64,000 nt of DNA from Parafrankia irregularis (lineage in GTDB: Bacteria; Actinomycetota; Actinomycetes; Frankiales; Frankiaceae): positions 1-64,000 of the forward strand of contig NZ_FAOZ01000019.1 of assembly GCF_001536285.1 (NCBI RefSeq). Reading direction: 5' to 3'. A program made the translations under genes and the position numbers. A model generated the notes under the pieces. That model saw nothing but the letters and a program-made list of their open reading frames with translations. It did no database searches and had not been told where the DNA came from. Shown in pieces: positions 1 to 64,000 of the stretch (the first letter of the stretch is position 1; each line of letters begins with the position of its first letter).

Positions 1-120
1 GGTGGTGCTCAGGGTGGTTCCACGGGTTCCTTCGGGGGTGGCGGCGCTCAGGGTGGTTCCACGGGCTCGTTCGGGGGCGGGGGTGGCGCTCAGGGTGGGT
101 CGACCGGCTCCTTCCGCTGA
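1..120 (+). CDS. Glycine/serine-rich repeat protein, 3' end only
   Basis: The window opens inside a reading frame that ends with TGA at 118-120. All 39 visible codons encode imperfect copies of a Gly-Gly-Ala-Gln-Gly-Gly-Ser-Thr-Gly-Ser-Phe-Gly unit, and the protein ends on Ser-Phe-Arg directly after the last repeat. The same unit, with Gly-Lys in place of Gly-Gly after Phe, builds the next gene at 476-1504, so the two are tandem paralogues. Unlike its neighbour this protein has no non-repetitive C-terminal tail. By analogy with the neighbour it is probably secreted, but its N-terminus lies outside the window. Function unknown. Confidence 0.75.
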   Translation, partial: GGAQGGSTGSFGGGGAQGGSTGSFGGGGGAQGGSTGSFR

Positions 121-475
121 GAACTTCCTAGTGTCCGCCTAGTTTTTGTTTGGGTATGACGGGCAGCCCTCCCTTCTCCCATCTGGAGAAATCTGCCAGG
201 TGGGAGAGGCGGAGGGCTTTCGCTTACATGAAGAGCTGGGCTAAATGATGTTGCGAGGATCTCCCTGATAGGGGTGTGTACTCGCACCAATCACACCAGG
301 TGGGCCGGGTTGGTGATCTGATCTACTTTTGCCATGTGATCCGGTCCGGACGAGTTCGACGCTTTGCTGTCGCGAAATATGTCACTCGAAATTTTTCCGC
401 AACACGCCGGTCTGGTGGAAGCGGCTGATCCGACGGCTTGATAGCTACCATCCCGCTGCGACGAGGTGGATCCTG
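121..475. other. Intergenic region between the two repeat genes
   Basis: No convincing gene. It holds the terminator hairpin at 165-221. It is then richer in A and T than its surroundings (for example the TTTTT runs near 142 and 392), as expected for the promoter region of the next repeat gene. No specific -35/-10 pair could be fixed with confidence. Confidence 0.5.
165..221 (+). terminator. Strong hairpin terminator after the first repeat gene
   Basis: AGCCCTCC at 165-172 pairs with GGAGGGCT at 211-218, and CTCCCA at 176-181 pairs with TGGGAG at 201-206. This makes a two-part stem followed by TTT. It lies 45 bases after the stop at 120 and fits an intrinsic terminator separating the two repeat genes. 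Confidence 0.65.
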
Positions 476-1504
476 ATGTCGAGCGGGGAAATCATGATTG
501 TTAAGAAGACCTGGTCCGTTCTGGCTCTGGCCGGTGGAATGTCTGCTGCTGCTATCTTGTCGGCGTCTCCTGCCAGGGCCGACATATCGATAGCCGTTGA
601 TCCGGCTCAGGCCAACCTGGTGGCGCCCGTGGTCACTGTAGGAGATGGTCAGGAGGGTTTCGGAGAAGTGGAGCCCACAGTTTTGGACGCCGGGCAGGGC
701 CTGGCTATTCCGAGCGGATTGAACCTCTCCATTCTGTCGACCGGAAGCATCACGATCGGTATTGGCGCGCCGGTTACTGCGGAGACCGTTGTCGGTGGCC
801 CGACGAGTACCTTCGGTGCGGCGTCCAGCGCTCAGGGTGGGTCGACTGGCTCGTTCGATGGAGATGGAACCCAGGGTGGGTCATCCCAAACAACCAGACA
901 GGTTGAGGAAGGCGTGACCATCGATATCTCCACACCGCGGAACCCGGGCGGCAAGGAGACGACTGGGTCGTTCGGTAAGGGTGGCGCTCAGGGTGGGTCG
1001 ACCGGGTCCTTTGGTAAGGGCGGGTCTCAGGGTGGGTCGACTGGGTCGTTCGGTAAGGGCGGGTCCCAGGGTGGGTCGACTGGGTCGTTCGGTAAGGGTG
1101 GCGCTCAGGGTGGGTCGACCGGGTCCTTTGGTAAGGGCGGGTCTCAGGGTGGGTCGACTGGGTCGTTCGGTAAGGGCGGGTCCCAGGGTGGGTCGACTGG
1201 GTCGTTCGGTAAGGGTGGCGCTCAGGGTGGGTCGACCGGGTCCTTTGGTAAGGGCGGGTCCCAGGGTGGGTCGACCGGGTCCTTTGGTAAGGGTGGCGCT
1301 CAGGGTGGGTCGACTGGGTCGTTCGGTAAGGGCGGGTCCCAGGGTGGGTCCACCGGGTCGTTCGGCAAGGGTGGGTCGACCGGGCCGAACCACGCGGCCG
1401 CCGACGGCTTCGCGCCGACCGGGAGCGCTGCCGACACGTCGATCAGTCAACTCCTTCAGGATCTCCTGGAGTTCTCCGCGATTGTTCACTGGCTTGGCTT
1501 CTAG
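476..1504 (+). CDS. Secreted glycine-rich protein with 13-residue tandem repeats
   Basis: 342 residues. The ATG at 476 is preceded by GAGGTG at 463-468 with 7-base spacing; an in-frame ATG at 494 is the alternative. The N-terminus has two lysines, a hydrophobic stretch and Ala-Arg-Ala before Asp, a typical Sec signal peptide. After about 110 residues of non-repetitive, Thr/Val/Gly-rich mature sequence come two degenerate repeats, then ten exact-length 13-residue units (Thr-Gly-Ser-Phe-Gly-Lys-Gly-Gly-Ala/Ser-Gln-Gly-Gly-Ser) and a partial one. The tail of about 40 residues ends in a hydrophobic, amphipathic segment. No LPXTG motif or transmembrane anchor is visible. It is probably an exported matrix, adhesive or elastic surface protein; that role is inference from composition. 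A paralogue ends at 120. Confidence 0.8.
   Translation: MSSGEIMIVKKTWSVLALAGGMSAAAILSASPARADISIAVDPAQANLVAPVVTVGDGQEGFGEVEPTVLDAGQGLAIPSGLNLSILSTGSITIGIGAPVTAETVVGGPTSTFGAASSAQGGSTGSFDGDGTQGGSSQTTRQVEEGVTIDISTPRNPGGKETTGSFGKGGAQGGSTGSFGKGGSQGGSTGSFGKGGSQGGSTGSFGKGGAQGGSTGSFGKGGSQGGSTGSFGKGGSQGGSTGSFGKGGAQGGSTGSFGKGGSQGGSTGSFGKGGAQGGSTGSFGKGGSQGGSTGSFGKGGSTGPNHAAADGFAPTGSAADTSISQLLQDLLEFSAIVHWLGF
962..1378 (+). repeat. 39-bp coding tandem repeat array, 10 full units plus a partial
   Basis: Ten 39-bp units begin at 962, 1001, 1040, 1079, 1118, 1157, 1196, 1235, 1274 and 1313; the eleventh (1352) is partial. Units are nearly identical at the DNA level. They alternate between an Ala-Gln type (GGCGCTCAG) and a Ser-Gln type (GGGTCTCAG or GGGTCCCAG) in the order A S S A S S A S A S. 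This implies duplication of a 117-bp three-unit block as well as single units. Confidence 0.9.
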
Positions 1505-1750
1505 AACAGTTCCGAGGATGGTCCACGGAAAAGGTGGGAACCAGGTGCGTCCCAGCGCCAGGTGATTTCGCGCATGCGGACGAGTAGATCCCAGCTGGGT
1601 GGACTCATCCTGTTCCGAAGCCATGGCGATGGTTGTTGGGACGGCGGTCGCGATCCACGGCCCGCTGGTGCTGGTCGGTGCGGGTGCAGCGCTGTGATTC
1701 GGTGCGGGTCGGCGGACGTGCGTCGACCCGCACCGGCGGACAGCGGTGGA

Positions 1751-2590
1751 TCAGGAGATGCGGGCGATTCCGCCGTACCAGCTGACCTGCGCGTCGGTCG
1801 GCCCGTCCGGCGCCGGCTCGGCCCGCCAACGATGGACGATCTGCACCCCGGGCTCGACGAGATCGAGACCTTCGAAGAAGCCCTCGATCTCTTTTCGGGT
1901 CCGGGTGGTGAGGGGGATCCCGCGCTGCCGGTAGATCTCGACGAGTCGCCCGGCCTCCTCCGGCGCGACGTCGGCCGTGCAGTGGGTGAGCGCGAGATAG
2001 CTGCCCTTGGGCATCGCGTCGAGGTACCGGCGGAGAAGCTCGGTCACCTCGTCGACGTCGGGGAAGAAGTGGAGGATCGCGATCAGGGACAACGCCACCG
2101 GGCTGCTCATGTCGAGGGTTTCCCGTACCTCGGGCGAGGCCAGGATCTTCTCCGGTTCGCGCAGGTCGGCGTCCAGGTAGGCGGTGCGGCCTTCGGGCGT
2201 GCTGGTGAGCAGTGCACGGGCGTGCGCGAGGACGATCGGGTCGTTGTCGGCGTAGACCACCCGCGACTCGGGGGTGATGCTCTGGGCGACCTCATGCAGA
2301 TTGGGCGAGGTCGGGATGCCGGTGCCGATGTCCAGGAACTGGCGCAGGCCCACCTCGCCGGCAAGATATCGGGTCGCACGGTGGACGAAGGCGCGGTTCT
2401 GCTGGGCGGCGATGCGCAGTGCCGGGAACGCCGTCAGCGCATGTTCAGCGGCTTCCCGGTCGGCCGGGAAGTTGTCCTTGCCACCCAGAAAGAAGTCGTA
2501 CATGCGAGCGGAATGCGGGACGTCTGTTCGCAGGTCTACCGGCTCGATGTGCTCCTCTGGCCAGCCATACCTGTTCTTGTTGTCGCTCAC
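1751..2590 (-). CDS. SAM-dependent methyltransferase, DUF574/Methyltransf_19 family
   Basis: 279 residues from a GTG start. The N-terminal segment Ser-Ala-Arg-Met-Tyr-Asp-Phe-Phe-Leu-Gly-Gly-Lys-Asp-Asn-Phe is the hallmark of the actinobacterial S-adenosyl methyltransferase family PF04672. The SAM-binding loop follows as Phe-Leu-Asp-Ile-Gly-Thr-Gly-Ile-Pro-Thr, with the acidic residue after the next strand in Val-Tyr-Ala-Asp-Asn-Asp. The length is usual for the family. These proteins are abundant in Streptomyces and Frankia but their substrates are mostly unknown. It stands alone, divergent from the flavoprotein gene at 2844. Known from the family: the fold and cofactor. Not known: the methyl acceptor. 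Confidence 0.88.
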   Translation of the reverse strand: MSDNKNRYGWPEEHIEPVDLRTDVPHSARMYDFFLGGKDNFPADREAAEHALTAFPALRIAAQQNRAFVHRATRYLAGEVGLRQFLDIGTGIPTSPNLHEVAQSITPESRVVYADNDPIVLAHARALLTSTPEGRTAYLDADLREPEKILASPEVRETLDMSSPVALSLIAILHFFPDVDEVTELLRRYLDAMPKGSYLALTHCTADVAPEEAGRLVEIYRQRGIPLTTRTRKEIEGFFEGLDLVEPGVQIVHRWRAEPAPDGPTDAQVSWYGGIARIS

Positions 2591-2843
2591 GTCCCGGCCT
2601 CTCTCAGCGTCGTCCGGACATCGGCATGCGCCGTCCCCGCATGCGTCTTGCCGGCGGCTGAGCGGTATCTGCCTGCCGGGTCAGGGAGCAGCGAGATGTT
2701 ACCGAATTATGGTGGTTCGATCTCAGGGAGTGGCAGGAGGGTCGGCAACGGGACGTGGCGTGGTAGCCCCGCCTGGTGCACGCTCCAGTGGGCGGCGGCC
2801 CAGGCGGCTGGCTCCTTTTCCCTGAGTTGAGGAGGATTCGGTC

Positions 2844-3629
2844 GTGACTGACAACGGTGAAGAGGCCCCCGGCGTCACCCGGACCCGAGGGGCTGCCTGG
2901 CGCCTGCTGGACAGGGTGCTGCTCCACGCCCGGGTGGAGTCCGTCGGAATGCTCGCCCGTCGAACGCGGCGCATCGTGCTCACCGGTCCGGCGCTGGCGG
3001 ATCTCGCCTGGTCACCCGGGCAGAACGTGACCGTGTTCCTCGCCGATCCGACCAGGCTGGCGGGGTGGCGCAATGGCCCACGTGACCTCAAACGCAGCTA
3101 CTCGGTGTGGGACTACGACCCGTCCGGCCGCATGGAGCTGGCCGTGTACGACCACGGCGGCGAGACCCCTGGGACGTCCTGGGCCCGTCGGGTGGTTCCG
3201 GGCGACGAGGTCATCGTCACCCGGCCGGAGGGGCGCCTGGTGGCCCGTCCCGAGGCGGGCGTGCACCTCTTCGTCGGAGAGGACACGGCGGCCGTCTCGT
3301 TCGGCGCGATGCTCCGCACGCTGCCCGCGCCGACCCTGGTCCGTGGTGTGATCGAGTGCGATGAGGAGGATGACCGGCTTCCGCTGCCCCGTGCCACGGA
3401 GCTGACCTGGGTCCATCGGCGCGGTGCGCCTGCCGCCTCCTCCTCGCTGCTGACCGCGGCGCTCGCCGATCTCGATCTCTCCGGTGGCGAGCCCGGCGCT
3501 GCCTACGTGGTCGGTGAGGCTCGCACCTGCCAGGCCGTCCGGCGCCATCTCATCGATGAGCGGGGCTGGCCCCGGCAGCGGGTTCTGGTCAGGGCCTTCT
3601 GGACCCCGGGCCGCCGTGGGATGGACTGA
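2844..3629 (+). CDS. Siderophore-interacting protein (FAD-dependent ferric reductase)
   Basis: 261 residues. The GTG start follows GAGGAGG with good spacing. The sequence fits the ViuB-type siderophore-interacting family: an N-terminal FAD-binding barrel with Arg-Ser-Tyr-Ser-Val-Trp-Asp-Tyr, where the family motif is R-x-Y-[ST], and a following Gly-rich segment with Gly-Thr-Ser-Trp-Ala. The C-terminal NAD(P)H-side domain has Phe-Val-Gly-Glu-Asp-Thr-Ala, a conserved Trp-Val-His-Arg-Arg-Gly segment and a Val-Gly-Glu-Ala motif. Such cytoplasmic flavoproteins reduce ferric siderophores after import. No siderophore transport or synthesis genes are adjacent, so the partner siderophore cannot be named. 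Confidence 0.85.
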   Translation: MTDNGEEAPGVTRTRGAAWRLLDRVLLHARVESVGMLARRTRRIVLTGPALADLAWSPGQNVTVFLADPTRLAGWRNGPRDLKRSYSVWDYDPSGRMELAVYDHGGETPGTSWARRVVPGDEVIVTRPEGRLVARPEAGVHLFVGEDTAAVSFGAMLRTLPAPTLVRGVIECDEEDDRLPLPRATELTWVHRRGAPAASSSLLTAALADLDLSGGEPGAAYVVGEARTCQAVRRHLIDERGWPRQRVLVRAFWTPGRRGMD

Positions 3630-3970
3630 CCAGTGCCTACGCCGCGGCCGTGGCCAACGGGGCCGCGACCGGCGGAGACTCCTTCCGGATTCCTTTTGCG
3701 ATCCAGGCAGGCACGGCGTCCGCCCACCCGATCAGGCCGCCCACCCGATCAGGCCGCCCGCCGCGCCGGCCGGTGGCCTGAGCTGGCCGGGCAGGTGGCT
3801 GCGGGCCGGCTCATTTCAGGCGGGGGAGCGCCGAGGGCCGTCCAGGGCCGGACCTGCGGCTTCCCGCCGGCGGGCTTGCCCGTGTGAGCCCAGGTAGCCG
3901 TGTCGGCGGATCACCTGGAAGGGCCAGCGAAGGGCGCAATGCCGAAGAACTCTGAAGAGTCGACGCCCGG
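3630..3970. other. Intergenic region with a 17-bp direct repeat
   Basis: No supported gene. A perfect 17-bp direct repeat CCGCCCACCCGATCAGG occupies 3720-3736 and 3737-3753. No terminator with a T-tract was recognised. If the next gene starts at the internal GTG 4088, the noncoding stretch extends to 4087. Confidence 0.4.
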
Positions 3971-4444
3971 TTGCGTGACGCTTGTGCCGGTGTACGACAG
4001 GATGGCCGGGTGCCTCCCCGCCGCTCTGCTGGTCGGCGCGCGATCCCGACCCCGCTCGCGCCGAACACCGCCCCACGTGCCGTTTCGGTGACGCTGCCGA
4101 CGCGTCCGGGCCCGTCGTCTCAGCAGGCGCTTCCCCTGCCTGTCGACTCCGCTCGTCAGCCTGTGCGCCTGCGTGACCTCCCCACCGTGGTGAGCTGCGG
4201 AGGCTGCGACCAGCGCTGGTCCGAGCTGGAGGCCGCGCACTGCCGCGCCTGCCATCAGCTCTGGCCGACAGTGGACGGCTTCGATGACCATCTCGTCGAG
4301 TGCCCAGCCTCGCCGGAGATCGCGCCCAGGAAGGCGAAGCGGATTCCCGACCAGCGCCGGAACTCCCCGGAGGCAGCCCAGGAGACGGCCGAGCGTGCCC
4401 AGCCGTCGGCGGGGGCCGCGCGGGACGAGTGGAACGTCGCCTGA
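3971..4444 (+). CDS. FDXHR-type putative zinc-binding protein
   Basis: Up to 157 residues. The recognisable core is a compact zinc-ribbon-like segment with Cys-Gly-Gly-Cys-Asp-Gln-Arg-Trp, then His-Cys-Arg-Ala-Cys-His, then Phe-Asp-Asp-His-Leu-Val-Glu-Cys. This matches the small actinobacterial FDXHR family, in which a Phe-Asp-x-His motif follows two Cys-x2-Cys pairs. The first 40 to 50 residues are low-complexity Pro/Arg/Ala and may not be translated; the in-frame GTG at 4088 would give about 118 residues. The C-terminus is charged and Ala-rich. Family members are thought to be zinc-binding with unknown function. Confidence 0.6.
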   Translation: MRDACAGVRQDGRVPPRRSAGRRAIPTPLAPNTAPRAVSVTLPTRPGPSSQQALPLPVDSARQPVRLRDLPTVVSCGGCDQRWSELEAAHCRACHQLWPTVDGFDDHLVECPASPEIAPRKAKRIPDQRRNSPEAAQETAERAQPSAGAARDEWNVA

Positions 4445-4658
4445 CCGCAGGCCGCTGTCCGCTCCGGCGTTCGTCCCTTCCTTCGCACTGGACGTCGCGC
4501 CGGACTTCGTATCGGTGTCCATGTTTGGCGGTCGTTCTCGGTGGATGATGCGGTCATTGGGCGCGACAGCCCGGTGATCGGGTCAGCAAGCTGCTACGTT
4601 CCGGCGCGGGAGCGTGCGCGCGCGTTCCGCGATGGTGGGCTCGGAACGGGAGGACGGC

Positions 4659-5585
4659 ATGACCGTGTGCGGGCTGCTGCGGCTGGACGGTGCCGACGTC
4701 CGCCGGTCGGAGCTGACCGGAATGCTCGCGGCGTCCTCCATCGGTCTTCCCGCCGCGCGCCGGGTGCATCTGGACGGTTCGTTCGGTGTGGTCACAGCCG
4801 CGGATGATGCGGTCGGATCCATGCCACCTGTGCTGGTGGGGCCGGCCGGGCTGGTCATCGTGATCGTCCACCACGGGGCGGGAGCGAGGGTGGTGCGGGT
4901 CGGTCGAGCCGGGGGCGCCCGAGCGGCCGCGCCGACGAGCCAGGCAGGCGCCGCCACCGGGCCTTTCCGCACCGCCGGTTCGATCGGTGGCGTCGGGCCG
5001 CCGGGGCGGCGTGCCGCTTCGGACGGATCCGATGGCTCCTCGGCCGGCACCGGATCGGTGACTGTGCTGCGTCCCGCCGGCCTGCGCCCGGTAGGCCTGC
5101 GTCCCGCGGACGCGGGGGAGTCGCTCCCGGCGGTGGATGCCGCGGATGCCGCGGGCGGTGTGGACGCCGGGGCGCCTTGGCGGGAGCCGACCGGCGACGG
5201 TGCCTGGGACGAACGCACTCACGGTGTTCGGGCAGCGGACGCGCTGATGGCCTCGTACCGCGCCGCCGGGCAGCGTGCGCTGGGCACGCTGGACGAGCAT
5301 CTGTTGGCGATCGTCTGGGAACCCACCCGCCGACGACTGATTGTCAGCCGGGGTGGCCGGCGTGCGGATGACCTGGTGGTCTGGTCCGACGGCCGCTATT
5401 TCGCCTTCGGCGCCGAGCCGGGGCAGGTGCTCGCGGTGGGGTCGCTGGGCTCCGTCCGCCCGCGCCGGCTCGCCGCCGGTGAGACCCTGCCGGTGACTGT
5501 GGCGACCAGGCTCCGCAGGCCTCCCGCGACCGACTTTCTCCCCCAGGGAGCCGAATCCGCCGTGTTGGACTCTCCCGTCACCTGA
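4659..5585 (+). CDS. Stand-alone class II glutamine-amidotransferase-like protein
   Basis: 308 residues from the ATG at 4659, preceded by CGGGAGGA. The start Met-Thr-Val-Cys-Gly-Leu-Leu resembles the Met-Cys-Gly-Ile N-terminus of class II amidotransferases. The C-terminal part (roughly residues 200-300) follows the asparagine-synthetase N-domain pattern: a long helix with Tyr-Arg-Ala-Ala-Gly, then Leu-Leu-Ala-Ile-Val-Trp-Glu, Arg-Arg-Leu-Ile-Val-Ser-Arg, and Phe-Ala-Phe-Gly-Ala-Glu. A Gly/Ala/Pro-rich insertion of about 90 residues splits the domain. No synthetase or transferase domain follows. The usual catalytic Cys is residue 4 rather than 2, so activity would need N-terminal processing. 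The assignment is inference from motif pattern. Substrate unknown. Confidence 0.6.
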   Translation: MTVCGLLRLDGADVRRSELTGMLAASSIGLPAARRVHLDGSFGVVTAADDAVGSMPPVLVGPAGLVIVIVHHGAGARVVRVGRAGGARAAAPTSQAGAATGPFRTAGSIGGVGPPGRRAASDGSDGSSAGTGSVTVLRPAGLRPVGLRPADAGESLPAVDAADAAGGVDAGAPWREPTGDGAWDERTHGVRAADALMASYRAAGQRALGTLDEHLLAIVWEPTRRRLIVSRGGRRADDLVVWSDGRYFAFGAEPGQVLAVGSLGSVRPRRLAAGETLPVTVATRLRRPPATDFLPQGAESAVLDSPVT

Positions 5586-5615
5586 CCGGCGCGCGCCAGG
5601 TGGCGCATTCGTGAC

Positions 5616-6026
5616 CTACGCGGAGGCGGCGCCCCGGCCGGCCCGTACGAGGGTGACGACCTTCCGCTCCGCGACAAAGGACAGGAAGGGGATCGTGCCC
5701 GCCAGCATGACGAGAATCGTCCTCTTCGCGGGGAACCGCAGGCGGCTCGCCAGATCGAACGCCGCGGCCAGGTAGATCATGTAAAGCAGCCCATGGATGG
5801 GCCCGATGGTCTTCACGACGGCCGGCTCATCCGCCAGATACTTCAGCGGCATGCCGACGACGACCAGAAGAATCAGCACCACGCCGACCACGTAGGCGAT
5901 GATCCGGTAGCGCAGCAGCGAGGAGCGGACGGCGGCGGGCGTGGACCGCGGCCCGCCCTGTGCGCCGGTCCTGCTGGGCTCGGCCGTGCTCGACCGGGAC
6001 GTCGCGGGCTCTGAGGATGCCGTCAC
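5616..6026 (-). CDS. DUF3817 small integral membrane protein
   Basis: 136 residues. The GTG start overlaps the stop of the upstream gene (GTGA at 6023-6026), so the two are probably translationally coupled. A polar N-terminus of about 35 residues is followed by three hydrophobic segments: one rich in Val/Leu, one around Gly-Pro-Ile-His-Gly-Leu-Leu-Tyr-Met-Ile-Tyr, and one after Ala-Lys-Arg. The motif Lys-Thr-Ile-Gly-Pro-Ile-His-Gly and the terminal Phe-Val-Ala-Glu-Arg-Lys-Val are characteristic of DUF3817. Function unknown. Confidence 0.82.
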   Translation of the reverse strand: MTASSEPATSRSSTAEPSRTGAQGGPRSTPAAVRSSLLRYRIIAYVVGVVLILLVVVGMPLKYLADEPAVVKTIGPIHGLLYMIYLAAAFDLASRLRFPAKRTILVMLAGTIPFLSFVAERKVVTLVRAGRGAASA

Positions 6027-6568
6027 CGGCGGCCTCCCTTACGGTCGTTGTCCGGGCCGGTGGCGTCGCGTTCGTACAGCGACGCGAGATAGCGGTTGTA
6101 GGCGGCGAGCTCGAGGTCCTCTTCGGTCTCCGCCTCCGGGGCGACGGCCGAGACCTGGCCGGGACGTACCTGGGGCAGCGGGGTTACCGTGACGGCACCC
6201 GCGGTGCCCTGATGCGGCACGGTCGCCGGAACGGCGGCACCAGCGGCACCGGTGGCACCCGCGACGCTCCCGTCGACGGATGGCGCGGGAGCCTCCGGAG
6301 CTATGCGCCCGCCAAGGCCCCACTGGGGGCCGGAGTCCTCTTCGGCGTCCCGTGGATGGAGGTCCTCGGAGACCATCCGCCACCACCAGTAGGCGACGAA
6401 GGCCGCGAAGATCGGCCACTCGACGCCGTAGAAGAGGTTCTGCATGCTGCCGTGATCGGACTCACCCTTGGTCCACTGCCAGATGCCCATCCGCAGGAAG
6501 AGCCCGATCAGCGCGAGCGCGAGCGCATGGCGGGCGATCCACGACGGGCGGAGCAGAATCCTGCGCAC
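6023..6568 (-). CDS. Small membrane protein coupled to DUF3817 gene
   Basis: 181 residues from the GTG at 6568, chosen because sequence upstream of it has no protein-like character. The frame itself stays open to 6943. Basic N-terminus (Arg-Arg-Ile-Leu-Leu-Arg-Pro-Ser-Trp), a hydrophobic segment of about 15 residues, Trp-Gln-Trp, a second hydrophobic segment with Phe-Tyr-Gly-Val-Glu-Trp-Pro-Ile-Phe-Ala-Ala-Phe, and an aromatic Tyr-Trp-Trp-Trp-Arg. The cytoplasmic tail is Ala/Pro/Val-rich and ends with a charged region. Overlaps the DUF3817 gene by four bases. No named family is claimed. Confidence 0.65.
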   Translation of the reverse strand: MRRILLRPSWIARHALALALIGLFLRMGIWQWTKGESDHGSMQNLFYGVEWPIFAAFVAYWWWRMVSEDLHPRDAEEDSGPQWGLGGRIAPEAPAPSVDGSVAGATGAAGAAVPATVPHQGTAGAVTVTPLPQVRPGQVSAVAPEAETEEDLELAAYNRYLASLYERDATGPDNDRKGGRR

Positions 6569-6842
6569 GCAGCCGACGGTACCTGTCCGTCCGCGCGGGC
6601 GGGTAGCTCCGGCGATCCGGACGTGGCGGGCGTAGGCACCGGCGATCTGAGGACGGATCGGAAAACGGCCGCGCTGAGCGGCCAAATGGATCACGAGGCC
6701 CAATGGATCACAGGACCGTGGAAGTGGTGGTGGGAGGTCCGTGGACGCGTGGAGGGCAGCCCTCCCACCATCCGCGGGGCTCGGTGACCGCGGGCGGATG
6801 ACGGAAACCGCCGACGGAGATGTGACGTGTGAGCTCCGCGTG

Positions 6843-7028
6843 CTGGCACCAGGGCGGTAGTGCTCCGGTGCCAGTGTCGGTTCGGCCCGCCCGCCCGGCT
6901 GGGGGGGGTTAGCGGGGATCGGGCGGGCCGGAACGACCACCACAACCTGGCGCGGTATGCGGTGGTGCGCTCATATGTCCAGTCGTCCGGGGGCCGTCGG
7001 AGGTTGCCGCGGATCGCGGATTTTTTTT
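6843..7028 (+). ncRNA. Candidate structured small RNA ending in a T8 terminator
   Basis: CTGGCACC (6843-6850) pairs perfectly with GGTGCCAG (6867-6874). CGGCCCGCCCG (6883-6893) pairs perfectly with CGGGCGGGCCG (6920-6930), with a G8 run in the loop. The block ends with CCGCG-GAT-CGCGG (7007-7019) followed by eight T residues. No plus-strand coding sequence precedes the terminator, so the hairpins and terminator may belong to a noncoding transcript. The 5' end and a promoter could not be located. It does not match tmRNA, SRP RNA, RNase P or 6C RNA as far as I can tell by eye. Confidence 0.35.
7007..7028 (+). terminator. Intrinsic terminator, 5-bp GC stem with T8 tail
   Basis: Stem CCGCG (7007-7011) with CGCGG (7015-7019), GAT loop, one A, then T at 7021-7028. 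This is the clearest U-tailed terminator I saw in the window, and it faces an apparently gene-free plus strand. Confidence 0.55.
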
Positions 7029-7169
7029 CCGTTGTTTTTCGGGGTGACGCCGTGCCCGCCGGGATGGCGCCGTCGGAGGGCGTGGACCTGCCGGCGCCAG
7101 TAGCCGGTGCCGGCGTCGACGGTTCTGCTCGGTCGACGGGTCCGCTCGGTCGACGGGTCCGCTCGGCGG

Positions 7170-8882
7170 TCAGTAGAGGACGGCCGCCGCGAGGGTGAGC
7201 ATCCGGCTGCCGTCGCTCGCCGTGACGCTGATGGGTGTCGATCCCGCAGCACGAGGAAGCCACACGGAGAGCACGGCGTCGGCGTCGCCGTTGGCTTTGG
7301 CGCCATGCGTGGAGCCCAGGGCCACCCGATGGGACTCGGCATCCCGGCCGTCCCCGACGACCACGGTGAACGCGGCGTTCGGCCCCCCGAGATACAGGTC
7401 GAGGCGTCGGGGACCCGATCGTGCGTCGATGCTCAGCCGAAACCGGGAGGTGGCGAGGCGGTCGTTGTCGCCCGTGCCGGACGCGAGCGGCCGGCCACCC
7501 GTCCACGAGAAGCTGTTCCGAAAGCTGCCGGCCGCGGTGGCCGCGGCCAGGCGGCTGGTGTCGATGCTCGCGGCCGGACGGGCGGCGCGGGTCTGCACGC
7601 CTGCGTTGAACAGCACCCAGTCGAGGCAGCCATGTGCTGGCAGGGTCGTCCGCTCGCTGGCACCGAACACCCGAGCGGAGGCGGAGCTGCCGGCGGACTC
7701 GCGCGTGGACGCATCGCGATCGTGCCCCGTGCCGGACGAGTCCCCGAACCGGTGGTAGGAGGAGTCGTCGCCGTCGCGGCCCTGCGTTCCGGTTGAGGAG
7801 TCACGGTCTTGTTGCTGGCCATGCTGACGGTCCGAAGCACCGCCTCCCCAGCCGGAGCCGCCTCCCCAGCCGGAGCCGGATGCCGAGCCCGTCATCCCAC
7901 GCGCCGTTCCGCGCACCGTGCCAGGCTTCGTCGCACCGATGCTCCCGTTGGATTGTTCCCCCGGGGGCGGGCTGGCAGCGTTGGTGGTCGGCGTCGGCAC
8001 CGGCGGAGTCCGGGTCGGACCGGCGGACTCGGCGAGCTGTTCCGACGGCCGCACGATGCCCTTGGTCGGCCGGGGTTCGGTGGTGGGTGCGGTGGGAGTC
8101 CGGGTTGCCGGGTGCGATGAGACGGTCACGGTGCCCAGGTCGGTGTTGCTGTGCGTGAGCACACTGCTCAGCAGGAACACCCCGACGATCGACGCGGCGC
8201 CGGCACCGGCGAGGAGCGGCAGGCGGCCTCGGCCTCGGCCTCGGTCTCGGTCCTGGGCTGGGCGTGGCCGTGGTCGGACCCCGCCCGGCCGTTTCGTCAG
8301 CAGGTCGCGGCGCCCGGACGTCGACCGAGGGGTCCACGTGGCGGACCGACTGTCGACCGTGCGGTCCGTGCCGGGCGTGTCGTCGGTCGAGCTGGTCCCG
8401 GCCGTGGCGGACGCGCCGGCCGCGGGCAGCGCGGGTTCCGTGGTGAGCAGGCCTCCTGCCTGGAGGCGGGCGCGGATTCGCTCCGTGTTCGGATCGTGGC
8501 TTGCGAGTTCGCGGGCGAACAGAGCCCGCAGTGTGCTGGGGAAATCGTCAGCGGGCGCGGATTCGGGGCGCGCGGCGTTCCCGGCAGCTCCGGCCTTCCT
8601 GGCGGCTCCGGCGTTCCTGGCAGGCCCGGTGTTCTCGGTGGGCCTGTGCACGCCGCCGAGAACGCCCGACGGCTCGTTGGTGGAAGCTGGGCGCGTGTCG
8701 GGGATGTCGCTCCCAGGGGTGTGCTCGTCCGTCTGGGAGCGAGCCGAGCGTCTCGTGAAACGATCACGGAACATGACATGCCCATTATGCGAGTACCGGG
8801 GGTTACCCGTGAACGCGCACTGTCGCACGCGCCCGTTCATACGGCCTCCACGATCAGGAAATCCGGGTGGGAGCGGTGACAT
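7170..8882 (-). CDS. Membrane-anchored probable anti-sigma/sigma-partner protein
   Basis: 570 residues if started at 8882, 27 bases after the sigma-factor stop. An internal ATG near 8773 would remove 36 residues. The cytoplasmic N-terminal part holds Phe-Pro-Ser-Thr-Leu-Arg-Ala-Leu-Phe-Ala-Arg-Glu-Leu and Thr-Glu-Arg-Ile-Arg-Ala-Arg-Leu, then an Arg-rich stretch and one transmembrane segment (Gly-Ala-Ala-Ser-Ile-Val-Gly-Val-Phe-Leu-Leu). A long Pro/Thr/Ser/Gly-rich linker with Gly-Trp-Gly-Gly-Gly repeats leads to a C-terminal extracytoplasmic domain of about 170 residues, predicted all-beta by its alternating pattern. Gene order and topology suggest that it controls the ECF sigma factor upstream. 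No canonical zinc His-x3-Cys-x2-Cys motif is present, so the anti-sigma role is inference. Confidence 0.6.
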   Translation of the reverse strand: MSPLPPGFPDRGGRMNGRVRQCAFTGNPRYSHNGHVMFRDRFTRRSARSQTDEHTPGSDIPDTRPASTNEPSGVLGGVHRPTENTGPARNAGAARKAGAAGNAARPESAPADDFPSTLRALFARELASHDPNTERIRARLQAGGLLTTEPALPAAGASATAGTSSTDDTPGTDRTVDSRSATWTPRSTSGRRDLLTKRPGGVRPRPRPAQDRDRGRGRGRLPLLAGAGAASIVGVFLLSSVLTHSNTDLGTVTVSSHPATRTPTAPTTEPRPTKGIVRPSEQLAESAGPTRTPPVPTPTTNAASPPPGEQSNGSIGATKPGTVRGTARGMTGSASGSGWGGGSGWGGGASDRQHGQQQDRDSSTGTQGRDGDDSSYHRFGDSSGTGHDRDASTRESAGSSASARVFGASERTTLPAHGCLDWVLFNAGVQTRAARPAASIDTSRLAAATAAGSFRNSFSWTGGRPLASGTGDNDRLATSRFRLSIDARSGPRRLDLYLGGPNAAFTVVVGDGRDAESHRVALGSTHGAKANGDADAVLSVWLPRAAGSTPISVTASDGSRMLTLAAAVLY

Positions 8883-8909
8883 CGCGGGTGGCGTGACCCC
8901 CGTGTCAGC

Positions 8910-9923
8910 TCAGCTCTCACTGCCCCGGAGCCGGCCGTGCGCCTCGCCTTCCCGTAGCCGGTTCAACGCTGACCGCGCGGCGGCCGCCGGATCCACCGCG
9001 CCACCGACGCGACGCCGGGAGCGTGGGGCACCGCCACGGCGGGCGGCTGCTGAACGAGTGGTGGGTGGCTCCTGCTGGGGCACGGATCTGCCCGCTTCGT
9101 GGGGTGGGCTCAGGTCTGGCCGCGCGCCGAGCAGCCGTTCCAGCTCGGTCACGGCCTTGGAGGTCTGGCTCTTGACCGTGCCGACCGAAACTCCGAGGAT
9201 CCGCGCGGTTTCCGCTTCGGAAAGATCGAACGCGTAGCGCAACACCACGCAGGCCCGTTTGCGTGCGGGCAGGGCCATCAACGCGGCACGTAGATCGACC
9301 GCGGCCGGTAGATCGGCGTGCTCACGCGCCTGTCCGGCGTGATCGCCCATCATGCCGAGTACCGCGAGGCCGCGGCGTTCTCTGATCATCCGGCGTAGCC
9401 GGCTCGTCGCGAGGTTCGCGAGGATGCGCCGGACATAGGCGATCGGGCTGTCCGCCGCGCTGACCCGATCCCAGCGGGACCAGGCCGCGGTGAGCGCGTC
9501 GGCGGTCAGGTCGTCGGCGACATCGCGGTCGCCGGTGAGCAGGTAGGCGAAGCGTGACAGCTCACGGTGGTGGTTCTCGAAGAAGATCTGGAACTCGTGC
9601 CGTGCGTTCGGCTGGCCGGCCAGGTGGTCCGAGCCGTCCGCCGGGTGCTCTGGGAGAGGTTCCGGCTCCTCGGTGTCGCCGCCCCACCGGGTGACCACGT
9701 CGCTGCTCGTTGCCAGGAGCTCCGCTTCCCAGTCCGGCGGGGCCGCTTCGAGTGGCACCGCCTCCAGCAGCGCGGGATCCAGCAACGTCGGATCCCACCG
9801 GGGTCGGCGATCGGTGCGCAGCCGAGGGGAATGGGCGCCGAGTTCCGCGACGCTGTCCACACTCACCAGGCACACTCCCGAGGCTTGTCTGGGCGATCCC
9901 GTGTGCCCTTGTAGCGGTAGCAC
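8910..9923 (-). CDS. ECF sigma factor, SigE-like family
   Basis: Up to 337 residues; a GTG near 9866 (Val-Ser-Val-Asp) may be the real start. Region 2: Phe-Phe-Glu-Asn-His-His-Arg-Glu-Leu-Ser-Arg-Phe-Ala-Tyr-Leu-Leu-Thr-Gly followed by Ala-Asp-Asp-Leu-Thr-Ala-Asp-Ala-Leu. This is the Ala-Glu-Asp-Leu-Val-Gln-like pattern of the actinobacterial SigE family. Region 4: Leu-Pro-Ala-Arg-Lys-Arg-Ala-Cys-Val-Val-Leu-Arg-Tyr and a helix-turn-helix Glu-Thr-Ala-Arg-Ile-Leu-Gly-Val-Ser-Val-Gly-Thr-Val-Lys-Ser-Gln. The N-terminal extension of about 100 residues and the Pro/Arg-rich C-terminal tail are longer than usual. Probably co-transcribed with the membrane protein at 7170-8882. Confidence 0.85.
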   Translation of the reverse strand: MLPLQGHTGSPRQASGVCLVSVDSVAELGAHSPRLRTDRRPRWDPTLLDPALLEAVPLEAAPPDWEAELLATSSDVVTRWGGDTEEPEPLPEHPADGSDHLAGQPNARHEFQIFFENHHRELSRFAYLLTGDRDVADDLTADALTAAWSRWDRVSAADSPIAYVRRILANLATSRLRRMIRERRGLAVLGMMGDHAGQAREHADLPAAVDLRAALMALPARKRACVVLRYAFDLSEAETARILGVSVGTVKSQTSKAVTELERLLGARPDLSPPHEAGRSVPQQEPPTTRSAAARRGGAPRSRRRVGGAVDPAAAARSALNRLREGEAHGRLRGSES

Positions 9924-10307
9924 GGTGCTGGCGGCGCGGTTGTGTTAACCGGCGCGATAACACCGCACTATTGGACGGTACTCCGCGCTGGAAGTATCGC
10001 GAAAGGGGTTGAAGGCGACTAAATCGTGTCACTGGGATGTTGTCGGCCGCGTCGGTCCGTTCAATCACTCCGGCACTGTCCTCGTGGCGCCCGTGATGGG
10101 CTGAACTTTCGTGTTTCGTGTCCTGATGTCGTGACGGATGTGCGTGGCCCGGTACCTGACCGGAACGGTGCAGGCTCGCTGGGCGGGTACGCGTGGAACG
10201 GGCCGCGGGCAGCCGTCAGCGGGGTCGCGGTACGGCGGTGCACGGCACGGGCCGGGGCGGTACGCCCGCGATGTTCCCCGCGACGGGATGCGGGGTAGGC
10301 GAGCGGT
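9924..10307. other. Intergenic region upstream of the sigma factor
   Basis: No gene supported. The first 100 bases contain the AT-richer sequence expected for the sigma-factor promoter on the minus strand (GTTAACCGGCGCGATAACACC near 9942-9962 includes a TTAACC/ATAACA pair). Beyond about 10100 the sequence is GC-rich and featureless to me. Confidence 0.35.
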
Positions 10308-10667
10308 ATGGCCCCGCTGACTGACGCAGTGCCGCCGGACACAGCCCCGCCGGGCGCAGTGCCGCCGGACACAGTGCCCCCTGACCCCGCCGCGGCCGGA
10401 GGCCTCGCCTCACGTGCCGTGGGGCCGCGCGTCGCGTGCCGGCCGATGGTCGCGTGCCGGCCGATGGCAGTGGCCGCGGCGGTCCCGCGGCGTCCCGACA
10501 GCCCACCCCCGCTCGACCCACCCCCGCTCGACCCGGACGCGCCCATTCCGGACGATCCGGGCCCGCTGCTTCCCGACAGCCCGGATCTTCCGCCGGCGCC
10601 CCACGAGCCGTCCCCCTACACGCCCCCGGTCCCCGAGCGGCCGGAGCCGGAGCCGGAGCCCGTCTGA
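10308..10667 (+). CDS. Possible proline-rich hypothetical protein
   Basis: 119 residues from ATG 10308. The sequence is dominated by Pro, Ala, Asp and Val. A C-terminal half of Pro-Pro-Leu-Asp-Pro and Pro-Glu-Arg-Pro-Glu-Pro-Glu repeats has acidic residues that are not expected from random GC-rich DNA. The N-terminal half repeats Ala/Thr-Val/Ala-Pro-Pro-Asp-Thr, encoded by a degenerate 24-27 base tandem. No domain, signal peptide or membrane segment. It ends 48 bases before the oxidoreductase start. It may be a real disordered protein or a chance open frame. Confidence 0.3.
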   Translation: MAPLTDAVPPDTAPPGAVPPDTVPPDPAAAGGLASRAVGPRVACRPMVACRPMAVAAAVPRRPDSPPPLDPPPLDPDAPIPDDPGPLLPDSPDLPPAPHEPSPYTPPVPERPEPEPEPV

Positions 10668-10715
10668 GCGCGAGTGTGCCGGGCCGGGCATGCCCCGCGC
10701 CGTACAGTGACCTTC

Positions 10716-11708
10716 GTGCATGCGGTGACAGTGAGCGCGCCCGGTGGCCCTGACGTCATGACCTGGGCGGAGGTGCCCGATCTTCCTTCGCCGGGGCCGG
10801 GCGAGGTCACGCTCGACGTCGTGGCCACCGCGGTCAACCGTGCGGACCTGCTGCAGCGGCAGGGTTTCTACCCTCCTCCGCCCGGCGAGAGCGACATCAT
10901 CGGCCTGGAGTGCTCGGGCCGAGTAGCCGTGGTGGGCCCCGGTGTCGAAGGGTTCGCGCCGGGCGACGAGGTGTGTGCCCTGCTCGCCGGCGGGGGGTAT
11001 GCGACCCGGGTGAACGTCCCGGCGGGCCAGCTTCTGCCGGTTCCCGCCGGCGTGAGCCTCGTCGACGCCGCGGGCCTGCCGGAAGTGGCCTGCACTGTGT
11101 ACTCGACGGTCTTCGAACGTGCGGAGCTGGCGGACGGTGAGGTCTTCCTCGTCCACGGTGGTGCGTCCGGGATCGGGACCTTCGCGATCCAGGCGGTGCG
11201 GGCGCTGCGCCCGGCCGCGGTGATCGCGGCCACCGCGGGCAGCGCGGAGAAGCTCGCGCGCTGCCGTGAGCTCGGCGCGAACATCACGATCTCCTACCGG
11301 GACGAGGATTTCGTCGCCCGGGTGCGGGAGGAGACCGGTGGCCACGGCGCGGACGTGATCCTCGACAACATGGGCGCGTCCTATCTGGAGCGCAACGTCT
11401 CGCTGCTCGCGCCGGATGGTCGACTCGTCGTGATCGGCCTGCAGGGGGGCATCAAGGGGACGCTGAACCTGTCGGCCCTGCTGCCCAAGCGGGGCAGCGT
11501 GCATGCGCTGTCGCTGCGCAACCGCCCGGCCGGGCAGAAGGCGCGGATCGTCGCGGGGGTCCGGCAGCACGTGTGGCCGCTGGTCGCCGAGGGGCGCATC
11601 CAGCCGGTGATCGACCGTGTTCTCCCGATCTCGGACGTCCAGGCGGCCCACCGGATCGTGGAGGAGCTCGGGCACGTGGGCAAGGTCATCCTGAACGTCG
11701 GTGGCTGA
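10716..11708 (+). CDS. NAD(P)H-quinone oxidoreductase, PIG3/zeta-crystallin type
   Basis: 330 residues from GTG 10716; no clear Shine-Dalgarno, possibly leaderless. Medium-chain reductase fold without the structural or catalytic zinc cysteines. The N-terminal GroES-like domain has Asn-Arg-Ala-Asp-Leu-Leu-Gln-Arg-Gln-Gly-Phe-Tyr-Pro-Pro-Pro, a signature of the TP53I3/PIG3 quinone oxidoreductases. The nucleotide-binding domain has Val-His-Gly-Gly-Ala-Ser-Gly-Ile-Gly-Thr, the Ala-x2-Gly variant typical of NADPH users. Ala-Ala-Gly-Leu-Pro-Glu precedes it. The C-terminus ends with His-Val-Gly-Lys-Val-Ile-Leu. It reduces quinones or enones in the cytoplasm; the physiological substrate is unknown. 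Confidence 0.88.
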   Translation: MHAVTVSAPGGPDVMTWAEVPDLPSPGPGEVTLDVVATAVNRADLLQRQGFYPPPPGESDIIGLECSGRVAVVGPGVEGFAPGDEVCALLAGGGYATRVNVPAGQLLPVPAGVSLVDAAGLPEVACTVYSTVFERAELADGEVFLVHGGASGIGTFAIQAVRALRPAAVIAATAGSAEKLARCRELGANITISYRDEDFVARVREETGGHGADVILDNMGASYLERNVSLLAPDGRLVVIGLQGGIKGTLNLSALLPKRGSVHALSLRNRPAGQKARIVAGVRQHVWPLVAEGRIQPVIDRVLPISDVQAAHRIVEELGHVGKVILNVGG

Positions 11709-11935
11709 TCGGCCGGTGCTCAACAGCTGTTCATCGGGCTGACCAGGGAAGTCGTCGTCGCGGTCGGGTCAGGGATCGAATTCGGCCGCTGGTCACTTTT
11801 CCTGGTGTTTCGTCCGGCCCGCAGCGGGCCCACCATCCGGTGCGCTGTGGTCGGAGCGTGAACCGTTGTCGGCGTGAACAGGAGTCGGCGATTCCGTTGG
11901 ATGGACTCGCCCGCTCGGGAGGGCAGGATGGAGGC

Positions 11936-12505
11936 ATGACAGACCAACCGAAACCCCGCGTCGTCGTTGTTGGCCCGGACGGCGCCCTGCAGGAGGTCCG
12001 TGGGGCGGTCGGCGTGCCGCTCACACCGTCCGCGGAACCCGGCTCCCACCCGGCGGCCGAGGGGTCGGACGGCGAGGTCAAGAACCCGTTCGCCGACATG
12101 GTGTCCCAGCCCGACAAGGTCATGCGAATCGGCACGATGATCAAGCAACTGCTTGACGAGGTGCGGGCGGCGCCGCTGGACGACGCCAGCCGGGTCCGGC
12201 TCCGCCGGATCCACCAGAGCTCGATCGCCGAACTGTCGGACGGGCTCGCGCCAGAGCTGAGGGAGGAGCTCGCCCGACTCTCCCTCCCGTTCGACGAGAA
12301 CGTGACGCCGTCCGACGGAGAGCTCCGCATCGCCCAGGCGCAGCTCGTCGGCTGGCTCGAAGGGCTTTTCCACGGGCTGCAGACAGCGCTGTTCGCCCAG
12401 CAGATGGCGGCGCGCGCCCAGCTCGAGGAGATGCGTCGGCGCGCGCTTCCCAGCGGTCAGCAGCAGCAGGGCGGCAACGAGCCCTTCGGCGGGACCTACC
12501 TGTAG
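11936..12505 (+). CDS. bpa: Bacterial proteasome activator Bpa
   Basis: 189 residues. ATG at 11936 with AGGA at 11925-11928. The central region (roughly residues 55-165) matches the ATP-independent proteasome activator family (formerly DUF2587). It forms a four-helix bundle with Val-Met-Arg-Ile-Gly-Thr-Met-Ile-Lys-Gln-Leu-Leu-Asp-Glu-Val-Arg, Leu-Arg-Arg-Ile-His, and Ala-Gln-Leu-Val-Gly-Trp-Leu-Glu-Gly-Leu-Phe-His-Gly. The protein ends in Gly-Gly-Thr-Tyr-Leu, close to the Gly-Gln-Tyr-Leu tail that docks into the 20S core in Mycobacterium. Bpa rings open the proteasome for unfolded substrates such as HspR. No proteasome subunit genes lie in the window. It faces tldE tail to tail. Confidence 0.9.
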   Translation: MTDQPKPRVVVVGPDGALQEVRGAVGVPLTPSAEPGSHPAAEGSDGEVKNPFADMVSQPDKVMRIGTMIKQLLDEVRAAPLDDASRVRLRRIHQSSIAELSDGLAPELREELARLSLPFDENVTPSDGELRIAQAQLVGWLEGLFHGLQTALFAQQMAARAQLEEMRRRALPSGQQQQGGNEPFGGTYL

Positions 12506-12583
12506 GCCTTCTCCGTCTCCCGGTCCACGGTCCACGGGCGGGTGCACCGCGGGTCCGGGGCGACGATGGAGAAGGTTCAGTGA

Positions 12584-14098
12584 TCAGCTGGCCGGGCTTA
12601 CCGAGCTCATGTTGAAGTCGGGGATCCGTAGCGTGGGCATCCGCGCGAGGGTGAACCAGTCGGCCCATTCGCGGGGCAGTGTCCGTGCGGTCGCGCCGAT
12701 CTCGGTGGCGCGGCCCAGCAGGTCGACCGGCGACTCGTTGAACCGGAAGTTGTTGACGGCACCGACAACCTCACCGTCCTCGACCAGGAAGACACCGTCC
12801 CGGGTGAGGCCCGTGAGTAGCAGCACCTCCGGGTCCACCTCGCGGATGTACCACAGGCAGGTCAGGAGCAGGCCGCGTCGCGTCGAAGCGATCATGTCGT
12901 CCAGGCTGGCGGTGCCTCCTCCGTCGAGGAGCAGGTTGTCGACGAGCGAGGTGACGGGAGTGCCGGGCGTGCCGGGCGCTGCGTCGGCGTGGCCGGCTGA
13001 CCGCGCCGACGCACGGGTCTGCACGAGCGCGTTGAGGCGTCCGTCCAGGATCCAGTCGGTCGGCCCGAGCGGCAGACCGTTGTCGAAGACGCTGGAGGTG
13101 GCCGAGGACGAGGTCGCCGTGACGAACGGTGTGGTTGCCAGGCCGGCCGCACCGGGGTCGCTCCACAGCCGCAGACCCGCCGGGCCGATCATCTCCCCGA
13201 TGCGCGTTCCCCCGCCGGGGCGGCTGAACACTGTGCGCCCTTCGGCGGCGTCCCGGCCGGCGGCCGACCAGTAGAGATCGACCATGAGGTCGGCGACGGC
13301 GGACGGTGGCAGCAGCGTCTCGTACCGGCCGGCCGGAAGGTCGACGGAGCGGCCACACCATGCCAGCCGGGCCCGCAGGTGCTCGTCGGTCGCGGCGACG
13401 TCCACGTCGGTGAAGTCAGGAGTGGACTGGCCGTGCCACACGGAGCCACCGGGGACGTTGCTCTTGGCGTTCCACTCCACCGAACCGGTCGGCTGGCTGT
13501 GGCGCAGCCGCAGGCCGGTCGACGTCCCGAGCCAGGTGGTGGTGAGGTCATGTGAGGCGAAGCCGAACAGCCGCCGGTCCTCGGCACGGGCGGCGCCGAA
13601 CGCCTCGGCGAGATCACGGGCGAAGGCCGCGAACACCGCGCTGCTGGTCCGCTCAGCCGGGTCGGTGAAGACGCCGACAGGTGACCCCGGTGACCCCGGT
13701 GACGTCGGCGATCCTGCGGACGCGGCCGGCGGGCCGCCTGCCGGGGTGATCAGCTCGCTGTAGTCCTCGGCGTCCTCCGACTCCCGGGCGGCCGATTCCG
13801 AGGCGCGGACCAGCGCCTCCAGGACAGCGAGGTCACCGTCGCCGCCCGGCCCGTCCACCGCGGAGGTGGTGCGCACGCCGAAGGACCGCCCGACGACACT
13901 GATGACCGTCACCGACCGGTCCCGGGCGGCACCGTTCGTGGTCAGGGTGTTGTTCGCCCAGCGCAGGTTGACCGTGCTGGACTCACTGGCGATGACGATC
14001 GCGCCGTCCGCGCGGGACAGTTCCAGCGCTCGCTCGACGATCTCGTGCGAGGCCCGGATCGCGTGTGCTGCCCCGGCCACCGGGAACCCCCCGCTCAT
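12584..14098 (-). CDS. TldE/PmbA-family protein
   Basis: 504 residues. ATG overlaps the tldD stop in ATGA (14095-14098). The N-terminal domain starts with a helix rich in Glu/Leu and the strand Asn-Leu-Arg-Trp-Ala-Asn-Asn-Thr. The C-terminal domain has Pro-Ser-Ala-Val-Ala-Asp-Leu-Met, Pro-Thr-Asp-Trp-Ile-Leu-Asp-Gly and Leu-Leu-Leu-Thr-Cys-Leu-Trp-Tyr-Ile-Arg-Glu-Val-Asp-Pro. It carries no HExxxH motif, as expected for TldE, which pairs with TldD to form a heterodimeric metalloprotease that cleaves unfolded or modified peptides. A Gly-Ser-Pro repeat insertion lies near residue 135. The end is tail-to-tail with bpa, 78 bases apart. Confidence 0.88.
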   Translation of the reverse strand: MSGGFPVAGAAHAIRASHEIVERALELSRADGAIVIASESSTVNLRWANNTLTTNGAARDRSVTVISVVGRSFGVRTTSAVDGPGGDGDLAVLEALVRASESAARESEDAEDYSELITPAGGPPAASAGSPTSPGSPGSPVGVFTDPAERTSSAVFAAFARDLAEAFGAARAEDRRLFGFASHDLTTTWLGTSTGLRLRHSQPTGSVEWNAKSNVPGGSVWHGQSTPDFTDVDVAATDEHLRARLAWCGRSVDLPAGRYETLLPPSAVADLMVDLYWSAAGRDAAEGRTVFSRPGGGTRIGEMIGPAGLRLWSDPGAAGLATTPFVTATSSSATSSVFDNGLPLGPTDWILDGRLNALVQTRASARSAGHADAAPGTPGTPVTSLVDNLLLDGGGTASLDDMIASTRRGLLLTCLWYIREVDPEVLLLTGLTRDGVFLVEDGEVVGAVNNFRFNESPVDLLGRATEIGATARTLPREWADWFTLARMPTLRIPDFNMSSVSPAS

Positions 14099-15666
14099 CG
14101 CCCGCCCTCACGGCGGGTGTTAAGGATGTTGACGTTGCGGAACAGTGCCGTCGGGCAGCCATGGCTGACCGCGGCGACCTGGCCGGGCTGGCCCTTGCCA
14201 CAGTTGAACGCCCCGCCCAGCACGTAGGTCTGCGGGCCGCCGACAGCGTCCAGCGAGCCCCAGAAGTCGGTGGTGGTGGCCTGGTAGGCGACGTCGCGCA
14301 GCTGGCCCACCAGCTGCCCCTTGCGGATCTCGTAGAAGCGCTGCCCGGTGAACTGGAAGTTGTAGCGCTGCATGTCGATGGACCAGCTCCGGTCGCCGAC
14401 CACGTAGATGCCGCGGTCCACCCGGCTGATCAGCTCCTCGGTCGACGGGCCACCGGGCGCGGGGAGCAGCGACACGTTCGCCATCCGCTGGATCGGGACG
14501 TGGCCTGGCGAGTCGGCGAACGCGCAGCCGTTCGAGCGGTCCACGCCGAGCGCGGCCGCGTTCTGGGCGGCCATCCGCCGGTCGAGCTGGTAGCCGACCA
14601 GCACACCGTCGCGGACGATGTCCCACCGACCGGTCCGCACGCCCTCGTCGTCGTACCCGATCGTGGCCAGACCGTGAGGCGCCGTGCGATCACCGGTCAC
14701 CGTCATGGCCGGCGAGCCGTACCGCAGCGACCCGAGCTTGTCGAGGGTGGCGAAGGACGTCCCCGCATAGGCGGCCTCGTAGCCGAGCGCGCGGTCGAGT
14801 TCGGTGGCGTGCCCGACGGACTCGTGGATCGTCAGCCAGAGATTGGACGGATCGACGACGAGGTCGTAGCGGCCCGGCTCGACCGACGACGCCTTCGCCT
14901 TCTCCGCCAGCAACGACGGGATCAGGTCGAGCTCGGACTCCCAGTCCCAGCAGCCCGCCGCCGGGCCGGCGACCATCCACTCCCAGCCGCGGCCGACCGG
15001 CGGCGCGATCGTGCGCATCGTCTCGAAGCCGCCGGCCGGATCCACCCGGGTCGCCTCGAGCTGGCAGATCACCCGGACCCGCTGCTGGCTGGTGTCCGTG
15101 CCAGCGGTGTCGGCGTAGAACTTGTTCTCCATGACGGCCTCGAAGTGCCCGTCCACATGATCGACGTCCTGGGCGGCGAACAGTGTTCGGCACAGGCCGC
15201 CGACCCGCTCGATCTGATCCCGTGGGTCGATGGCGAACGGGTCCGAACCGTAGGCGGACACCCAGGTGGCGCCGGCGTGGACCGGCTCGTCGGCCAGCTC
15301 CACCGGTTCCGAGTTGAGCGGCCTGGCCACCTTCGCCATCGCCACCGCCTCTCGGGCGACGCGGACGGCCTCGTCCACCGTCAGGTCGACGCCGGCGGCG
15401 AAGCCCCAGGTCCCGTCGTGCACCACGCGCACCGCGAAGCCCGCGGTGACGCCATCGGAGCGGCTCTCCAGGCCCGCGTCACGGAAGGAGAGCGACGACT
15501 CCTTGAGCCGTTCGACCCGGATGTCCGCATGGCTGACGCCGAGGTCGCGGGCGGTCTGGAGGGCTGCGTCCGTGAGAGCCGCGGTGGGCAGCGCACGGAA
15601 CTCCTCGTCGATCTGATGCGGTGGCAGAGCCGGAGTGGCCGGATCCCCGGGAACGGAAGGCGCCAT
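14095..15666 (-). CDS. tldD: TldD-family zinc metalloprotease
   Basis: 523 residues from ATG 15666; the open frame upstream of it has no protein-like character. The zinc motif His-Glu-Ser-Val-Gly-His (HExxxH) sits near residue 280 within Thr-Ile-His-Glu-Ser-Val-Gly-His-Ala-Thr-Glu-Leu-Asp-Arg. The third ligand region Asn-Cys-Gly-Lys-Gly-Gln-Pro-Gly-Gln lies near the C-terminus. N-terminal domain: His-Ala-Asp-Ile-Arg-Val-Glu and Gly-Phe-Ala-Val-Arg-Val-Val. With TldE, encoded by the next, overlapping gene, it forms a peptidase involved in peptide maturation and turnover in other bacteria. The two genes are clearly one operon. No precursor peptide gene for a microcin-like product was seen nearby. 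Confidence 0.92.
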   Translation of the reverse strand: MAPSVPGDPATPALPPHQIDEEFRALPTAALTDAALQTARDLGVSHADIRVERLKESSLSFRDAGLESRSDGVTAGFAVRVVHDGTWGFAAGVDLTVDEAVRVAREAVAMAKVARPLNSEPVELADEPVHAGATWVSAYGSDPFAIDPRDQIERVGGLCRTLFAAQDVDHVDGHFEAVMENKFYADTAGTDTSQQRVRVICQLEATRVDPAGGFETMRTIAPPVGRGWEWMVAGPAAGCWDWESELDLIPSLLAEKAKASSVEPGRYDLVVDPSNLWLTIHESVGHATELDRALGYEAAYAGTSFATLDKLGSLRYGSPAMTVTGDRTAPHGLATIGYDDEGVRTGRWDIVRDGVLVGYQLDRRMAAQNAAALGVDRSNGCAFADSPGHVPIQRMANVSLLPAPGGPSTEELISRVDRGIYVVGDRSWSIDMQRYNFQFTGQRFYEIRKGQLVGQLRDVAYQATTTDFWGSLDAVGGPQTYVLGGAFNCGKGQPGQVAAVSHGCPTALFRNVNILNTRREGGR

Positions 15667-15811
15667 ACCCCCATCCTGGCCTGCCGGCGCGCCTGCCACG
15701 CGATCGCGTGCTCCGTCATCGCGATCGCGTCGCCGACCGGTGGGGTGGGCCTGCCGCGAACGGTGCCGCGAGCCGTGCCGCGGGTCGTGCCGCCGGGCGC
15801 GGCCCGCCGGA

Positions 15812-17233
15812 TCAGCGCGGAGGCTGCTGGCCTCCCGGTGGATGCTCGCCGGGGCGCCGACGGACAGGTCCGCGCCGTGAGTCGTCGGGCTCCCCACCAG
15901 AAGACGGCGGTACCGGTGGTCGTGGCGGTATCCGGATGCGGTGCTTGGCGACCGCGGGACGTGCCCGCTCGTCGTCCTGCTCCGGCATCCCAGGGCCTGC
16001 GGCCCGGCGGGACAGGAGGGACCCGGAGGTGCTCAGCCCGGCACGGGTGCCGACGACGTCCCACCGGCGCTCGACCTCGCGAACGGCCGCGACCAGACTG
16101 TCCAGGTGCGCGGCCGGCGCCTGCCCGCCGAAGAGATCGAACGTCATGGTCAGCGCGCAGACGAAGTGACGGGCGTCCGGCGCGTACGGGTCGACCCGGG
16201 CCGGCTGACCGGCCCGCGGCGTCACCGCGCTCATGTACAGCCGGACGACGCGCTCGATTCGGGCCGAGAGGTTCTCGAGGAACGGATCCTCCCTGGTGCG
16301 CCAGGCACTGCGCGGTGGCGCGGGGAAAACCGGGGTCTCCTCCTCCCAGTCGTCAGCCATGTCATCCCACGCGGCGGCATCGTTCTGGTTGTCAACGGGC
16401 TCTCCGGGCCCGGCGGGTTCTCCGGAACCGGCGCGCTCGGCGTGCTCCCAGCGGCCCGCGGCCGGATGGGGGCGCTCCGCGTCCCTTCGCGGGAGGCACC
16501 AGAAATCGTTCTCCAGCACCTCATCCACCGGATACCAGTCCTCCACCGGATAGCCGTCGCTCACCTCGCTCGGTTCAACCGGCTCTGACTGAGCCGCGAT
16601 GACACCGCCGGCCGGCCATGGATCCGGATTTTCTGTCCCGGGCAGATCCGGGTCGAACAGGTCGGAAAGACGTATACCGCCCCCCTGGTCCGCGCCGTCG
16701 AGGTGCTGGCGGGGAGTGGGAAGCGGGGTGTGAGTCCACCGCACCGCGGTCGGATCCGGTCTCGACCGCAGTTCGGAATCGCCCCGATATCTGTTTCGGA
16801 ATCGCCTCCGGAACAGGCGCCGGTCGTCCGGTTCGCCGTCGTCGCTCCGGGGCCCGCGTCGCCGGTCGGACCGTCGGGGCCAGGGCGCGTGGACGGCTAT
16901 GCCGAGCAGCACAAGGACCGCTCCCGCGACCGTCGGAATCAGGGAGATCCCGTGGTCGCCGGCGTCCGTGGGACCCGGACGGGCCGTTTCCTGCGGGACA
17001 CCCGGCAGCACAAGGTTGCCGTCGTGGTTGCCGTCGTGCGACGTGGCGGTGGACTCACCTGCGACCAGGGCGCCGACGCCGGCCGCGCCGGCCAGCAACA
17101 GGGTGAGAAGCGCGAGCAGGAAGGCGGCGCGAAGCCTTCTGCGCCTGGCGCTGAAGACAGTCAATGCCACACCGATGACCGCCGCCCCGACTGACAGGCC
17201 CGGGTGGAGGTCGCTGCTGGTGAGCACGCTCAT
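15812..17233 (-). CDS. Hypothetical membrane protein with long acidic cytoplasmic region
   Basis: 473 residues. ATG 17233 is preceded by GGGGGAGAACAGGA, a good ribosome site. Three hydrophobic segments lie in the first 130 residues: Gly-Ala-Ala-Val-Ile-Gly-Val-Ala-Leu-Thr-Val, a long Ala-Phe-Leu-Leu-Ala-Leu-Leu-Thr-Leu-Leu-Leu-Ala-Gly segment, and Leu-Ile-Pro-Thr-Val-Ala-Gly-Ala-Val-Leu-Val-Leu-Leu-Gly. An Arg/Asp-rich low-complexity stretch follows. A more ordered region near residues 330-420 (Leu-Ser-Ala-Arg-Ile-Glu-Arg-Val-Val-Arg-Leu-Tyr, His-Phe-Val-Cys-Ala-Leu-Thr-Met) looks helical. The C-terminus is Pro/Arg-rich and disordered. No family recognised. It lies 145 bases upstream of tldD on the same strand. 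Confidence 0.6.
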   Translation of the reverse strand: MSVLTSSDLHPGLSVGAAVIGVALTVFSARRRRLRAAFLLALLTLLLAGAAGVGALVAGESTATSHDGNHDGNLVLPGVPQETARPGPTDAGDHGISLIPTVAGAVLVLLGIAVHAPWPRRSDRRRGPRSDDGEPDDRRLFRRRFRNRYRGDSELRSRPDPTAVRWTHTPLPTPRQHLDGADQGGGIRLSDLFDPDLPGTENPDPWPAGGVIAAQSEPVEPSEVSDGYPVEDWYPVDEVLENDFWCLPRRDAERPHPAAGRWEHAERAGSGEPAGPGEPVDNQNDAAAWDDMADDWEEETPVFPAPPRSAWRTREDPFLENLSARIERVVRLYMSAVTPRAGQPARVDPYAPDARHFVCALTMTFDLFGGQAPAAHLDSLVAAVREVERRWDVVGTRAGLSTSGSLLSRRAAGPGMPEQDDERARPAVAKHRIRIPPRPPVPPSSGGEPDDSRRGPVRRRPGEHPPGGQQPPR

Positions 17234-17835
17234 TCCTGTTCTCCCCCGTATCGGTTCCCGGGGGATGCTGCTGCTGGCTCGATCGGCTCGATCGGTGCCG
17301 TTGGAGACGGGCTGAAGGCGCCCGGACGGCCCGGTGCCGGCGTAACTCCGGCGCAGGAGAAGATGTGTGTGGTCTGGGAGGAACACGGCGCTCCACCCGG
17401 CCGTGGTTCCGCGGATGACCGCGCCCCCGTGCCAGACATCCGATGCACCTCCTCGGGTGCGGGAGGACCTGTGGAACGCCCCCGATAGGGTCTGTCGGGG
17501 TGTCTCGAATCGTGACTCCTGTAGCGCTGTGCCACAAGGTCCTTTTGACGAATAATCCTTGATCTTTCTGAGATCGCGCCGAAAGTCGATATTTGATTAC
17601 GCGAAGATATAGAGCGGTTACAGGGCGTAATTATCCTCACTTTCCCTCATCGTCTATATCTTGTCGATCTCCAAACTGATTGTGCATGCGTGGCAGTGGG
17701 CGTGAAGCGCATCTTTATGCTCTAATCGGGCTTGCCTCCCCGTGAGACGAACGGCGGCATCGTTCGTTTGCGTCACGCGCGGGATGCCCAATCGGGTCGA
17801 CCGGTGGCTGGGGCGAGTGCAGAGAGGCTGAATCG
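17234..17835. other. AT-rich intergenic island upstream of small-protein locus
   Basis: No gene supported. Bases about 17535-17740 are strikingly AT-rich for this chromosome. The island contains the spaced inverted repeat at 17604-17662 and TTGACG near 17546. It separates the minus-strand membrane gene (17233) from the plus-strand small-protein genes and so should hold divergent promoters. The island may also be a remnant of acquired DNA. Confidence 0.5.
17604..17662. promoter_or_regulatory. Spaced perfect inverted repeat, possible operator
   Basis: AAGATATAGA at 17604-17613 and its exact reverse complement TCTATATCTT at 17653-17662, 39 bases apart, inside the AT-rich island about 175 bases before the first small-protein gene. 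The arm spacing suits a looped or dimer-of-dimers binding site. A role for the XRE regulator encoded at 18831 is inference. Confidence 0.4.
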
Positions 17836-18036
17836 ATGACTCTGACCCCGTTGGCGGCTGCCTGTAACACCGCCGCGTGCCCGGCGGTGTTCCTGGACGA
17901 ATCGGGCGCCATCGTCATCCGGGGTGATCAGGTGGATCCGCCGCCGGCCGCCGTGGTCCTGTCGCCTGGCGAGGCAGTGGTTGTCATCCCGCCGGCCCTG
18001 TTGCTGGAAGCGGCCCGGCGGCTCGGCCCGCTGTGA
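17836..18036 (+). CDS. Small CNT..CP protein, copy 1
   Basis: 66 residues, ATG preceded by AGAGAGG. It begins Met-Thr-Leu-Thr-Pro-Leu, then Cys-Asn-Thr-Ala-Ala-Cys-Pro, then a beta-rich middle (Ile-Val-Ile-Arg-Gly), Gly-Glu-Ala-Val-Val-Val-Ile-Pro and a short C-terminal helix. It aligns along its whole length with the protein at 18488-18697. Shared positions include Leu-Thr-Pro-Leu, Cys-Asn-Thr-x2-Cys-Pro, a Gly before the middle strand, Gly-Glu-x2-Val-x-Ile-Pro, and Leu-Leu-x2-Ala-x-Arg-x-Leu. Two paralogues in front of an XRE/DUF5753 regulator recall the DUF397 small proteins that accompany such regulators in Streptomyces, but the sequence is not DUF397. Function unknown. Confidence 0.72.
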   Translation: MTLTPLAAACNTAACPAVFLDESGAIVIRGDQVDPPPAAVVLSPGEAVVVIPPALLLEAARRLGPL

Positions 18037-18487
18037 GTGAGGCGCGCCGTGGTCGCTGAGGGCGTGCGCCGGCGTCTCTGAGGCAACGCGCCGGCGTTCC
18101 TCAGCCGGCGTGCCGGGTCGGGTGTGGGGCGGGCCGCCGCTGCGGGCCTGGATGCGAGCACGGATGCGGGTCTGACTGACTCGGGCGGTCGGCGCCCGCC
18201 GCGCCCGAATGCGCGGTGCCGGTGTGTCGCGGAAGAGAGCCGGCTTTGGTGACAAAGTATTCCAGTGCGATCACGGAACGTGGTTGGGTTCTGTCGGGTA
18301 ACCGAGTGACCTGGTGCCTCGCTCATGCGTGCCCTGCCGGAGAGTCGCCAGCTCCGCCGCTATATTCAAGCGGCTACGGGCCCGAGTCCGGAGTATTCGG
18401 CCGGCCGCCCGCATATGCCTCCGATCCGAGCTAGTATTCGTGGCGGCCGGCGGTGTCGTCGAGCTGACAGTCAGGAGCCGCGGAGCG
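18037..18487. other. Intergenic region between the two small-protein genes
   Basis: No further gene seen. Near the 3' end, AGTATTCG occurs twice (about 18391 and 18435). The second copy overlaps TAGTAT at 18433-18438, a fair -10 box about 50 bases before the ATG at 18488, so copy 2 may have its own promoter. Confidence 0.35.
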
Positions 18488-18697
18488 ATGGAGCTCACCC
18501 CGTTGGTCGGCATGGCCTGCAACACGTCGGGATGTCCGACCATTTACACCACCGAGGGTACCGATCTGGTGGTGCAGGGTTATATTGTCCCGGATCGGCA
18601 CGGGGCCGGTGAGGTGCCGGAAGGCGAGACCCTGGTACGGATTCCTCGCCAGCTGCTCGTCGATGCGATTCGGAAGCTGCCCGCCGTAGACGGGTAG
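18488..18697 (+). CDS. Small CNT..CP protein, copy 2
   Basis: 69 residues, ATG 18488, with AGGAG about 12 bases upstream. It begins Met-Glu-Leu-Thr-Pro-Leu-Val-Gly-Met-Ala-Cys-Asn-Thr-Ser-Gly-Cys-Pro-Thr-Ile-Tyr, followed by a Thr/Glu loop, Leu-Val-Val-Gln-Gly, Gly-Glu-Thr-Leu-Val-Arg-Ile-Pro, and Leu-Leu-Val-Asp-Ala-Ile-Arg-Lys-Leu. It is a paralogue of the protein at 17836 and differs mainly in the loop between the strands. The two conserved cysteines four residues apart could bind a metal or be redox-active (inference). It precedes the XRE regulator by 133 bases that contain a perfect inverted repeat. Confidence 0.75.
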   Translation: MELTPLVGMACNTSGCPTIYTTEGTDLVVQGYIVPDRHGAGEVPEGETLVRIPRQLLVDAIRKLPAVDG

Positions 18698-18740
18698 CCA
18701 CCGACCGCCGAGAACCTCTCCGTTCGCCGGCCCGATGCAA

Positions 18741-18810
18741 TGAGCCTTTTCCGTCGTCTACTCGGCCCTGCGGCACCCCTGACCGTGCACCGTGAGATGG
18801 AAAAGGCTCA
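18741..18810. promoter_or_regulatory. 12-bp perfect spaced inverted repeat before the XRE gene
   Basis: TGAGCCTTTTCC at 18741-18752 and GGAAAAGGCTCA at 18799-18810 are exact reverse complements separated by 46 bases. They end 20 bases before the ATG of the regulator. It could be an autoregulatory operator, or an RNA stem affecting read-through from the small-protein gene. The arms differ from those at 17604-17662. Confidence 0.45.
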
Positions 18811-18830
18811 CCGACCGTACCGAGGTAACA

Positions 18831-19742
18831 ATGACGGATATCGGATCGGGCACGTCGTCTGCATACGACGTCGACGACCACGGCGCTCGTTCCTCGGCGG
18901 TCAACATCGGCCGGACCCTCGGCTCCCTGCGTCGGGCCCGCGGCCTGACCGGCGAGGCCCTCGGTGCCAAGGTCGACATGAGCCAGGCGAAGATCTCCAA
19001 GCTTGAGCGGGGCCTGTTACGTCCCACTCCGGCGGACGTCGAGCGCATCGCCAGGGCTCTCGACGCGCCGGAGAACGCGTATCGGGACCTGATGGACGAT
19101 GCGGAGAAGCTCCAGAACGCGGCCGCGCGGCGCGGCGGACGGCGCCGGATCGGCGCCGTCGGGCAGCACGACTACTTCACCGAGGAAGGGCGGGCGCGGG
19201 AGCTGCGCAGCTATGAACCCGTGGCCGTCCCGGGCCTGCTGCAGATCAGTGAGTACACCCGGCGCGTTGTGAACGGATACTTCTCGCTTCAGTACGCGGA
19301 GGACGCGTCCGAACAGGAGTGGTACGCCGACACCGCGGCCACGGTGTCCCTGCGGGCCCAGCGGCAGGAGCGCCTTTATGAGCCGCAGCGGATCTTTGAC
19401 TTCGTCATGATGGAATCAGTGCTCAGTAACCGGTTCGCCCCGCCGGCCTACATGCTCGCGCAGATCGACCGCATCGAAAAGGTCGCGGATCTGCCCAATG
19501 TCACGGTCCGCATCGTGCCCCGCGGGGTGGAGCTTCGGTTTCCACCGGCCCAGGGCTTCACACTTCTCGACGATCGGGCCGTCATGCTCGAGTCGATTGA
19601 GGCGACAATTGTGCGGGACCGGCGGACCGTGGACTTCTACCGGCGGGTACACGACTACTTCGTCAAGAACTCCGAAACCGATCTGGCGCGGATGACCGAT
19701 TCCTACAAGACCCTGTACGCGGATCTGGCGCGTCCCAGCTGA
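18831..19742 (+). CDS. XRE-family regulator with DUF5753 (Scr1-type) domain
   Basis: 303 residues from ATG 18831. A helix-turn-helix lies at about residues 24-80 (Ile-Gly-Arg-Thr-Leu-Gly-Ser-Leu-Arg-Arg-Ala-Arg-Gly-Leu-Thr, then Met-Ser-Gln-Ala-Lys-Ile-Ser-Lys-Leu-Glu). The rest is the DUF5753 domain, recognised by Glu-Leu-Arg-Ser-Tyr-Glu-Pro-Val-Ala-Val-Pro-Gly-Leu-Leu-Gln-Ile-Ser-Glu-Tyr-Thr-Arg and by Arg-Ile-Val-Pro-Arg-Gly-Val. In Streptomyces such regulators pair with a small DUF397 protein. Here the co-directional partners are two CNT..CP proteins. It probably binds DNA near its own promoter; both spaced inverted repeats are candidate sites (inference). Confidence 0.85.
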   Translation: MTDIGSGTSSAYDVDDHGARSSAVNIGRTLGSLRRARGLTGEALGAKVDMSQAKISKLERGLLRPTPADVERIARALDAPENAYRDLMDDAEKLQNAAARRGGRRRIGAVGQHDYFTEEGRARELRSYEPVAVPGLLQISEYTRRVVNGYFSLQYAEDASEQEWYADTAATVSLRAQRQERLYEPQRIFDFVMMESVLSNRFAPPAYMLAQIDRIEKVADLPNVTVRIVPRGVELRFPPAQGFTLLDDRAVMLESIEATIVRDRRTVDFYRRVHDYFVKNSETDLARMTDSYKTLYADLARPS

Positions 19743-19770
19743 CCTGCGCCGACGGGAGCATCACGCAACG

Positions 19771-20577
19771 TCAGCGGTAGAGGCGCTCCAGCACCTGGGC
19801 GACACCGTCGTCGTCGTTGGAGGCCGTGATCTCGTCGGCGGCCGCGAGGACCTCCGGATGCGCGTTCGCCACCGCCACCGAATGCCCGGCCCAGGCGAAC
19901 ATCGGCAGGTCATTCGGCATGTCCCCGAAGGCCACGACATCGGTGGGCCCGATCCCGCAGCCTGCCGCAAGCTCGGCCAGAGCGACCGCCTTCGAGACAC
20001 CCGGCCCGGAGATCTCGATCAGATCGGCGCTCGACATGGTCACGGCCGCGTCGGATCCGGCGATGCTGACGACCGTCTGGTACACGTCGGTCATCACTGT
20101 TCCGCCCCGGCGGACGAGGAGCTTCGCGGTTGGCAGGAGGTCGAGGAGCTCCTGGAAACTGCCGACGACCTCGTCCGGGTCCGGCCACATGGTGAGGAAC
20201 TCGGGTTCGCGCCCGAACCGCAACCCGCTCTCCACCGCGAAGGCCACACCGGGCACCACCTCCCGGATCGCCTGCGCGAGCCGCACCGCCGCCGACCGCT
20301 CCAGGACTGTCTCGCGTACCGCGACGCGAGCGTCAAGATCGTAGACGAGCGCGCCGTTGGCGCAGATGGCGAGGCCGGAGACCGCGGTCTGGCGGACGAT
20401 GTCGGCCATCACCCGGGTGGGGCGACCGGTGACGAACACGACGGTCGCGCCAGCACCCTCGACCTGGCGCAGCGCGTCCCTGGTCCGGTCGGAGACGGTG
20501 CCGTCGGTACGGATCAGGGTTCCGTCCAGGTCGGTGGCGACAAGAGCGGGACGGGACACAAGTAATGAGTCAACCAT
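19771..20577 (-). CDS. HAD-superfamily hydrolase, Cof-type phosphatase
   Basis: 268 residues from ATG 20577. Motif I Asp-Leu-Asp-Gly-Thr-Leu is near residue 16, motif II Val-Thr-Gly-Arg near residue 50, a C2-type cap domain occupies the middle, Ser-Lys at about residue 195 supplies motif III, and motif IV Gly-Asp-Met-Pro-Asn-Asp is near residue 218. The family dephosphorylates small phosphorylated metabolites; the substrate cannot be read from the sequence. It faces the XRE gene tail to tail, 28 bases apart. Confidence 0.88.
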   Translation of the reverse strand: MVDSLLVSRPALVATDLDGTLIRTDGTVSDRTRDALRQVEGAGATVVFVTGRPTRVMADIVRQTAVSGLAICANGALVYDLDARVAVRETVLERSAAVRLAQAIREVVPGVAFAVESGLRFGREPEFLTMWPDPDEVVGSFQELLDLLPTAKLLVRRGGTVMTDVYQTVVSIAGSDAAVTMSSADLIEISGPGVSKAVALAELAAGCGIGPTDVVAFGDMPNDLPMFAWAGHSVAVANAHPEVLAAADEITASNDDDGVAQVLERLYR

Positions 20578-20864
20578 TCGCAGCGATGCCGCACCATCGT
20601 CTGAGCGGGCTCGGTGGTGTCGGCTTCGGGTCGTTACCAGTCGCTACCAGTCACTACCAGAGCATCGCCCGGAGTGCGTCGACCCACCGGTGATGTCGAC
20701 TCGGGTGGCTCATCGAGCTGATCCGCTGTGGCCTCAGATGTGCCCGCGGCCTGAGTCGAGGCCGGGTGCCCCGGGTGCTGATCGGCGTTCCCGGCCTGGT
20801 CGCGTGGACCGAATCGGTGATCATGGTCGGCGTCCGGCCCGGCGGCTGCGGGTAGCATGCGGGC

Positions 20865-21335
20865 ATGGTCCTTTCCGACGCGCCCGACGCGGCCCGTCCG
20901 TCCGCGACCGGCGGTGCTGGCGGAGTGGGGCATTCCGGCAGCGGCGACGGGGCTGGTTCCCGAGGCGTGGCCGCGGCTGAGGGCGTCGAGTTCGGCGGGC
21001 CGGCTGCATCGGTCACATCGCCGCCGTCCGCCACCGAATCCTCGCTTGGCGCAGGAAGTGGCAGCCGGGAAAGAAAAACATTTGACGAACTCTTTGCGGA
21101 GCTCGCGGGAAAATGGCGCGACCGGTCGCCGGGCTCGGGCACCGTCGCCGCGCTGGACCAAGGCCTGCACCACTTGGGTAAGAAGCTTGTGGAGGAGGCC
21201 GCCGAGGCCTGGATGGCGGCTGAGCACGAGAGCCGCGAGCGAGCGGCCGAGGAACTCTCGCAGCTGCTCTACTGGAGTCAGCTGATGATGATTTCCCTGG
21301 GCCTTTCCCTGGACGACGTATACTCGCGCCTGTGA
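20865..21335 (+). CDS. hisE: Phosphoribosyl-ATP pyrophosphatase
   Basis: 156 residues. The C-terminal 85 residues are HisE: Thr-Phe-Asp-Glu-Leu-Phe-Ala-Glu-Leu, [15 protein letters not shown] (metal-binding helix), and Glu-Glu-Leu-Ser-Gln-Leu-Leu-Tyr. It catalyses the second step of histidine synthesis, removing pyrophosphate from phosphoribosyl-ATP. The N-terminal extension of about 65 residues is Gly/Ala/Ser-rich and absent from typical HisE (about 90 residues), so a later in-frame start is possible. It lies 55 bases before hisG, so the two presumably form one operon. Confidence 0.92.
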
Positions 21336-21390
21336 GTACGTCCGTTTTCTCCGCGGCCGTGTGTGCCGTGTGCGCCGTCGGCGAGTGGTG

Positions 21391-22239
21391 ATGATGCTGC
21401 GTATCGCGGTTCCGAACAAGGGCGGGCTCGCGGCTCCGTCCAGTCAGTTGCTGTGCGACGCGGGTTACCGTGCGCGGCGCGAGTCCGCCGAGCTCGTGAT
21501 TGCAGATCTTGAGAACGACATCGAGTTCTTCTTCCTTCGCCCGCGTGACATAGCCGTGTATGTGGGTACAGGTCGGCTCGATCTGGGCATCACCGGTCGA
21601 GACCTTCTCGTCGACAGCAACACCGCCGCGCAGGAGCTCGTCCCGCTGGGGTTCGGCCAGTCGACATTTCACTACGCCGCGCCCGCCGGGGCGCTGAGCG
21701 ACGTCCGGGAGCTCAACGGGCTGCGCATCGCCACCTCCTTCCCGGGCCTGGTGCGGACCGATCTCGCCGGGCGCGGTCTCTCCGCGCAGATCGTCAAGCT
21801 CGACGGCGCGGTGGAGACCGCGGTGCGGCTCGGCGTGGCGGACGCGGTGGCGGATGTCGTCGAGACCGGGCGGACGTTGCGGGCCGCGGGCCTGGAGCTT
21901 GTGGGCGAGTCGGTGCTCCACTCCGAGGCAATCATGATTGCCAAGCGGGGGGCGGAGCTGTCGGCCGCCCATGAGCGGCTGCTGCGCCGGGTCCAGGGAG
22001 TCCTCGTCGCTCGGCGTTACGTGATGATGGACTACGACGTGCCTGCCTCCGTGCTGGAGAAGGCCTGCGAGATCACGCCGGGGTACGAGTCGCCGACGAT
22101 CTCGCCCCTGCAGCGCGAGGGCTGGGTCGCCGTCCGCGCGATGGTGCTGAAGGCCGAGGTCAACCGCACCATGGATGACCTGTGGGATCTTGGCGCTCGG
22201 GGGATTCTGGTCTCCGGGATCCAGGCCTGTCGCCTTTAG
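21391..22239 (+). CDS. hisG: ATP phosphoribosyltransferase, long form
   Basis: 282 residues from ATG 21391; a second ATG at 21394 is equally possible. The catalytic domain begins Leu-Arg-Ile-Ala-Val-Pro-Asn-Lys-Gly. It contains Arg-Leu-Asp-Leu-Gly-Ile-Thr-Gly-Arg-Asp and the PRPP-binding segment near Asp-Ala-Val-Ala-Asp-Val-Val-Glu-Thr-Gly-Arg-Thr-Leu. The C-terminal 75 residues form the HisG_C regulatory domain (Ser-Pro-Thr-Ile-Ser-Pro-Leu, Gly-Ala-Arg-Gly-Ile-Leu-Val), which binds histidine for feedback inhibition. First committed step of histidine synthesis. The paired hisE-hisG arrangement is usual in Actinomycetota. Confidence 0.95.
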   Translation: MMLRIAVPNKGGLAAPSSQLLCDAGYRARRESAELVIADLENDIEFFFLRPRDIAVYVGTGRLDLGITGRDLLVDSNTAAQELVPLGFGQSTFHYAAPAGALSDVRELNGLRIATSFPGLVRTDLAGRGLSAQIVKLDGAVETAVRLGVADAVADVVETGRTLRAAGLELVGESVLHSEAIMIAKRGAELSAAHERLLRRVQGVLVARRYVMMDYDVPASVLEKACEITPGYESPTISPLQREGWVAVRAMVLKAEVNRTMDDLWDLGARGILVSGIQACRL

Positions 22240-22375
22240 CGCGGCGAAAGGCCTGGTGGCGTCCCGCTGGGCACGCGCCCGGCGGTCTGCTGGCTGCGTC
22301 CGCCGGTCTGCTTTCGCCGGCCGGCGGTCTGCTTTCGCCGACCGGCGGAACCAGCGTTCATGCTTTGATCGGAGC

Positions 22376-24319
22376 ATGCGCGGGATCGGGAACGTCGGGC
22401 TGGCAACGGGTGCTTCTGGATTTGCCTCCGACGTAGGCTCGCCGGCTGCGAGCCCCAGCGCGGCGGGAGTCCGGGGCACGGGGGACATGGGCACGGGGCC
22501 CATGGAGAAGGTGCTCGCGGACATCCACGGTGCCTTTCAGAGCCACACGTCGGGTTCGGTGGCCAGCTACATCCCGGAGCTCGCCACGGCGGACCCGGAC
22601 CTCTTCGGCCTCGCGGTCACCACGATGGATGGGCTTCACTACCAGGTCGGGGACAGTCAGGTTCCGTTCACGATCCAGTCGGTCTCCAAGCCGTTCGTGT
22701 ACGCGCTTGCACTGCGTGACCGGGGCACCGACGACGTTCTGGCGCGGGTCGGTGTGGAGCCCACCGGCGATGCCTTCAACGCGATCACGCTTGAGCCGGG
22801 GAGTGGCCGGCCGCTGAATCCGATGGTCAACGCCGGAGCGATCCTCACGTCGAGCCTGGTTCTCGGCAGTGACACCGAGGAGCGTTTCACCCGCATTCTG
22901 GATGGTCTGTCATCCTTTGCGGGGCGGCGGCTGACGGTGAACGAACGGGTTTTCACCTCGGAGCGCGGCACCGGTGATCGCAACCGCGCGATCGGCTTCC
23001 TGATGCGTGGCGCCGGCGCGCTGCGCGGCTCCGTGGACGAGATCTGCGACGTCTACTTCCGGCAGTGCTCGGTCGAGGTGACGGCGGCTGACCTGGCGGT
23101 GATGGCGGGCACGCTGGCCCACGGCGGGGTCAACCCACGCACCGGCGAGCGGGTGCTCGACGAGGAGCACGTCAACCACGTGCTGACCGTCATGGTGACC
23201 TGCGGCATGTACGACCGGGCCGGAACCTGGTTGTTCCGGGTGGGCCTGCCGGCAAAGAGCGGCGTGGCGGGTGGGGTCTGCGCGGTGCTGCCCGGGCAGC
23301 TCGGCATCGGTGTCTTCAGCCCGCCGCTCGACGAGGTGGGAAACAGCGTCCGGGGGGTCCGGGCGTGCGAGATGCTGGCGTCCCGCTTCGCCCTGCATCT
23401 GCTGGCGCCGCAGGGCGAGCCGCCGCATCCGGTGCGCGGGACACACCGTGGCGACGCGCTGAGCTCGAAGCGGCTGCGCGGTGCGCGGGAACGTGCCGCG
23501 CTCGCCCGATCCGGTTCCGCCATCGTCATTCACGAACTGCAGGGCGACCTGGTGTTCGCCAGCGCGGAGCGGGTCGTCCGAACTGTCCGGGCGAACCTGG
23601 ACGGTGTCCGCTGGGTGGTGCTTGACCTGCGGCGGGTCGCCGCGGTCCGGGAGCCCGCGGTCGAGCTGATCCGGGTCATGGTCGATGACCTCGCAGCACA
23701 GGGAACGACGGTGCTTTTCGCAGATCCACGGGCGATACCGGGCGTCGCCCGGCTGATGCGCGGTACGGCCAACACGACGCGGCTGCCCGACCTGGAAACC
23801 GCTCTTGAACACGCGGAGGAGGCCCTGCTCGCGGCCGAGGACCTGCCCACCCCTCCGCCGACCGCGCATGTCGACCTCGGAGCACAGGAACTGCTCGCTG
23901 ATCTCGCCGACCTCGGTGAGCAGGCCGCCCGCGCCGTCGCCGACGCGTGTGAGCGTCGTTCCTACGATGTCGGCGACACGATCTTCGATGTCGGTGAGCC
24001 GGCGGACGCGCTCTTCTTCGTGACGCGTGGGGTGGTGAACGCGCTGGCCCCGAACTCCGACAGGACCAGGTGGTTCCGTCTCAGCGCGATTCCGGCCGGG
24101 AGTGCCTTCGGTGAGATCGCGCTCGTCGAAGGCGGCCGGCGGTCCACCCGCACGGTGGTGGCCCAGCCCGCGACCTGCGAGGTGCTGTCCGTCGAGGCCT
24201 TCGCGACGCTGCTGCGAGACCAGCCGGACGTGTACAACGCGCTGGTCCGTTCGATCGCGCGGAGCCTGTCGTCCCAGCTTCGCCAGGCCACGTTGGAGAT
24301 CCAGTCGCTGGAGGAGTAA
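22376..24319 (+). CDS. glsA: Glutaminase A fused to STAS and cyclic-nucleotide-binding domains
   Basis: 647 residues from ATG 22376; ATGs at 22488 and 22503 are alternatives closer to the glutaminase core. The glutaminase domain occupies about residues 43-350 with the Ser-x2-Lys catalytic pair in Gln-Ser-Val-Ser-Lys-Pro-Phe, Asn-Pro-Met-Val-Asn-Ala-Gly-Ala-Ile, Asp-Arg-Asn-Arg-Ala and Gly-Leu-Pro-Ala-Lys-Ser-Gly-Val-Ala-Gly-Gly. A STAS-like domain follows (Leu-Gln-Gly-Asp-Leu-Val-Phe-Ala-Ser-Ala-Glu, Trp-Val-Val-Leu-Asp-Leu-Arg). The C-terminal domain is a cyclic-nucleotide-binding fold (Gly-Glu-Pro-Ala-Asp-Ala-Leu-Phe-Phe-Val, Ala-Gly-Ser-Ala-Phe-Gly-Glu-Ile-Ala-Leu, then Arg-Ser-Thr-Arg-Thr). 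It deaminates glutamine to glutamate. The extra domains suggest regulation by a nucleotide or partner (inference). Confidence 0.93.
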   Translation: MRGIGNVGLATGASGFASDVGSPAASPSAAGVRGTGDMGTGPMEKVLADIHGAFQSHTSGSVASYIPELATADPDLFGLAVTTMDGLHYQVGDSQVPFTIQSVSKPFVYALALRDRGTDDVLARVGVEPTGDAFNAITLEPGSGRPLNPMVNAGAILTSSLVLGSDTEERFTRILDGLSSFAGRRLTVNERVFTSERGTGDRNRAIGFLMRGAGALRGSVDEICDVYFRQCSVEVTAADLAVMAGTLAHGGVNPRTGERVLDEEHVNHVLTVMVTCGMYDRAGTWLFRVGLPAKSGVAGGVCAVLPGQLGIGVFSPPLDEVGNSVRGVRACEMLASRFALHLLAPQGEPPHPVRGTHRGDALSSKRLRGARERAALARSGSAIVIHELQGDLVFASAERVVRTVRANLDGVRWVVLDLRRVAAVREPAVELIRVMVDDLAAQGTTVLFADPRAIPGVARLMRGTANTTRLPDLETALEHAEEALLAAEDLPTPPPTAHVDLGAQELLADLADLGEQAARAVADACERRSYDVGDTIFDVGEPADALFFVTRGVVNALAPNSDRTRWFRLSAIPAGSAFGEIALVEGGRRSTRTVVAQPATCEVLSVEAFATLLRDQPDVYNALVRSIARSLSSQLRQATLEIQSLEE

Positions 24320-24370
24320 CCGCGAGGCCGCGAGGCCGAGTAACCGCTGGTCACGCGGCCCCGCGGGTGG

Positions 24371-25129
24371 TCAGCGGCCCCGCATGATCAGCGACATGCC
24401 CTCGCTGCGGGTGGCCGGGCTCAGGAACTGGCCGCGCACCGCCGACGTCACGGTGGTCGCTCCCGGCTTGCGAACGCCCCGCATGGACATGCACAGGTGC
24501 TCGGCCTCGACGACGACCATGACACCACGTGGGTCCAGGACGTCGACGAGGGCGTCGGCGACCTGTGAGGTGAGGCGCTCCTGCACCTGCGGCCGCCGGG
24601 CATAGAGGTCCACCAGGCGGGCGAGCTTCGACAGGCCGGTGATCTGGCCCTTCTCGTTCGGAATGTAGGCGACGTGCGCCTTGCCCGCGAAAACCACCAG
24701 ATGGTGCTCGCACAGCGACGAGAAGTCGATGTCGCGGACGAGGACCATCTCGTCGTGACCTTCGTCGAACACCGTGGTGAGGACCTCCGCGGGGTCCCGG
24801 CCGAGCCCTTCGACCGCCTCCTGGTACGCGCGGGCGACCCGGTCGGGTGTCTTGCGCAGGCCTTCGCGGTCCGGGTCCTCACCGATGCCGATCAACAGCT
24901 CGCGGACGGCCCGCGCGACCCGGTCGTGGTCGAACGGCCGGACCATGTCGGGCCGCTTGGGCCGCTTGCGTTCCGTGCTCGCAGAACTCGCCGATGACCC
25001 GTTGCCACCGCCGTTGTTGGCGTCGGTTCCTTCGGAGAGGGCCGTACGCTGATCGACGCCGACGAGGCCCGAAGCCGGGTCACTCGCCTGCTGCGAAACG
25101 GTCCTCGCCTGCTCGGAATCGGCGGTCAA
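24371..25129 (-). CDS. folE: GTP cyclohydrolase I
   Basis: 252 residues. A TTG start overlaps the ftsH stop (TTGA, 25126-25129). The first 60 residues are Ser/Ala/Gly-rich and disordered; the enzyme proper begins near Arg-Pro-Phe-Asp-His-Asp-Arg-Val. Zinc ligands: Cys-Glu-His-His in Phe-Ser-Ser-Leu-Cys-Glu-His-His-Leu, and the later Cys in Glu-His-Leu-Cys-Met. Also Gly-Leu-Ser-Lys-Leu-Ala-Arg and Gln-Glu-Arg-Leu-Thr. It converts GTP to dihydroneopterin triphosphate, the first step of folate synthesis. ftsH-folE adjacency is conserved in Actinomycetota. The folP, folB and folK genes that often follow are not here; the convergent glutaminase gene begins instead. Confidence 0.95.
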
Positions 25130-27375
25130 CGGCGTCTCCTGTCGTCATCGTTGTCCCAGGTGGGTGGCGCCCACGGGTTCGAGATCCGGGGTGTCTCCGG
25201 CGCCGGGTCTCCGGCCGCCCCGGGTGCCCGAGCAGGGCCGCCGGGGCCGGGCGCGCTGTGCCCGGTCTGCGTGGGGTCGCCGCCCGGGGCTGGCGTGTTC
25301 TGGGCGGACGTCGGGTCGGCCGGCCCCGCGGGACGCGCATGCCCGCCGGACCCGTTGCCGTTCGGCGCACCGCCGTTGGTGGCGCCGGGGTGGCGCGTGC
25401 CGCCGTTCGCGGCGTGGCCGGCCGGACCGCCCTTCACCATGTCGGAGACGTTGGTCGGGACCAGGCCCAGCTCGGCCGGGGTCTGGACCGGCGGCCGGTC
25501 CGACGGGATGCGCCGCCCGACGCCGGTGTACGAGCCGCGGCTCGGGCGCTTCTGCACCGTGGCGAAGACCTCCAGGACGTCGTCCTTGCTCAGGGTCTCC
25601 GAATCCATCAGGCGCAGCACCAGGTTGTCGAGGACGTCCCGGTAGGTCACCAGGATCTCCCACGCCTCGTCGTGCGCGGCCTCGATCAGCCGGCGGACCT
25701 CGTCGTCGATCTCGCTGGCGACCTCTTCGGAGTAGTCCCGCTGGTGGCCCATGTCACGGCCGAGGAAGACCTCACCGGACTCGCTGCCGAACTTGATCGC
25801 GCCGAGCTTGTCGCTCATGCCGTACTGGGTGATCATCGCGCGGGAGATCTGGGTCGCCTTCTCGATGTCATCGCTGGCACCGGTGGTGGGCTCGTGGAAG
25901 ACGAGCTCCTCCGCGGTGCGGCCACCGAGCAGTACGGCCAGCCGGTCGAGCATCTCCGACCTGGTCGACAGGTACTTGTCCTCCAGCGGCAGCTGCATGG
26001 TGTAGCCGAGGGCGCGCCCACGAGGCAGGATTGTGATCTTGTGGACCGGGTCGGCGTTGGGAAGCGCGTGCGCCACGAGCGCGTGACCGCCCTCGTGGTA
26101 GGCGATGCGCTTCTTCTCCTTCTCGTTCATCGCCCGGGTCTTGCGCTCCGGCCCGGCCATCACCCGGTCGATCGACTCCTCCAGCAGAGCCGACGAGATG
26201 AATCGGACGTCCGACCTGGCCGCCAGCAGGGCGGCCTCGTTCAGCACGTTCGCCAGGTCGGCACCGGTGAAGCCGGGCGTGCGACGGGCGATGGTCAGCA
26301 GGTCGACGTCGGGACCGATCGGCTTGCCCTTGGCGTGGACCTTGAGGATCGCCTCGCGCCCGAGCAGGTCGGGCCGGTCGACGACGATCTGGCGGTCGAA
26401 GCGGCCGGGGCGCAGCAGCGCGGGGTCGAGGATGTCGGGCCGGTTGGTGGCGGCGATCAGGATGACGCCGCCCTTCACGTCGAAACCGTCCATCTCGACG
26501 AGGAGCTGGTTCAGCGTCTGCTCGCGCTCGTCGTGGCCGCCGCCCAGGCCGGCGCCGCGGTGCCGGCCGACAGCGTCGATCTCGTCGACGAAGATGATCG
26601 CGGGGGCGTTCGTCTTGGCCTGCTCGAACAGGTCACGCACCCGGCTCGCGCCGACACCGACGAACATCTCGACGAAGTCCGAGCCGGAGATCGAGTAGAA
26701 GGGGACGCCGGCCTCACCGGCGACCGCCCGGGCGAGCAGGGTCTTACCGGTTCCCGGAGGCCCGTAGAGCAGGACACCCTTGGGGATCTTGGCGCCGATG
26801 GCCTGGAACTTGCCCGGATTCTCGAGGAACTCCTTGATCTCCTGGAGTTCCTCGATCGCCTCGTCGGAGCCCGCGACGTCGGCAAACGTGGTCTTTGGCG
26901 TGTCCTTACTGACCAGTTTTGCCTTGGACTTCCCGAAGTTCATGACGCGGTTGCCGCCGCCCTGCATCTGGTTCATGAAGAACAGCAGCAGCGCGACGAT
27001 CAGCACGACGGGCAGCAGGTTCAGCAGCAACGAGACGAGCACGTTCCCGCGGTCGACGGTGACGTTGTACTTGACGTTCTGCGCCTTGAGCTCGTTGGCC
27101 AGGGCGATGGCCTGCTCGGTCGCGAAGGACGCCTCGTACTTCTTGCCGTTCTCGAGCTTGATCCGGATGATCTGCTTCGAGTCCTGGATCGTCGCGTCGA
27201 CCACACGGTTCTCGGGCGCGGCGCTGGCACTCTGGTCGATCTTCTGCTGGACGGCGCTGAGCTCCGTCTTCTGGTACTCACTCGGCCCGGACAGCACGCC
27301 TGTCGTGAGAATGATCACGAAGAGGGCCAGGAGTAGCAGGGGTACCCAGCCGCGGAAGATTCTTCTTGGAGTCAT
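25126..27375 (-). CDS. ftsH: ATP-dependent zinc metalloprotease FtsH
   Basis: 749 residues, ATG 27375. Two transmembrane helices flank a short periplasmic-side domain: [11 protein letters not shown] near residue 10 and [10 protein letters not shown] near residue 110. AAA module: Walker A Gly-Pro-Pro-Gly-Thr-Gly-Lys-Thr, Walker B Ile-Ile-Phe-Val-Asp-Glu-Ile-Asp, and the second region of homology Arg-Pro-Gly-Arg-Phe-Asp-Arg. Protease zinc site: His-Glu-Gly-Gly-His. The C-terminal 150 residues are Gly/Pro/Asn-rich and disordered, a usual feature in actinobacteria. It degrades membrane and short-lived cytoplasmic proteins. Part of the collinear series dacB, DUF2342, tilS-hpt, ftsH, folE. Confidence 0.97.
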
Positions 27376-27586
27376 CTGTTTGGAACGCCGGACACAAGCG
27401 TTCCACCCTCCTGCCCTGTGTGCTGCCCTCGATCGGGATTCCCTTGTGCCGAGGGTACCGCCGGCACGCGCATCTCACCGCGCGTACATCCGAGCAACGG
27501 ACCGCGGGCCCGCCCTGTTCCACGCAGCGGGGTCGGAACTGGGCGCGCCCTCGTCCCGGAGGAGCCGTGAGCCTGCGTGGTGAGCC

Positions 27587-29359
27587 TCAGGCGCGGCGGG
27601 CGATCGCCTCGGGTGTCAGCGTTCCCACGAACGGCAGAGTCCGGTAGTGCTCGGCGTAGTCGAGGCCGTAACCGACGACGAACGCGCTCGGGATGTCGAA
27701 GCCCACATACCGCAGGTCGACGTCCACCGTGATGGCCTCGGGCTTGCGGAACAGTGCCAGCACCTCAAGCGACGCCGGCCCGCGTGACCGCAGGTTCTTC
27801 AGCAGCCAGGACAGCGTCAGGCCGGAGTCGATGATGTCCTCGACGACGAGGACGTCACGGCCCTCGATCGACCGGTCGAGGTCCTTGAGGATGCGGACGA
27901 CCCCGGACGACGACGTCGTCGACCCGTAGGACGAGACGGCCATGAAGTCCATGGTGATCGGGACGGACAGCGCCCGGGACAGGTCCGCCATCACCATGAC
28001 CGCGCCCTTGAGCACCCCGACCAGCAGGATTTCGCGGCCGGCGTAGTCCGCGTCGACGCGCGCGGCCAACTCTGCGATCTTGGCCGCGATCTCCTCCTGG
28101 CTGACGAGGATGTCGTCGATATCCGGATGAATCCGGGCTCGAGCGGACTCATCGGTCGGATTCGAAGTGCGGTCGTTGTCGGGCTTCGCCGTAGCGGCCT
28201 GGCTCACCGGCCTGTCCTCCTGGTTGTGCGCTGGGTGGGCCGGCCCTCGCTCGCCGGACTCTGCAGCTTCGGCGACGATCGGGGTATCTGGACCGACAAT
28301 GGCGATCCTGCCACCCGTCCGGCGTGCCAGCACGCCCGACGGGAGCGGCACGGGCCTCTGCCCGCGCCAGCGGGTCACCAGCTCCTCGATCGCCCAGACA
28401 TGCCCGGCCCGCAGCGCCGAGGCCGAGGAACCCGCCGTCAGCGCCGCGCGCCGCAGCACGCGGCTGCGCACGGCCTGGGACAGGCCTGCGAGCGCTTCGA
28501 CCTCGAGCTCCACCCGCGCGGCCGGCCCCGGCGCGGACCCGGCCGCGTCCCGCTCCGGCTCCTGGCCCTGTCCCAGCTCAGGACCGGGAGCGGCGGTGAG
28601 GTCGGAGTAGGTCGCGTCGGCCAGTTCGTCCAGCGCCTCGGCGTCCGCGCGCAGCAGGTCGGCGGTGCGGGCGAGGGCCTGCGCGATTCCCGGCCCGAGC
28701 TCGGCCTCCAGCACCGGCAGCACCCGCGACCTCGTCCGGGCCCGGGCGAACGCGGGATCGGCATTCGTCGGGTCCTCCCAGTACGGCAGGCTCAGGAACT
28801 GGCAGGCCTGGCGGGTCTGGTCCCTACGCAGTCCGAGTAACGGCCGGCGGATCAGCCCGTCAAGAGCCGGCATGCCGCTCAACGAGCGGGCGCCGGAGCC
28901 CCGGGCCAGGCGTAGCAGCACGGTCTCGGCCTGATCGTCGAGGGTGTGGCCTAGCAGTACGGCGTGTGCGTCGAGACGTCGAGCTGCCGCGAGCAGGGCT
29001 TTCCTACGCTCGTCCCGGGCGGCGCCCTCGGAGCGGGGGGACGGGGCCGCGAGGATCTCCACCGGGGACAGCCCCAGCGCCCGGCCCTGAGCCGCGACCT
29101 CCTCGGCCCGCGTGCGTGAGTTGTCATCCCAGGCGTGATCCACCGTCAGCAGACCGGCCCGCAGCGCACGCCGGGGAGCGACGAAGGCCACCGCGGCCGC
29201 GAGCGCCAGCGAGTCGGCGCCGCCCGAGCAGGCGACCAGCACCAGGGCGCCCGGTGGAAGGTCGGCCACCGCGTCGCGGACACCGAGGCGCACCGCCGCG
29301 ACGGCCGGTGCGGGCATGCCCCGCGGGGTCTGGGGCGCCGCCGGCCGAGCTGCCGTCAC
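27587..29359 (-). CDS. tilS-hpt: tRNA(Ile)-lysidine synthase fused in frame to hypoxanthine phosphoribosyltransferase
   Basis: 590 residues without a stop between two enzymes. Residues 1-370 are TilS: the PP-loop Ser-Gly-Gly-Ala-Asp-Ser, His-Thr-Leu-Asp-Asp-Gln-Ala-Glu-Thr, and Arg-Arg-Pro-Leu-Leu. TilS makes lysidine at the wobble position of the Ile CAU tRNA. Residues about 400-590 are HGPRT: [11 protein letters not shown], the PRPP loop Val-Val-Glu-Asp-Ile-Ile-Asp-Ser-Gly, and Val-Gly-Tyr-Gly-Leu-Asp-Tyr. HGPRT salvages purines. A polar linker of about 35 residues joins them. An internal AGGAGG and GTG (28207) could also yield free HGPRT of 206 residues (27587-28207). GTG start at 29359. 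Confidence 0.92.
28205..28221 (-). promoter_or_regulatory. Internal ribosome binding site and GTG for hpt
   Basis: AGGAGG (complement of 28216-28221) lies 8 bases before an in-frame GTG (complement of 28205-28207) at codon 385 of the fused frame, exactly at the start of the polar linker before the HGPRT domain. This looks like the original hpt start and would permit separate HGPRT synthesis. Confidence 0.65.
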
Positions 29360-29398
29360 GAAGACCTGGCCGACACGTTGACCCGGGCCCTCAGGCCG

Positions 29399-30547
29399 TC
29401 AGGCCGACATCGACGGCCGGGTGCCGAGCACGCGCAGCATCCACGCCCCGGGGTCGGCAAGCTCCGACCTGGTTGGCAGTGTCTGCGGCGACTGCCAGAC
29501 GTGGTTGAAGCCCTCGACACCGGCGTCGGCCACCACGGCCCGGACGAAGGCGCCACCCTGGCGGTACTGCTGCATCTTCAGGTCGAGCCCGAGCAGACGC
29601 CGCAGGAACCGGTCGATGGGCGAGCCGCCGGAGCGACGGTTGTCGAACTTGGCCCGGATGTCGGCCACCGTCGGCACGACCAGCGGGCCGACCGCGTCCA
29701 TGACCTGGTCGGCGTGGCCCTCCAGCAGGGTCATCAGCGCCTGGAGCCGGTCCAGGACGGCGCGCTGTGCCGGTGTCTGCAACGCCTCCACCACACTCGG
29801 CGCGTCCGGGCCGTGATCGCGGACGGCGCTGCGCAGCGCCGTCACGGCCGCGCGCACCCGGTCGGCAAGGACCTCCGGGTCGAGATCGGTGGCGGCGATG
29901 AACGACGTGATCTCGGACTCGAGGTGCTCGCGAAGCCAGGGAACCGCGGTGAACTGGCTGCGGTGGGTCTGCTCGTGCAGGCACACCCAGAGCCGGAAGT
30001 CACGCGGGACGACGTTGAGCGCCTCCTCGGCGTGGGCGATGTTGGGCGCCACCAGGCTCAGCCGACCCACCGGGAGCGCCGCCACCGCCGCGGCCGCGGG
30101 CTTGGCGAGCGACGGCAGACCCGCGCCGGGCCCGCCCTCCTCGTACTCCTCCGGCGGCAGGAAGATCTCGAACTGGCCGAGAACCTTGCCGGCGAGGTAG
30201 GCCAGGGCGGAGCCGATCTGGATCCCGGTGACGCGGCGCCCCACGTTCGCGGAGAGGCGGCTGCGGTTCTGGTCGGACAGCTTCTCCATCAGCGGCGCGG
30301 TGGCGACCCGCAGGCCCGCGACGTTGGAACGCACCCATTCGGGTCGGTCGACGACCGCGATCGGCGTCGCGGGACCGGCGGGAACCAGCTGCGTGTAGTC
30401 CTGTACGTGGCCCTCGGCAACCACGGCGAGCCTGCGAAGCTCGGAGACGATTTCATCCGCCTGCGCTCGGGTGCGCTGCGGGCCAGGGCGGACGAGTTTC
30501 TTGGCAGTTGCTACAGCGAGGCCCCAGTCGACCAGCTCAGCGTCCAC
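29399..30547 (-). CDS. Zinc-dependent metalloprotease, DUF2342 family
   Basis: 382 residues from GTG 30547. The HExxH motif lies in Cys-Leu-His-Glu-Gln-Thr-His-Arg-Ser-Gln-Phe, near residue 190. The family signature regions Val-Asp-Arg-Pro-Glu-Trp-Val-Arg-Ser-Asn and Gly-Gly-Ala-Phe-Val (with Leu-Gly-Leu-Asp-Leu-Lys-Met-Gln-Gln-Tyr) are present. The family is restricted to actinobacteria and is sometimes labelled coenzyme F420 biosynthesis-associated; its substrate is unknown. It lies 39 bases before tilS on the same strand, a conserved neighbourhood between dacB and tilS. Confidence 0.9.
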   Translation of the reverse strand: MDAELVDWGLAVATAKKLVRPGPQRTRAQADEIVSELRRLAVVAEGHVQDYTQLVPAGPATPIAVVDRPEWVRSNVAGLRVATAPLMEKLSDQNRSRLSANVGRRVTGIQIGSALAYLAGKVLGQFEIFLPPEEYEEGGPGAGLPSLAKPAAAAVAALPVGRLSLVAPNIAHAEEALNVVPRDFRLWVCLHEQTHRSQFTAVPWLREHLESEITSFIAATDLDPEVLADRVRAAVTALRSAVRDHGPDAPSVVEALQTPAQRAVLDRLQALMTLLEGHADQVMDAVGPLVVPTVADIRAKFDNRRSGGSPIDRFLRRLLGLDLKMQQYRQGGAFVRAVVADAGVEGFNHVWQSPQTLPTRSELADPGAWMLRVLGTRPSMSA

Positions 30548-30620
30548 GAATACGAGCGTACCGGGCCTCCCGCGGGTTGGCCTGCCCGATCGGACGACCC
30601 GCTTGCGGAAGGTAGCCGCC

Positions 30621-30664
30621 CGGCCGGGGCCGGATCAGCGACCGGCCGGGGCCGGATCAGCGAC
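30621..30664. repeat. 22-bp perfect tandem duplication at the dacB 3' end
   Basis: The 22-base unit at 30621-30642 is repeated exactly at 30643-30664, with a partial third copy after it. The second copy contains the dacB stop codon (30657-30659), so the first copy lies just outside the gene. Confidence 0.8.
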
Positions 30665-32144
30665 CGGCCGAGGCAGACGGCTGGGCCGGTGTCTGAGCGC
30701 CCGAGGCTCCCGCGGCACCCTCGCCGCCGGTACTCGGCACGTTGGTGGATGTCGTCGCCGAGCACCCGCACGAGGCGAGAGCGGTGGCCACCCGATCCAG
30801 CGCCATCTTGGTGAGGCCCTGCTCCTCGACCGGTGCGAACAGCCCGAACAGCAGCAGCCGACCGTCGGCGTCGGTGACCATGCCGGCAAGACTTGTCACG
30901 ATGCGCAGGCTTCCCGTCTTCGCGCGGACGACACCCGCTGCCGCGGAGGTGTCCCCGGCGCTGTAGCGGTCGCCGAGAGTGCCGGTGAAGCCCGCCACCG
31001 GCAGCCCGGACAGCACGGTCCGCAACGCCGGATGCCCGGGCATGACCGCCGTCCGCAGGGCCGCGACCAGGGTCGCCGGTGCGATTCGGTCCTCGATGGA
31101 AAGCCCGCTGGTGTCCTGCAGCGACGCTCCGTCGGTGGGGATCCCCGCGTCGCGCAGCGCCGCGAGCACACCGGCGGAGGCGCCGGCGAACGTCGCCGGC
31201 AGCCCGCGGGCGATCGCGACCTGACGGCCCAGGCTCTCCGCCAGGTCGTTGTCGGAGTCGGTGAGCATGCGCTCGACCAGCACCGGGATCGTCGGGCTCT
31301 GGACGGAGGCGATCTCCTGCGCGCCGGCATCCGCGCGGCCGGTCGCCACGGTGCCGACCGAGACACCCGCCGTGCGCAGTGCCGAGGCGAAGGCCCCGGC
31401 CGCGGCCGCGTCCGGGGTGGCCGTGCGTGCCCCGGCCGCACCGGGTGCCCGCCGCCCGGCATCCACCTCCAGCGCCGACACCGGTGTGACGTTGCCGTCG
31501 GTGACGTATCCGTCGCGCCAGCCGGCGGCCTGGGCGGGGCCCTCGTAGGCGGTCCCGTCGCCGATCACCGCGGCGACGGAGGTGATCCCGGCGTCGTGGA
31601 CCTGCTTGGCCAGATCGCTCAGACGGGCCGCAGGTGGGTAGCCGACGGGCTCCGTGCTCGCGGTCAGGGTGGGATCACCACCGCCGACCAGCCACAGCGT
31701 TCCCCCCTGCGAGGCGGCGGAGCCACCAGCCGGCGGCAGGTAGACCGCTCGGGTGACCAGGCGTTTGTCGGGGGCGAGGGTGGTGAGCGCCGCGGTCGCG
31801 GTGGCGATCTTGATCGTCGAGGCGGGGGCGGTGGGCTCGGTGGAGCGCTGGGCGAACAGCACCTGACCGGTCAGCGCGTCGACGACCAGGGCCGCCGGGT
31901 TGCCGAGCACCGGGTCGGCGAGTGGCCCGGTCAGCCGTGCGGTGACCGCTGCCGAATCGGCCTGCGGCGCGTCGGGGTCGAGCCCGGGGAGGGCAGACGC
32001 CTCGACCCGGGTGCCTGGGCTGGGCGACGCCGGGCTGCCCGGGGTTGCCGTGGGCCCGGGCGTGGGCGACAGAGATCCGGCCAGCAGCGCGCCGGCCAGG
32101 GCCGTGAGGCCACCGGTGCGAGCGGCCAGCGGCACTGTTGTCAC
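30657..32144 (-). CDS. dacB: D-alanyl-D-alanine carboxypeptidase/endopeptidase (PBP4 type)
   Basis: 495 residues from GTG 32144. A short hydrophobic, signal-like N-terminus (Gly-Gly-Leu-Thr-Ala-Leu-Ala-Gly-Ala-Leu-Leu-Ala) precedes a Pro/Thr/Ser linker. Active-site motifs: Ser-Thr-Ile-Lys (SxxK) in Ala-Pro-Ala-Ser-Thr-Ile-Lys, Ser-Asp-Asn (SxN) in Asp-Ser-Asp-Asn-Asp-Leu-Ala-Glu, and Lys-Thr-Gly in Arg-Ala-Lys-Thr-Gly-Ser-Leu. The spacing fits class C penicillin-binding protein 4, with an inserted domain between SxxK and SxN. It trims or cleaves peptidoglycan cross-links outside the membrane. The C-terminal tail is Ala/Gly/Ser-rich. First gene of the series running to folE. Confidence 0.93.
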   Translation of the reverse strand: MTTVPLAARTGGLTALAGALLAGSLSPTPGPTATPGSPASPSPGTRVEASALPGLDPDAPQADSAAVTARLTGPLADPVLGNPAALVVDALTGQVLFAQRSTEPTAPASTIKIATATAALTTLAPDKRLVTRAVYLPPAGGSAASQGGTLWLVGGGDPTLTASTEPVGYPPAARLSDLAKQVHDAGITSVAAVIGDGTAYEGPAQAAGWRDGYVTDGNVTPVSALEVDAGRRAPGAAGARTATPDAAAAGAFASALRTAGVSVGTVATGRADAGAQEIASVQSPTIPVLVERMLTDSDNDLAESLGRQVAIARGLPATFAGASAGVLAALRDAGIPTDGASLQDTSGLSIEDRIAPATLVAALRTAVMPGHPALRTVLSGLPVAGFTGTLGDRYSAGDTSAAAGVVRAKTGSLRIVTSLAGMVTDADGRLLLFGLFAPVEEQGLTKMALDRVATALASCGCSATTSTNVPSTGGEGAAGASGAQTPAQPSASAGR

Positions 32145-32751
32145 CAGCGGAAGACTACGCAGGCTGGCTGTGGCTGGACAGTGTCGTGCCGTCCACGTGT
32201 CGGCCTGGTATTTTTGAGATCTTGATGTCGCTTGTGGTGGACGCCCTCGTTTGGGGCCCCGAACATCGGGGCTCTCGAACATCCGGGCGCTCGAACAGCG
32301 GGGGTGCCCAGGTCACCGGCCACGGCTGCGTGGCCTTCAGTCGGGCGGGAACATCTCTGACACGTGAGCCGGCGCGGCGCCCGTACCGAGGAGGCGTCAT
32401 CCGGGAGCGGTGCGGTTCGGATACGGAGAAGACCACACCTTGGCGCCCGCACCGAGGTGGAACGGGCACGATGTACACGACCCGCGTGGGTTTCCGGTCG
32501 CGACGCACGTGCACGGCGAGTCGGATGTCGGACCGGGACCCCGTCGAGTTCCGTCACCGCACGCAGGGCACAGTGGGTCCGCACCGCCTTCAGGCGCCCC
32601 TGGGCGCAGGCATGCGGGCACACCGCGCCCGGGCCCGGCCGTCGGCCGGGTCGCGTGGGCGTGGTTCGGCGGGGGCACCACCGACGTGAAGGCGTCACCA
32701 AACCAGTTCCGGCCTTCGGTGCCGGACGTACCGAAGGAGACAGGGAACGGC
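32145..32751. other. Intergenic region between divergent dacB and ppa
   Basis: No gene supported. A hairpin GCCCCGA-ACA-TCGGGGC occupies 32256-32272, and CTCGAACA recurs just after it (about 32274 and 32292). An AT-rich patch GGTATTTTTGAGATCTTGA at 32209-32227 may be the dacB promoter region. No riboswitch was recognised. Confidence 0.4.
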
Positions 32752-33291
32752 GTGGACCTTGAGTTCGATGTGACCATCGAGATCCCCAAGGGGCAGCGCA
32801 ACAAGTACGAGATGGATCACCACACCGGGCGCATCCGGCTCGACCGGATGTTGTTCACGTCCACTCACTACCCGTCCGACTACGGCTTCATCGAGGGCAC
32901 CCTCGGCCGGGACGGCGATCCGCTCGACGCGCTCGTCCTGCTGGAGGAGCCGACCTTCCCGGGCTGCCTGGTGCGGTGCCGGACGATCGGAATGTTCCGC
33001 ATGACGGACGAGAAGGGCCCGGACGACAAGGTGCTGTGTGTTCCGGTGGCGGACGTCCGCCAGGAGCACCTGCGTGACATCCGTCACCTTCCGGAGTTCG
33101 ACCGGCTGGAGATCCAGCACTTCTTCGAGGTCTACAAGGACCTGGAGCCCGGCAAGTCCGTCGAAGGCGCATCCTGGGTCGACCGGCGGGACGCCGAGAA
33201 GGAGATCCTCGACTCGATCACCCGGCTCAAGGACTCCGAGGAGGCCGGGCACGGCGCCGACGACACGACGGCGCACGCCCACACGGCCTGA
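32752..33291 (+). CDS. ppa: Inorganic pyrophosphatase
   Basis: 179 residues from GTG 32752 with GAAGGAGA 11 bases upstream. Family I soluble pyrophosphatase: Glu-Ile-Pro-Lys-Gly, Tyr-Pro-Ser-Asp-Tyr-Gly-Phe-Ile, and the signature Asp-Gly-Asp-Pro-Leu-Asp-Ala-Leu-Val with its three metal-binding aspartates. A Lys in Gly-Pro-Asp-Asp-Lys and the C-terminal helix are also as expected. A short His/Ala tail is extra. It hydrolyses pyrophosphate in the cytoplasm. The window also encodes the membrane proton pump HppA, which uses the same substrate, so the cell has both soluble and energy-conserving routes. Confidence 0.96.
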
Positions 33292-33351
33292 CGCCGGGGC
33301 GGCTGACGCGATGGAGACGGCGATGCGCTGACCGAGCTGGCGCGTTGCCGC

Positions 33352-33389
33352 GGGCGGCTGGTGGGGAAGGATCCCCCGGCCGCCCTTTT
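33352..33389 (+). terminator. Terminator after ppa
   Basis: GGGCGGC (33352-33358) pairs with GCCGCCC (33379-33385), and an inner GGGG/CCCC extends the stem. TTTT follows at 33386-33389. It lies 60 bases after the ppa stop and just before the opposing tRNA gene. Confidence 0.7.
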
Positions 33390-33428
33390 CGCTGTTGGCA
33401 GGGGTTTTCCCTGCTGGGACTGTGTTTG

Positions 33429-33500
33429 AGCCGGAGGCGGGGATTGAACCCGCGACCTATCGCTTACGAGGCGATTGCTCTGCCACTGAGCTACTCCGGC
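33429..33500 (-). tRNA. tRNA-Thr (anticodon CGT)
   Basis: 72 nt. Acceptor stem GCCGGAG/CTCCGGC, discriminator T, D-arm GCTC...GAGC, anticodon stem ATCGC/GCGAT with loop CTCGTAA giving anticodon CGT (reads ACG), and T-arm GCGGG-TTCAATC-CCCGC. The 3' CCA is not encoded. No flanking duplicate of its 3' end (attachment site) was seen within the window. Confidence 0.93.
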
Positions 33501-34004
33501 GTCTGGCAGGTGCATGTGAGGCTGCAAACTCCGACACCGCCCTGCCCGGGACGAGTATGCCAGACGGAGGCAGGTGAGCGATCGGCGCCCGTGGTCGGCG
33601 ATCGGGTGGCACCTGGTACAGCACGATGCGCGGCATGATCGGTGGGATGGCTGCTCCGGTCCGGGGCCCGCGGGGTGGGTGTGCGGATGGGCCGAACGTG
33701 CGCGATCCTCCCGGGCGGGCGCCAGGGGGATCGCCGGACGGGAGTGCCGGGCGCGTGACGGAGGCGCGAGGCCCACAGTGGTCCCCGAACGTCACCGATC
33801 GGATGTTCTGTGCGTCATGCCACATCGCGTGGACGTTGGGTCGCTTTTCGAGGGTTGAATCAGCGCAATGTGTACCGATCGCATGCTGGGTGCGTCTTTC
33901 CGTTACGAAACTGAATGCGGGTACTCCGGCGTGTGGGGCTCGTGGTGCCGAAAAGGCACCCCCGGTCGCAGTGGCTCCGGAGAGGTTGCGTAGGGTTTCG
34001 CACC
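33501..34004. other. Intergenic region between tRNA-Thr and response regulator
   Basis: About 500 bases with no supported gene; several open frames exist on both strands but none has protein-like composition. It should contain the tRNA promoter (minus strand, just above 33500) and that of the response regulator. I could not fix either. Confidence 0.35.
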
Positions 34005-34717
<713 letters not shown>

Positions 34718-34736
<19 letters not shown>

Positions 34737-35365
34737 GGTGTGAGATCGATCGGCTGGCGTAGCTCCCTGTCGTCCTCATGAAGCTCGATGACCGAGCCGT
34801 TCGGGACGGGGTTGCCCTGCTGGTGCTCCCGGTAGCCGCCCATGTCCAACCGCTGTACCCGGCCGGCGCGGCTTCGCAGGCACCAGTCCACCGCCCGGAT
34901 GAACATCCCGTGGCTGAAGACCACGACGAGGCCGGGTGGCGCCAGTCGTAGCCGAGCGAGGAGCCGGTCAGCCCGGTCCAGCAGGCCGGCGAACGACTCG
35001 CTGCCCACCTCCGGCCGGTCGACGTGGTACGGGTTCGCCGCGAGCCAGTAGGAGCTCGCGTACGGTGCCCGGTCACGGTCGCTCATCGGCTTGCCGTACA
35101 GGCTGCCCAGATAGGTGAACTCGTGGACCTCCCAGATCTCCTGGGGGGTGGTGGGGAACCTGCGGGTGGTCGGCTCGGCGGTCAGCTGGGCCCGCAGAAA
35201 TCCTGAGACCACAATCAGGGACGGATCTCGCGGAACCGCGTCCGCGACGAAGTCAGCCTGCCGTAGCCCGAGATCGGTGAGACCGATGCCGTCCGGGTCC
35301 GTGCCGGGCTGCCCCGCGTTCGCTGTGCTCTCCCCGTGGCGTACCAGCCACACCAGCCGTCCCAC
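34718..35365 (-). CDS. Histidine phosphatase superfamily protein
   Basis: 215 residues from GTG 35365. N-terminal catalytic motif Leu-Val-Arg-His-Gly-Glu-Ser (Arg-His-Gly) near residue 8. Second arginine in Gly-Phe-Leu-Arg-Ala, acidic general acid region at Glu-Val-His-Glu-Phe, and second catalytic His in Val-Val-Phe-Ser-His-Gly-Met-Phe. It is phosphoglycerate-mutase-like, probably a phosphatase of unknown substrate. Its 3' end overlaps the response regulator by 19 bases in tail-to-tail orientation. Confidence 0.88.
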
Positions 35366-35425
35366 AATCGCCCCCGAACCTTGGTGGGTTGCTCGCCGGT
35401 CCGCACGCCCGCCCGTGCGCGGCGC

Positions 35426-36400
35426 CTACTGTTCCGGACGTCGTCGCGACCGCCGGCGTCGAGCGGACGGATCCTGGCCGCCCAGGTCCATCTCGTCGTC
35501 TGGCCGTGCCTGGTTGTCTGGCCGTGCCTGGTCGTCCGGCTCTGCCGGGTTGCCTGAGGCCACCTGGCTGCCTGCGTTCGGTGAGCCGTGGGCCGCCTCG
35601 TAGGCCTTTCTCGAGCCGCAGACATCCGCGCGGGAGCAGCTGTGCCGGCTCCCGTCGTCGAGCGCGACCGTGAGCTGCTGGCGAGGCACGTCATGGCCGA
35701 CCACACGGCCGTCACCGGCGGGGATCGACACCGCCGCCCCGACGGCGGGAACCGCCGCGGTGAACTCCTCGTAGAGCGGATGCTCGTAGCGCAGGCAGCA
35801 CATGAGCCGGCCACAGGCGCCGCTGATCCGCATCGGGTTCAGCGAGAGATTCTGATCCTTGGCCATGCGCACGCTCACCGGCTCGAAGTCGGTGAGAAAG
35901 GTCGAGCAGCACAGATCCCGGCCGCAGGAACCGATCCCGCCCTGCAGCTTGGCGCTGTCGCGGGCCGAGAGCTGGCGTAGCTGCACCCGGGCGGCCAGGG
36001 TCCGGTTGAGGTCACGGACCAGCGAACGGAAATCGACCCTGTTCTCCGCGGTGAAGAAGATGGTGATCGCGTTCGTCTCGAGAACGACGTCCACGCCGAT
36101 CACCTTCATCGGCAGCCCGTGCTCCCGGACCAGCCGGCGGGCGGCGACCCTGGCCTGTGCCCGGCGCCGCCGGGACGCGTCGTTGCGGCGGAGATCCTCG
36201 TCGCCGGCGAGACCGACCAGCACGGGGAGGCCGCCGACGTCCTCACTGACCCACTGCGGTGCCCAGACGCAGGTCGCGACCTCGGGCCCGTCGTCGGTGG
36301 GCACCAGCACCCGGTCGCCCACCCGGGGGTTGTGCGGACCGGGGTCGGCGTAGTACAGACGACCCCGCCTGGAAAAGGACACCGCGCACATCATCGGCAT
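35426..36400 (-). CDS. RicT/PSP1-domain protein
   Basis: 324 residues from ATG 36400, preceded by GGAAGGCGG; an in-frame GTG at 36421 would add seven residues. The PSP1 region holds two conserved cysteine clusters, Gly-Ser-Cys-Gly-Arg-Asp-Leu-Cys-Cys and Gly-Ala-Cys-Gly-Arg-Leu-Met-Cys-Cys-Leu-Arg-Tyr-Glu. In Bacillus RicT (YaaT) works with RicA and RicF to bind iron-sulfur clusters and direct RNase Y processing. No ricA or ricF partner is in the window. The C-terminal 70 residues are disordered, with a Gln-Ala-Arg-Pro-Asp-Asn/Asp repeat and an Arg-rich end. In actinobacteria this gene commonly lies near holB and tmk, as here. Confidence 0.88.
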   Translation of the reverse strand: MPMMCAVSFSRRGRLYYADPGPHNPRVGDRVLVPTDDGPEVATCVWAPQWVSEDVGGLPVLVGLAGDEDLRRNDASRRRRAQARVAARRLVREHGLPMKVIGVDVVLETNAITIFFTAENRVDFRSLVRDLNRTLAARVQLRQLSARDSAKLQGGIGSCGRDLCCSTFLTDFEPVSVRMAKDQNLSLNPMRISGACGRLMCCLRYEHPLYEEFTAAVPAVGAAVSIPAGDGRVVGHDVPRQQLTVALDDGSRHSCSRADVCGSRKAYEAAHGSPNAGSQVASGNPAEPDDQARPDNQARPDDEMDLGGQDPSARRRRSRRRPEQ

Positions 36401-36540
36401 GCGACGGCCGCCGCCTTCCACACTCGCGGGTCCGGGACACCCGAAGACTACGACGCGGCCGGCCGCTTGGCTCCCTGTTCGCCCATCTCCGTCCCGCCCG
36501 GTCAGGACACGCCCGGACGTCGGCGACCGCGTTGTCCCGG

Positions 36541-37347
36541 CTAGCCGATCCGGGCGCCGTCAGGCAGCCGGTAGACGGCGAACGGTGCGACGATCACCGG
36601 CCGGGCGACGTTGCGGACCGGTGTCCCGCCCGGCGTCCAGCCCATCTCCTGGCCGTGGTGCGCATGGCCGTGGACGGCCAGCGTGGTCGTGGGCTCCAAC
36701 GCGGCCATGCCGATCAGGTCACCCGCGTCGAGCGGGCCGGGATCAGCGGCGGTGTCGACGGCGGGCGCCGCGACCGGAGCCGGCGGCGCCGTGCCCGCCC
36801 GGGAGCCGTCGATCGCGGCACCGAGCAGGGGACTGCCGAGAAACCGATGGATCTCCGGGGCCTCGCCGGTGAGCGTCTCCATGACCGGCGCGTAATGGGT
36901 CAGGGCGATGCGGACGTCGGTGTCCAGGGACGCCAGCGCGTCGCGCAGGCGGTGGGCGGCCGTTCCGTCGCTGGCGGCCCTCCCGGCATCCTGGCCGTCG
37001 GAGAACCCCGTCACGCCCGCGACGCCGACCGCGCCACTGGACGTCTCGATGGTCGCGGCGGTGCCTTCGAGCACGATCGCGCCGGCGTCACCGAGCATCG
37101 CGGCGACCTGGCCGCCCGCGCCGGCGTCGTGATCGTGGTTGCCGAGCACCGCCACGACCGGAAGATCGAGACCGGTCACGACGGAGCACAGCTCCGCCGC
37201 GGATTCCAGATCGCCGGCGTTGGTGAGATCGCCGGCCAGCAGGAGAAGATCCGCGACCATGGCGGCCCGCTGGTAGAGGGGACGGAGCCGATGCGCGGAC
37301 CCGGGAACGACGTGGAGATCCCCGACAGCCGCAACCCGCATGATCAT
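36541..37347 (-). CDS. Calcineurin-like metallophosphoesterase
   Basis: 268 residues from ATG 37347 (a second ATG at 37341 begins Met-Arg-Val-Ala-Ala-Val-Gly-Asp). Metal-site motifs: Gly-Asp-Leu-His, Leu-Ala-Gly-Asp-Leu-Thr, Leu-Gly-Asn-His-Asp-His-Asp, Leu-Thr-His-Tyr-Ala-Pro and Val-His-Gly-His-Ala-His-His. These give the full set of Asp, Asn and His ligands for two metals. The substrate is unknown. A Pro/Ala-rich insertion lies before the last motif. It follows holB by 98 bases on the same strand. Confidence 0.88.
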   Translation of the reverse strand: MIMRVAAVGDLHVVPGSAHRLRPLYQRAAMVADLLLLAGDLTNAGDLESAAELCSVVTGLDLPVVAVLGNHDHDAGAGGQVAAMLGDAGAIVLEGTAATIETSSGAVGVAGVTGFSDGQDAGRAASDGTAAHRLRDALASLDTDVRIALTHYAPVMETLTGEAPEIHRFLGSPLLGAAIDGSRAGTAPPAPVAAPAVDTAADPGPLDAGDLIGMAALEPTTTLAVHGHAHHGQEMGWTPGGTPVRNVARPVIVAPFAVYRLPDGARIG

Positions 37348-37445
37348 CCCCTCGTCACGGGCGAACCGTGACTTCCCACCTGGTCTCTTGCCCGATCAGT
37401 GGGTCGGCGCCGGAGGCCGGCGGCGACCCTTGCCACTGAAGGCTC

Positions 37446-38717
37446 TCATGCGTCGCGCAACGCGAGCGCGAGAGACTCGGTGGCGAGCTGTGGTACGAGC
37501 CCCGGATTGTCCGCGAGCGCCTGCCGGGTCGCCAGGACAGCCTCCCACCGCCGCAGCGTCTGCTCGGGCGTGGCGGCGGAAGCCAGCTGCGCCGTTGCTT
37601 CCGCGTGGTCTGGATGTACCAGGGCGACCTCGGCGCGTAGCTGGCTGACCAGGACGTCCCGGTACAGGCCGGCGAGATCGACGAGGGCCCGGTCGAGGGA
37701 GTCGAGCACCGTTCGCCGCCCACGGCTCTTCTGCGCCCGCTCCAGCTCCTTGAGCGCGCCTGCGGCGCCCCTGACCTGGATCGACCGCGGCTTGGCGCCC
37801 GCGCCGCCACCGGCCCGACCGCCGCCCCGGGCGGAGGCGGACCGGGTGCCGGCCGAGGTGGCGCCGACCCCGAGGGCTGTCTTGAGCGCCTCGGTCTCGG
37901 CCTCGTCCCGATCAGCACCCGCCGCCTGGGCGTCGGCGGTCGCCGCTTCCACCAGATCGGCGGCGGCGGCCAGGCAGTCGCCGGTGCGCCGCAGCCGGGA
38001 CGGCAGGCGCAGCACGGCCTCCCGGCGGGCCCTGGCCTGGGGGTCCGCGGCCAGCCGCCGGGCCTGCCCGACGTGCCCCTGCGAAGCCTGTGCCGCGACC
38101 CGGGCCAGCTCCTCGTCGGCACCCTCCCGGACGAGGACGGCTACGACGTCCTCCACCGTGGGCAGGCGCAGGGCGACCGACCGACAGCGGGAGCGGATGG
38201 TGGGCAGCACATCGTCGACCGACGGCGCGCACAGCAGGAACACGGCCCGCTCGGCCGGCTCCTCCAGTGCCTTGAGCAGCGCGTTGGCCGCCGAATCGGT
38301 GAACCGGTCGGCGTCGTCGATCAGCAGGATGCGCCAGCTGCCCGCACTGGGGGCGCTCGCGGCGTCCCTGATCAGGGCCCGGACGTCACGTACGCCGATC
38401 GACAGCCCCTCCGGCCGGACCGTACGCAGGTCGGCGGCGGTGTCGGACAGGACGGTGTGGCAGGCGGGGCACTGCCCACAGCCGGGCGGGGTGCTCTCGC
38501 AGAGCAGCCCGGCGGCGAAGGCCCGCGCGGCCTCCGCGAGACCGGAGCCTGCGGGCCCGGTGAACAGCCAGGAATGGGTCATGCCCGCGCGGGCGGCCGC
38601 CAGTGGGCCGGCGGTGGCCACCAGCGCCGCCGCCTCCGCCGCCGCGGTCAGCGTCGAGACCACGGCATCCTGCCCGACGAGCGCATCCCAGACCGTCACG
38701 CTGCCATTGTCGGCCAC
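37446..38717 (-). CDS. holB: DNA polymerase III subunit delta-prime
   Basis: 423 residues, GTG 38717, seven bases after the tmk stop. AAA clamp-loader fold: Val-Gly-Gln-Asp at the N-terminus, Gly-Pro-Ala-Gly-Ser-Gly in place of a functional Walker A (the lysine is missing, as is normal for delta-prime), four zinc cysteines in Cys-Gly-Gln-Cys-Pro-Ala-Cys with an upstream Cys, Leu-Ile-Asp-Asp-Ala-Asp-Arg, Ala-Leu-Leu-Lys-Ala-Leu-Glu-Glu-Pro and the Ser-Arg-Cys sensor. The C-terminal collar domain carries a Gly/Ala-rich insertion. Part of the topA-tmk-holB operon. Confidence 0.93.
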   Translation of the reverse strand: MADNGSVTVWDALVGQDAVVSTLTAAAEAAALVATAGPLAAARAGMTHSWLFTGPAGSGLAEAARAFAAGLLCESTPPGCGQCPACHTVLSDTAADLRTVRPEGLSIGVRDVRALIRDAASAPSAGSWRILLIDDADRFTDSAANALLKALEEPAERAVFLLCAPSVDDVLPTIRSRCRSVALRLPTVEDVVAVLVREGADEELARVAAQASQGHVGQARRLAADPQARARREAVLRLPSRLRRTGDCLAAAADLVEAATADAQAAGADRDEAETEALKTALGVGATSAGTRSASARGGGRAGGGAGAKPRSIQVRGAAGALKELERAQKSRGRRTVLDSLDRALVDLAGLYRDVLVSQLRAEVALVHPDHAEATAQLASAATPEQTLRRWEAVLATRQALADNPGLVPQLATESLALALRDA

Positions 38718-38724
38718 GCTCGGC

Positions 38725-41340
38725 CTAACCCGCGTCGGCGGTCCGGCGGATCCGTTCGGTGATCACGGAACGGATCCTTCTGTGCAGTTCGGGCGCGGGA
38801 AGCGTCGCGTCGACGGTCACGTGTCTGGCAGGGTCCTCGGCGGCGATCCGACGGAACTGCTCGCGGACACGCTGATGGTAGGCCGCGCTGTCGCCGGCGG
38901 TGCCGCTGTCCGCAGCGGTGGCGGTGGCGGTGGCGTCGTCGGCGGTGCCGCTGTCCGCGGGCACGGTGGTGTCGGTGGTGCCGCTGGTGTCGGTGGTGCC
39001 GCTGGTGTCGGAGGTGTCGTCGGTGGCGGCGGTGTCGCTCCGGCTGACACGCCGGGGCCGGGTGGACGGGCGGGGCGCTTTCCGCTCCGTCGGCAGATCC
39101 AGCAGGATCGTCACATCGGGGAGCAGCGAGTGGGTCGCCCACTGGGCCAGCGCGGCCAGCTCGTCCTGGTCCAGGCGCGGGTCGGCGCCCTGGAAGGCCT
39201 TCGATGACGCCGCGTACCGGTCGGCCAGCACGATGGCCCCCCGCGCCAGCGCGGGCTCGATGATCCGCGCGACCTGCTCGGCCCGATCAGCCGCGTCCAG
39301 CAGGGCCACCGTCCGGAAATGTGGTCGTGTGGACGGGGCGTCGAGGAGCTCGCGCACGCTGGCGCTGATCGGCGTGCCGGTCTTCTCACGAACGACCACG
39401 ACCTCGCGGCCGCTCGCGGCGAGCCACTCCTGGAGCAGGTCCAGCTGGCCTTCGGCGCCGGCCGCGGTGTCCCCCTCGATGGTGATGAACAGCCCGGCGT
39501 GTCGCAGCCGGCGGCGGCTGCGCGGCCGGCGGCCCCGTACCGCGTTCCACAGCTCCGGAAGCACCGCCTCGCCGGCGTGGTCGTCCATCTGCCGGTAGGA
39601 GAAGAGCCCGACAGCCACGGCGAGCAGGCCGCCGCCCAGCAGCACCGCGGTGACACCGTCGGCGCGGACGTTGATGTCCCCCCACAGGTGGACCTCGTGG
39701 AAGCCGATCAGCCCGACGAGCGCGGGGGCGGCGGCGAGTACGAGCAGCAGGTCGACCCGCACCAGGGACTGCACCAGCGCGAACGTGCGGCCACGCAGCT
39801 CGTCGGCGACCTCGGCCTGCAGCAGCGTGTACCCGGTCACCCAGGCGACACCGGCGAACGCGCCGACGAGCACCACCAGGATGCAGGCGATGACCAGGTT
39901 CGGAATGATCGCGACGATGACCAGGGTGATGCCGGCGCCGGTGACACAGACACCGAACAGGCGAGTCCGGCTGTAGTCCCCGAGCAGCCGTGGACCGGCG
40001 GCCATACCGCCGGCCAGCCCGATGAAGACGGCACCGAAAAGCACACCGTAGGCCGAGTCGCCACCGCCGAGGATCTCGACGTAGAGCTTGCCGAGCGCGA
40101 TCACGCTCCCGGCGCCCGCGAAGCCGCCCAGGATGCCCACAACGAGGCCACGGACGAGGCGGTCCTGGCCGACGAACTTCCAGCCCTCGGTGATCGACGC
40201 GAAGAAGCCCGGCTCCGGGCCCTGCTCAGGCCGTTCCGCCTTGCCGATCGAGCGCAGGCCCCAGATGACGATCGCGGAGCCGAGGAAGGTCGCCGCGTTG
40301 AAGTACAGCGCGAGATCGAGCGAGCGGTCCTCGAAGTAGTGGATGCTCGGGCCCAGCCCACGTGACACCGTGGCCAGCAGGGTGAAGATCGCGGCCGCCA
40401 GCGGGGCGGTGCCGTAGGTCGTGATCAGGCTCAGCGTGTTCGCCGCCGCCAGCCGGTTGCGAGGAACCAGCCGCGGAATCGAGGCCTCCTTGGCCGGCGC
40501 CCACACCAGGCTCACGCACTCGACGAGGAAGGACGCGATCAGCAGCCACTCAAGGGTGTGCACGATCGGGATGGACACGAAGAGCCCGAATCGCATGACG
40601 TCGGTGACGACCATGGTCATCCGCCGGTCGAGGCGGTCGGCGATCGCGCCGGCCAGCGGCCCGAGGATGAGAGCCGGCAGCAGGCGGACGATCAGCAGCG
40701 AGCCGATCGCGTAGGCCTTGCCGGAGAAGCTGCTGGCGAGCTCGGTGATGAGCGCCGTGGTCGCCAGCAGGCCCAGCCAGTCGCCCAGGCTCGACAGACT
40801 GAGCTGGATCCACATCCGGCGGAACTCGGGGATCCGCAGGACCGCGCGTAGATCGCCGTCCGAGCCGTCGGGGCTCTGCGACCGGGCTGGCGGCGATGGC
40901 ACGGTCGTGACCGGATGCCGGCTGAGTGTGCGCCGCACCCGCATCCGTGGTTGACGCCGATCGGATGGACCGCTCGTCAGCGTGTTCGGTGCGCTCGACG
41001 CGGCTGCGGCGTCGGTCGATGCCGCGCCGTCGATCGATGCCGCGCCGCCGGCTGGTGCTGCGGCCGCGGGCGGCTCGCCGGATGCCGCGGCTTCGCTCGT
41101 CTGGTCCGTCTCATCCAGTTGGTTGGGCGCACCGGCCCCGTTCGGCGCCTCCGGCCGTGGGACCTCGTTCGGAGGGGTACCTCCACGGGCGGGCGGGCGA
41201 TCGAGCGGAGTGCTCTGAAAGCCGGGCAGGGGGACGGTCGCGTCGGCCAGCGGGGACACACGTACAGCGGGCTCGCCGCCCGGAGCCTGTACAGGAGTGC
41301 CGCCCAGTTCGCCGTGGCTCTCGTCGAGGGGCAGGTCCAT
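38725..41340 (-). CDS. MFS transporter fused to a thymidylate-kinase-like domain
   Basis: 871 residues; the ATG shares one base with the topA stop (TGATG). After a Pro/Ala-rich cytoplasmic stretch of about 170 residues comes an MFS domain of about 12 hydrophobic segments (residues about 185-585; Ala-Asp-Arg-Leu-Asp-Arg-Arg is the loop 2-3 motif). The C-terminal 250 residues follow dTMP kinase: Phe-Ile-Thr-Ile-Glu-Gly, Asp-Arg-Tyr-Ala-Ala-Ser-Ser-Lys-Ala-Phe-Gln-Gly, and Leu-Leu-Asp-Leu-Pro. However, the P-loop (residues 622-632) reads Glu-Gly-Asp-Thr-Ala-Ala-Gly-Ala-Glu-Gly-Gln, with Ala629 where the ATP-binding lysine should be. Glu-Pro-Gly-Gly is Glu-Lys-Thr-Gly. The lid region carries a Thr/Asp/Ser-rich insertion. 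The kinase domain may be inactive. Confidence 0.87.
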   Translation of the reverse strand: MDLPLDESHGELGGTPVQAPGGEPAVRVSPLADATVPLPGFQSTPLDRPPARGGTPPNEVPRPEAPNGAGAPNQLDETDQTSEAAASGEPPAAAAPAGGAASIDGAASTDAAAASSAPNTLTSGPSDRRQPRMRVRRTLSRHPVTTVPSPPARSQSPDGSDGDLRAVLRIPEFRRMWIQLSLSSLGDWLGLLATTALITELASSFSGKAYAIGSLLIVRLLPALILGPLAGAIADRLDRRMTMVVTDVMRFGLFVSIPIVHTLEWLLIASFLVECVSLVWAPAKEASIPRLVPRNRLAAANTLSLITTYGTAPLAAAIFTLLATVSRGLGPSIHYFEDRSLDLALYFNAATFLGSAIVIWGLRSIGKAERPEQGPEPGFFASITEGWKFVGQDRLVRGLVVGILGGFAGAGSVIALGKLYVEILGGGDSAYGVLFGAVFIGLAGGMAAGPRLLGDYSRTRLFGVCVTGAGITLVIVAIIPNLVIACILVVLVGAFAGVAWVTGYTLLQAEVADELRGRTFALVQSLVRVDLLLVLAAAPALVGLIGFHEVHLWGDINVRADGVTAVLLGGGLLAVAVGLFSYRQMDDHAGEAVLPELWNAVRGRRPRSRRRLRHAGLFITIEGDTAAGAEGQLDLLQEWLAASGREVVVVREKTGTPISASVRELLDAPSTRPHFRTVALLDAADRAEQVARIIEPALARGAIVLADRYAASSKAFQGADPRLDQDELAALAQWATHSLLPDVTILLDLPTERKAPRPSTRPRRVSRSDTAATDDTSDTSGTTDTSGTTDTTVPADSGTADDATATATAADSGTAGDSAAYHQRVREQFRRIAAEDPARHVTVDATLPAPELHRRIRSVITERIRRTADAG

Positions 41341-44300
41341 CAGCCTGACCGGCGTGAGCCGTTGGAAGCGGCTCCGGTGGCCCCCGCGGCGCCGTTACCG
41401 CCGCCGTCGAGGTCCTGGACCGGCGTGGCCCCAGGGCCGTCGGCCGGTGCGGCTTCGGTGGCCCGCGACCTGCGCGAACCGGATCCGGCGGCTGCCGTCG
41501 ACGTCCCGCCGGCACTCTTCCTGGCTGTCGTCGCCCGGGTCTTTGCGGGGCTCTTGGCTGCTGTGGTCTTCGCGGTCGCCTTCGTGCCCGCCGTTTCGGA
41601 CTTTTCGCCCGGATCGGAGCTCTTCGCCGTCGAGCGGGTCCTGGCGGTCGCCTTCGCCGTTGACCTGGCGGCCGTCTTCGCGGGCGCCTTGGTGGTTCGG
41701 CGGGGGGCCGTGGCAGTCCGGGCGCGACGGTCGGCGAGCAGCTCGGCGGCGCGTTCGGTGGTGATGGATTCGACCGCGTCACCCTTGCGCAGGCTGGCAT
41801 TCGTCTCGCCGTCGGTCACATAGGGGCCGAAACGCCCCTCCCGGACGACGATCGGCTTTTCGCTGGCCGGATCTTGCCCCAGCTCGCGCAGCGGCGGGGT
41901 CTGCGCGGCCTGGCGCCGCCCCCGTGCCTTGGGTTGGGCCAGCAGCGCGAGCGCCTCCTCCAGGGTGACCGTGAACAGCTGTTCCTCGGTCTCCAGCGAC
42001 CGGCTGTCGGTCCCCTTCTTCACGTAGGGCCCATATCGCCCGTTCTGGGCGGTGACCTCGGCGCCGTCCTCGCCCACCCCGAGAACACGCGGCAGCGTCA
42101 GCAGCCGGAGTGCGTCCTCGAGGCTCACGGTCTCCAGGGACATCGTGCGCAGCAGGCTGGCGGTTCGCGGCGGCTCGCTGTCGGTGGTCACGTACGGGCC
42201 GTAGCGGCCGGCCTTGGCCGTGATCGACGCACCGGTCTCCGGGTCGGTGCCGAGCAGCCGGTCCCCGCTCGGCGCGGCCAGCAGCTCCAGCGCACGCTCG
42301 ACGGTCAGCTCGTCCGGCGCCACCTCGTCCGGGACGCTGGCGCGGGCCTCCCCGTGCTGGACATACGGGCCGTAACGACCCACCCGCACGACGACGGGCG
42401 CGCCGTCCTCGGCCTTGCCGAGCGGAATCGAGTTGACCTCGCGGGCGTCGATCTCGCCGAGCCGCTCGCCGACGAGGTGCTTGAGGCCCTCGGGTGCGCC
42501 CGTGCCGTCCGGGTCGGGTGAGCCGAAGTAGAAGCCCGTCAGCCAGTCGGTGGAGGCGGCCGTGCCAGCGGCGATCGCGTCGAGGTCATCCTCCATCGAG
42601 GCGGTGAACTGGTAGTCGACGAGCCGCCCGAAGTGGTCTTCGAGCAGTCCGACCACGGCGAAGGCCACAAAGCTCGGGACCAACGCCGATCCCTTCTTCC
42701 AGACGTAGCCGCGGTCCTGGATCGTCCCGATGATCGAGGCGTAGGTCGACGGGCGGCCGATCCCCAGCTCCTCGAGGGTCTTGACCAGGCTCGCCTCGGT
42801 GAAACGCGGCGGCGGGCTGGTGGTGTGGCCCCGTGGGGTGAGGGTGCGGGTGGCCAGCGCGTCGCCCTGGCGGACGTCCGGCAGCCGCCGCTCGCGGTCC
42901 TCGAGCTCGGCGTCCGGGTCGTCCGCACCCTCGACGTAGGCGCGCAGGAAGCCCGGGAAGGTGATGACCTTGCCGGAGGCGGAGAACTCGGCGTCCTCGC
43001 CGGCGGACGAGCGCGCGCCGAGCCGAATCGTGGCGCTGGTGCCGCGGGCGTCGGCCATCTGGCTCGCCACGGTGCGCTGCCAGATCAGCTCGTAAAGGCG
43101 GAACGAGTCGCCGTCGAGCTCGGCGCGAACCTCGCCCGGAGTCCGGAACTGGTCGCCGGCCGGGCGGATCGCCTCGTGGGCCTCCTGCGCGTTCTTGACC
43201 TTCTTGGCATAGATCCGGGGCCGGTCCGGCACGTACTCGGCGCCGTACAGGGTGCGGGCCTGGTCGCGTGCGGCGGCCAGCGCGGTCTCGGACAGGTTGG
43301 TCGAGTCCGTCCGCATGTAGGTGATGTAGCCGTTCTCGTACAGGCGCTGGGCGACCTGCATGGTCCGCTGGCTGGAGAAGCGCAGCTTGCGCCCGGCCTC
43401 CTGCTGGAGCGTCGAGGTCATGAACGGCGGGTAGGGCGAGCGGCGGTAGGGCTTCGTCTCGACCGAGCGCACCGCGAACGCGGCGTCGGCGAGGCGCGCC
43501 GCCAGCTCCCGGGCACCGGCCTCGTCCAGCAGGGCGACCGCGTCGGACGTCAGCTCGCCGGTCGGGGCGAAGTCACGGCCGCTGGCGAGACGTCGACCGT
43601 CCAGCGCGACCAGGACCGCCGGCAGCGGGGTCGGGTCCAGCGCGGCACCGTCATGGGCGACGGTCTGGGCGAAGACGCCCTCGATGTTCCAGTACTCGGC
43701 GCTGCGGAACCGCATCCGTGCCCGCTCGCGCTCGACCAGGACGCGGGTCGCCACGCTCTGGACCCGGCCCGCCGACAGCTTCGGCATGACCTTCTTCCAC
43801 AGCACGGGGGAGACCTCGTAGCCGTAGAGCCGGTCCAGGATCCGCCGGGTCTCCTGGGCGTTGACCAGGTTCTCGTTGATCTCCCGCGGGCTGTCGACGG
43901 CGCGCTGGATCGCCTGCGGGGTGATCTCGTGGAAGACCATGCGCTTGACCGGGACAGTCGGCTTCAGCGTCTGCAGGAGATGCCAGGCGATCGCCTCGCC
44001 CTCCCGGTCCTCGTCTGTCGCGAGATAGAGCTCGCTGGCGTCCTTGACGAGCGACTTCAGCTTGCTGACCTGAACCTTCTTGTCCGGGCTCACGACATAG
44101 AGGGGCTCGAAGCCGTTGTCGACATCGACCCCGAGCCGGGCCCAGGGCTTGCCCTTGTGCGCGGTGGGCACATCGGCGGCGCTACGCGGAAGATCCCGGA
44201 TATGGCCGATGCTCGATTCGACCTGCCAGCCGGGGCCGAGGTAGCCCGCGATCGTCTTCGCCTTGGCCGGCGACTCGACGATCACCAGGCGGGTTCCGTC

Positions 44301-44432
44301 CCGGGCCGTGGTGGCGCCGAAGGCCTCGTGGCTGTCGGCCGGCTCGGCGACCGGCGTGGGCGACCCCGCGGTCGTCCGGCTCGTCGACTTCGTGCGCGGT
44401 GGCACTTCTCTCCTCGTCACGGCGTGCTGCAT
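41340..44432 (-). CDS. topA: DNA topoisomerase I
   Basis: 1030 residues from ATG 44432, chosen because GAGGAG lies 8 bases upstream. The TOPRIM domain begins Leu-Val-Ile-Val-Glu-Ser-Pro-Ala-Lys-Ala-Lys-Thr and contains Ala-Thr-Asp-Glu-Asp-Arg-Glu-Gly-Glu. The catalytic tyrosine is in Tyr-Ile-Thr-Tyr-Met-Arg-Thr-Asp-Ser-Thr. Core: Ser-Ala-Gly-Arg-Val-Gln-Ser. Four actinobacterial C-terminal repeats without zinc cysteines follow (each with Gly-Arg-Tyr/Phe-Gly-Pro-Tyr-Val), then a Lys/Ala/Thr-rich basic tail and a Gly/Ala end. It relaxes negative supercoils. It shares one base with the MFS-Tmk gene. Confidence 0.96.
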   Translation of the reverse strand: MQHAVTRREVPPRTKSTSRTTAGSPTPVAEPADSHEAFGATTARDGTRLVIVESPAKAKTIAGYLGPGWQVESSIGHIRDLPRSAADVPTAHKGKPWARLGVDVDNGFEPLYVVSPDKKVQVSKLKSLVKDASELYLATDEDREGEAIAWHLLQTLKPTVPVKRMVFHEITPQAIQRAVDSPREINENLVNAQETRRILDRLYGYEVSPVLWKKVMPKLSAGRVQSVATRVLVERERARMRFRSAEYWNIEGVFAQTVAHDGAALDPTPLPAVLVALDGRRLASGRDFAPTGELTSDAVALLDEAGARELAARLADAAFAVRSVETKPYRRSPYPPFMTSTLQQEAGRKLRFSSQRTMQVAQRLYENGYITYMRTDSTNLSETALAAARDQARTLYGAEYVPDRPRIYAKKVKNAQEAHEAIRPAGDQFRTPGEVRAELDGDSFRLYELIWQRTVASQMADARGTSATIRLGARSSAGEDAEFSASGKVITFPGFLRAYVEGADDPDAELEDRERRLPDVRQGDALATRTLTPRGHTTSPPPRFTEASLVKTLEELGIGRPSTYASIIGTIQDRGYVWKKGSALVPSFVAFAVVGLLEDHFGRLVDYQFTASMEDDLDAIAAGTAASTDWLTGFYFGSPDPDGTGAPEGLKHLVGERLGEIDAREVNSIPLGKAEDGAPVVVRVGRYGPYVQHGEARASVPDEVAPDELTVERALELLAAPSGDRLLGTDPETGASITAKAGRYGPYVTTDSEPPRTASLLRTMSLETVSLEDALRLLTLPRVLGVGEDGAEVTAQNGRYGPYVKKGTDSRSLETEEQLFTVTLEEALALLAQPKARGRRQAAQTPPLRELGQDPASEKPIVVREGRFGPYVTDGETNASLRKGDAVESITTERAAELLADRRARTATAPRRTTKAPAKTAARSTAKATARTRSTAKSSDPGEKSETAGTKATAKTTAAKSPAKTRATTARKSAGGTSTAAAGSGSRRSRATEAAPADGPGATPVQDLDGGGNGAAGATGAASNGSRRSG

Positions 44433-45046
44433 CCGGTGGACTCCTCGGGCCGCGATCCGCCCCGGGGAATCCTCGTTCGATCGACCTCTGTCACTTGCTC
44501 CAACGTCTGCCCGGGCCGCCGTCGGTACGCACACCGTCGGCACGCCGGCCTTCCCCGCTCCCTGGGCGTGGGCGCGGGTCCGGCGCGACCGGACACCTCC
44601 CGCTGCCGGAATCGGCCGCAGGGAGCACCGTACGCCGGTGTGTCGCTGGAGGGACCCCCCGTCCGCCGTCGGGGGCCGAGCGAGTTCTCTCTCCGTGGTC
44701 GCACGGGCCACCGACCGCACCATCGTGCCGCGCCATACGCCGACTGGTCCAGCGTCAAAAGGATCTCTCCGCCCACCAGACCCGTCGCACCCCGGTCGAC
44801 TGAACTGGCATTACCAGAGCCGGGCCGGGTAGCGGTGCCGTGTCGGTCGTGGCCGCCGCGGGTGCGGTCGATACGGCCCATACCAGTGGCCAGGTTACGG
44901 AATGTAAGAGGTCCGACCGGCTTGTGCCGGTCGGACCTCTGGGCGTGGTGATGGGTCGGCGCCGACCCGTCCAGGCCCTGCCGGCGGGCTGTTCAGGCCC
45001 CGCCGGCGGCATCGTCAACGGGCCTGGACGGTGTCGGCCCCGGCCG
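44433..45046. other. Intergenic region between hppA and topA
   Basis: No gene supported. It holds a perfect hairpin at 44907-44940 downstream of hppA. The remainder should contain the topA promoter on the minus strand; I could not define it. Confidence 0.45.
44907..44940 (-). terminator. Perfect 15-bp hairpin downstream of hppA
   Basis: A 15-base arm at 44907-44921 is the exact reverse complement of 44926-44940, with a four-base loop. There is no T-tract, which is common for actinobacterial terminators. It lies 106 bases after the hppA stop and separates it from topA. Confidence 0.65.
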
Positions 45047-47407
45047 CTAGACCTGTACCTGGGAGTCCGGTTGTGGAGAGAACGCGGGCGGCGACGCGGG
45101 CTTCGGCGGCTCGTCGCCGATGCTGGAGCCACGCCGCTTGGAGGCGGCGACAACCGCGATGATCACGGCGACCGCCGCCACCGCGATGCCGATCCGGGCC
45201 GGGGTGTTCTCGTCGGCGCCGACGGAGAACTTCACGACCAGGGGAGCGATCAGCAGGCTGACCAGGTTCATCACCTTGAGCAGCGGATTGATCGACGGGC
45301 CCGCGGTGTCCTTGAACGGATCGCCGACGGTGTCGCCGATCACCGTCGCGGCGTGCACCTCGGAGCCCTTGCCCCCGTATTGCCCGTCCTCCACCAGCTT
45401 CTTCGCGTTGTCCCAGGCGCCACCCGAGTTGGCGAGGAAGACCGCCATGAGAACTCCGCCGGCGATCGCCCCGCCGAGGAAGGCGCCCAGCGGCGGATAG
45501 CCCAGGCCGAAGCCGACCGCGATCGGTGCCATCACCGCGAGAGTCCCCGGCGTGACGAGCTCACGCAGCGAATCCCTCGTGCAGATGTCCACGACGGCGC
45601 CGTAGTCCGGCTTTTCGGTGCCCTGCATGATCCCGGGCTTGTCGCGGAACTGCTTGCGGACCTCTGACACGACGCGGCCGGCCGCCCGGCCCACGGCGTT
45701 GATGGCCAGCCCGGAGAACAGGAAGACCACGGCAGCACCGATGACCAGCCCGACCAATGCGTCGGGATAGGCAACATTGAGACCACCAACGGTGCCGCGG
45801 CCGAGCTCGGGCGCGGCACCGGCGTCGGCCAGCGCGGTGGTGACGGTGTCGGTGAACGACCCGAACAGGGCGGTCGCGGCGAGCACCGCGGTGGCAATCG
45901 CGATACCTTTTGTGATCGCCTTGGTGGTGTTGCCCACGGCGTCCAGCGACGTGAGAATCGCCGCGCCCCGCTCGTCGATGCCCTCCGGCCCCGCGGACAT
46001 CTCCGCGATGCCCTGCGCGTTGTCGCTGACCGGGCCGAACGTGTCCATCGAGACGATCACGCCGACCGTGGTGAGCAGCCCCGTTCCGGCAAGAGCGACC
46101 GCGAAGAGCGCGATCGTGACGCTGCCGGCTCCGAGGAGATACGAACCGAACACGGCGGCTCCGATGAGCAGTGCCGAGTAGACGGCCGACTCCATGCCCA
46201 CGCCGATACCGGCCAGGATGTTCGTGGCCGGCCCGGTCGTCGACGCCTCCGCGACACCGAGCACCGGACGCCGGTTCGTCTCCGTGAAGTAGCCCGTGAG
46301 CAGCTGGATGGCCGCCGCCAGCGCGATCCCGATGATCACCGCGCTGATGGCGATGACCCGGGGGTCCCCGTCCTGGGTGCTTCCGGCCAGCCCCGGGAAC
46401 TCCGCGAAGCTGCCCGGAAGGTAGAGCAGGGAGACGATCACCACGCCGATCGCGGAGATCACCGCCGAGATGAAGAATCCACGGTTGATCGCGCTCATGC
46501 CGGTGCGGTCACCGTCCCGGGGAGAGACCGCGAAAATCCCGATGACAGCGGTGATGACGCCGACCGCGGGGATGAGCAGCGGAAAGACCAGCCCGTCCTC
46601 ACCGAAGGCCTTGACGCCCAGAATCAGTGCCGCGACCAGGGTCACCGCGTAGGACTCGAACAGGTCGGCAGCCATTCCCGCGCAGTCCCCGACGTTGTCA
46701 CCCACGTTGTCCGCGATGGTCGCCGCGTTGCGCGGGTCGTCCTCCGGTATGCCCTGCTCGACCTTGCCGACCAGGTCCGCACCGACGTCCGCGGCCTTGG
46801 TGAAGATGCCGCCGCCGACCCGCATGAACATCGCCAGCAGTGCCGCGCCGAAGCCGAATCCCTCGAGAACCTGCGGCGCGGTGTCCTGGAAGGCCAGGAC
46901 GACCACCGCCGCTCCGAGGAGGCCCAGGCCGACGGTGAACATTCCGACCACCCCGCCGGTGCGAAAGGCGATCCGCATCGCGGCGGGTTCGCCGCTTTCG
47001 ATGGCCGCCGCGGCCGTGCGGGTGTTGGCGCGGGTGGCCAGCGACATCCCGACGAAGCCGACCAGCGCCGAGAACACCGCGCCGACCACGAAGAACACGG
47101 ATCGGCCCACCCGTGCACCGGTGTCGTCCGCCGGGAGAAGCAGGAGTACGAAGGGGATTACGATGACGAACCCGGCAAGGGTTCGGAACTGCCGACGGAG
47201 GTAGGCTGCGGCTCCCTCCTGAACCGCTCGACCCACCTCGATCATTTTCGGAGTGCCCGCACTCGCGGCCAGCACCTCGCGGACGAGGTAGCCGGCGACG
47301 AGCAGGGCGAGCGCTGCGACGATCGCCACACCGGCGACCAGCCCGACAGCTCCACCGCTAAGGTCGATTGAGGGATTATCGGCCTGTAGGGTGTGGATCG
47401 GGGACAT
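45047..47407 (-). CDS. hppA: Proton-translocating membrane pyrophosphatase, K+-independent type
   Basis: 786 residues from ATG 47407, with GGGAGGAG just upstream. About 16 hydrophobic segments. Substrate-binding loops: Gly-Gly-Gly-Ile-Phe-Thr-Lys-Ala-Ala-Asp-Val-Gly-Ala-Asp-Leu-Val-Gly-Lys, Asp-Asn-Val-Gly-Asp-Asn-Val-Gly-Asp-Cys-Ala-Gly, and Gly-Asp-Thr-Val-Gly-Asp-Pro-Phe-Lys-Asp-Thr-Ala-Gly. Gly-Asn-Thr-Thr-Lys-Ala has Lys where K+-dependent enzymes have Ala, so this is the K+-independent class. It couples pyrophosphate hydrolysis to proton export and is common in Actinomycetota and plant-associated bacteria. The C-terminal tail is Pro-rich. Confidence 0.95.
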   Translation of the reverse strand: MSPIHTLQADNPSIDLSGGAVGLVAGVAIVAALALLVAGYLVREVLAASAGTPKMIEVGRAVQEGAAAYLRRQFRTLAGFVIVIPFVLLLLPADDTGARVGRSVFFVVGAVFSALVGFVGMSLATRANTRTAAAAIESGEPAAMRIAFRTGGVVGMFTVGLGLLGAAVVVLAFQDTAPQVLEGFGFGAALLAMFMRVGGGIFTKAADVGADLVGKVEQGIPEDDPRNAATIADNVGDNVGDCAGMAADLFESYAVTLVAALILGVKAFGEDGLVFPLLIPAVGVITAVIGIFAVSPRDGDRTGMSAINRGFFISAVISAIGVVIVSLLYLPGSFAEFPGLAGSTQDGDPRVIAISAVIIGIALAAAIQLLTGYFTETNRRPVLGVAEASTTGPATNILAGIGVGMESAVYSALLIGAAVFGSYLLGAGSVTIALFAVALAGTGLLTTVGVIVSMDTFGPVSDNAQGIAEMSAGPEGIDERGAAILTSLDAVGNTTKAITKGIAIATAVLAATALFGSFTDTVTTALADAGAAPELGRGTVGGLNVAYPDALVGLVIGAAVVFLFSGLAINAVGRAAGRVVSEVRKQFRDKPGIMQGTEKPDYGAVVDICTRDSLRELVTPGTLAVMAPIAVGFGLGYPPLGAFLGGAIAGGVLMAVFLANSGGAWDNAKKLVEDGQYGGKGSEVHAATVIGDTVGDPFKDTAGPSINPLLKVMNLVSLLIAPLVVKFSVGADENTPARIGIAVAAVAVIIAVVAASKRRGSSIGDEPPKPASPPAFSPQPDSQVQV

Positions 47408-48462
47408 GGCTCCTCCCGGTCTGCATTGTCCCGGGACTGCTGTCCCGGTTTGTTCTGTGCATCCTCCGTGATCGTGCTGAGGTGGAAGCGGACGCCGACC
47501 GTCCGCGGCCATCGGTCGTCGATCACAGCCAGGTACGTCGCATCCGACGACGTTCTGGGTGGGTGACAGACACAGGTCAGGGCGTGAGCCGCGGTCCGGC
47601 GAAAGCCGAACGGTCGCCGGAGGCGACCGAGAACGAGGGAAGCGACACCGGTCCAGACCCGGCGCTGGTTCCCTCGCGCACGGCAAACACCTTCACGCGG
47701 CCCTTGCCTGTGGCCCGGGGCCGGACCCACGGGGAACACCAAGGGAAACACCGACGGTCTCGATCAACCGTCGGCGAGATGCGGCGCAGTCTATCCGTAG
47801 GTGTGTGACGTGCGCAGGTTTTTCGGTTGTGACTGGCGGGGGATGTTGTTTTTGTTGTAGAGGATCCCCTGGCGGTGGTGGCCTGCGTCTAGCCGTGGCT
47901 GGTCGGCTGACCTGGGCGAATCGTCACTCGCCGTTGCCGCCAGCCCTCGCCGGCCCTCGCGAGGCCAGGCAGCCGGTAGCAGAATCCGGAGAAGCCGCAG
48001 ATCCGGGCTGGACGGCCAGCGTCGATCTGGCGGATCCGCCCTGATGGGGTGCGAACCGCACCCGCACGGCCACCCTCGGGGATCCCACACCGCCGCGCGC
48101 CACCAGCAATTCCCTCAAGTGGGGGCAAAAGGGGCATTCGAGCACCGGGAAAGTACCGGCAACCCGCAAGAAGGAAGGATTCTGGTCGTAGGAACGACGA
48201 AAACCCTCCACTCTTGCGGCTCGCCAAACCGGCCACCGGGTCACCGGGCTGCCGGGCTCAGGGCGCGCAGGCGTCCGGGCCGCGTCCGTGGAGTGCGAAC
48301 CGCTCCGCACGGCCGACCAGCAATCTTGATCGGCGCCAAGCCCGACAGGCTGGCGCGCTTCGCCGGGGGCCGCCGTGACTGTGGACGCCCACCGACGGCC
48401 TGTGGCGCCGCCTGCCGGGGCGCCACAGGCGTGGGCCTGTAGCTGGGGGTCGGGAACCTGGC
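47408..48462. other. 1.05-kb intergenic region with a conserved 68-bp element
   Basis: No protein gene is supported despite its length. Several open frames on both strands have Arg/Pro/Gly-rich, non-protein-like composition. It contains element copy 1 (48162-48229) and a T-rich patch GTTGTTTTTGTTGTAG near 47846-47861. The hppA promoter must lie just above 47420 on the minus strand. Confidence 0.45.
48162..48229 (+). repeat. 68-bp structured intergenic element, copy 1
   Basis: Same length and about 81 percent identical (55 of 68 positions by hand alignment, no gaps) to 59322-59389, in the same orientation. The outer stem CCGCAAG (48164-48170) pairs with CTTGCGG (48213-48219). The inner hairpin arms 48178-48189 and 48194-48205 form 9 of 12 pairs. 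Similarity stops abruptly at both ends. Confidence 0.7.
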
Positions 48463-49038
48463 TCAGCCTTCCCGGCGGGCCGATCCGGCGATCTGAGCGG
48501 CCAGCGCCGCGTACCCGGCGGAATCGAGGTCGGCGTCCTCCTCGGGCTCCGCCGTGTGCCAGGTCATCTCGACGACGGTGCCGGTGCCGTCCTGACCACG
48601 CCGGACGGCCACCTCGTCCACCAGCCCTTCGATCAGGGCCAGCCCCAGACCCGATGGCAGCGGCTGGTCGACCTCGGTGTCGGGCACTCCGATGGCCGCG
48701 AGGTCGGGCTCCGCCCCCTCACCGAGGTCGAGCAGGGCGTCGACACTGAGCAGGCCGCCGTCGGGGCCGGGGGCGATCTCGTCTCCGGCCGCGCCGCTGT
48801 CGGAGACGACGACCCTGAACGACTCGGGGGTATCGGTCAGCTCGACGTGCACGAACGCCTGGGGATTGCTACGGCGGTTGACTCGGACGGCACGGGCACA
48901 CGCCTCCCCGACCGCCAACTTGATCTCGTCGATGGCCCCGACCGGCACGCCCGCACGCCTGCTGACCGCGGTGGCGATCATTCTTGCGGTGCGGACATGT
49001 CCGGGCAGGGCGGCGAAGCGCAACTCGACGGTGGGCAT
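48463..49038 (-). CDS. RsbW-like ATP-binding protein, partner of the STAS protein
   Basis: 191 residues from ATG 49038. GHKL-type ATPase resembling anti-sigma kinases. The N-box region reads Ile-Lys-Leu-Ala-Val-Gly-Glu-Ala-Cys-Ala-Arg-Ala-Val, with Arg where the magnesium-binding Asn is usual. G1 box Val-Ser-Asp-Ser-Gly; G2 region Pro-Ser-Gly-Leu-Gly-Leu-Ala-Leu-Ile. The C-terminal 30 residues are acidic. In Streptomyces the equivalent gene sits beside bldG between the proton pyrophosphatase and the DECH helicase genes, the same order as here (from memory). It would bind a sigma factor or the STAS partner; kinase activity is uncertain because of the N-box change. Confidence 0.82.
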   Translation of the reverse strand: MPTVELRFAALPGHVRTARMIATAVSRRAGVPVGAIDEIKLAVGEACARAVRVNRRSNPQAFVHVELTDTPESFRVVVSDSGAAGDEIAPGPDGGLLSVDALLDLGEGAEPDLAAIGVPDTEVDQPLPSGLGLALIEGLVDEVAVRRGQDGTGTVVEMTWHTAEPEEDADLDSAGYAALAAQIAGSARREG

Positions 49039-49074
49039 GCGTCCGAGGACCTGCCTTTCGCGATGGGACCTGAC

Positions 49075-49416
49075 TCAGTCGCTGGCGGCGAGGGCATCCT
49101 CGACGGAGGAATGGATGGGGAAGACCTTGGTCAGCCCGGTGATCCGGAAGATCTTCAGGATGCGCTCCTGGGTGCAGACCAGGCGCAGCGAACCCTCGTG
49201 CGCACGAACCCGCTTGAGCCCGCCGACCAGGACACCGAGGCCCGTGGAGTCGAGGAACTCCACACCCTCCATGTCGACCACCAGGTGGTACGACCCGGCC
49301 GAGACAAGATCGATGAGCTGCTCGCGGAGCTTGGGGGCGGTGTAGACATCGATCTCGCCGCCCACCACGACGACCGTGTGGGTCCCTTCCTGACGAGTCG
49401 TGAGGGACAGATCCAC
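49075..49416 (-). CDS. Anti-sigma factor antagonist, BldG-like STAS protein
   Basis: 113 residues. The GTG start follows AGGAGG. The STAS fold has [14 protein letters not shown] and the phosphorylation loop Val-Glu-Phe-Leu-Asp-Ser57-Thr-Gly-Leu-Gly-Val-Leu. The serine has the same number as the phosphorylated Ser57 of Streptomyces BldG. The C-terminal part [14 protein letters not shown] matches that group. It sequesters an anti-sigma factor when unphosphorylated. It is 36 bases upstream of the RsbW-like gene and probably co-transcribed with it. Confidence 0.9.
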
Positions 49417-49723
49417 GGATCCTCCTAGTGGTTCTTCCCGGCGCCCGCGCCTCGGGCAACCGACATCACGGCGGCACTACCCTCCCATGAGGAGGATCAA
49501 TCCGGTGGCTCGCAACACTTTGACGAGCCGACGCCTGCGTGGCCTACGGACGAATCGCTCTCAACCGCGTCCCTCTCGTCCAGGGTGGCGCACCCAAGGG
49601 ATGCTATCGCTGATCTAGCGTCGAGTGAGCCTGGGTTGGCCCGGCACCGGATGTTCACCACCAGCAGCTTCGGGCCTGGTCGGCATGTCCGCGGTGGGCG
49701 TCGGCTCCCGCTGACCGCCTATC
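49417..49723. other. Divergent promoter region between STAS gene and helicase
   Basis: About 300 bases between two divergent genes. It contains a possible 37-codon frame (49505-49618), and TTGACG at 49519-49524 could serve as a -35 box toward the helicase. Otherwise nothing recognised. Confidence 0.4.
49505..49618 (+). CDS. Possible small arginine-rich peptide
   Basis: 37 codons from GTG 49505. AGGAGG at 49490-49495 lies nine bases upstream, an excellent ribosome site. The peptide (Met-Ala-Arg-Asn-Thr-Leu-Thr-Ser-Arg-Arg-Leu-Arg-Gly-Leu at the start, Gly-Met-Leu-Ser-Leu-Ile at the end) is very basic. It might be a leader peptide for the helicase gene 105 bases downstream. Only the ribosome site supports it; no homologue is known to me. 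Confidence 0.22.
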   Translation: MARNTLTSRRLRGLRTNRSQPRPSRPGWRTQGMLSLI

Positions 49724-52177
49724 GTGACGGGCGTGGGTTCGTCGGCGGCCATCGAGCGTGACCTCGCGCGGGCGGACAGCATCCTGGCCAGGCTCGCCCG
49801 TGACAGCCGGCGGGCCGGCAACATCACGCATGTCGAGCATGTGCCGTCACGTCCGGGCCGTACGGGGCCCTGGCCGGACTGGGCCGACGAGGTCCTGGTT
49901 GGCCGACTGCGCGCGGCCGGGATCGACGAGCCGTGGACGCACCAGGCCCAGACCGCCCAGGCGGCGCACGAGGGGCGAGACGTCGTGCTCGCCACGGGCA
50001 CCGCGTCCGGAAAATCGGTGGGCTACCTGCTGCCGGTGCTTTCACGGCTGCTGGCCGAACCGGGCGCGCGGGCGGTGTATCTCGCGCCGACCAAGGCACT
50101 CGCCCACGACCAGCTGCGCTCGGTGCGCTCGCTGCGGCTGACCGGTGTCCGCGCCTCGACCTACGACGGCGACACTCCAGGCTCGGAACGCGAGTGGGTG
50201 CGCGCACACGCGAACTTCGTCCTGACCAATCCGGACATGCTGCATCGCGGGATCCTGCCGGCGCACCGTCGCTGGTCCTCCTTCCTGCGCGGGCTGCGTT
50301 TCGTGATCATCGACGAGTGCCACGGCTACCGTGGCGTGTTCGGCGCTCATGTCGCGCTGGTGCTGCGCCGGCTGCGGCGGGTCTGCGCCCGGTACGGCGC
50401 GAGACCGGTCTTCGTCCTCGCCTCCGCGACGGTGGCCGATCCGGGAATGTCCGCGTCGCGGCTGACCGGAGTGGACGTCGATGTGGTTGACACGGACTCC
50501 TCCCCGCGCGGGCCCGTGGACTTCGCCCTCTACGAGCCGCCACTGATCAGGGGGGCCGTGCAGGCTGGCGGGGCGGGATCGGTTGGCCTTGCCGGTGGCG
50601 CTGGCCTCGCCGGTGGTGGTGGGCTGGCTGGTGGTGCTGAGCTGGTCGGTGGCGAGAACGGCGCCCCGGTCCGGCGGGCCGCGACCGCCGAGTCGGCTGA
50701 TCTGCTCGCGGATCTGGTCACGGAGGGCGTCCGGACACTGGTGTTCGTCCGTTCCCGCCGGGCTGCCGAGGTCGTCGCGGCCGCGGCGCGGCGTGGGCTG
50801 GAGGAGGCCGCTCCGGAGCTGTCCGGGCGGGTCGCGGCGTACCGCGCCGGCTACCTCGCCGAGGAGCGTCGGGACCTGGAGAGCCGGCTGAGGACAGGTG
50901 AGCTTCTCGGCGTGGCCGCGACGTCGGCGCTGGAGCTCGGCGTCGACATCAGCGGGCTCGACGCGACCGTGATCGCCGGATTTCCCGGCACGCTCGCCTC
51001 CCTGTGGCAGCAGGCCGGTCGTGCGGGCCGGGCCGGGCAGGGCGCGCTCGCGGTGCTCGTCGCCCGAGATGACCCACTCGACACCTACCTGGTTCACCAT
51101 CCCGAGGCGGTCTTCGGCCGGCCGGTCGAGGCCAGTGTGTTCGACCCCGACAACCCGTACGTCCTGATGCCTCATCTGGAGTGCGCGGCGAGCGAGCTGC
51201 CGCTGGCCGAGGAGGACCTGGAGCTGTTCGGGCCCGGAGCCCGCGGGGCCGTCGACGACCTCGTTCGCCGGGGACGGCTGCGCCGCAGGCCCACGGGCTG
51301 GTTCTGGACGCAGCGGCACCGGCCGGATGTCGACATCAGAGGAACCGGTGGCCCTCCCGTGCGCATCGTCGAGGTCGGGACAGGCCGCCTGCTCGGCACC
51401 GTCGACGCGGGGACGTCACATTCGACGGTGCACCAGGGGGCTGTGTACCTGCATCAGGGTGCCACCTTCCTCGTCACCGAGCTCGACCTCGACGACGCGG
51501 TCGCTTTCGTCGAGGCAGCTCAACCGGACTGGACGACGGTGGCGCGTGAGCACACCGACATCCGGGTGGTCGAGTCGACGCGGTCGGCGCGGTTCGCCGA
51601 CGTCGAGATCCACCTCGGCACGGTCGAGGTCACGAATCAGGTGGTCGGATTCCAGCGCCGACGCCTGGCCACCGGTGAGATCCTCGGGCAGGAACCGCTC
51701 GACCTGCCGCCGCGCCAGCTCCGCACCAGGGCCGTCTGGTACACCGTCACCGACGAACTGCTGGCCGCTGCCAACGTGGAACCCGCGGAGGTGCCGGGCG
51801 CGGTGCATGCCGCCGAGCACGCGGCGATCGGCCTGCTTCCGCTGTTCGCGACGTGTGACCGGTGGGATATCGGTGGTGTGTCCACCGACCTGCACCCGGA
51901 CACGGGCCGCACCAGCGTTTTCGTCTACGACGGCCATGCCGGGGGAGCCGGGTTCGCCGAGCGCGGGTTCCTGCGGGTGGCCGAATGGCTGAGTGCCACC
52001 CGGGATGCGGTCGCCGCCTGTGAATGCCCAGCTGGCTGCCCTTCCTGCGTGCAGTCGCCGAAGTGCGGAAACGGCAACGAACCTCTCGCCAAGGCGGCGG
52101 CCGTGCGGCTGCTGGACTCCGTGTTGGCCGCGATGGACGGAGACCGCGGTCAGGTACTGGACCCACCACAGAAATAG
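49724..52177 (+). CDS. DECH-box helicase of the Tad neighbourhood with DUF1998-like C-terminus
   Basis: 817 residues from GTG 49724 (another GTG at 49733). Walker A Thr-Gly-Thr-Ala-Ser-Gly-Lys-Ser, Asp-Glu-Cys-His in motif II, Ala-Ser-Ala-Thr in motif III, and Gln-Gln-Ala-Gly-Arg-Ala-Gly-Arg in motif VI. The C-terminus has a four-cysteine cluster Cys-Glu-Cys-Pro-Ala-Gly-Cys-Pro-Ser-Cys, typical of MrfA-like repair helicases. A Gly/Ala/Leu repeat insertion of about 35 residues lies between the RecA domains. This corresponds to the helicase/secretion neighbourhood DEAH-box family that sits beside Tad genes in actinobacteria. Its link to pilus assembly is unknown; DNA repair is the likelier role (inference). 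Confidence 0.9.
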   Translation: MTGVGSSAAIERDLARADSILARLARDSRRAGNITHVEHVPSRPGRTGPWPDWADEVLVGRLRAAGIDEPWTHQAQTAQAAHEGRDVVLATGTASGKSVGYLLPVLSRLLAEPGARAVYLAPTKALAHDQLRSVRSLRLTGVRASTYDGDTPGSEREWVRAHANFVLTNPDMLHRGILPAHRRWSSFLRGLRFVIIDECHGYRGVFGAHVALVLRRLRRVCARYGARPVFVLASATVADPGMSASRLTGVDVDVVDTDSSPRGPVDFALYEPPLIRGAVQAGGAGSVGLAGGAGLAGGGGLAGGAELVGGENGAPVRRAATAESADLLADLVTEGVRTLVFVRSRRAAEVVAAAARRGLEEAAPELSGRVAAYRAGYLAEERRDLESRLRTGELLGVAATSALELGVDISGLDATVIAGFPGTLASLWQQAGRAGRAGQGALAVLVARDDPLDTYLVHHPEAVFGRPVEASVFDPDNPYVLMPHLECAASELPLAEEDLELFGPGARGAVDDLVRRGRLRRRPTGWFWTQRHRPDVDIRGTGGPPVRIVEVGTGRLLGTVDAGTSHSTVHQGAVYLHQGATFLVTELDLDDAVAFVEAAQPDWTTVAREHTDIRVVESTRSARFADVEIHLGTVEVTNQVVGFQRRRLATGEILGQEPLDLPPRQLRTRAVWYTVTDELLAAANVEPAEVPGAVHAAEHAAIGLLPLFATCDRWDIGGVSTDLHPDTGRTSVFVYDGHAGGAGFAERGFLRVAEWLSATRDAVAACECPAGCPSCVQSPKCGNGNEPLAKAAAVRLLDSVLAAMDGDRGQVLDPPQK

Positions 52178-53642
52178 ACACCTTCGTGGGTCGGGGGGGT
52201 AGCCGACCGTATCGGGGGTAGACCGCGCTCTGTCGGATTCTCAGAGCGGTCCTACTTCCCGTAAACGGCAGGAATGTGGAGGTTCCGGTGGTCACCGTCG
52301 GCGTAGTCCTGGTACTTCTGGCGGGCGTTCTCACCGCGGACATCGTCCTGGAGAGCTCTGGCCAGACGGAACTGATGATCATGGGGCAGGCGCTGTCCTT
52401 TGACGTCTGGGGGCTGTTCGTCCTGGGGGTCGCTACCGGGGTGCTGGCGGTGGCCGGTATCCAGCTCGGGCTGCAGGGTTTCGCCCGCGACAGGCAGCGG
52501 CTGAGGGCGCAGCGCCAGCAGGCCAGGGATCTCGCCGCCATGACCCGCCCCGTTCCTGGGGCGCACCCGTCGCCTTCGCAGCCCCGTGCCGCCGCGACGG
52601 CCGCAGCCACCGGTTTCGCGCCTCGTGGGTCGGTTCCTGGCGGGTCGGTTCGTGGTGGCGCGGTGACGACGGCCGGTGGTTCGGCGCCGGCGCCAGCACC
52701 CGCCGCGCCAGCACCTGCCGCGGCACCGTCGAGCCAGGCCCTGGCACCGTCGAGCCAGCGCCCGTCGAGCCAGCACCAGTCAGGCCAGGGCCAGTCAGGC
52801 CAGGCGCCGATCGGCCGGCCGGCTGGGACCGCGACCGCTCCCACAACACCGCTGGTCGTGCGTGGCCATGGCGCGGGTGGGCGTGGCTCGACGGCGCGGG
52901 CCGGTGACGCGAGGACCACAGGCGCGGGTTCGCGGTCCGCCCCGCCGGCCGACGCGCCTGTGCCGGCGGGCCGCGCGGCTGCTTCCGTCGAACGGCCGTC
53001 GACGCCCTCGGTACGCCATGGCAGGCCCTCGGTTGTGCCCCGAACTGATCGGGTGGTTGCGAGGGTCGCTGACCTACGGCGCCGGAACAGCGATGGAGCC
53101 CAGGGCCCGACCGGGAACGGCACTCCCCACGCCCAGGACGCCCCTGTCGGGAAATCCCAGCACCCCGGGGACCCCGACGCGCCCACGGGTGCCCGCCCGA
53201 GCTGAACTCCCACAGGCCCATCGGTACCGGCCATCGCCGCGGCGACAGCCTGATACGCGCCGGGCGCGCCTTCCCAGGGCCCGGCGCGTGCGCGAGCCCG
53301 AGCCGGGCCGAACAGCCGTAGCGAAGTCGGTAGGTCGGCCTCGACCGTGACGCTCACGCCATCGCCTTCCACCTGACAGATCGCCAGCCGCGCGGAGTTG
53401 GCCCTGGCCGACTCCGCGGCGCGCTGGCAGGCGAGAGCAGGCTGGGCGGAGTGCTCCGCGGCGGCGGCGAGCGCCGCGAGGTCGGCCGCCGTGGCAGCCC
53501 GCTGCCGACTCGCGTCGACCTGCGCGAGGCTCAGCACCATCGATCCGGTGGCAACGACGACCATCATGGCGCCGAGCAGCCAGACCGTGGCGGAGCCGCG
53601 TTCGCTCGTATTCGACGAACCAGGCGGCCGGGTTGTCCTCAT
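51747..53642 (-). CDS. TadE-like secretion protein with an unusually long open extension
   Basis: The ATG overlaps the tadE stop (ATGA, 53639-53642). Residues 1-125 match the helicase/secretion-neighbourhood TadE-like proteins: Arg-Gly-Ser-Ala-Thr-Val-Trp-Leu-Leu-Gly-Ala-Met-Met-Val-Val-Val membrane segment, Gln-Arg-Ala-Ala-Thr-Ala-Ala-Asp-Leu-Ala-Ala-Leu-Ala-Ala-Ala, a Cys pair, and Gly-Val-Ser-Val-Thr-Val. Such proteins normally end near Arg-Ala-Arg-Ala-Gly-Pro, about 53290. Here the frame stays open for some 500 more codons, antisense to the membrane gene at 52276 and the helicase end, and the extension looks non-protein-like. The real product is probably short with a lost stop or a frameshift, or is genuinely extended. 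Confidence 0.5.
   Translation of the reverse strand: MRTTRPPGSSNTSERGSATVWLLGAMMVVVATGSMVLSLAQVDASRQRAATAADLAALAAAAEHSAQPALACQRAAESARANSARLAICQVEGDGVSVTVEADLPTSLRLFGPARARARAGPWEGAPGAYQAVAAAMAGTDGPVGVQLGRAPVGASGSPGCWDFPTGASWAWGVPFPVGPWAPSLFRRRRSATLATTRSVRGTTEGLPWRTEGVDGRSTEAAARPAGTGASAGGADREPAPVVLASPARAVEPRPPAPWPRTTSGVVGAVAVPAGRPIGAWPDWPWPDWCWLDGRWLDGARAWLDGAAAGAGAAGAGAGAEPPAVVTAPPRTDPPGTDPRGAKPVAAAVAAARGCEGDGCAPGTGRVMAARSLACWRCALSRCLSRAKPCSPSWIPATASTPVATPRTNSPQTSKDSACPMIISSVWPELSRTMSAVRTPARSTRTTPTVTTGTSTFLPFTGSRTALRIRQSAVYPRYGRLPPRPTKVSISVVGPVPDRGLRPSRPTRSPAAARPPPWREVRCRFRTSATARRKGSQLGIHRRRPHPGWHSAIRPPAGTRARRTRLPRHGRRRRKRWCGPCPGAGRWTHHRYPTGHTSRTAEAGRSPRARRHAPRPAPPRVPRWQRPAVRR
52276..53205 (+). 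CDS. Hypothetical membrane protein with long disordered tail
   Basis: 309 residues from GTG 52276; GTG 52288, with GGAGG five bases upstream, is an attractive alternative. Two hydrophobic segments at about residues 5-22 and 43-65 are followed by a basic helix (Phe-Ala-Arg-Asp-Arg-Gln-Arg-Leu-Arg-Ala-Gln-Arg-Gln-Gln). The topology resembles LapA-like small membrane proteins. The remaining 220 residues are Pro/Ala/Ser/Gly-rich and disordered, with Pro-Ser-Ser-Gln and Ser-Gly-Gln-Gly-Gln repeats. Function unknown. The whole gene lies opposite the open extension of the TadE-like frame. Confidence 0.6.
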   Translation: MEVPVVTVGVVLVLLAGVLTADIVLESSGQTELMIMGQALSFDVWGLFVLGVATGVLAVAGIQLGLQGFARDRQRLRAQRQQARDLAAMTRPVPGAHPSPSQPRAAATAAATGFAPRGSVPGGSVRGGAVTTAGGSAPAPAPAAPAPAAAPSSQALAPSSQRPSSQHQSGQGQSGQAPIGRPAGTATAPTTPLVVRGHGAGGRGSTARAGDARTTGAGSRSAPPADAPVPAGRAAASVERPSTPSVRHGRPSVVPRTDRVVARVADLRRRNSDGAQGPTGNGTPHAQDAPVGKSQHPGDPDAPTGARPS

Positions 53643-54052
53643 GGCCCGGTACCCGCTGGCCCGGCACCCGCCGCCGTGTTTTCGACGGCGGCGACCGCGA
53701 CGGCCGAGACGGTGACCGTGGGCACGAGGCGACCAGCACCTCCCGTGCCGACAACCGCGGCGACACGGACACGTACCGTCCCCGCGCTACCGCCGATCTC
53801 GATTTCGGCGCCCGGCGGCGCCGCCCGCAGTGCCCAGGCCCGGGCAGCCGTCGCCGACTCACCACGAGCAGCGGCGCGAGCCCCGAGCCGGGCGGCTTCG
53901 GCGCATCGTGTCTGCGCGGAGACCGCGCTGAGCATCCAGAGAATCATGAACATCACCGCCAGAAGACTGGGCAGACCCATCGCGAGCTCGGCGGTGACCT
54001 GGCCACGATCCCTGCCGCCGCGCGGGCGTCTCGGCCTGGTCGCAGTTCTCAA
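53639..54052 (-). CDS. TadE-family minor pilin
   Basis: 137 residues. The start appears to be TTG at 54052, seven bases after the pilin gene; it overlaps the next gene by ATGA. After a basic leader comes a class III prepilin-like site Asp-Arg-Gly then Gln-Val-Thr-Ala-Glu, with Glu at +5, followed by Leu-Ala-Met-Gly-Leu-Pro-Ser-Leu-Leu-Ala-Val-Met-Phe. A Cys-Ala-Glu-Ala-Ala-Arg-Leu-Gly-Ala-Arg segment follows, typical of TadE. The C-terminal half is beta-rich and Gly/Ala-rich. It is a membrane-embedded assembly component of Tad pili. Confidence 0.82.
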   Translation of the reverse strand: MRTATRPRRPRGGRDRGQVTAELAMGLPSLLAVMFMILWMLSAVSAQTRCAEAARLGARAAARGESATAARAWALRAAPPGAEIEIGGSAGTVRVRVAAVVGTGGAGRLVPTVTVSAVAVAAVENTAAGAGPAGTGP

Positions 54053-54059
54053 GGCGCGC

Positions 54060-54296
54060 TCAGAAGTCGATCTTCAGCGCGCGCTCGACCACCGAGGAGA
54101 TCAGCGAGCGGGTGGCTGAGCTGGACACCACTGCGTAGAGCACGCTGGCGAACGCGACGGCTGCGAGGGTGCCGACGGCGTACTCGGCGGTGGACATTCC
54201 TGCGTCCACCGCGGTGGCTGCCGCCGCGCGGCGGCGCCGGGGCAGCGATCTCACCAGCGTCGACGCCAGATGGATGAACAGGACGAGAAGCCACAT
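54060..54296 (-). CDS. DUF4244 Flp-like pilin subunit
   Basis: 78 residues from ATG 54296, which sits five bases after GGAGG; ATG 54299 is adjacent. Hydrophobic start, then Arg-Arg-Arg-Arg, then the prepilin cleavage site Gly followed by Met-Ser-Thr-Ala-Glu-Tyr-Ala-Val-Gly-Thr. The mature N-terminus has the Glu5-Tyr6 pair of Flp pilins. The hydrophobic helix Leu-Ala-Ala-Val-Ala-Phe-Ala-Ser-Val-Leu-Tyr follows. The family is DUF4244. It is probably the major fibre subunit. No prepilin peptidase gene is in the window. Confidence 0.85.
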   Translation of the reverse strand: MWLLVLFIHLASTLVRSLPRRRRAAAATAVDAGMSTAEYAVGTLAAVAFASVLYAVVSSSATRSLISSVVERALKIDF

Positions 54297-54514
54297 CATT
54301 GCCTCCGGGTCAGGTGGGGCATGGCCTGGTCAGAGCTGGTCAGGACGAGGCTCGGCAGGCCGGATCTTGTCTGGTACCTCGTGGCGCCGGCTGTCTCGAT
54401 GATCGGGCGGTGTCGGCCGGTGAGGGACGGGCCCGCACTCCCTGTGGATGACGAGATCTCATCCACAACCCGGCACCCGATCTGCCCGCCTCGGGCGCGG
54501 TCGCGGACCGCTGT

Positions 54515-55993
54515 TCAGGGCTGTGGCAGGAGGCCCGAGCCGAGATCCGGGGCGGTGCCGATGATGATGGGCACCACGCCGAGCAGCAGGAAGGCCGGCA
54601 GGAAGCACAGTCCGAGTGGGGCGACGGCCAGGACGCCGGCTCGCCGGGCGGCGCCGATGGCCGCGGCGTGGGTCTCCTGCCGTGCACGGGTGCTGATTCG
54701 GGTGAGCGTCGTGGCGAGTCTCGCCCCGGAGGATTCGGTCCTGCCGATGGCGGCCACTGCGGCGAGCACCGTCTGTGCCTCACGCTGCCGGGCTGACCCG
54801 GCTCGCCCGGGCAGCGTGCCGATCCCCAGCGCGCGCGAGAGCCGTGCCGTACCACCGTGCCGTCGGGACCGCCGGCTGCCGGCGCGCCGCCCACGGCGGG
54901 GTGCGGGCTCCGCGCTGAGCACACCGACCGCGCCCAGAAGCCGGCGGCACGCCTCGTCGGCCGGTGCTCCGTGGCGCATCGAGCGCCCGGTGGCCCGCAG
55001 CTCGACACCGGCTGGGCCTCCGGTCGCGGACCCGACGACCTCCAGCGAGTTCTGCGTGGTGGCCCCCGCTCTCAGGCAGGCGGAGACGAGGTCGAGAGCG
55101 AGGGGAAGATCGGCAAGCATCCGGCGGCGGTACTCCCCGGAGGCCGCAGCGTCGCCTGGCCGTCCGGGTGGGAGCGGCCCCGCGCAGACGGGCGGCACCC
55201 GGGCCTGGACCCCGTCCGAGATCCGCCGCAGCCAGCGCAGCCCGGCCAGGTCGAGCAACACCCCCGCGGCCAGACAGAGCGTGCCGACCGGGGAATTCGT
55301 CAGGACGTCCACCGGGGACGCGCCGAGCAGGATTCCCATTGCGACGCCGAGCAGCGGCAGGCCGGCCACGAGGCGACCTGACGACCGCGGCCCGGCGAGG
55401 GCGGCGGCCAACTCGTCGGCACGTGCCGCATCCGATCGGGCCGCATCGGCGAGCATGACCGCGACCGGTGCCAGTCGGACCCCGGTCAACCGGCACACCC
55501 GGAACGCGGTGGCGAGCTGCCGCAGCGCGCCGGCATCGCATCGGGACAGCAGCCTCGGTGCGTCGTCGGCGTCGGCGTCGGCGAGCAACTCGCGCAGACG
55601 TGGCAGGTCGAGAGAGCCCGCCGCCCGTCCCGAGCGGCCGCCACCCCGACGGCTGTCACTCGGACGGCTCTGACGGCCGCCACCCCGACGGCCGTCGCCA
55701 CTGTGGGCTTCGCTGCTGTGTGGGTGGGCCGGCAGGCTGGTGACCGAGGCCAGCGCGGTTCGCAGCGCGCCGTCGGGAGACGCGCCGGCGTCCAGCTCGG
55801 TCGCCACCGCGGCCAGCACGTCCTCAGCCGCCCCACGCAGCTCGGCCTCGTAGCGGTGGACGACCCAGCGACGCAGAGCCCCGTGCCCGCAGCAGAGCAC
55901 GACGACAGCGATCCCGGCGGCCGGGCCACCCAGCACCGTCGCGGCGACGCTCCCGCCTGCCCAGGCAGCACCCCGCGCCAGCCGGGCCGTCAT
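54515..55993 (-). CDS. Fused TadB-TadC inner-membrane platform protein
   Basis: 492 residues. The ATG overlaps the tadA stop (ATGA, 55990-55993). Two T2SSF-type halves are present. The first (residues about 45-255) has Ala-Ala-Val-Ala-Thr-Glu-Leu-Asp-Ala-Gly and a hydrophobic pair ending Leu-Ala-Gly-Leu-Arg-Trp-Leu-Arg-Arg. The second (about 290-485) has Leu-Pro-Leu-Ala-Leu-Asp-Leu-Val-Ser-Ala-Cys-Leu-Arg-Ala-Gly and ends with Leu-Cys-Phe-Leu-Pro-Ala-Phe-Leu-Leu-Leu-Gly-Val-Val-Pro. These are normally two genes, tadB and tadC; here one frame joins them. Gly/Arg-rich low-complexity inserts interrupt the first half. Confidence 0.83.
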   Translation of the reverse strand: MTARLARGAAWAGGSVAATVLGGPAAGIAVVVLCCGHGALRRWVVHRYEAELRGAAEDVLAAVATELDAGASPDGALRTALASVTSLPAHPHSSEAHSGDGRRGGGRQSRPSDSRRGGGRSGRAAGSLDLPRLRELLADADADDAPRLLSRCDAGALRQLATAFRVCRLTGVRLAPVAVMLADAARSDAARADELAAALAGPRSSGRLVAGLPLLGVAMGILLGASPVDVLTNSPVGTLCLAAGVLLDLAGLRWLRRISDGVQARVPPVCAGPLPPGRPGDAAASGEYRRRMLADLPLALDLVSACLRAGATTQNSLEVVGSATGGPAGVELRATGRSMRHGAPADEACRRLLGAVGVLSAEPAPRRGRRAGSRRSRRHGGTARLSRALGIGTLPGRAGSARQREAQTVLAAVAAIGRTESSGARLATTLTRISTRARQETHAAAIGAARRAGVLAVAPLGLCFLPAFLLLGVVPIIIGTAPDLGSGLLPQP

Positions 55994-57486
55994 CGCGCGC
56001 CTGGCCGGGGCGCCGATGGCCCTGCTTGGCGGGGATGCGGCGGTCGCATCCGAAGCGCTGGTTGCGCTGGTGGTGCCGATCGTTGCGGTGGTGCTGGTTC
56101 TCCGTGGGGTGCTGCCGGCCCCGCCCCGGGCGCTGTGGTTCTGGGCACTGCGGTTCTGGGCATCGCGGTTCTGCGCGCCGCGGCCGGCCAGAGGCGCACC
56201 CCACGTTCCCGCAGGAGCGTGGCCAGTAGGGCGAGTCCCTCCGGATCCGGCTGGACGACGCCTCGAGCGGGTCGTTCGCCCACGTGCCGGGGCAGCTCCC
56301 GGGCATCGTCGCCGACAAGCGCCGGGACGACCTGGACCAGGCCGTCATCGCCCCGGCGCAGCACCCCGATGCCGGCGACCCGACGGGCACCCGCCGCATT
56401 CCGCCGGAGATGGATGGCCACCTGCACGGCCGCCGCCAGGTGGCTGTGCAGCGCGGCGCGCGGCAGTCCCGCGAGAGCGCCCAGGGCCTCCATCCGCGCG
56501 GGCAGGCTCTCGGCGGCGTTGGCGTGCACAGTTCCCAGGCCGCCCTCGTGGCCCGTGTTCATCGCCATCAGGAGATCGAGGACTTCCGCTCCGCGGACCT
56601 CGCCTACGACGAGGCGGTCCGGCCGCATGCGCAGTGCCTGGCGGACCAGCTCTCGCTGGGTGATCTCGCCGGCGCCCTCGACGTTCGCCGCGCGAGCCTC
56701 CAGCCGGACCACGTTGATTCGGGAGAGGACGAGCTCCGCGGTGTCCTCGACCAGCACGATCCGTTCTGTCGCGGGTGCGGCGTCCAGCAGGGCGGCGAGC
56801 AGGGTGCTCTTCCCCGTCCCGGTTCCGCCGCTGATGAGCGCGGTGAGTCGGGCGGCGAGGACGGCACGCAGGGCGGCCGCGGTGTCGGGCCCCAGGGTGC
56901 CGGCGGCCGCGAGGTCGTCCAGGGTGAACGGCACGGGGCGCGGCCTGCGCAGTGACAGGCAGGTTCCACCCAGGGCGGGTGGGGAGAGCATGGCGTGCAG
57001 GCGGATTCCGTCAGGCAGCCGGATGTCGGCGAACGGCATGGCGGTGTCGAGCCGGCGGCCGCCGCTGGCGGCGAGCCGGACGGCGAGCGCCCGGACAGCT
57101 CCGTCGTCGGCGAAGCGCACGCCGGTGAGACGAAGCCGGCCGGCTCGTTCGATCCAGACCTTGTCCGGGCCGTTGACCAGGATGTCGGTGATCTCCGGGT
57201 CGCGCAGCAGGACCGCGAGCGGCCCCAGCCGCTGGGCATGCCCCTGGGATGGCGTCGAGCGCGCCCCGTTCGAAGCGAGCCTGGCCGCCTCGGCCAGGCC
57301 TACCTCGGACGGGCCTGTGCCGGACGGACCTGACTCGAAGGGGCTCGTCTCGAACGAAGCCGGCGGCGGCACCGCCCCGGGCGGGGTCGCCTCGGAAAGC
57401 AGGGGCCCGGGCAGCGGTGCGGCGGACGGCGCCGCGGTGACGGCATCGGCTGAGGCCGACGAGGCGCGGGACCGGCCGGCTCTCAC
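55990..57486 (-). CDS. tadA: TadA/CpaF-family secretion ATPase
   Basis: 498 residues from a GTG that overlaps the CpaE-like stop (GTGA, 57483-57486). Walker A Gly-Gly-Thr-Gly-Thr-Gly-Lys-Ser near residue 240, an Asp box with Glu-Asp-Thr-Ala-Glu-Leu, Walker B Leu-Val-Val-Gly-Glu-Val-Arg-Gly-Ala-Glu, and a His box Asn-Thr-Gly-His-Glu-Gly-Gly-Leu-Gly-Thr-Val-His-Ala-Asn. The N-terminal 75 residues and C-terminal 60 residues are Pro/Ala-rich and disordered. A hexameric motor for Tad pilus assembly in the cytoplasm. Confidence 0.93.
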   Translation of the reverse strand: MRAGRSRASSASADAVTAAPSAAPLPGPLLSEATPPGAVPPPASFETSPFESGPSGTGPSEVGLAEAARLASNGARSTPSQGHAQRLGPLAVLLRDPEITDILVNGPDKVWIERAGRLRLTGVRFADDGAVRALAVRLAASGGRRLDTAMPFADIRLPDGIRLHAMLSPPALGGTCLSLRRPRPVPFTLDDLAAAGTLGPDTAAALRAVLAARLTALISGGTGTGKSTLLAALLDAAPATERIVLVEDTAELVLSRINVVRLEARAANVEGAGEITQRELVRQALRMRPDRLVVGEVRGAEVLDLLMAMNTGHEGGLGTVHANAAESLPARMEALGALAGLPRAALHSHLAAAVQVAIHLRRNAAGARRVAGIGVLRRGDDGLVQVVPALVGDDARELPRHVGERPARGVVQPDPEGLALLATLLRERGVRLWPAAARRTAMPRTAVPRTTAPGAGPAAPHGEPAPPQRSAPPAQPALRMRPPHPRQAGPSAPRPGAR

Positions 57487-59066
57487 AGGTGCGCTCCGCC
57501 GGTGAGGCCGACTTCCGCGAGAAACCGATCGCTGAACCGGATGAGCGACGCTCCGGCAATCGAGCCCTCCGCAGCGGTGGTCGAGCCTTCCGCCGCCGCT
57601 TCGGCTTCGACGGGCGGTCGTTTTGTGATCCTCACTGTGGATTCCGAGCGCGGCGCGCCCGAAGTTCCGGCCGTGGCCGGACGGTTTCCTTTTCCTTCGG
57701 AGCCGGGTGTCTCCTGGTGGTCATGGCCGGCCATGACCACGGGGTTCGCGGCCGGTTCGTGGTGGATCACACCGGCCAGCGGAAGTCCCACGGTGGCGAC
57801 GATGCGGGCCACCGCCGGGTGCAGGGACTCGTCCGGCTCGTTCCGCTCGGCGGGTGAGCCGCTGCCGGGCGAACCGCCGCGAGCCGGGCCGGATGGCTGC
57901 GCGCCTGGCGGTGGGAGCATGCCCGCCGGTGGGAGGCGAACGACCAGCCGTACGTCCGAGCAGGTACGCGCCACGTACCTGGCGACCTGAGCCGCCGCCG
58001 CGGCTGTCGCGGGCTCGGCTGTCACGACGAGCAGCACCGTCTCGCAGAGGAAAAGCCCGACGTCCGCCCCGGCATCGGCGGAGCGAGGCAGGTCGGCGAC
58101 GATCAGGTCAGCTCCACCGCGAGCGGTGGCGAACATGGCGCTGATGGCCGGCGGCGACAGTACGGGGATCTCGTCGCGGTCCCAGGAGAGCACCGGCAGA
58201 TCGCCGCCCCACATGGGCGGCCCGGCAAGGAAGTGTTCGAGGAAGTCATCGTCGTCCTCGTCGTCGGCTGGCCGTGGGTGCGGTGGCTCCGCACGCGCGG
58301 CGTCCCCGATGACAGTGCCTGCCGGTGTGAGGGGACGGCGCCGGGTCCCTGGACGTGCCCAGGGGTGGGGGCCCCGGGCCTGGGGCGGGCGTGCCTGCGC
58401 CGCGGACAGATCGCCGCCGGCAGCGTGGCGCACCGCCGAGCCCGCGCCCGCCGGATGGAACCGAGGGATGCCTGCCGAGGGCCCGTCGCCGTGGCTGGCC
58501 TCCGATCCGAGACCGGAGCCCCAGTGCGTGTCCGCGCCCACCGTGAGCCCGCCGAACGGGTCGATCTCCAGCAGCGCCGAGCGGACCTGGCGCCGCAGCC
58601 CGGCGCGGGCCAGCGTCACGGCCAGGGTGGTGGAGCCGGCCCCGCCGTGCCCGCCGAGCACGCCGAGGGTCAGCGACCGGCGGCCGGCGGTGTCCGCCGC
58701 ACGGGAGAGGACGTTCACGAGCCAGGTCTCGGCCGCGGGAAGGAAGATCACGTGTTCGGCATTGATCAGAAGCGCCAGACTCCAGGTCCGGCGGTCGTCG
58801 ACATCGGTTCCGACGAGCACGATGTCCGACCGCGGCGGCAGATTCGCGGCGACACAGGCCGCGGCGCGGTCGGCGCCTACCACGACCAGCGGTGCGTTGG
58901 CCCAGTACCGGCTGGCGGCCCTGGCCGTCGGCGCGACCGTCACGGTCGTGCCCGCCGCGGCCGCGAGCCGCAGCAGGTCGTCGAGAAGCTCGTGCGAATC
59001 GGTGACGACCAGCGGGCGTCCACGGGGAGTGTCGTCGGCTGGCGTGATCGGCTTCGCGGGGGTCAT
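57483..59066 (-). CDS. CpaE-like (Ssd-type) ParA-family protein
   Basis: 527 residues, ATG 59066. An N-terminal receiver-like domain (Arg-Pro-Leu-Val-Val-Thr-Asp-Ser, Pro-Leu-Val-Val-Val-Gly-Ala-Asp) is followed by a degenerate ParA module, Gly-Gly-His-Gly-Gly-Ala-Gly-Ser-Thr-Thr-Leu-Ala, which lacks the usual P-loop lysine. That feature occurs in the actinobacterial helicase/secretion CpaE-like group, which includes mycobacterial Ssd. Later motifs: Leu-Leu-Glu-Ile-Asp-Pro-Phe-Gly-Gly and Leu-Ile-Val-Ala-Asp-Leu-Pro-Arg. A Gly/Arg/Pro insertion lies between them. The C-terminal 120 residues are disordered. It probably positions or recruits the Tad machinery. First gene of the operon. Confidence 0.87.
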   Translation of the reverse strand: MTPAKPITPADDTPRGRPLVVTDSHELLDDLLRLAAAAGTTVTVAPTARAASRYWANAPLVVVGADRAAACVAANLPPRSDIVLVGTDVDDRRTWSLALLINAEHVIFLPAAETWLVNVLSRAADTAGRRSLTLGVLGGHGGAGSTTLAVTLARAGLRRQVRSALLEIDPFGGLTVGADTHWGSGLGSEASHGDGPSAGIPRFHPAGAGSAVRHAAGGDLSAAQARPPQARGPHPWARPGTRRRPLTPAGTVIGDAARAEPPHPRPADDEDDDDFLEHFLAGPPMWGGDLPVLSWDRDEIPVLSPPAISAMFATARGGADLIVADLPRSADAGADVGLFLCETVLLVVTAEPATAAAAAQVARYVARTCSDVRLVVRLPPAGMLPPPGAQPSGPARGGSPGSGSPAERNEPDESLHPAVARIVATVGLPLAGVIHHEPAANPVVMAGHDHQETPGSEGKGNRPATAGTSGAPRSESTVRITKRPPVEAEAAAEGSTTAAEGSIAGASLIRFSDRFLAEVGLTGGAHL

Positions 59067-59487
59067 GGCGGGCCGTCCCTTCGGCGCGGGTGGCTGTGTG
59101 CGGCCACCATGCGCCAGCCGGGCCGGGCAATGTGGATCTTTGGTGGGGGCCGGGCCGTGTTATAAGGGCCGGCCCGCGTCGGTACCGAGGTGGGACCGGA
59201 CGCCGATGGAGATCATCGGCGTTCGAGCCGCGGCTCCGGGTCACCCATCGAGGGAGGGTCTCGTACCGCCATCCGGTATCGGCAATTCACCGCAAAAGGA
59301 GGGGCGTGGAGCCGACTGTCGACCCGCAAGAAAGAAGGATTTTGGTCGTCCCGACGACCAAAATCGTTCACGATTGCGACTCGCCAAACAGGGCGATCCG
59401 AGGATCTTCGTTGCCGTGGCGACCTCGTCCTGGCGACCACAGTCCTCAGGTCTCGCCTGGCAGCGGCTGTTCGAGGAGTAGAGGTTC
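59067..59487. other. Intergenic region with second copy of the 68-bp element
   Basis: No gene supported. It holds element copy 2 (59322-59389). On the minus strand, the AT-richer sequence around 59158-59168 (TGTTATAAGGG on plus) may be the Tad operon promoter about 95 bases before its first ATG. Confidence 0.45.
59322..59389 (+). repeat. 68-bp structured intergenic element, copy 2
   Basis: Gap-free match to 48162-48229. The inner hairpin is perfect here: 12-base arms at 59338-59349 and 59354-59365 around a CCCG loop. The outer stem is shorter (CGCAA with TTGCG). Its AT-rich stem stands out against the surrounding GC-rich sequence. Confidence 0.72.
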
Positions 59488-60558
59488 TCAGGCGCGGGAG
59501 AGCGCCTCGCACACCGCGAGTGATTCCCGGGCCGCGAGCCCGACCGCGCGGGCACAGTGCCGCACCCAGGAACCCACCCCGTCCGCCCCGCCCGCTACAT
59601 ACGCGGCAAGAGCGGCGCTGTAGGTCTCCTCGGTATCAACGGTGCCGGTGCCGGTGCCGGCACCGGTGTCGTTGCCCGCGCTGGCAGCGGACGGCGCGGA
59701 CGGGGCTCCGGCTCCGCCCAGGGCCGCGGCCGCGCTGCCGTGAGCCAGCTCGAGGTGGCCGACGTCCATCGCGACCAGGGCCTTCGGGTCGAGGCCTCGG
59801 CTGATCAGGACGAGCCGGGCGGCGGCGCGGGCGATGATGCCGTCGAGCACGCCGAACGGCCGGATCGCGAGCAGCTCCCCATGGATGATCGCGGCGACCA
59901 CGATCGCGGGAGCGCGGGTCGGGGCGGTCAGCACGGCGGTGAGCCCGTCGAGCCGCACTGACATCTCCATGGCGGACACCGTCGGCTCGCCCCAAGGGCC
60001 AGCCAGCTCCGCGGTGCCGGCGGTTCCCGGCCCCCGAACGTCGACCCGCGGCCGGCCCAGCGCCTCGTCCGGGAGAAGGCCTCGACCGGCGAGAACGTGC
60101 ATGCGTGCCAGGGCCTGGCGCGGTGCGCGCTCCCACGCGGATGACAGCGTGCCCAGCTCCGCGTAGAGCCGGACGGCCCCCAGCGTCACGGCCAGCGACC
60201 GGCTGTCGGTGCCGTCGGCCGGTCCGCTGACGCGCCCGTCGGTGAGCCCGGCCGGGACGGCGGCACCGGCACCCGTGTTGGGACCGGCATCGGCATCGAG
60301 GGCGAGCTCATGGTCGCCGAGGTGGGCTCTGAGCACGTCGAGTGGGACGTCGTGCCCTTCCAACGCGGCGGACGCCCGGGCGGCGCGCAGCGAGGCCTCG
60401 GCGGTCACCTCGGCGCTGCGGCGGCGCAGGATGCGGTGCCGCAGCAGTGCGTCCACGCCCGCGCGCGCGGCCGTGGCGGCCTCGTCGACACCGGGGATCG
60501 CCGCAACACTGGCGAGCGGGTCGCTACCGACGACTGATGCCGACGAAGGTGCTGTCAC
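59488..60558 (-). CDS. Fic-like domain protein with degenerate motif
   Basis: 356 residues from GTG 60558 (the frame is open to 60612). A helical N-terminal half has Arg-Arg-Arg-Ser-Ala-Glu-Val-Thr-Ala-Glu-Ala and Ala-Ala-Leu-Glu-Gly-His, a Fic-like inhibitory-helix-region pattern. The core motif reads His-Gly-Glu-Leu-Leu-Ala-Ile-Arg-Pro-Phe-Gly-Val-Leu-Asp-Gly-Ile-Ile-Ala-Arg-Ala-Ala-Ala-Arg. This resembles the Fic HPFxxGNGRxxR motif, but the catalytic His is Arg and the Gly-Asn-Gly-Arg is altered. AMP-transfer activity is therefore unlikely. Similar proteins lie near Tad genes in other actinobacteria (from memory). It may have a structural or regulatory role. Confidence 0.6.
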   Translation of the reverse strand: MTAPSSASVVGSDPLASVAAIPGVDEAATAARAGVDALLRHRILRRRSAEVTAEASLRAARASAALEGHDVPLDVLRAHLGDHELALDADAGPNTGAGAAVPAGLTDGRVSGPADGTDSRSLAVTLGAVRLYAELGTLSSAWERAPRQALARMHVLAGRGLLPDEALGRPRVDVRGPGTAGTAELAGPWGEPTVSAMEMSVRLDGLTAVLTAPTRAPAIVVAAIIHGELLAIRPFGVLDGIIARAAARLVLISRGLDPKALVAMDVGHLELAHGSAAAALGGAGAPSAPSAASAGNDTGAGTGTGTVDTEETYSAALAAYVAGGADGVGSWVRHCARAVGLAARESLAVCEALSRA

Positions 60559-60815
60559 CCGGCAGACGCTACCTCGCCCGGGTGTGCCGAGGACGGCTCC
60601 CGACTTCGTCATGACCGCCGAAAGGGCGAATCGTCCCTCGGATCACACCGTTCGATCGGGCCCGTCGCCTCCCGTGTTCCGCCGCCGCGGGCCACACTGC
60701 TCACAGGGGATCCGGACGGGGCGGCCACGCAGCGCCGCCGCGTGCCCCCGCAAGCGCGCCGGCACCGGACCCGATCGGCGGTGTCACGGGCCGGCTTTGA
60801 GAGGGAGGAGCCGGC

Positions 60816-61367
60816 GTGCCGACAAGGACCGACAGCTCACGAGCGGGGCGGGAGCCGACGCTGGGGGAGCTGGTCGCACTGGCGACCCGGGACATGTCGC
60901 TGCTGATCCGCCAGGAGATCGAGCTCGCGAAGGCCGAGCTCGCCAGGCAGGCGGTGTCCGCGGGTCTGGGCGCCGGGTTCCTGGTGGTGGCGGCCGGCCT
61001 GGGGTTCGGCGCACTGATCGCCGGGACGATCTTCCTCGGTGAGCTGTTCACCTGGGCGGGGATGGAGCGGTTCTGGGCTTACCTGCTGACGGCCGTGCTT
61101 TATCTGGCCCTGGCCGGGCTGCTGGTGGTCTTCGCGCTCACCCGCTTCAAGAAGCTTTCACCCCCCGAACGGACCATTCAGACGGTGCGCGATGACATCG
61201 CCTGGCTGCGCCGGCCAACCGGCCGGTCGGGGGCCGCCCGAAAGGGCCATGGCACGGCCGAGGTGGGAAGCGCCCCGGCGGGGCCAGACAGCGCGGCGGC
61301 GGGACCGGTCGTGGCGGGACCGATCGTGGCGGGACCGGTCGTGGCGGGACCGGCGGCAGCGGAGTAG
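60816..61367 (+). CDS. Actinobacterial Holin-X (phage holin family) membrane protein
   Basis: 183 residues. The GTG follows GGAGGAG. The N-terminus has the family pattern Thr-Leu-Gly-Glu-Leu-Val-Ala-Leu-Ala-Thr-Arg-Asp-Met-Ser-Leu-Leu-Ile-Arg-Gln-Glu-Ile-Glu-Leu-Ala-Lys-Ala-Glu. Two transmembrane segments follow, and a cytoplasmic helix with Val-Arg-Asp-Asp-Ile-Ala-Trp-Leu. The tail repeats Val-Ala-Gly-Pro-Val/Ile, encoded by a 15-base tandem near 61305-61350. Despite the family name, no phage genes are nearby, and this family (PF07332) is a common chromosomal actinobacterial membrane protein of unknown role. Confidence 0.85.
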   Translation: MPTRTDSSRAGREPTLGELVALATRDMSLLIRQEIELAKAELARQAVSAGLGAGFLVVAAGLGFGALIAGTIFLGELFTWAGMERFWAYLLTAVLYLALAGLLVVFALTRFKKLSPPERTIQTVRDDIAWLRRPTGRSGAARKGHGTAEVGSAPAGPDSAAAGPVVAGPIVAGPVVAGPAAAE

Positions 61368-61492
61368 CCGGGCGCGGCGATTGCTGGGCCTGGCGTCAGC
61401 CGAACAGGCCGAGCGCGGCGGCGGCGGAAGCCGGGCGGGCCCGGCGCACCGACCACCCGTCGGAAGAAGCAGCGGGTCTGCCATCCTTGGAG

Positions 61493-62461
61493 ATGATGGA
61501 GGATGCCATCTCTGAGCCCGCGGCCGTGCTCGTTGACGGGCCGTGGCGCCACCGGGACGTCTCGACCAACGGAACCCGGCTGCATGTGGCCGAGGCGGGC
61601 GAGGGTCCACTGGTCCTCCTTCTCCACGGTTTCCCGCAGTTCTGGTGGACGTGGCGTAGTCAGCTGCGGGATCTGCCCGCCGCCGGCTACCGGGTGGTCG
61701 CCGCCGATCTTCGCGGGTACGGAGCGAGTGACAAACCGCCGCGGGGCTATGACGCGTTCACCCTGGCCGATGACGTCGCCGGGCTGGTGCGGGCACTCGG
61801 CGAGCGCAACGCGGTGATCGTCGGCCACGACTGGGGCGGCCTGCTCGGCTGGACGACGGCGGTTCGTCGGCCGCGGGTGGTGCGGGGGCTGGCGGTGATC
61901 GGCATGCCGCATCCGCTACGGGTGCGGCGCCGGATCGTCGCCGACGTGCGGGGCCAGGGGCTGGCCAGCCGGTACCTGGCCGCCTTCCAGCTGCCGTGGG
62001 TGCCGGAACGCCGCCTGGTCGCGGAGGGAGCGGCCTACGTCGCCGAGCTCCTACGCGGCTGGGGAGGTCCGGGCTACCCGACGCCGGAGGCCGAGGCACG
62101 CTATCGCGGCGCCATGCGGATCCCCGGCGTGGCCCACAGCTCGCTGGAGTACCACCGGTGGGTGGTGCGGTCCCAGCTGCGGCCGGACGGAGCGCGCTTC
62201 GTCGAGCTGCTGCGGACACCGGTGCGAGTGCCCACCCTGCAGTTGCACGGCAGCCTCGACCGGTGCTTCCTGCCGTCGACCGCGGCCGGGTCGGAACGGC
62301 ACGTGGCCGCGCCGTACACGTGGCGCCTGTATGACGGCCTCGGGCACTTCCCGCATGAGGAGGACCCGGACACCATCACCCGTGACCTGGTCGCCTGGCT
62401 CGCGGAGACCCACAGCGGGAACGGCGGCAACGGCGGGGTCAGTCGCAGCCCTGAGTGCTGA
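61493..62461 (+). CDS. Alpha/beta hydrolase, epoxide-hydrolase-like
   Basis: 322 residues from ATG 61493; ATG 61496 and TTG 61487 are also possible. Oxyanion motif His-Gly-Phe-Pro-Gln-Phe-Trp-Trp-Thr-Trp. The nucleophile elbow Gly-His-Asp-Trp-Gly-Gly has Asp as nucleophile, as in epoxide hydrolases and dehalogenases. Late acid and His in Gly-Ser-Leu-Asp-Arg and Gly-Leu-Gly-His-Phe-Pro-His-Glu-Glu. It resembles ephA-type hydrolases that in actinobacteria often sit beside marP. Its last 23 bases overlap marP tail to tail. Substrate unknown. Confidence 0.9.
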   Translation: MMEDAISEPAAVLVDGPWRHRDVSTNGTRLHVAEAGEGPLVLLLHGFPQFWWTWRSQLRDLPAAGYRVVAADLRGYGASDKPPRGYDAFTLADDVAGLVRALGERNAVIVGHDWGGLLGWTTAVRRPRVVRGLAVIGMPHPLRVRRRIVADVRGQGLASRYLAAFQLPWVPERRLVAEGAAYVAELLRGWGGPGYPTPEAEARYRGAMRIPGVAHSSLEYHRWVVRSQLRPDGARFVELLRTPVRVPTLQLHGSLDRCFLPSTAAGSERHVAAPYTWRLYDGLGHFPHEEDPDTITRDLVAWLAETHSGNGGNGGVSRSPEC

Positions 62462-63620
62462 CCGGGACGGTGGCCTGGGCGCCGCGCTGGGCCGGGACGC
62501 TCACCTCCTGCGCGGTGAGCACGTAACCGGTGTCGTCGTCGTCCGTCGCTGCGGCGAAGACCACGCCGAGGACAGCACCGGTGTCGGAGAGCAGCGGCCC
62601 GCCGGAGTTGCCCGGCAGCACCTGGCCGCGGATCGCGAAGATCTCGCGTCGGACCGTGCCACGTGAGTAGATGTCCGGCGCGCTGGCCGTCTGCTCGTTG
62701 CGGATGCGCGCGGGCTCGGTGGTGTAGGGCCCGTCCTGGGGATAACCGGCGACGACCACCGGGTCGCCGGCCTCACCTGGTGGCGAAGTCTGGAACCGCA
62801 GGGGCGCACGGCGCAGGTTCGGCACGTACAGCACGGCGACGTCCCGATCGGGGTCGAACTCCACCACCTCGGCCGGCAGCGCCTGGGCGCCGACCTCGAC
62901 GACGACCTCGCTCACACCCGCCACGACGTGTGCGTTCGTCATGACGTGCTGGGGCGTGAAGACGAATCCGGTGCCTTCGACCTGCTTCCCACAGGACGGC
63001 GCCTGGCCGCGGATCTTCAGGATGCTCGACGCCGCGTTCTGGACCTCGGTGGCGCTCACGACCGCCGCGTCCGGCGGGTCGGTCGCGACGATGCGTTCTC
63101 CGTTCAGACCGGCGAAGACCTCGGGGAAGCCCTGGTCGTCCATGAGCTGGCGCAGGTCGGAGAAGGTGTGGCGGACGTCGTCGGGCATCTGGGCGTCGAC
63201 GGCGCCGAGGATCTCCGAGCCGCGCGCGGCCCGGGCGAGGGTCTGGAACGGCGAGCGGTCCACCGTGGTCGCGAGCAGCCAGCCGACGAGCAGGACGGAC
63301 ACGCCGGACAGGGCGGCACCGGCGACGGCGTCGACCCGCTGACCGGCCCGCCAGGTCAGCCGGCCGCGCACGACCGTCCCGAGCGCCGTCCCGATGATCT
63401 GCCCGGTCAGGGCCAGCCCCACCACCACGACGAGACCGACCAGCGCGCCGTCGTCCGTACGGCCGATGAGCTCGGCGAACGGGCTTGCGATCTTGGCGCC
63501 GAGAAAACCGCCGCCGAGGAAGCCGATGAACGACAGCGCGCCGACCGCGAATCCCTGGCGATATCCGGAGATCGCGAACATCACGGTCAGCGCGATCAGA
63601 ACGAGGTCGAGAAGGTTCAC
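62439..63620 (-). CDS. marP: MarP-family membrane serine protease
   Basis: 393 residues from GTG 63620. An N-terminal CvpA-like domain of four hydrophobic segments (residues 1-120), a linker, then a trypsin-like domain with His231 in Thr-Asn-Ala-His-Val-Val, Asp260 in Asp-Pro-Asp-Arg-Asp-Val-Ala-Val-Leu and Ser339 in Pro-Gly-Asn-Ser-Gly-Gly-Pro. Cys210 and the penultimate Cys392 correspond to the disulfide of mycobacterial MarP. That enzyme senses extracytoplasmic acid stress and activates a cell-wall hydrolase. Convergent overlap of 23 bases with the hydrolase gene. Confidence 0.94.
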   Translation of the reverse strand: MNLLDLVLIALTVMFAISGYRQGFAVGALSFIGFLGGGFLGAKIASPFAELIGRTDDGALVGLVVVVGLALTGQIIGTALGTVVRGRLTWRAGQRVDAVAGAALSGVSVLLVGWLLATTVDRSPFQTLARAARGSEILGAVDAQMPDDVRHTFSDLRQLMDDQGFPEVFAGLNGERIVATDPPDAAVVSATEVQNAASSILKIRGQAPSCGKQVEGTGFVFTPQHVMTNAHVVAGVSEVVVEVGAQALPAEVVEFDPDRDVAVLYVPNLRRAPLRFQTSPPGEAGDPVVVAGYPQDGPYTTEPARIRNEQTASAPDIYSRGTVRREIFAIRGQVLPGNSGGPLLSDTGAVLGVVFAAATDDDDTGYVLTAQEVSVPAQRGAQATVPVSTQGCD

Positions 63621-63674
63621 CAGGGGCCCGCGTCGAGGTTCAGAAGATCACCATCGTGTTCGGAGGATCGCAGT

Positions 63675-64000
63675 TCAGAGGATCACAAGAGTGGCGGTCA
63701 TTCCCTTATGCAGGGTACAGACCACCGGATATCGACCGGGCTTGGACGCGGTGAAGGTGACCGACTGGGACTGGCCGGCCGCGACGATCCTGGTGGTCGC
63801 GCCGGGGAGCGTGTCGATGACGAAGTTGTGCGGAGCCGAACCCTTCGGCACGGAGAAGTTGACCCGGATCGTTCCCGGGTGGGCGATGAGCTCACCGGCG
63901 GAGAAGGTCTGGTTCACCTGACCGACGACATCGAAGACCTGGACGCCGTCGCTGACCGTGGCCGTCAGGGTCGCGGTGGCGGACGGCCCGCCGTGCGCCA
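63675..64000 (-). CDS. Cupredoxin-domain protein, 3' part only
   Basis: The frame runs in from the right edge (no start within the window) and ends at 63675; about 107 codons are visible. It has the type I copper pattern: His in Ser-Ala-Pro-His-Asn-Phe-Val-Ile, then Tyr-Pro-Val-Val-Cys-Thr-Leu-His-Lys-Gly-Met, giving Cys, His and Met ligands with plastocyanin or azurin-like spacing. The visible upstream part (Val-Ser-Asp-Gly-Val-Gln-Val-Phe-Asp-Val-Val) fits the first strands. It is probably an exported electron-transfer or copper-binding protein. Gap of 54 bases to marP on the same strand. Confidence 0.85.
   Translation of the reverse strand, partial: AHGGPSATATLTATVSDGVQVFDVVGQVNQTFSAGELIAHPGTIRVNFSVPKGSAPHNFVIDTLPGATTRIVAAGQSQSVTFTASKPGRYPVVCTLHKGMTATLVIL

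Follow-up and report, generated by a model that had tools for sequence, protein, structure and literature searches.

In a 64-kb stretch of Parafrankia irregularis DNA (hereafter the window, meaning the whole stretch that was analysed), positions 48162-48229 and 59322-59389 are identical at 55 of 68 bases without a gap, which raises the question of what kind of element the two sites represent. This match, first pointed out in an earlier note, is real, and a chance origin can be ruled out since the next-best place in the window reaches 33 of 68. Both sites are AT-richer than their surroundings, as was claimed (GC 0.56 and 0.51, compared with 0.71 for the window), and our codon-usage gene calls put both in intergenic gaps, in agreement with the gene-free DNA described before. 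Copy 1 was said to lie between hppA and a sigma-regulator pair, and its neighbours are indeed an H+-pyrophosphatase gene (PF03030) and a HATPase_c_2/STAS pair; copy 2 has a septum-site Ssd-like gene and a gene of no assigned family for neighbours.

The core of the element is an 83-bp near-perfect inverted repeat with up to 36 potential pairs and a 4-base loop, whose consensus begins with GCCCGGTTTGGCGAG and ends with CGCCAGGCGA. In copy 1 the core palindrome spans 48152..48234 (82.4 bits with our covariance model R1) and is placed on the minus strand, which folds better (-47.5 kcal/mol, z -6.4, against -30.5 kcal/mol for the plus strand) because several pairs are G-U there and A-C on the other strand. 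In copy 2 it spans 59312..59394, also on the minus strand (95.8 bits; z -3.8 and -4.5 for the two strands). The inner stem-loops, to which no strand is assigned, lie at 48168..48215 and 59328..59375, with Watson-Crick pairs at 16 and 17 of 22 positions, respectively, and a loop of 4 bases in each case. The outer CCGCAAG/CTTGCGG stem enclosing an inner hairpin, as originally proposed, is present, but is better described as a single near-continuous stem-loop of up to 36 pairs.

Similarly, the sharp end of the similarity is true for this pair only, given that homology across the copies starts about 200 bp ahead of the core and reaches about 330 bp beyond it, with fewer and fewer copies sharing the outer parts. 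The core frequently sits within a modular repeat that can reach ~400 bp, with GAGGGGCAAAAGGGGC and tandem CCGGGCTA and GTGCGAACC boxes as recurrent modules, and both modular and truncated copies are seen; the 83-bp inverted repeat would be the invariable part, to which many copies add modules. Copy 1 is near full length, its extended element at 47971..48351 (minus strand, 381 bp) being 73% identical to the element at locus L163 of the sibling strain Parafrankia sp. EUN1f. In copy 2 the extended homology covers one arm only, 59239..59394 on the minus strand (query 940-1095 of window positions 58300-60700), and matches other copies at 71-80% over ~155 bp. Adjoining copy 2, a second, decayed palindrome at 59396-59452 (GAGGATCTTCG...CGACCACAGTCCTC) has an intact counterpart in EUN1f (AGATCTGAGGATCTTCGTCGTCCTGGCGACCACAGTCCTCAGATCT) and is, like copy 2, a member of the GAGGAT/GGTCGT superfamily.

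The match had been called a two-copy element, which holds inside the window but not in the 9.54-Mb genome of P. irregularis, where R1, built from 31 copies, locates no fewer than 97 separate sites, almost all of them with E values far under 1e-9. This number is a lower bound because scoring covered 150 of the 5194 candidates; searching the 82 contigs at the DNA level returned 75 matching pieces at E <= 10. The large number of copies rules out a simple duplication. The superfamily is larger than the counted subfamily, since its half-sites TGAGGATTTTGGTCGT (<=3 mismatches) were found 19 times (17 times in intergenic DNA) in 634 kb of the P. irregularis genome that lie away from the copies, compared with 2 for the reversed control.

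The covariance model also detects at least 40 copies in EUN1f, and when the genomes of 84,980 species, a collection that possibly lacks the genome of the window, were scanned for an exact pattern, EUN1f alone matched. Neither the DNA search nor the covariance model gave a convincing copy in the genomes of four other Parafrankia species, in what is a small genus sample of six genomes. Two genomes of other genera in the same family, G011 and G019, are hit weakly by the core model (four matches, with a best E of 8e-6, and one at 0.007, respectively), and these hits are possibly distant members of the superfamily. A phage or plasmid origin was rejected, as no copy was found in either of the collections searched, and so was a known RNA family, the Rfam search of the window having returned a tRNA and no curated-family match for the repeat at gathering score. 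No published record of this Parafrankia repeat was found in the part of the open-access literature that was searched.

In regards to the position of the copies relative to genes, which were called with a home-made codon-usage finder and not a standard annotator, 96 of the 97 are intergenic and one overlaps a predicted gene. The intergenic copies lie between convergent (46), same-direction (42) and divergent (8) genes, compared with 63, 293 and 101 among adjacent gene pairs drawn as background from the same loci, for an expected convergent share of 14%. The enrichment of convergent over divergent spaces is highly significant (Fisher p = 1.8e-9), as is the convergent share itself (p about 1e-15). 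Between same-direction genes, 38 of 43 copies are nearer to the 3' end of the upstream gene (median 119 v 305 bp). The flanking genes belong to many ordinary families. A preference for convergent intergenic spaces has been described for REPs (PMC1525189).

Given the number of copies, their structure and their location, we favour, at a probability of roughly 70%, a Parafrankia lineage-specific, non-coding, palindromic interspersed repeat that would be mobile and be retained at the 3' ends of genes, the 68-bp match being part of one subfamily of it. The dispersed REP/MITE-like repeat, one of the options listed in the earlier note, fits a family with about 100 copies or more that is palindromic, extragenic and located near gene ends; the observation made at that time is thus confirmed and its interpretation supported in part. 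The copies would persist where an insertion is harmless, that is, 3' of genes and especially between convergent ones. Transcription presumably enters the DNA there from one side or from both, and the RNA could fold into a long hairpin. The likely role of the repeat, if any, would be that of a two-way transcript-end or insulating hairpin, and the former is plausible from the position and the retained pairing.

A stronger version of this idea, that the copies are functional bidirectional terminators whose hairpin stops the polymerase from both sides and whose sequence may drift provided that pairing is kept, would account for the strong bias to convergent pairs and 3' ends. However, the location is not decisive, because neutral insertions retained outside promoters, or purged from them, predict the same bias. 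In the consensus the first T-run, CCCCTTTTGCC, comes about 15 bases or more past the stem, and the U-tract that an intrinsic terminator has directly after its hairpin is absent. As for copy 1, the view that it is a needed terminator is disfavoured, since another hairpin (48399-48429) is already present nearer the gene and the element has no T-run immediately past its stem.

Of the 40 EUN1f copies fetched, 28 are opposite a P. irregularis copy at the same site, with a core identity of 0.63-0.96 compared with about 0.96 in the flanking genes. Divergence is far greater in the core than in the genes around it, and this fast turnover of the sequence left the palindrome mostly in place. Copy 2 and five of eight further sites, the eight having been selected for lack of a strong EUN1f match, face a different hairpin of the superfamily in EUN1f, 60-75% identical, in which 15-21 of 24 positions are paired (random 100-bp stretches typically give 13-14). 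No recognisable member was found in EUN1f at four sites, namely copy 1 and the remaining selected loci L031, L035 and L042, one of these three having a short spacer only. Conversely, two strong EUN1f copies are missing from P. irregularis, where other superfamily fragments occupy the gap. The hairpins kept at orthologous sites despite such low identity are what bidirectional terminators would predict, whereas the three of eight selected sites without a recognisable member are not. We regard terminators as a possible but rather doubtful explanation.

It is also conceivable, though improbable, that the hairpins are interchangeable gene-end modules, of which the position and structure are selected and the sequence is repeatedly overwritten by members of the superfamily. 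If that were the case, a repeat family would supply and renew the terminators of its host.

The repeat would have multiplied in the common ancestor of P. irregularis and EUN1f, either mobilised in trans by some enzyme or copied by recombination. Mobility is suggested by the dispersal of the copies and the differences between strains, not by clean insertions: at every unshared site inspected the intergenic DNA is either wholly different or contains other superfamily pieces. Transposition is therefore putative, as none of these sites is cleanly empty and bears a target-site duplication. The dispersed and palindromic nature of the repeat, its modular and truncated copies and its presence/absence differences between sibling strains would also suit a MITE, a non-autonomous transposon in which the ends of the ~400-bp element are the true ends and a transposase family is present but unrecognised. 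This hypothesis is tentative and less likely than not, given the lack of a target-site duplication, of defined ends and of an autonomous relative, no partner element having been found for the palindromic repeat. When the Pfam families of 96 flanking proteins are ranked by frequency, the top 25 include no transposase family. Between the two copies that lie closest together (C10, separated by 3.5 kb), the one close pair examined, there are genes for an MFS transporter and a TetR-like regulator and one more ordinary gene but no transposase, and a composite transposon was rejected on this ground. A link to RAYT/IS200 elements can be rejected as well, since the distribution of Y1_Tnp (PF01797) does not track the repeat, with none in EUN1f, two in P. 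irregularis and nine in the repeat-free genome G004.

Between orthologues, nine two-sided Watson-Crick changes were observed, compared with about 2.4 expected on a rough independence estimate, and double changes across 77 copies fill 40 cells, compared with 29.5 +/- 3.5 in shuffles, a control that ignores relatedness. Covariation is weak but detectable. The earlier note would have reduced the match to a chance or ancient duplication had there been no further genomic copies and no covariation; many of the former and some of the latter were found. The excess of two-sided changes is also in line with bidirectional terminators, for which the absence of a strand bias would be expected if both strands must fold.

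A structured RNA, either a small RNA or a 3'-UTR element read from the minus strand of the window, could be proposed from the better minus-strand fold of copy 1 (-47.5 against -30.5 kcal/mol) and from the consensus, which on that strand shows four G-U pairs and not a single A-C. The derived changes, however, show no significant preference for G-U. Among orthologues, once positions that are G-U in the consensus and would inflate the count are left out, there were 39 G-U v 27 A-C changes (p = 0.18). An excess of G-U of 163 v 103 comes mainly from two positions, outside of which the paralogues give 107 v 97, no longer significant. Strand-specific selection on an RNA is therefore not detected, and the small RNA family among the options raised earlier is not supported by this test; with no Rfam match either, we consider a strand-specific RNA very improbable.

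At the DNA level, the symmetric palindrome could form a cruciform or be bound by a nucleoid or regulatory protein, a protein-binding site being another option of the earlier note. The motif GGTCGTNNNNACGACC (<=2 mismatches) occurs 2034 times in the P. irregularis genome compared with 704 for the reversed pattern, an excess that is larger than the counted repeats alone explain and for which repeats and composition account in part. Nonetheless, with 36 pairs and modules in addition, the conserved stretch greatly exceeds usual binding sites in length and the copies avoid promoters, which makes such a site an improbable explanation.

Palindromic repeats near gene ends have counterparts in other bacteria. 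REP/BIME sequences of the GTAG- and CGTC-tagged superfamilies are 20-40 bp long (PMC3733652), in a survey whose main text does not mention Frankia or Actinobacteria. The Parafrankia repeat is like them in being extragenic, palindromic and of high copy number (97 or more places), but its core is 83 bp with 36 potential pairs, its consensus has no unpaired GTAG or CGTC end tag and, unlike the GTAG superfamily, it shows no association with RAYT (Y1_Tnp) genes. MITE-like intergenic repeats include ERIC, RUP, Correia and the modular BOX. By description the Parafrankia repeat resembles these, being ~100-400 bp long, palindromic, non-coding and modular with ~100 copies, although no sequence relation was seen and no target duplication or parental transposon was found for it. 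BOX and RUP have been described as MITE-like (PMC3049150). With intrinsic terminators it shares a stable hairpin just 3' of genes and a preference for convergent gaps, but its stem is much longer, no U-tract adjoins it and it is a repeated sequence family. Two papers on Frankia, of the same bacterial family (PMC2770080, PMC4447401), count repeats and transposases; the parts consulted cover transposases, insertion sequences and palindromes in bulk but do not describe this repeat.

The repeat marks gene ends and, since it differs between sibling strains, it is useful for typing. It also offers a test case in high-GC actinobacteria for whether repeats at 3' ends persist by mere tolerance or because they have been co-opted as two-way terminators.

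Two other hairpins were seen in the window. The one at 48399-48429 (CTGTGGCGCC...GGCGCCACAG) is 3' of the anti-sigma-like gene, nearer to its end than copy 1, and its position is occupied by differing hairpins in EUN1f and in two further genomes (G002 and G005), as if this terminator were kept by structure only. The other, a strong terminator-like inverted repeat (GAGGTCCGACCGGC...GCCGGTCGGACCTC), is intergenic and lies at 44900-44947.
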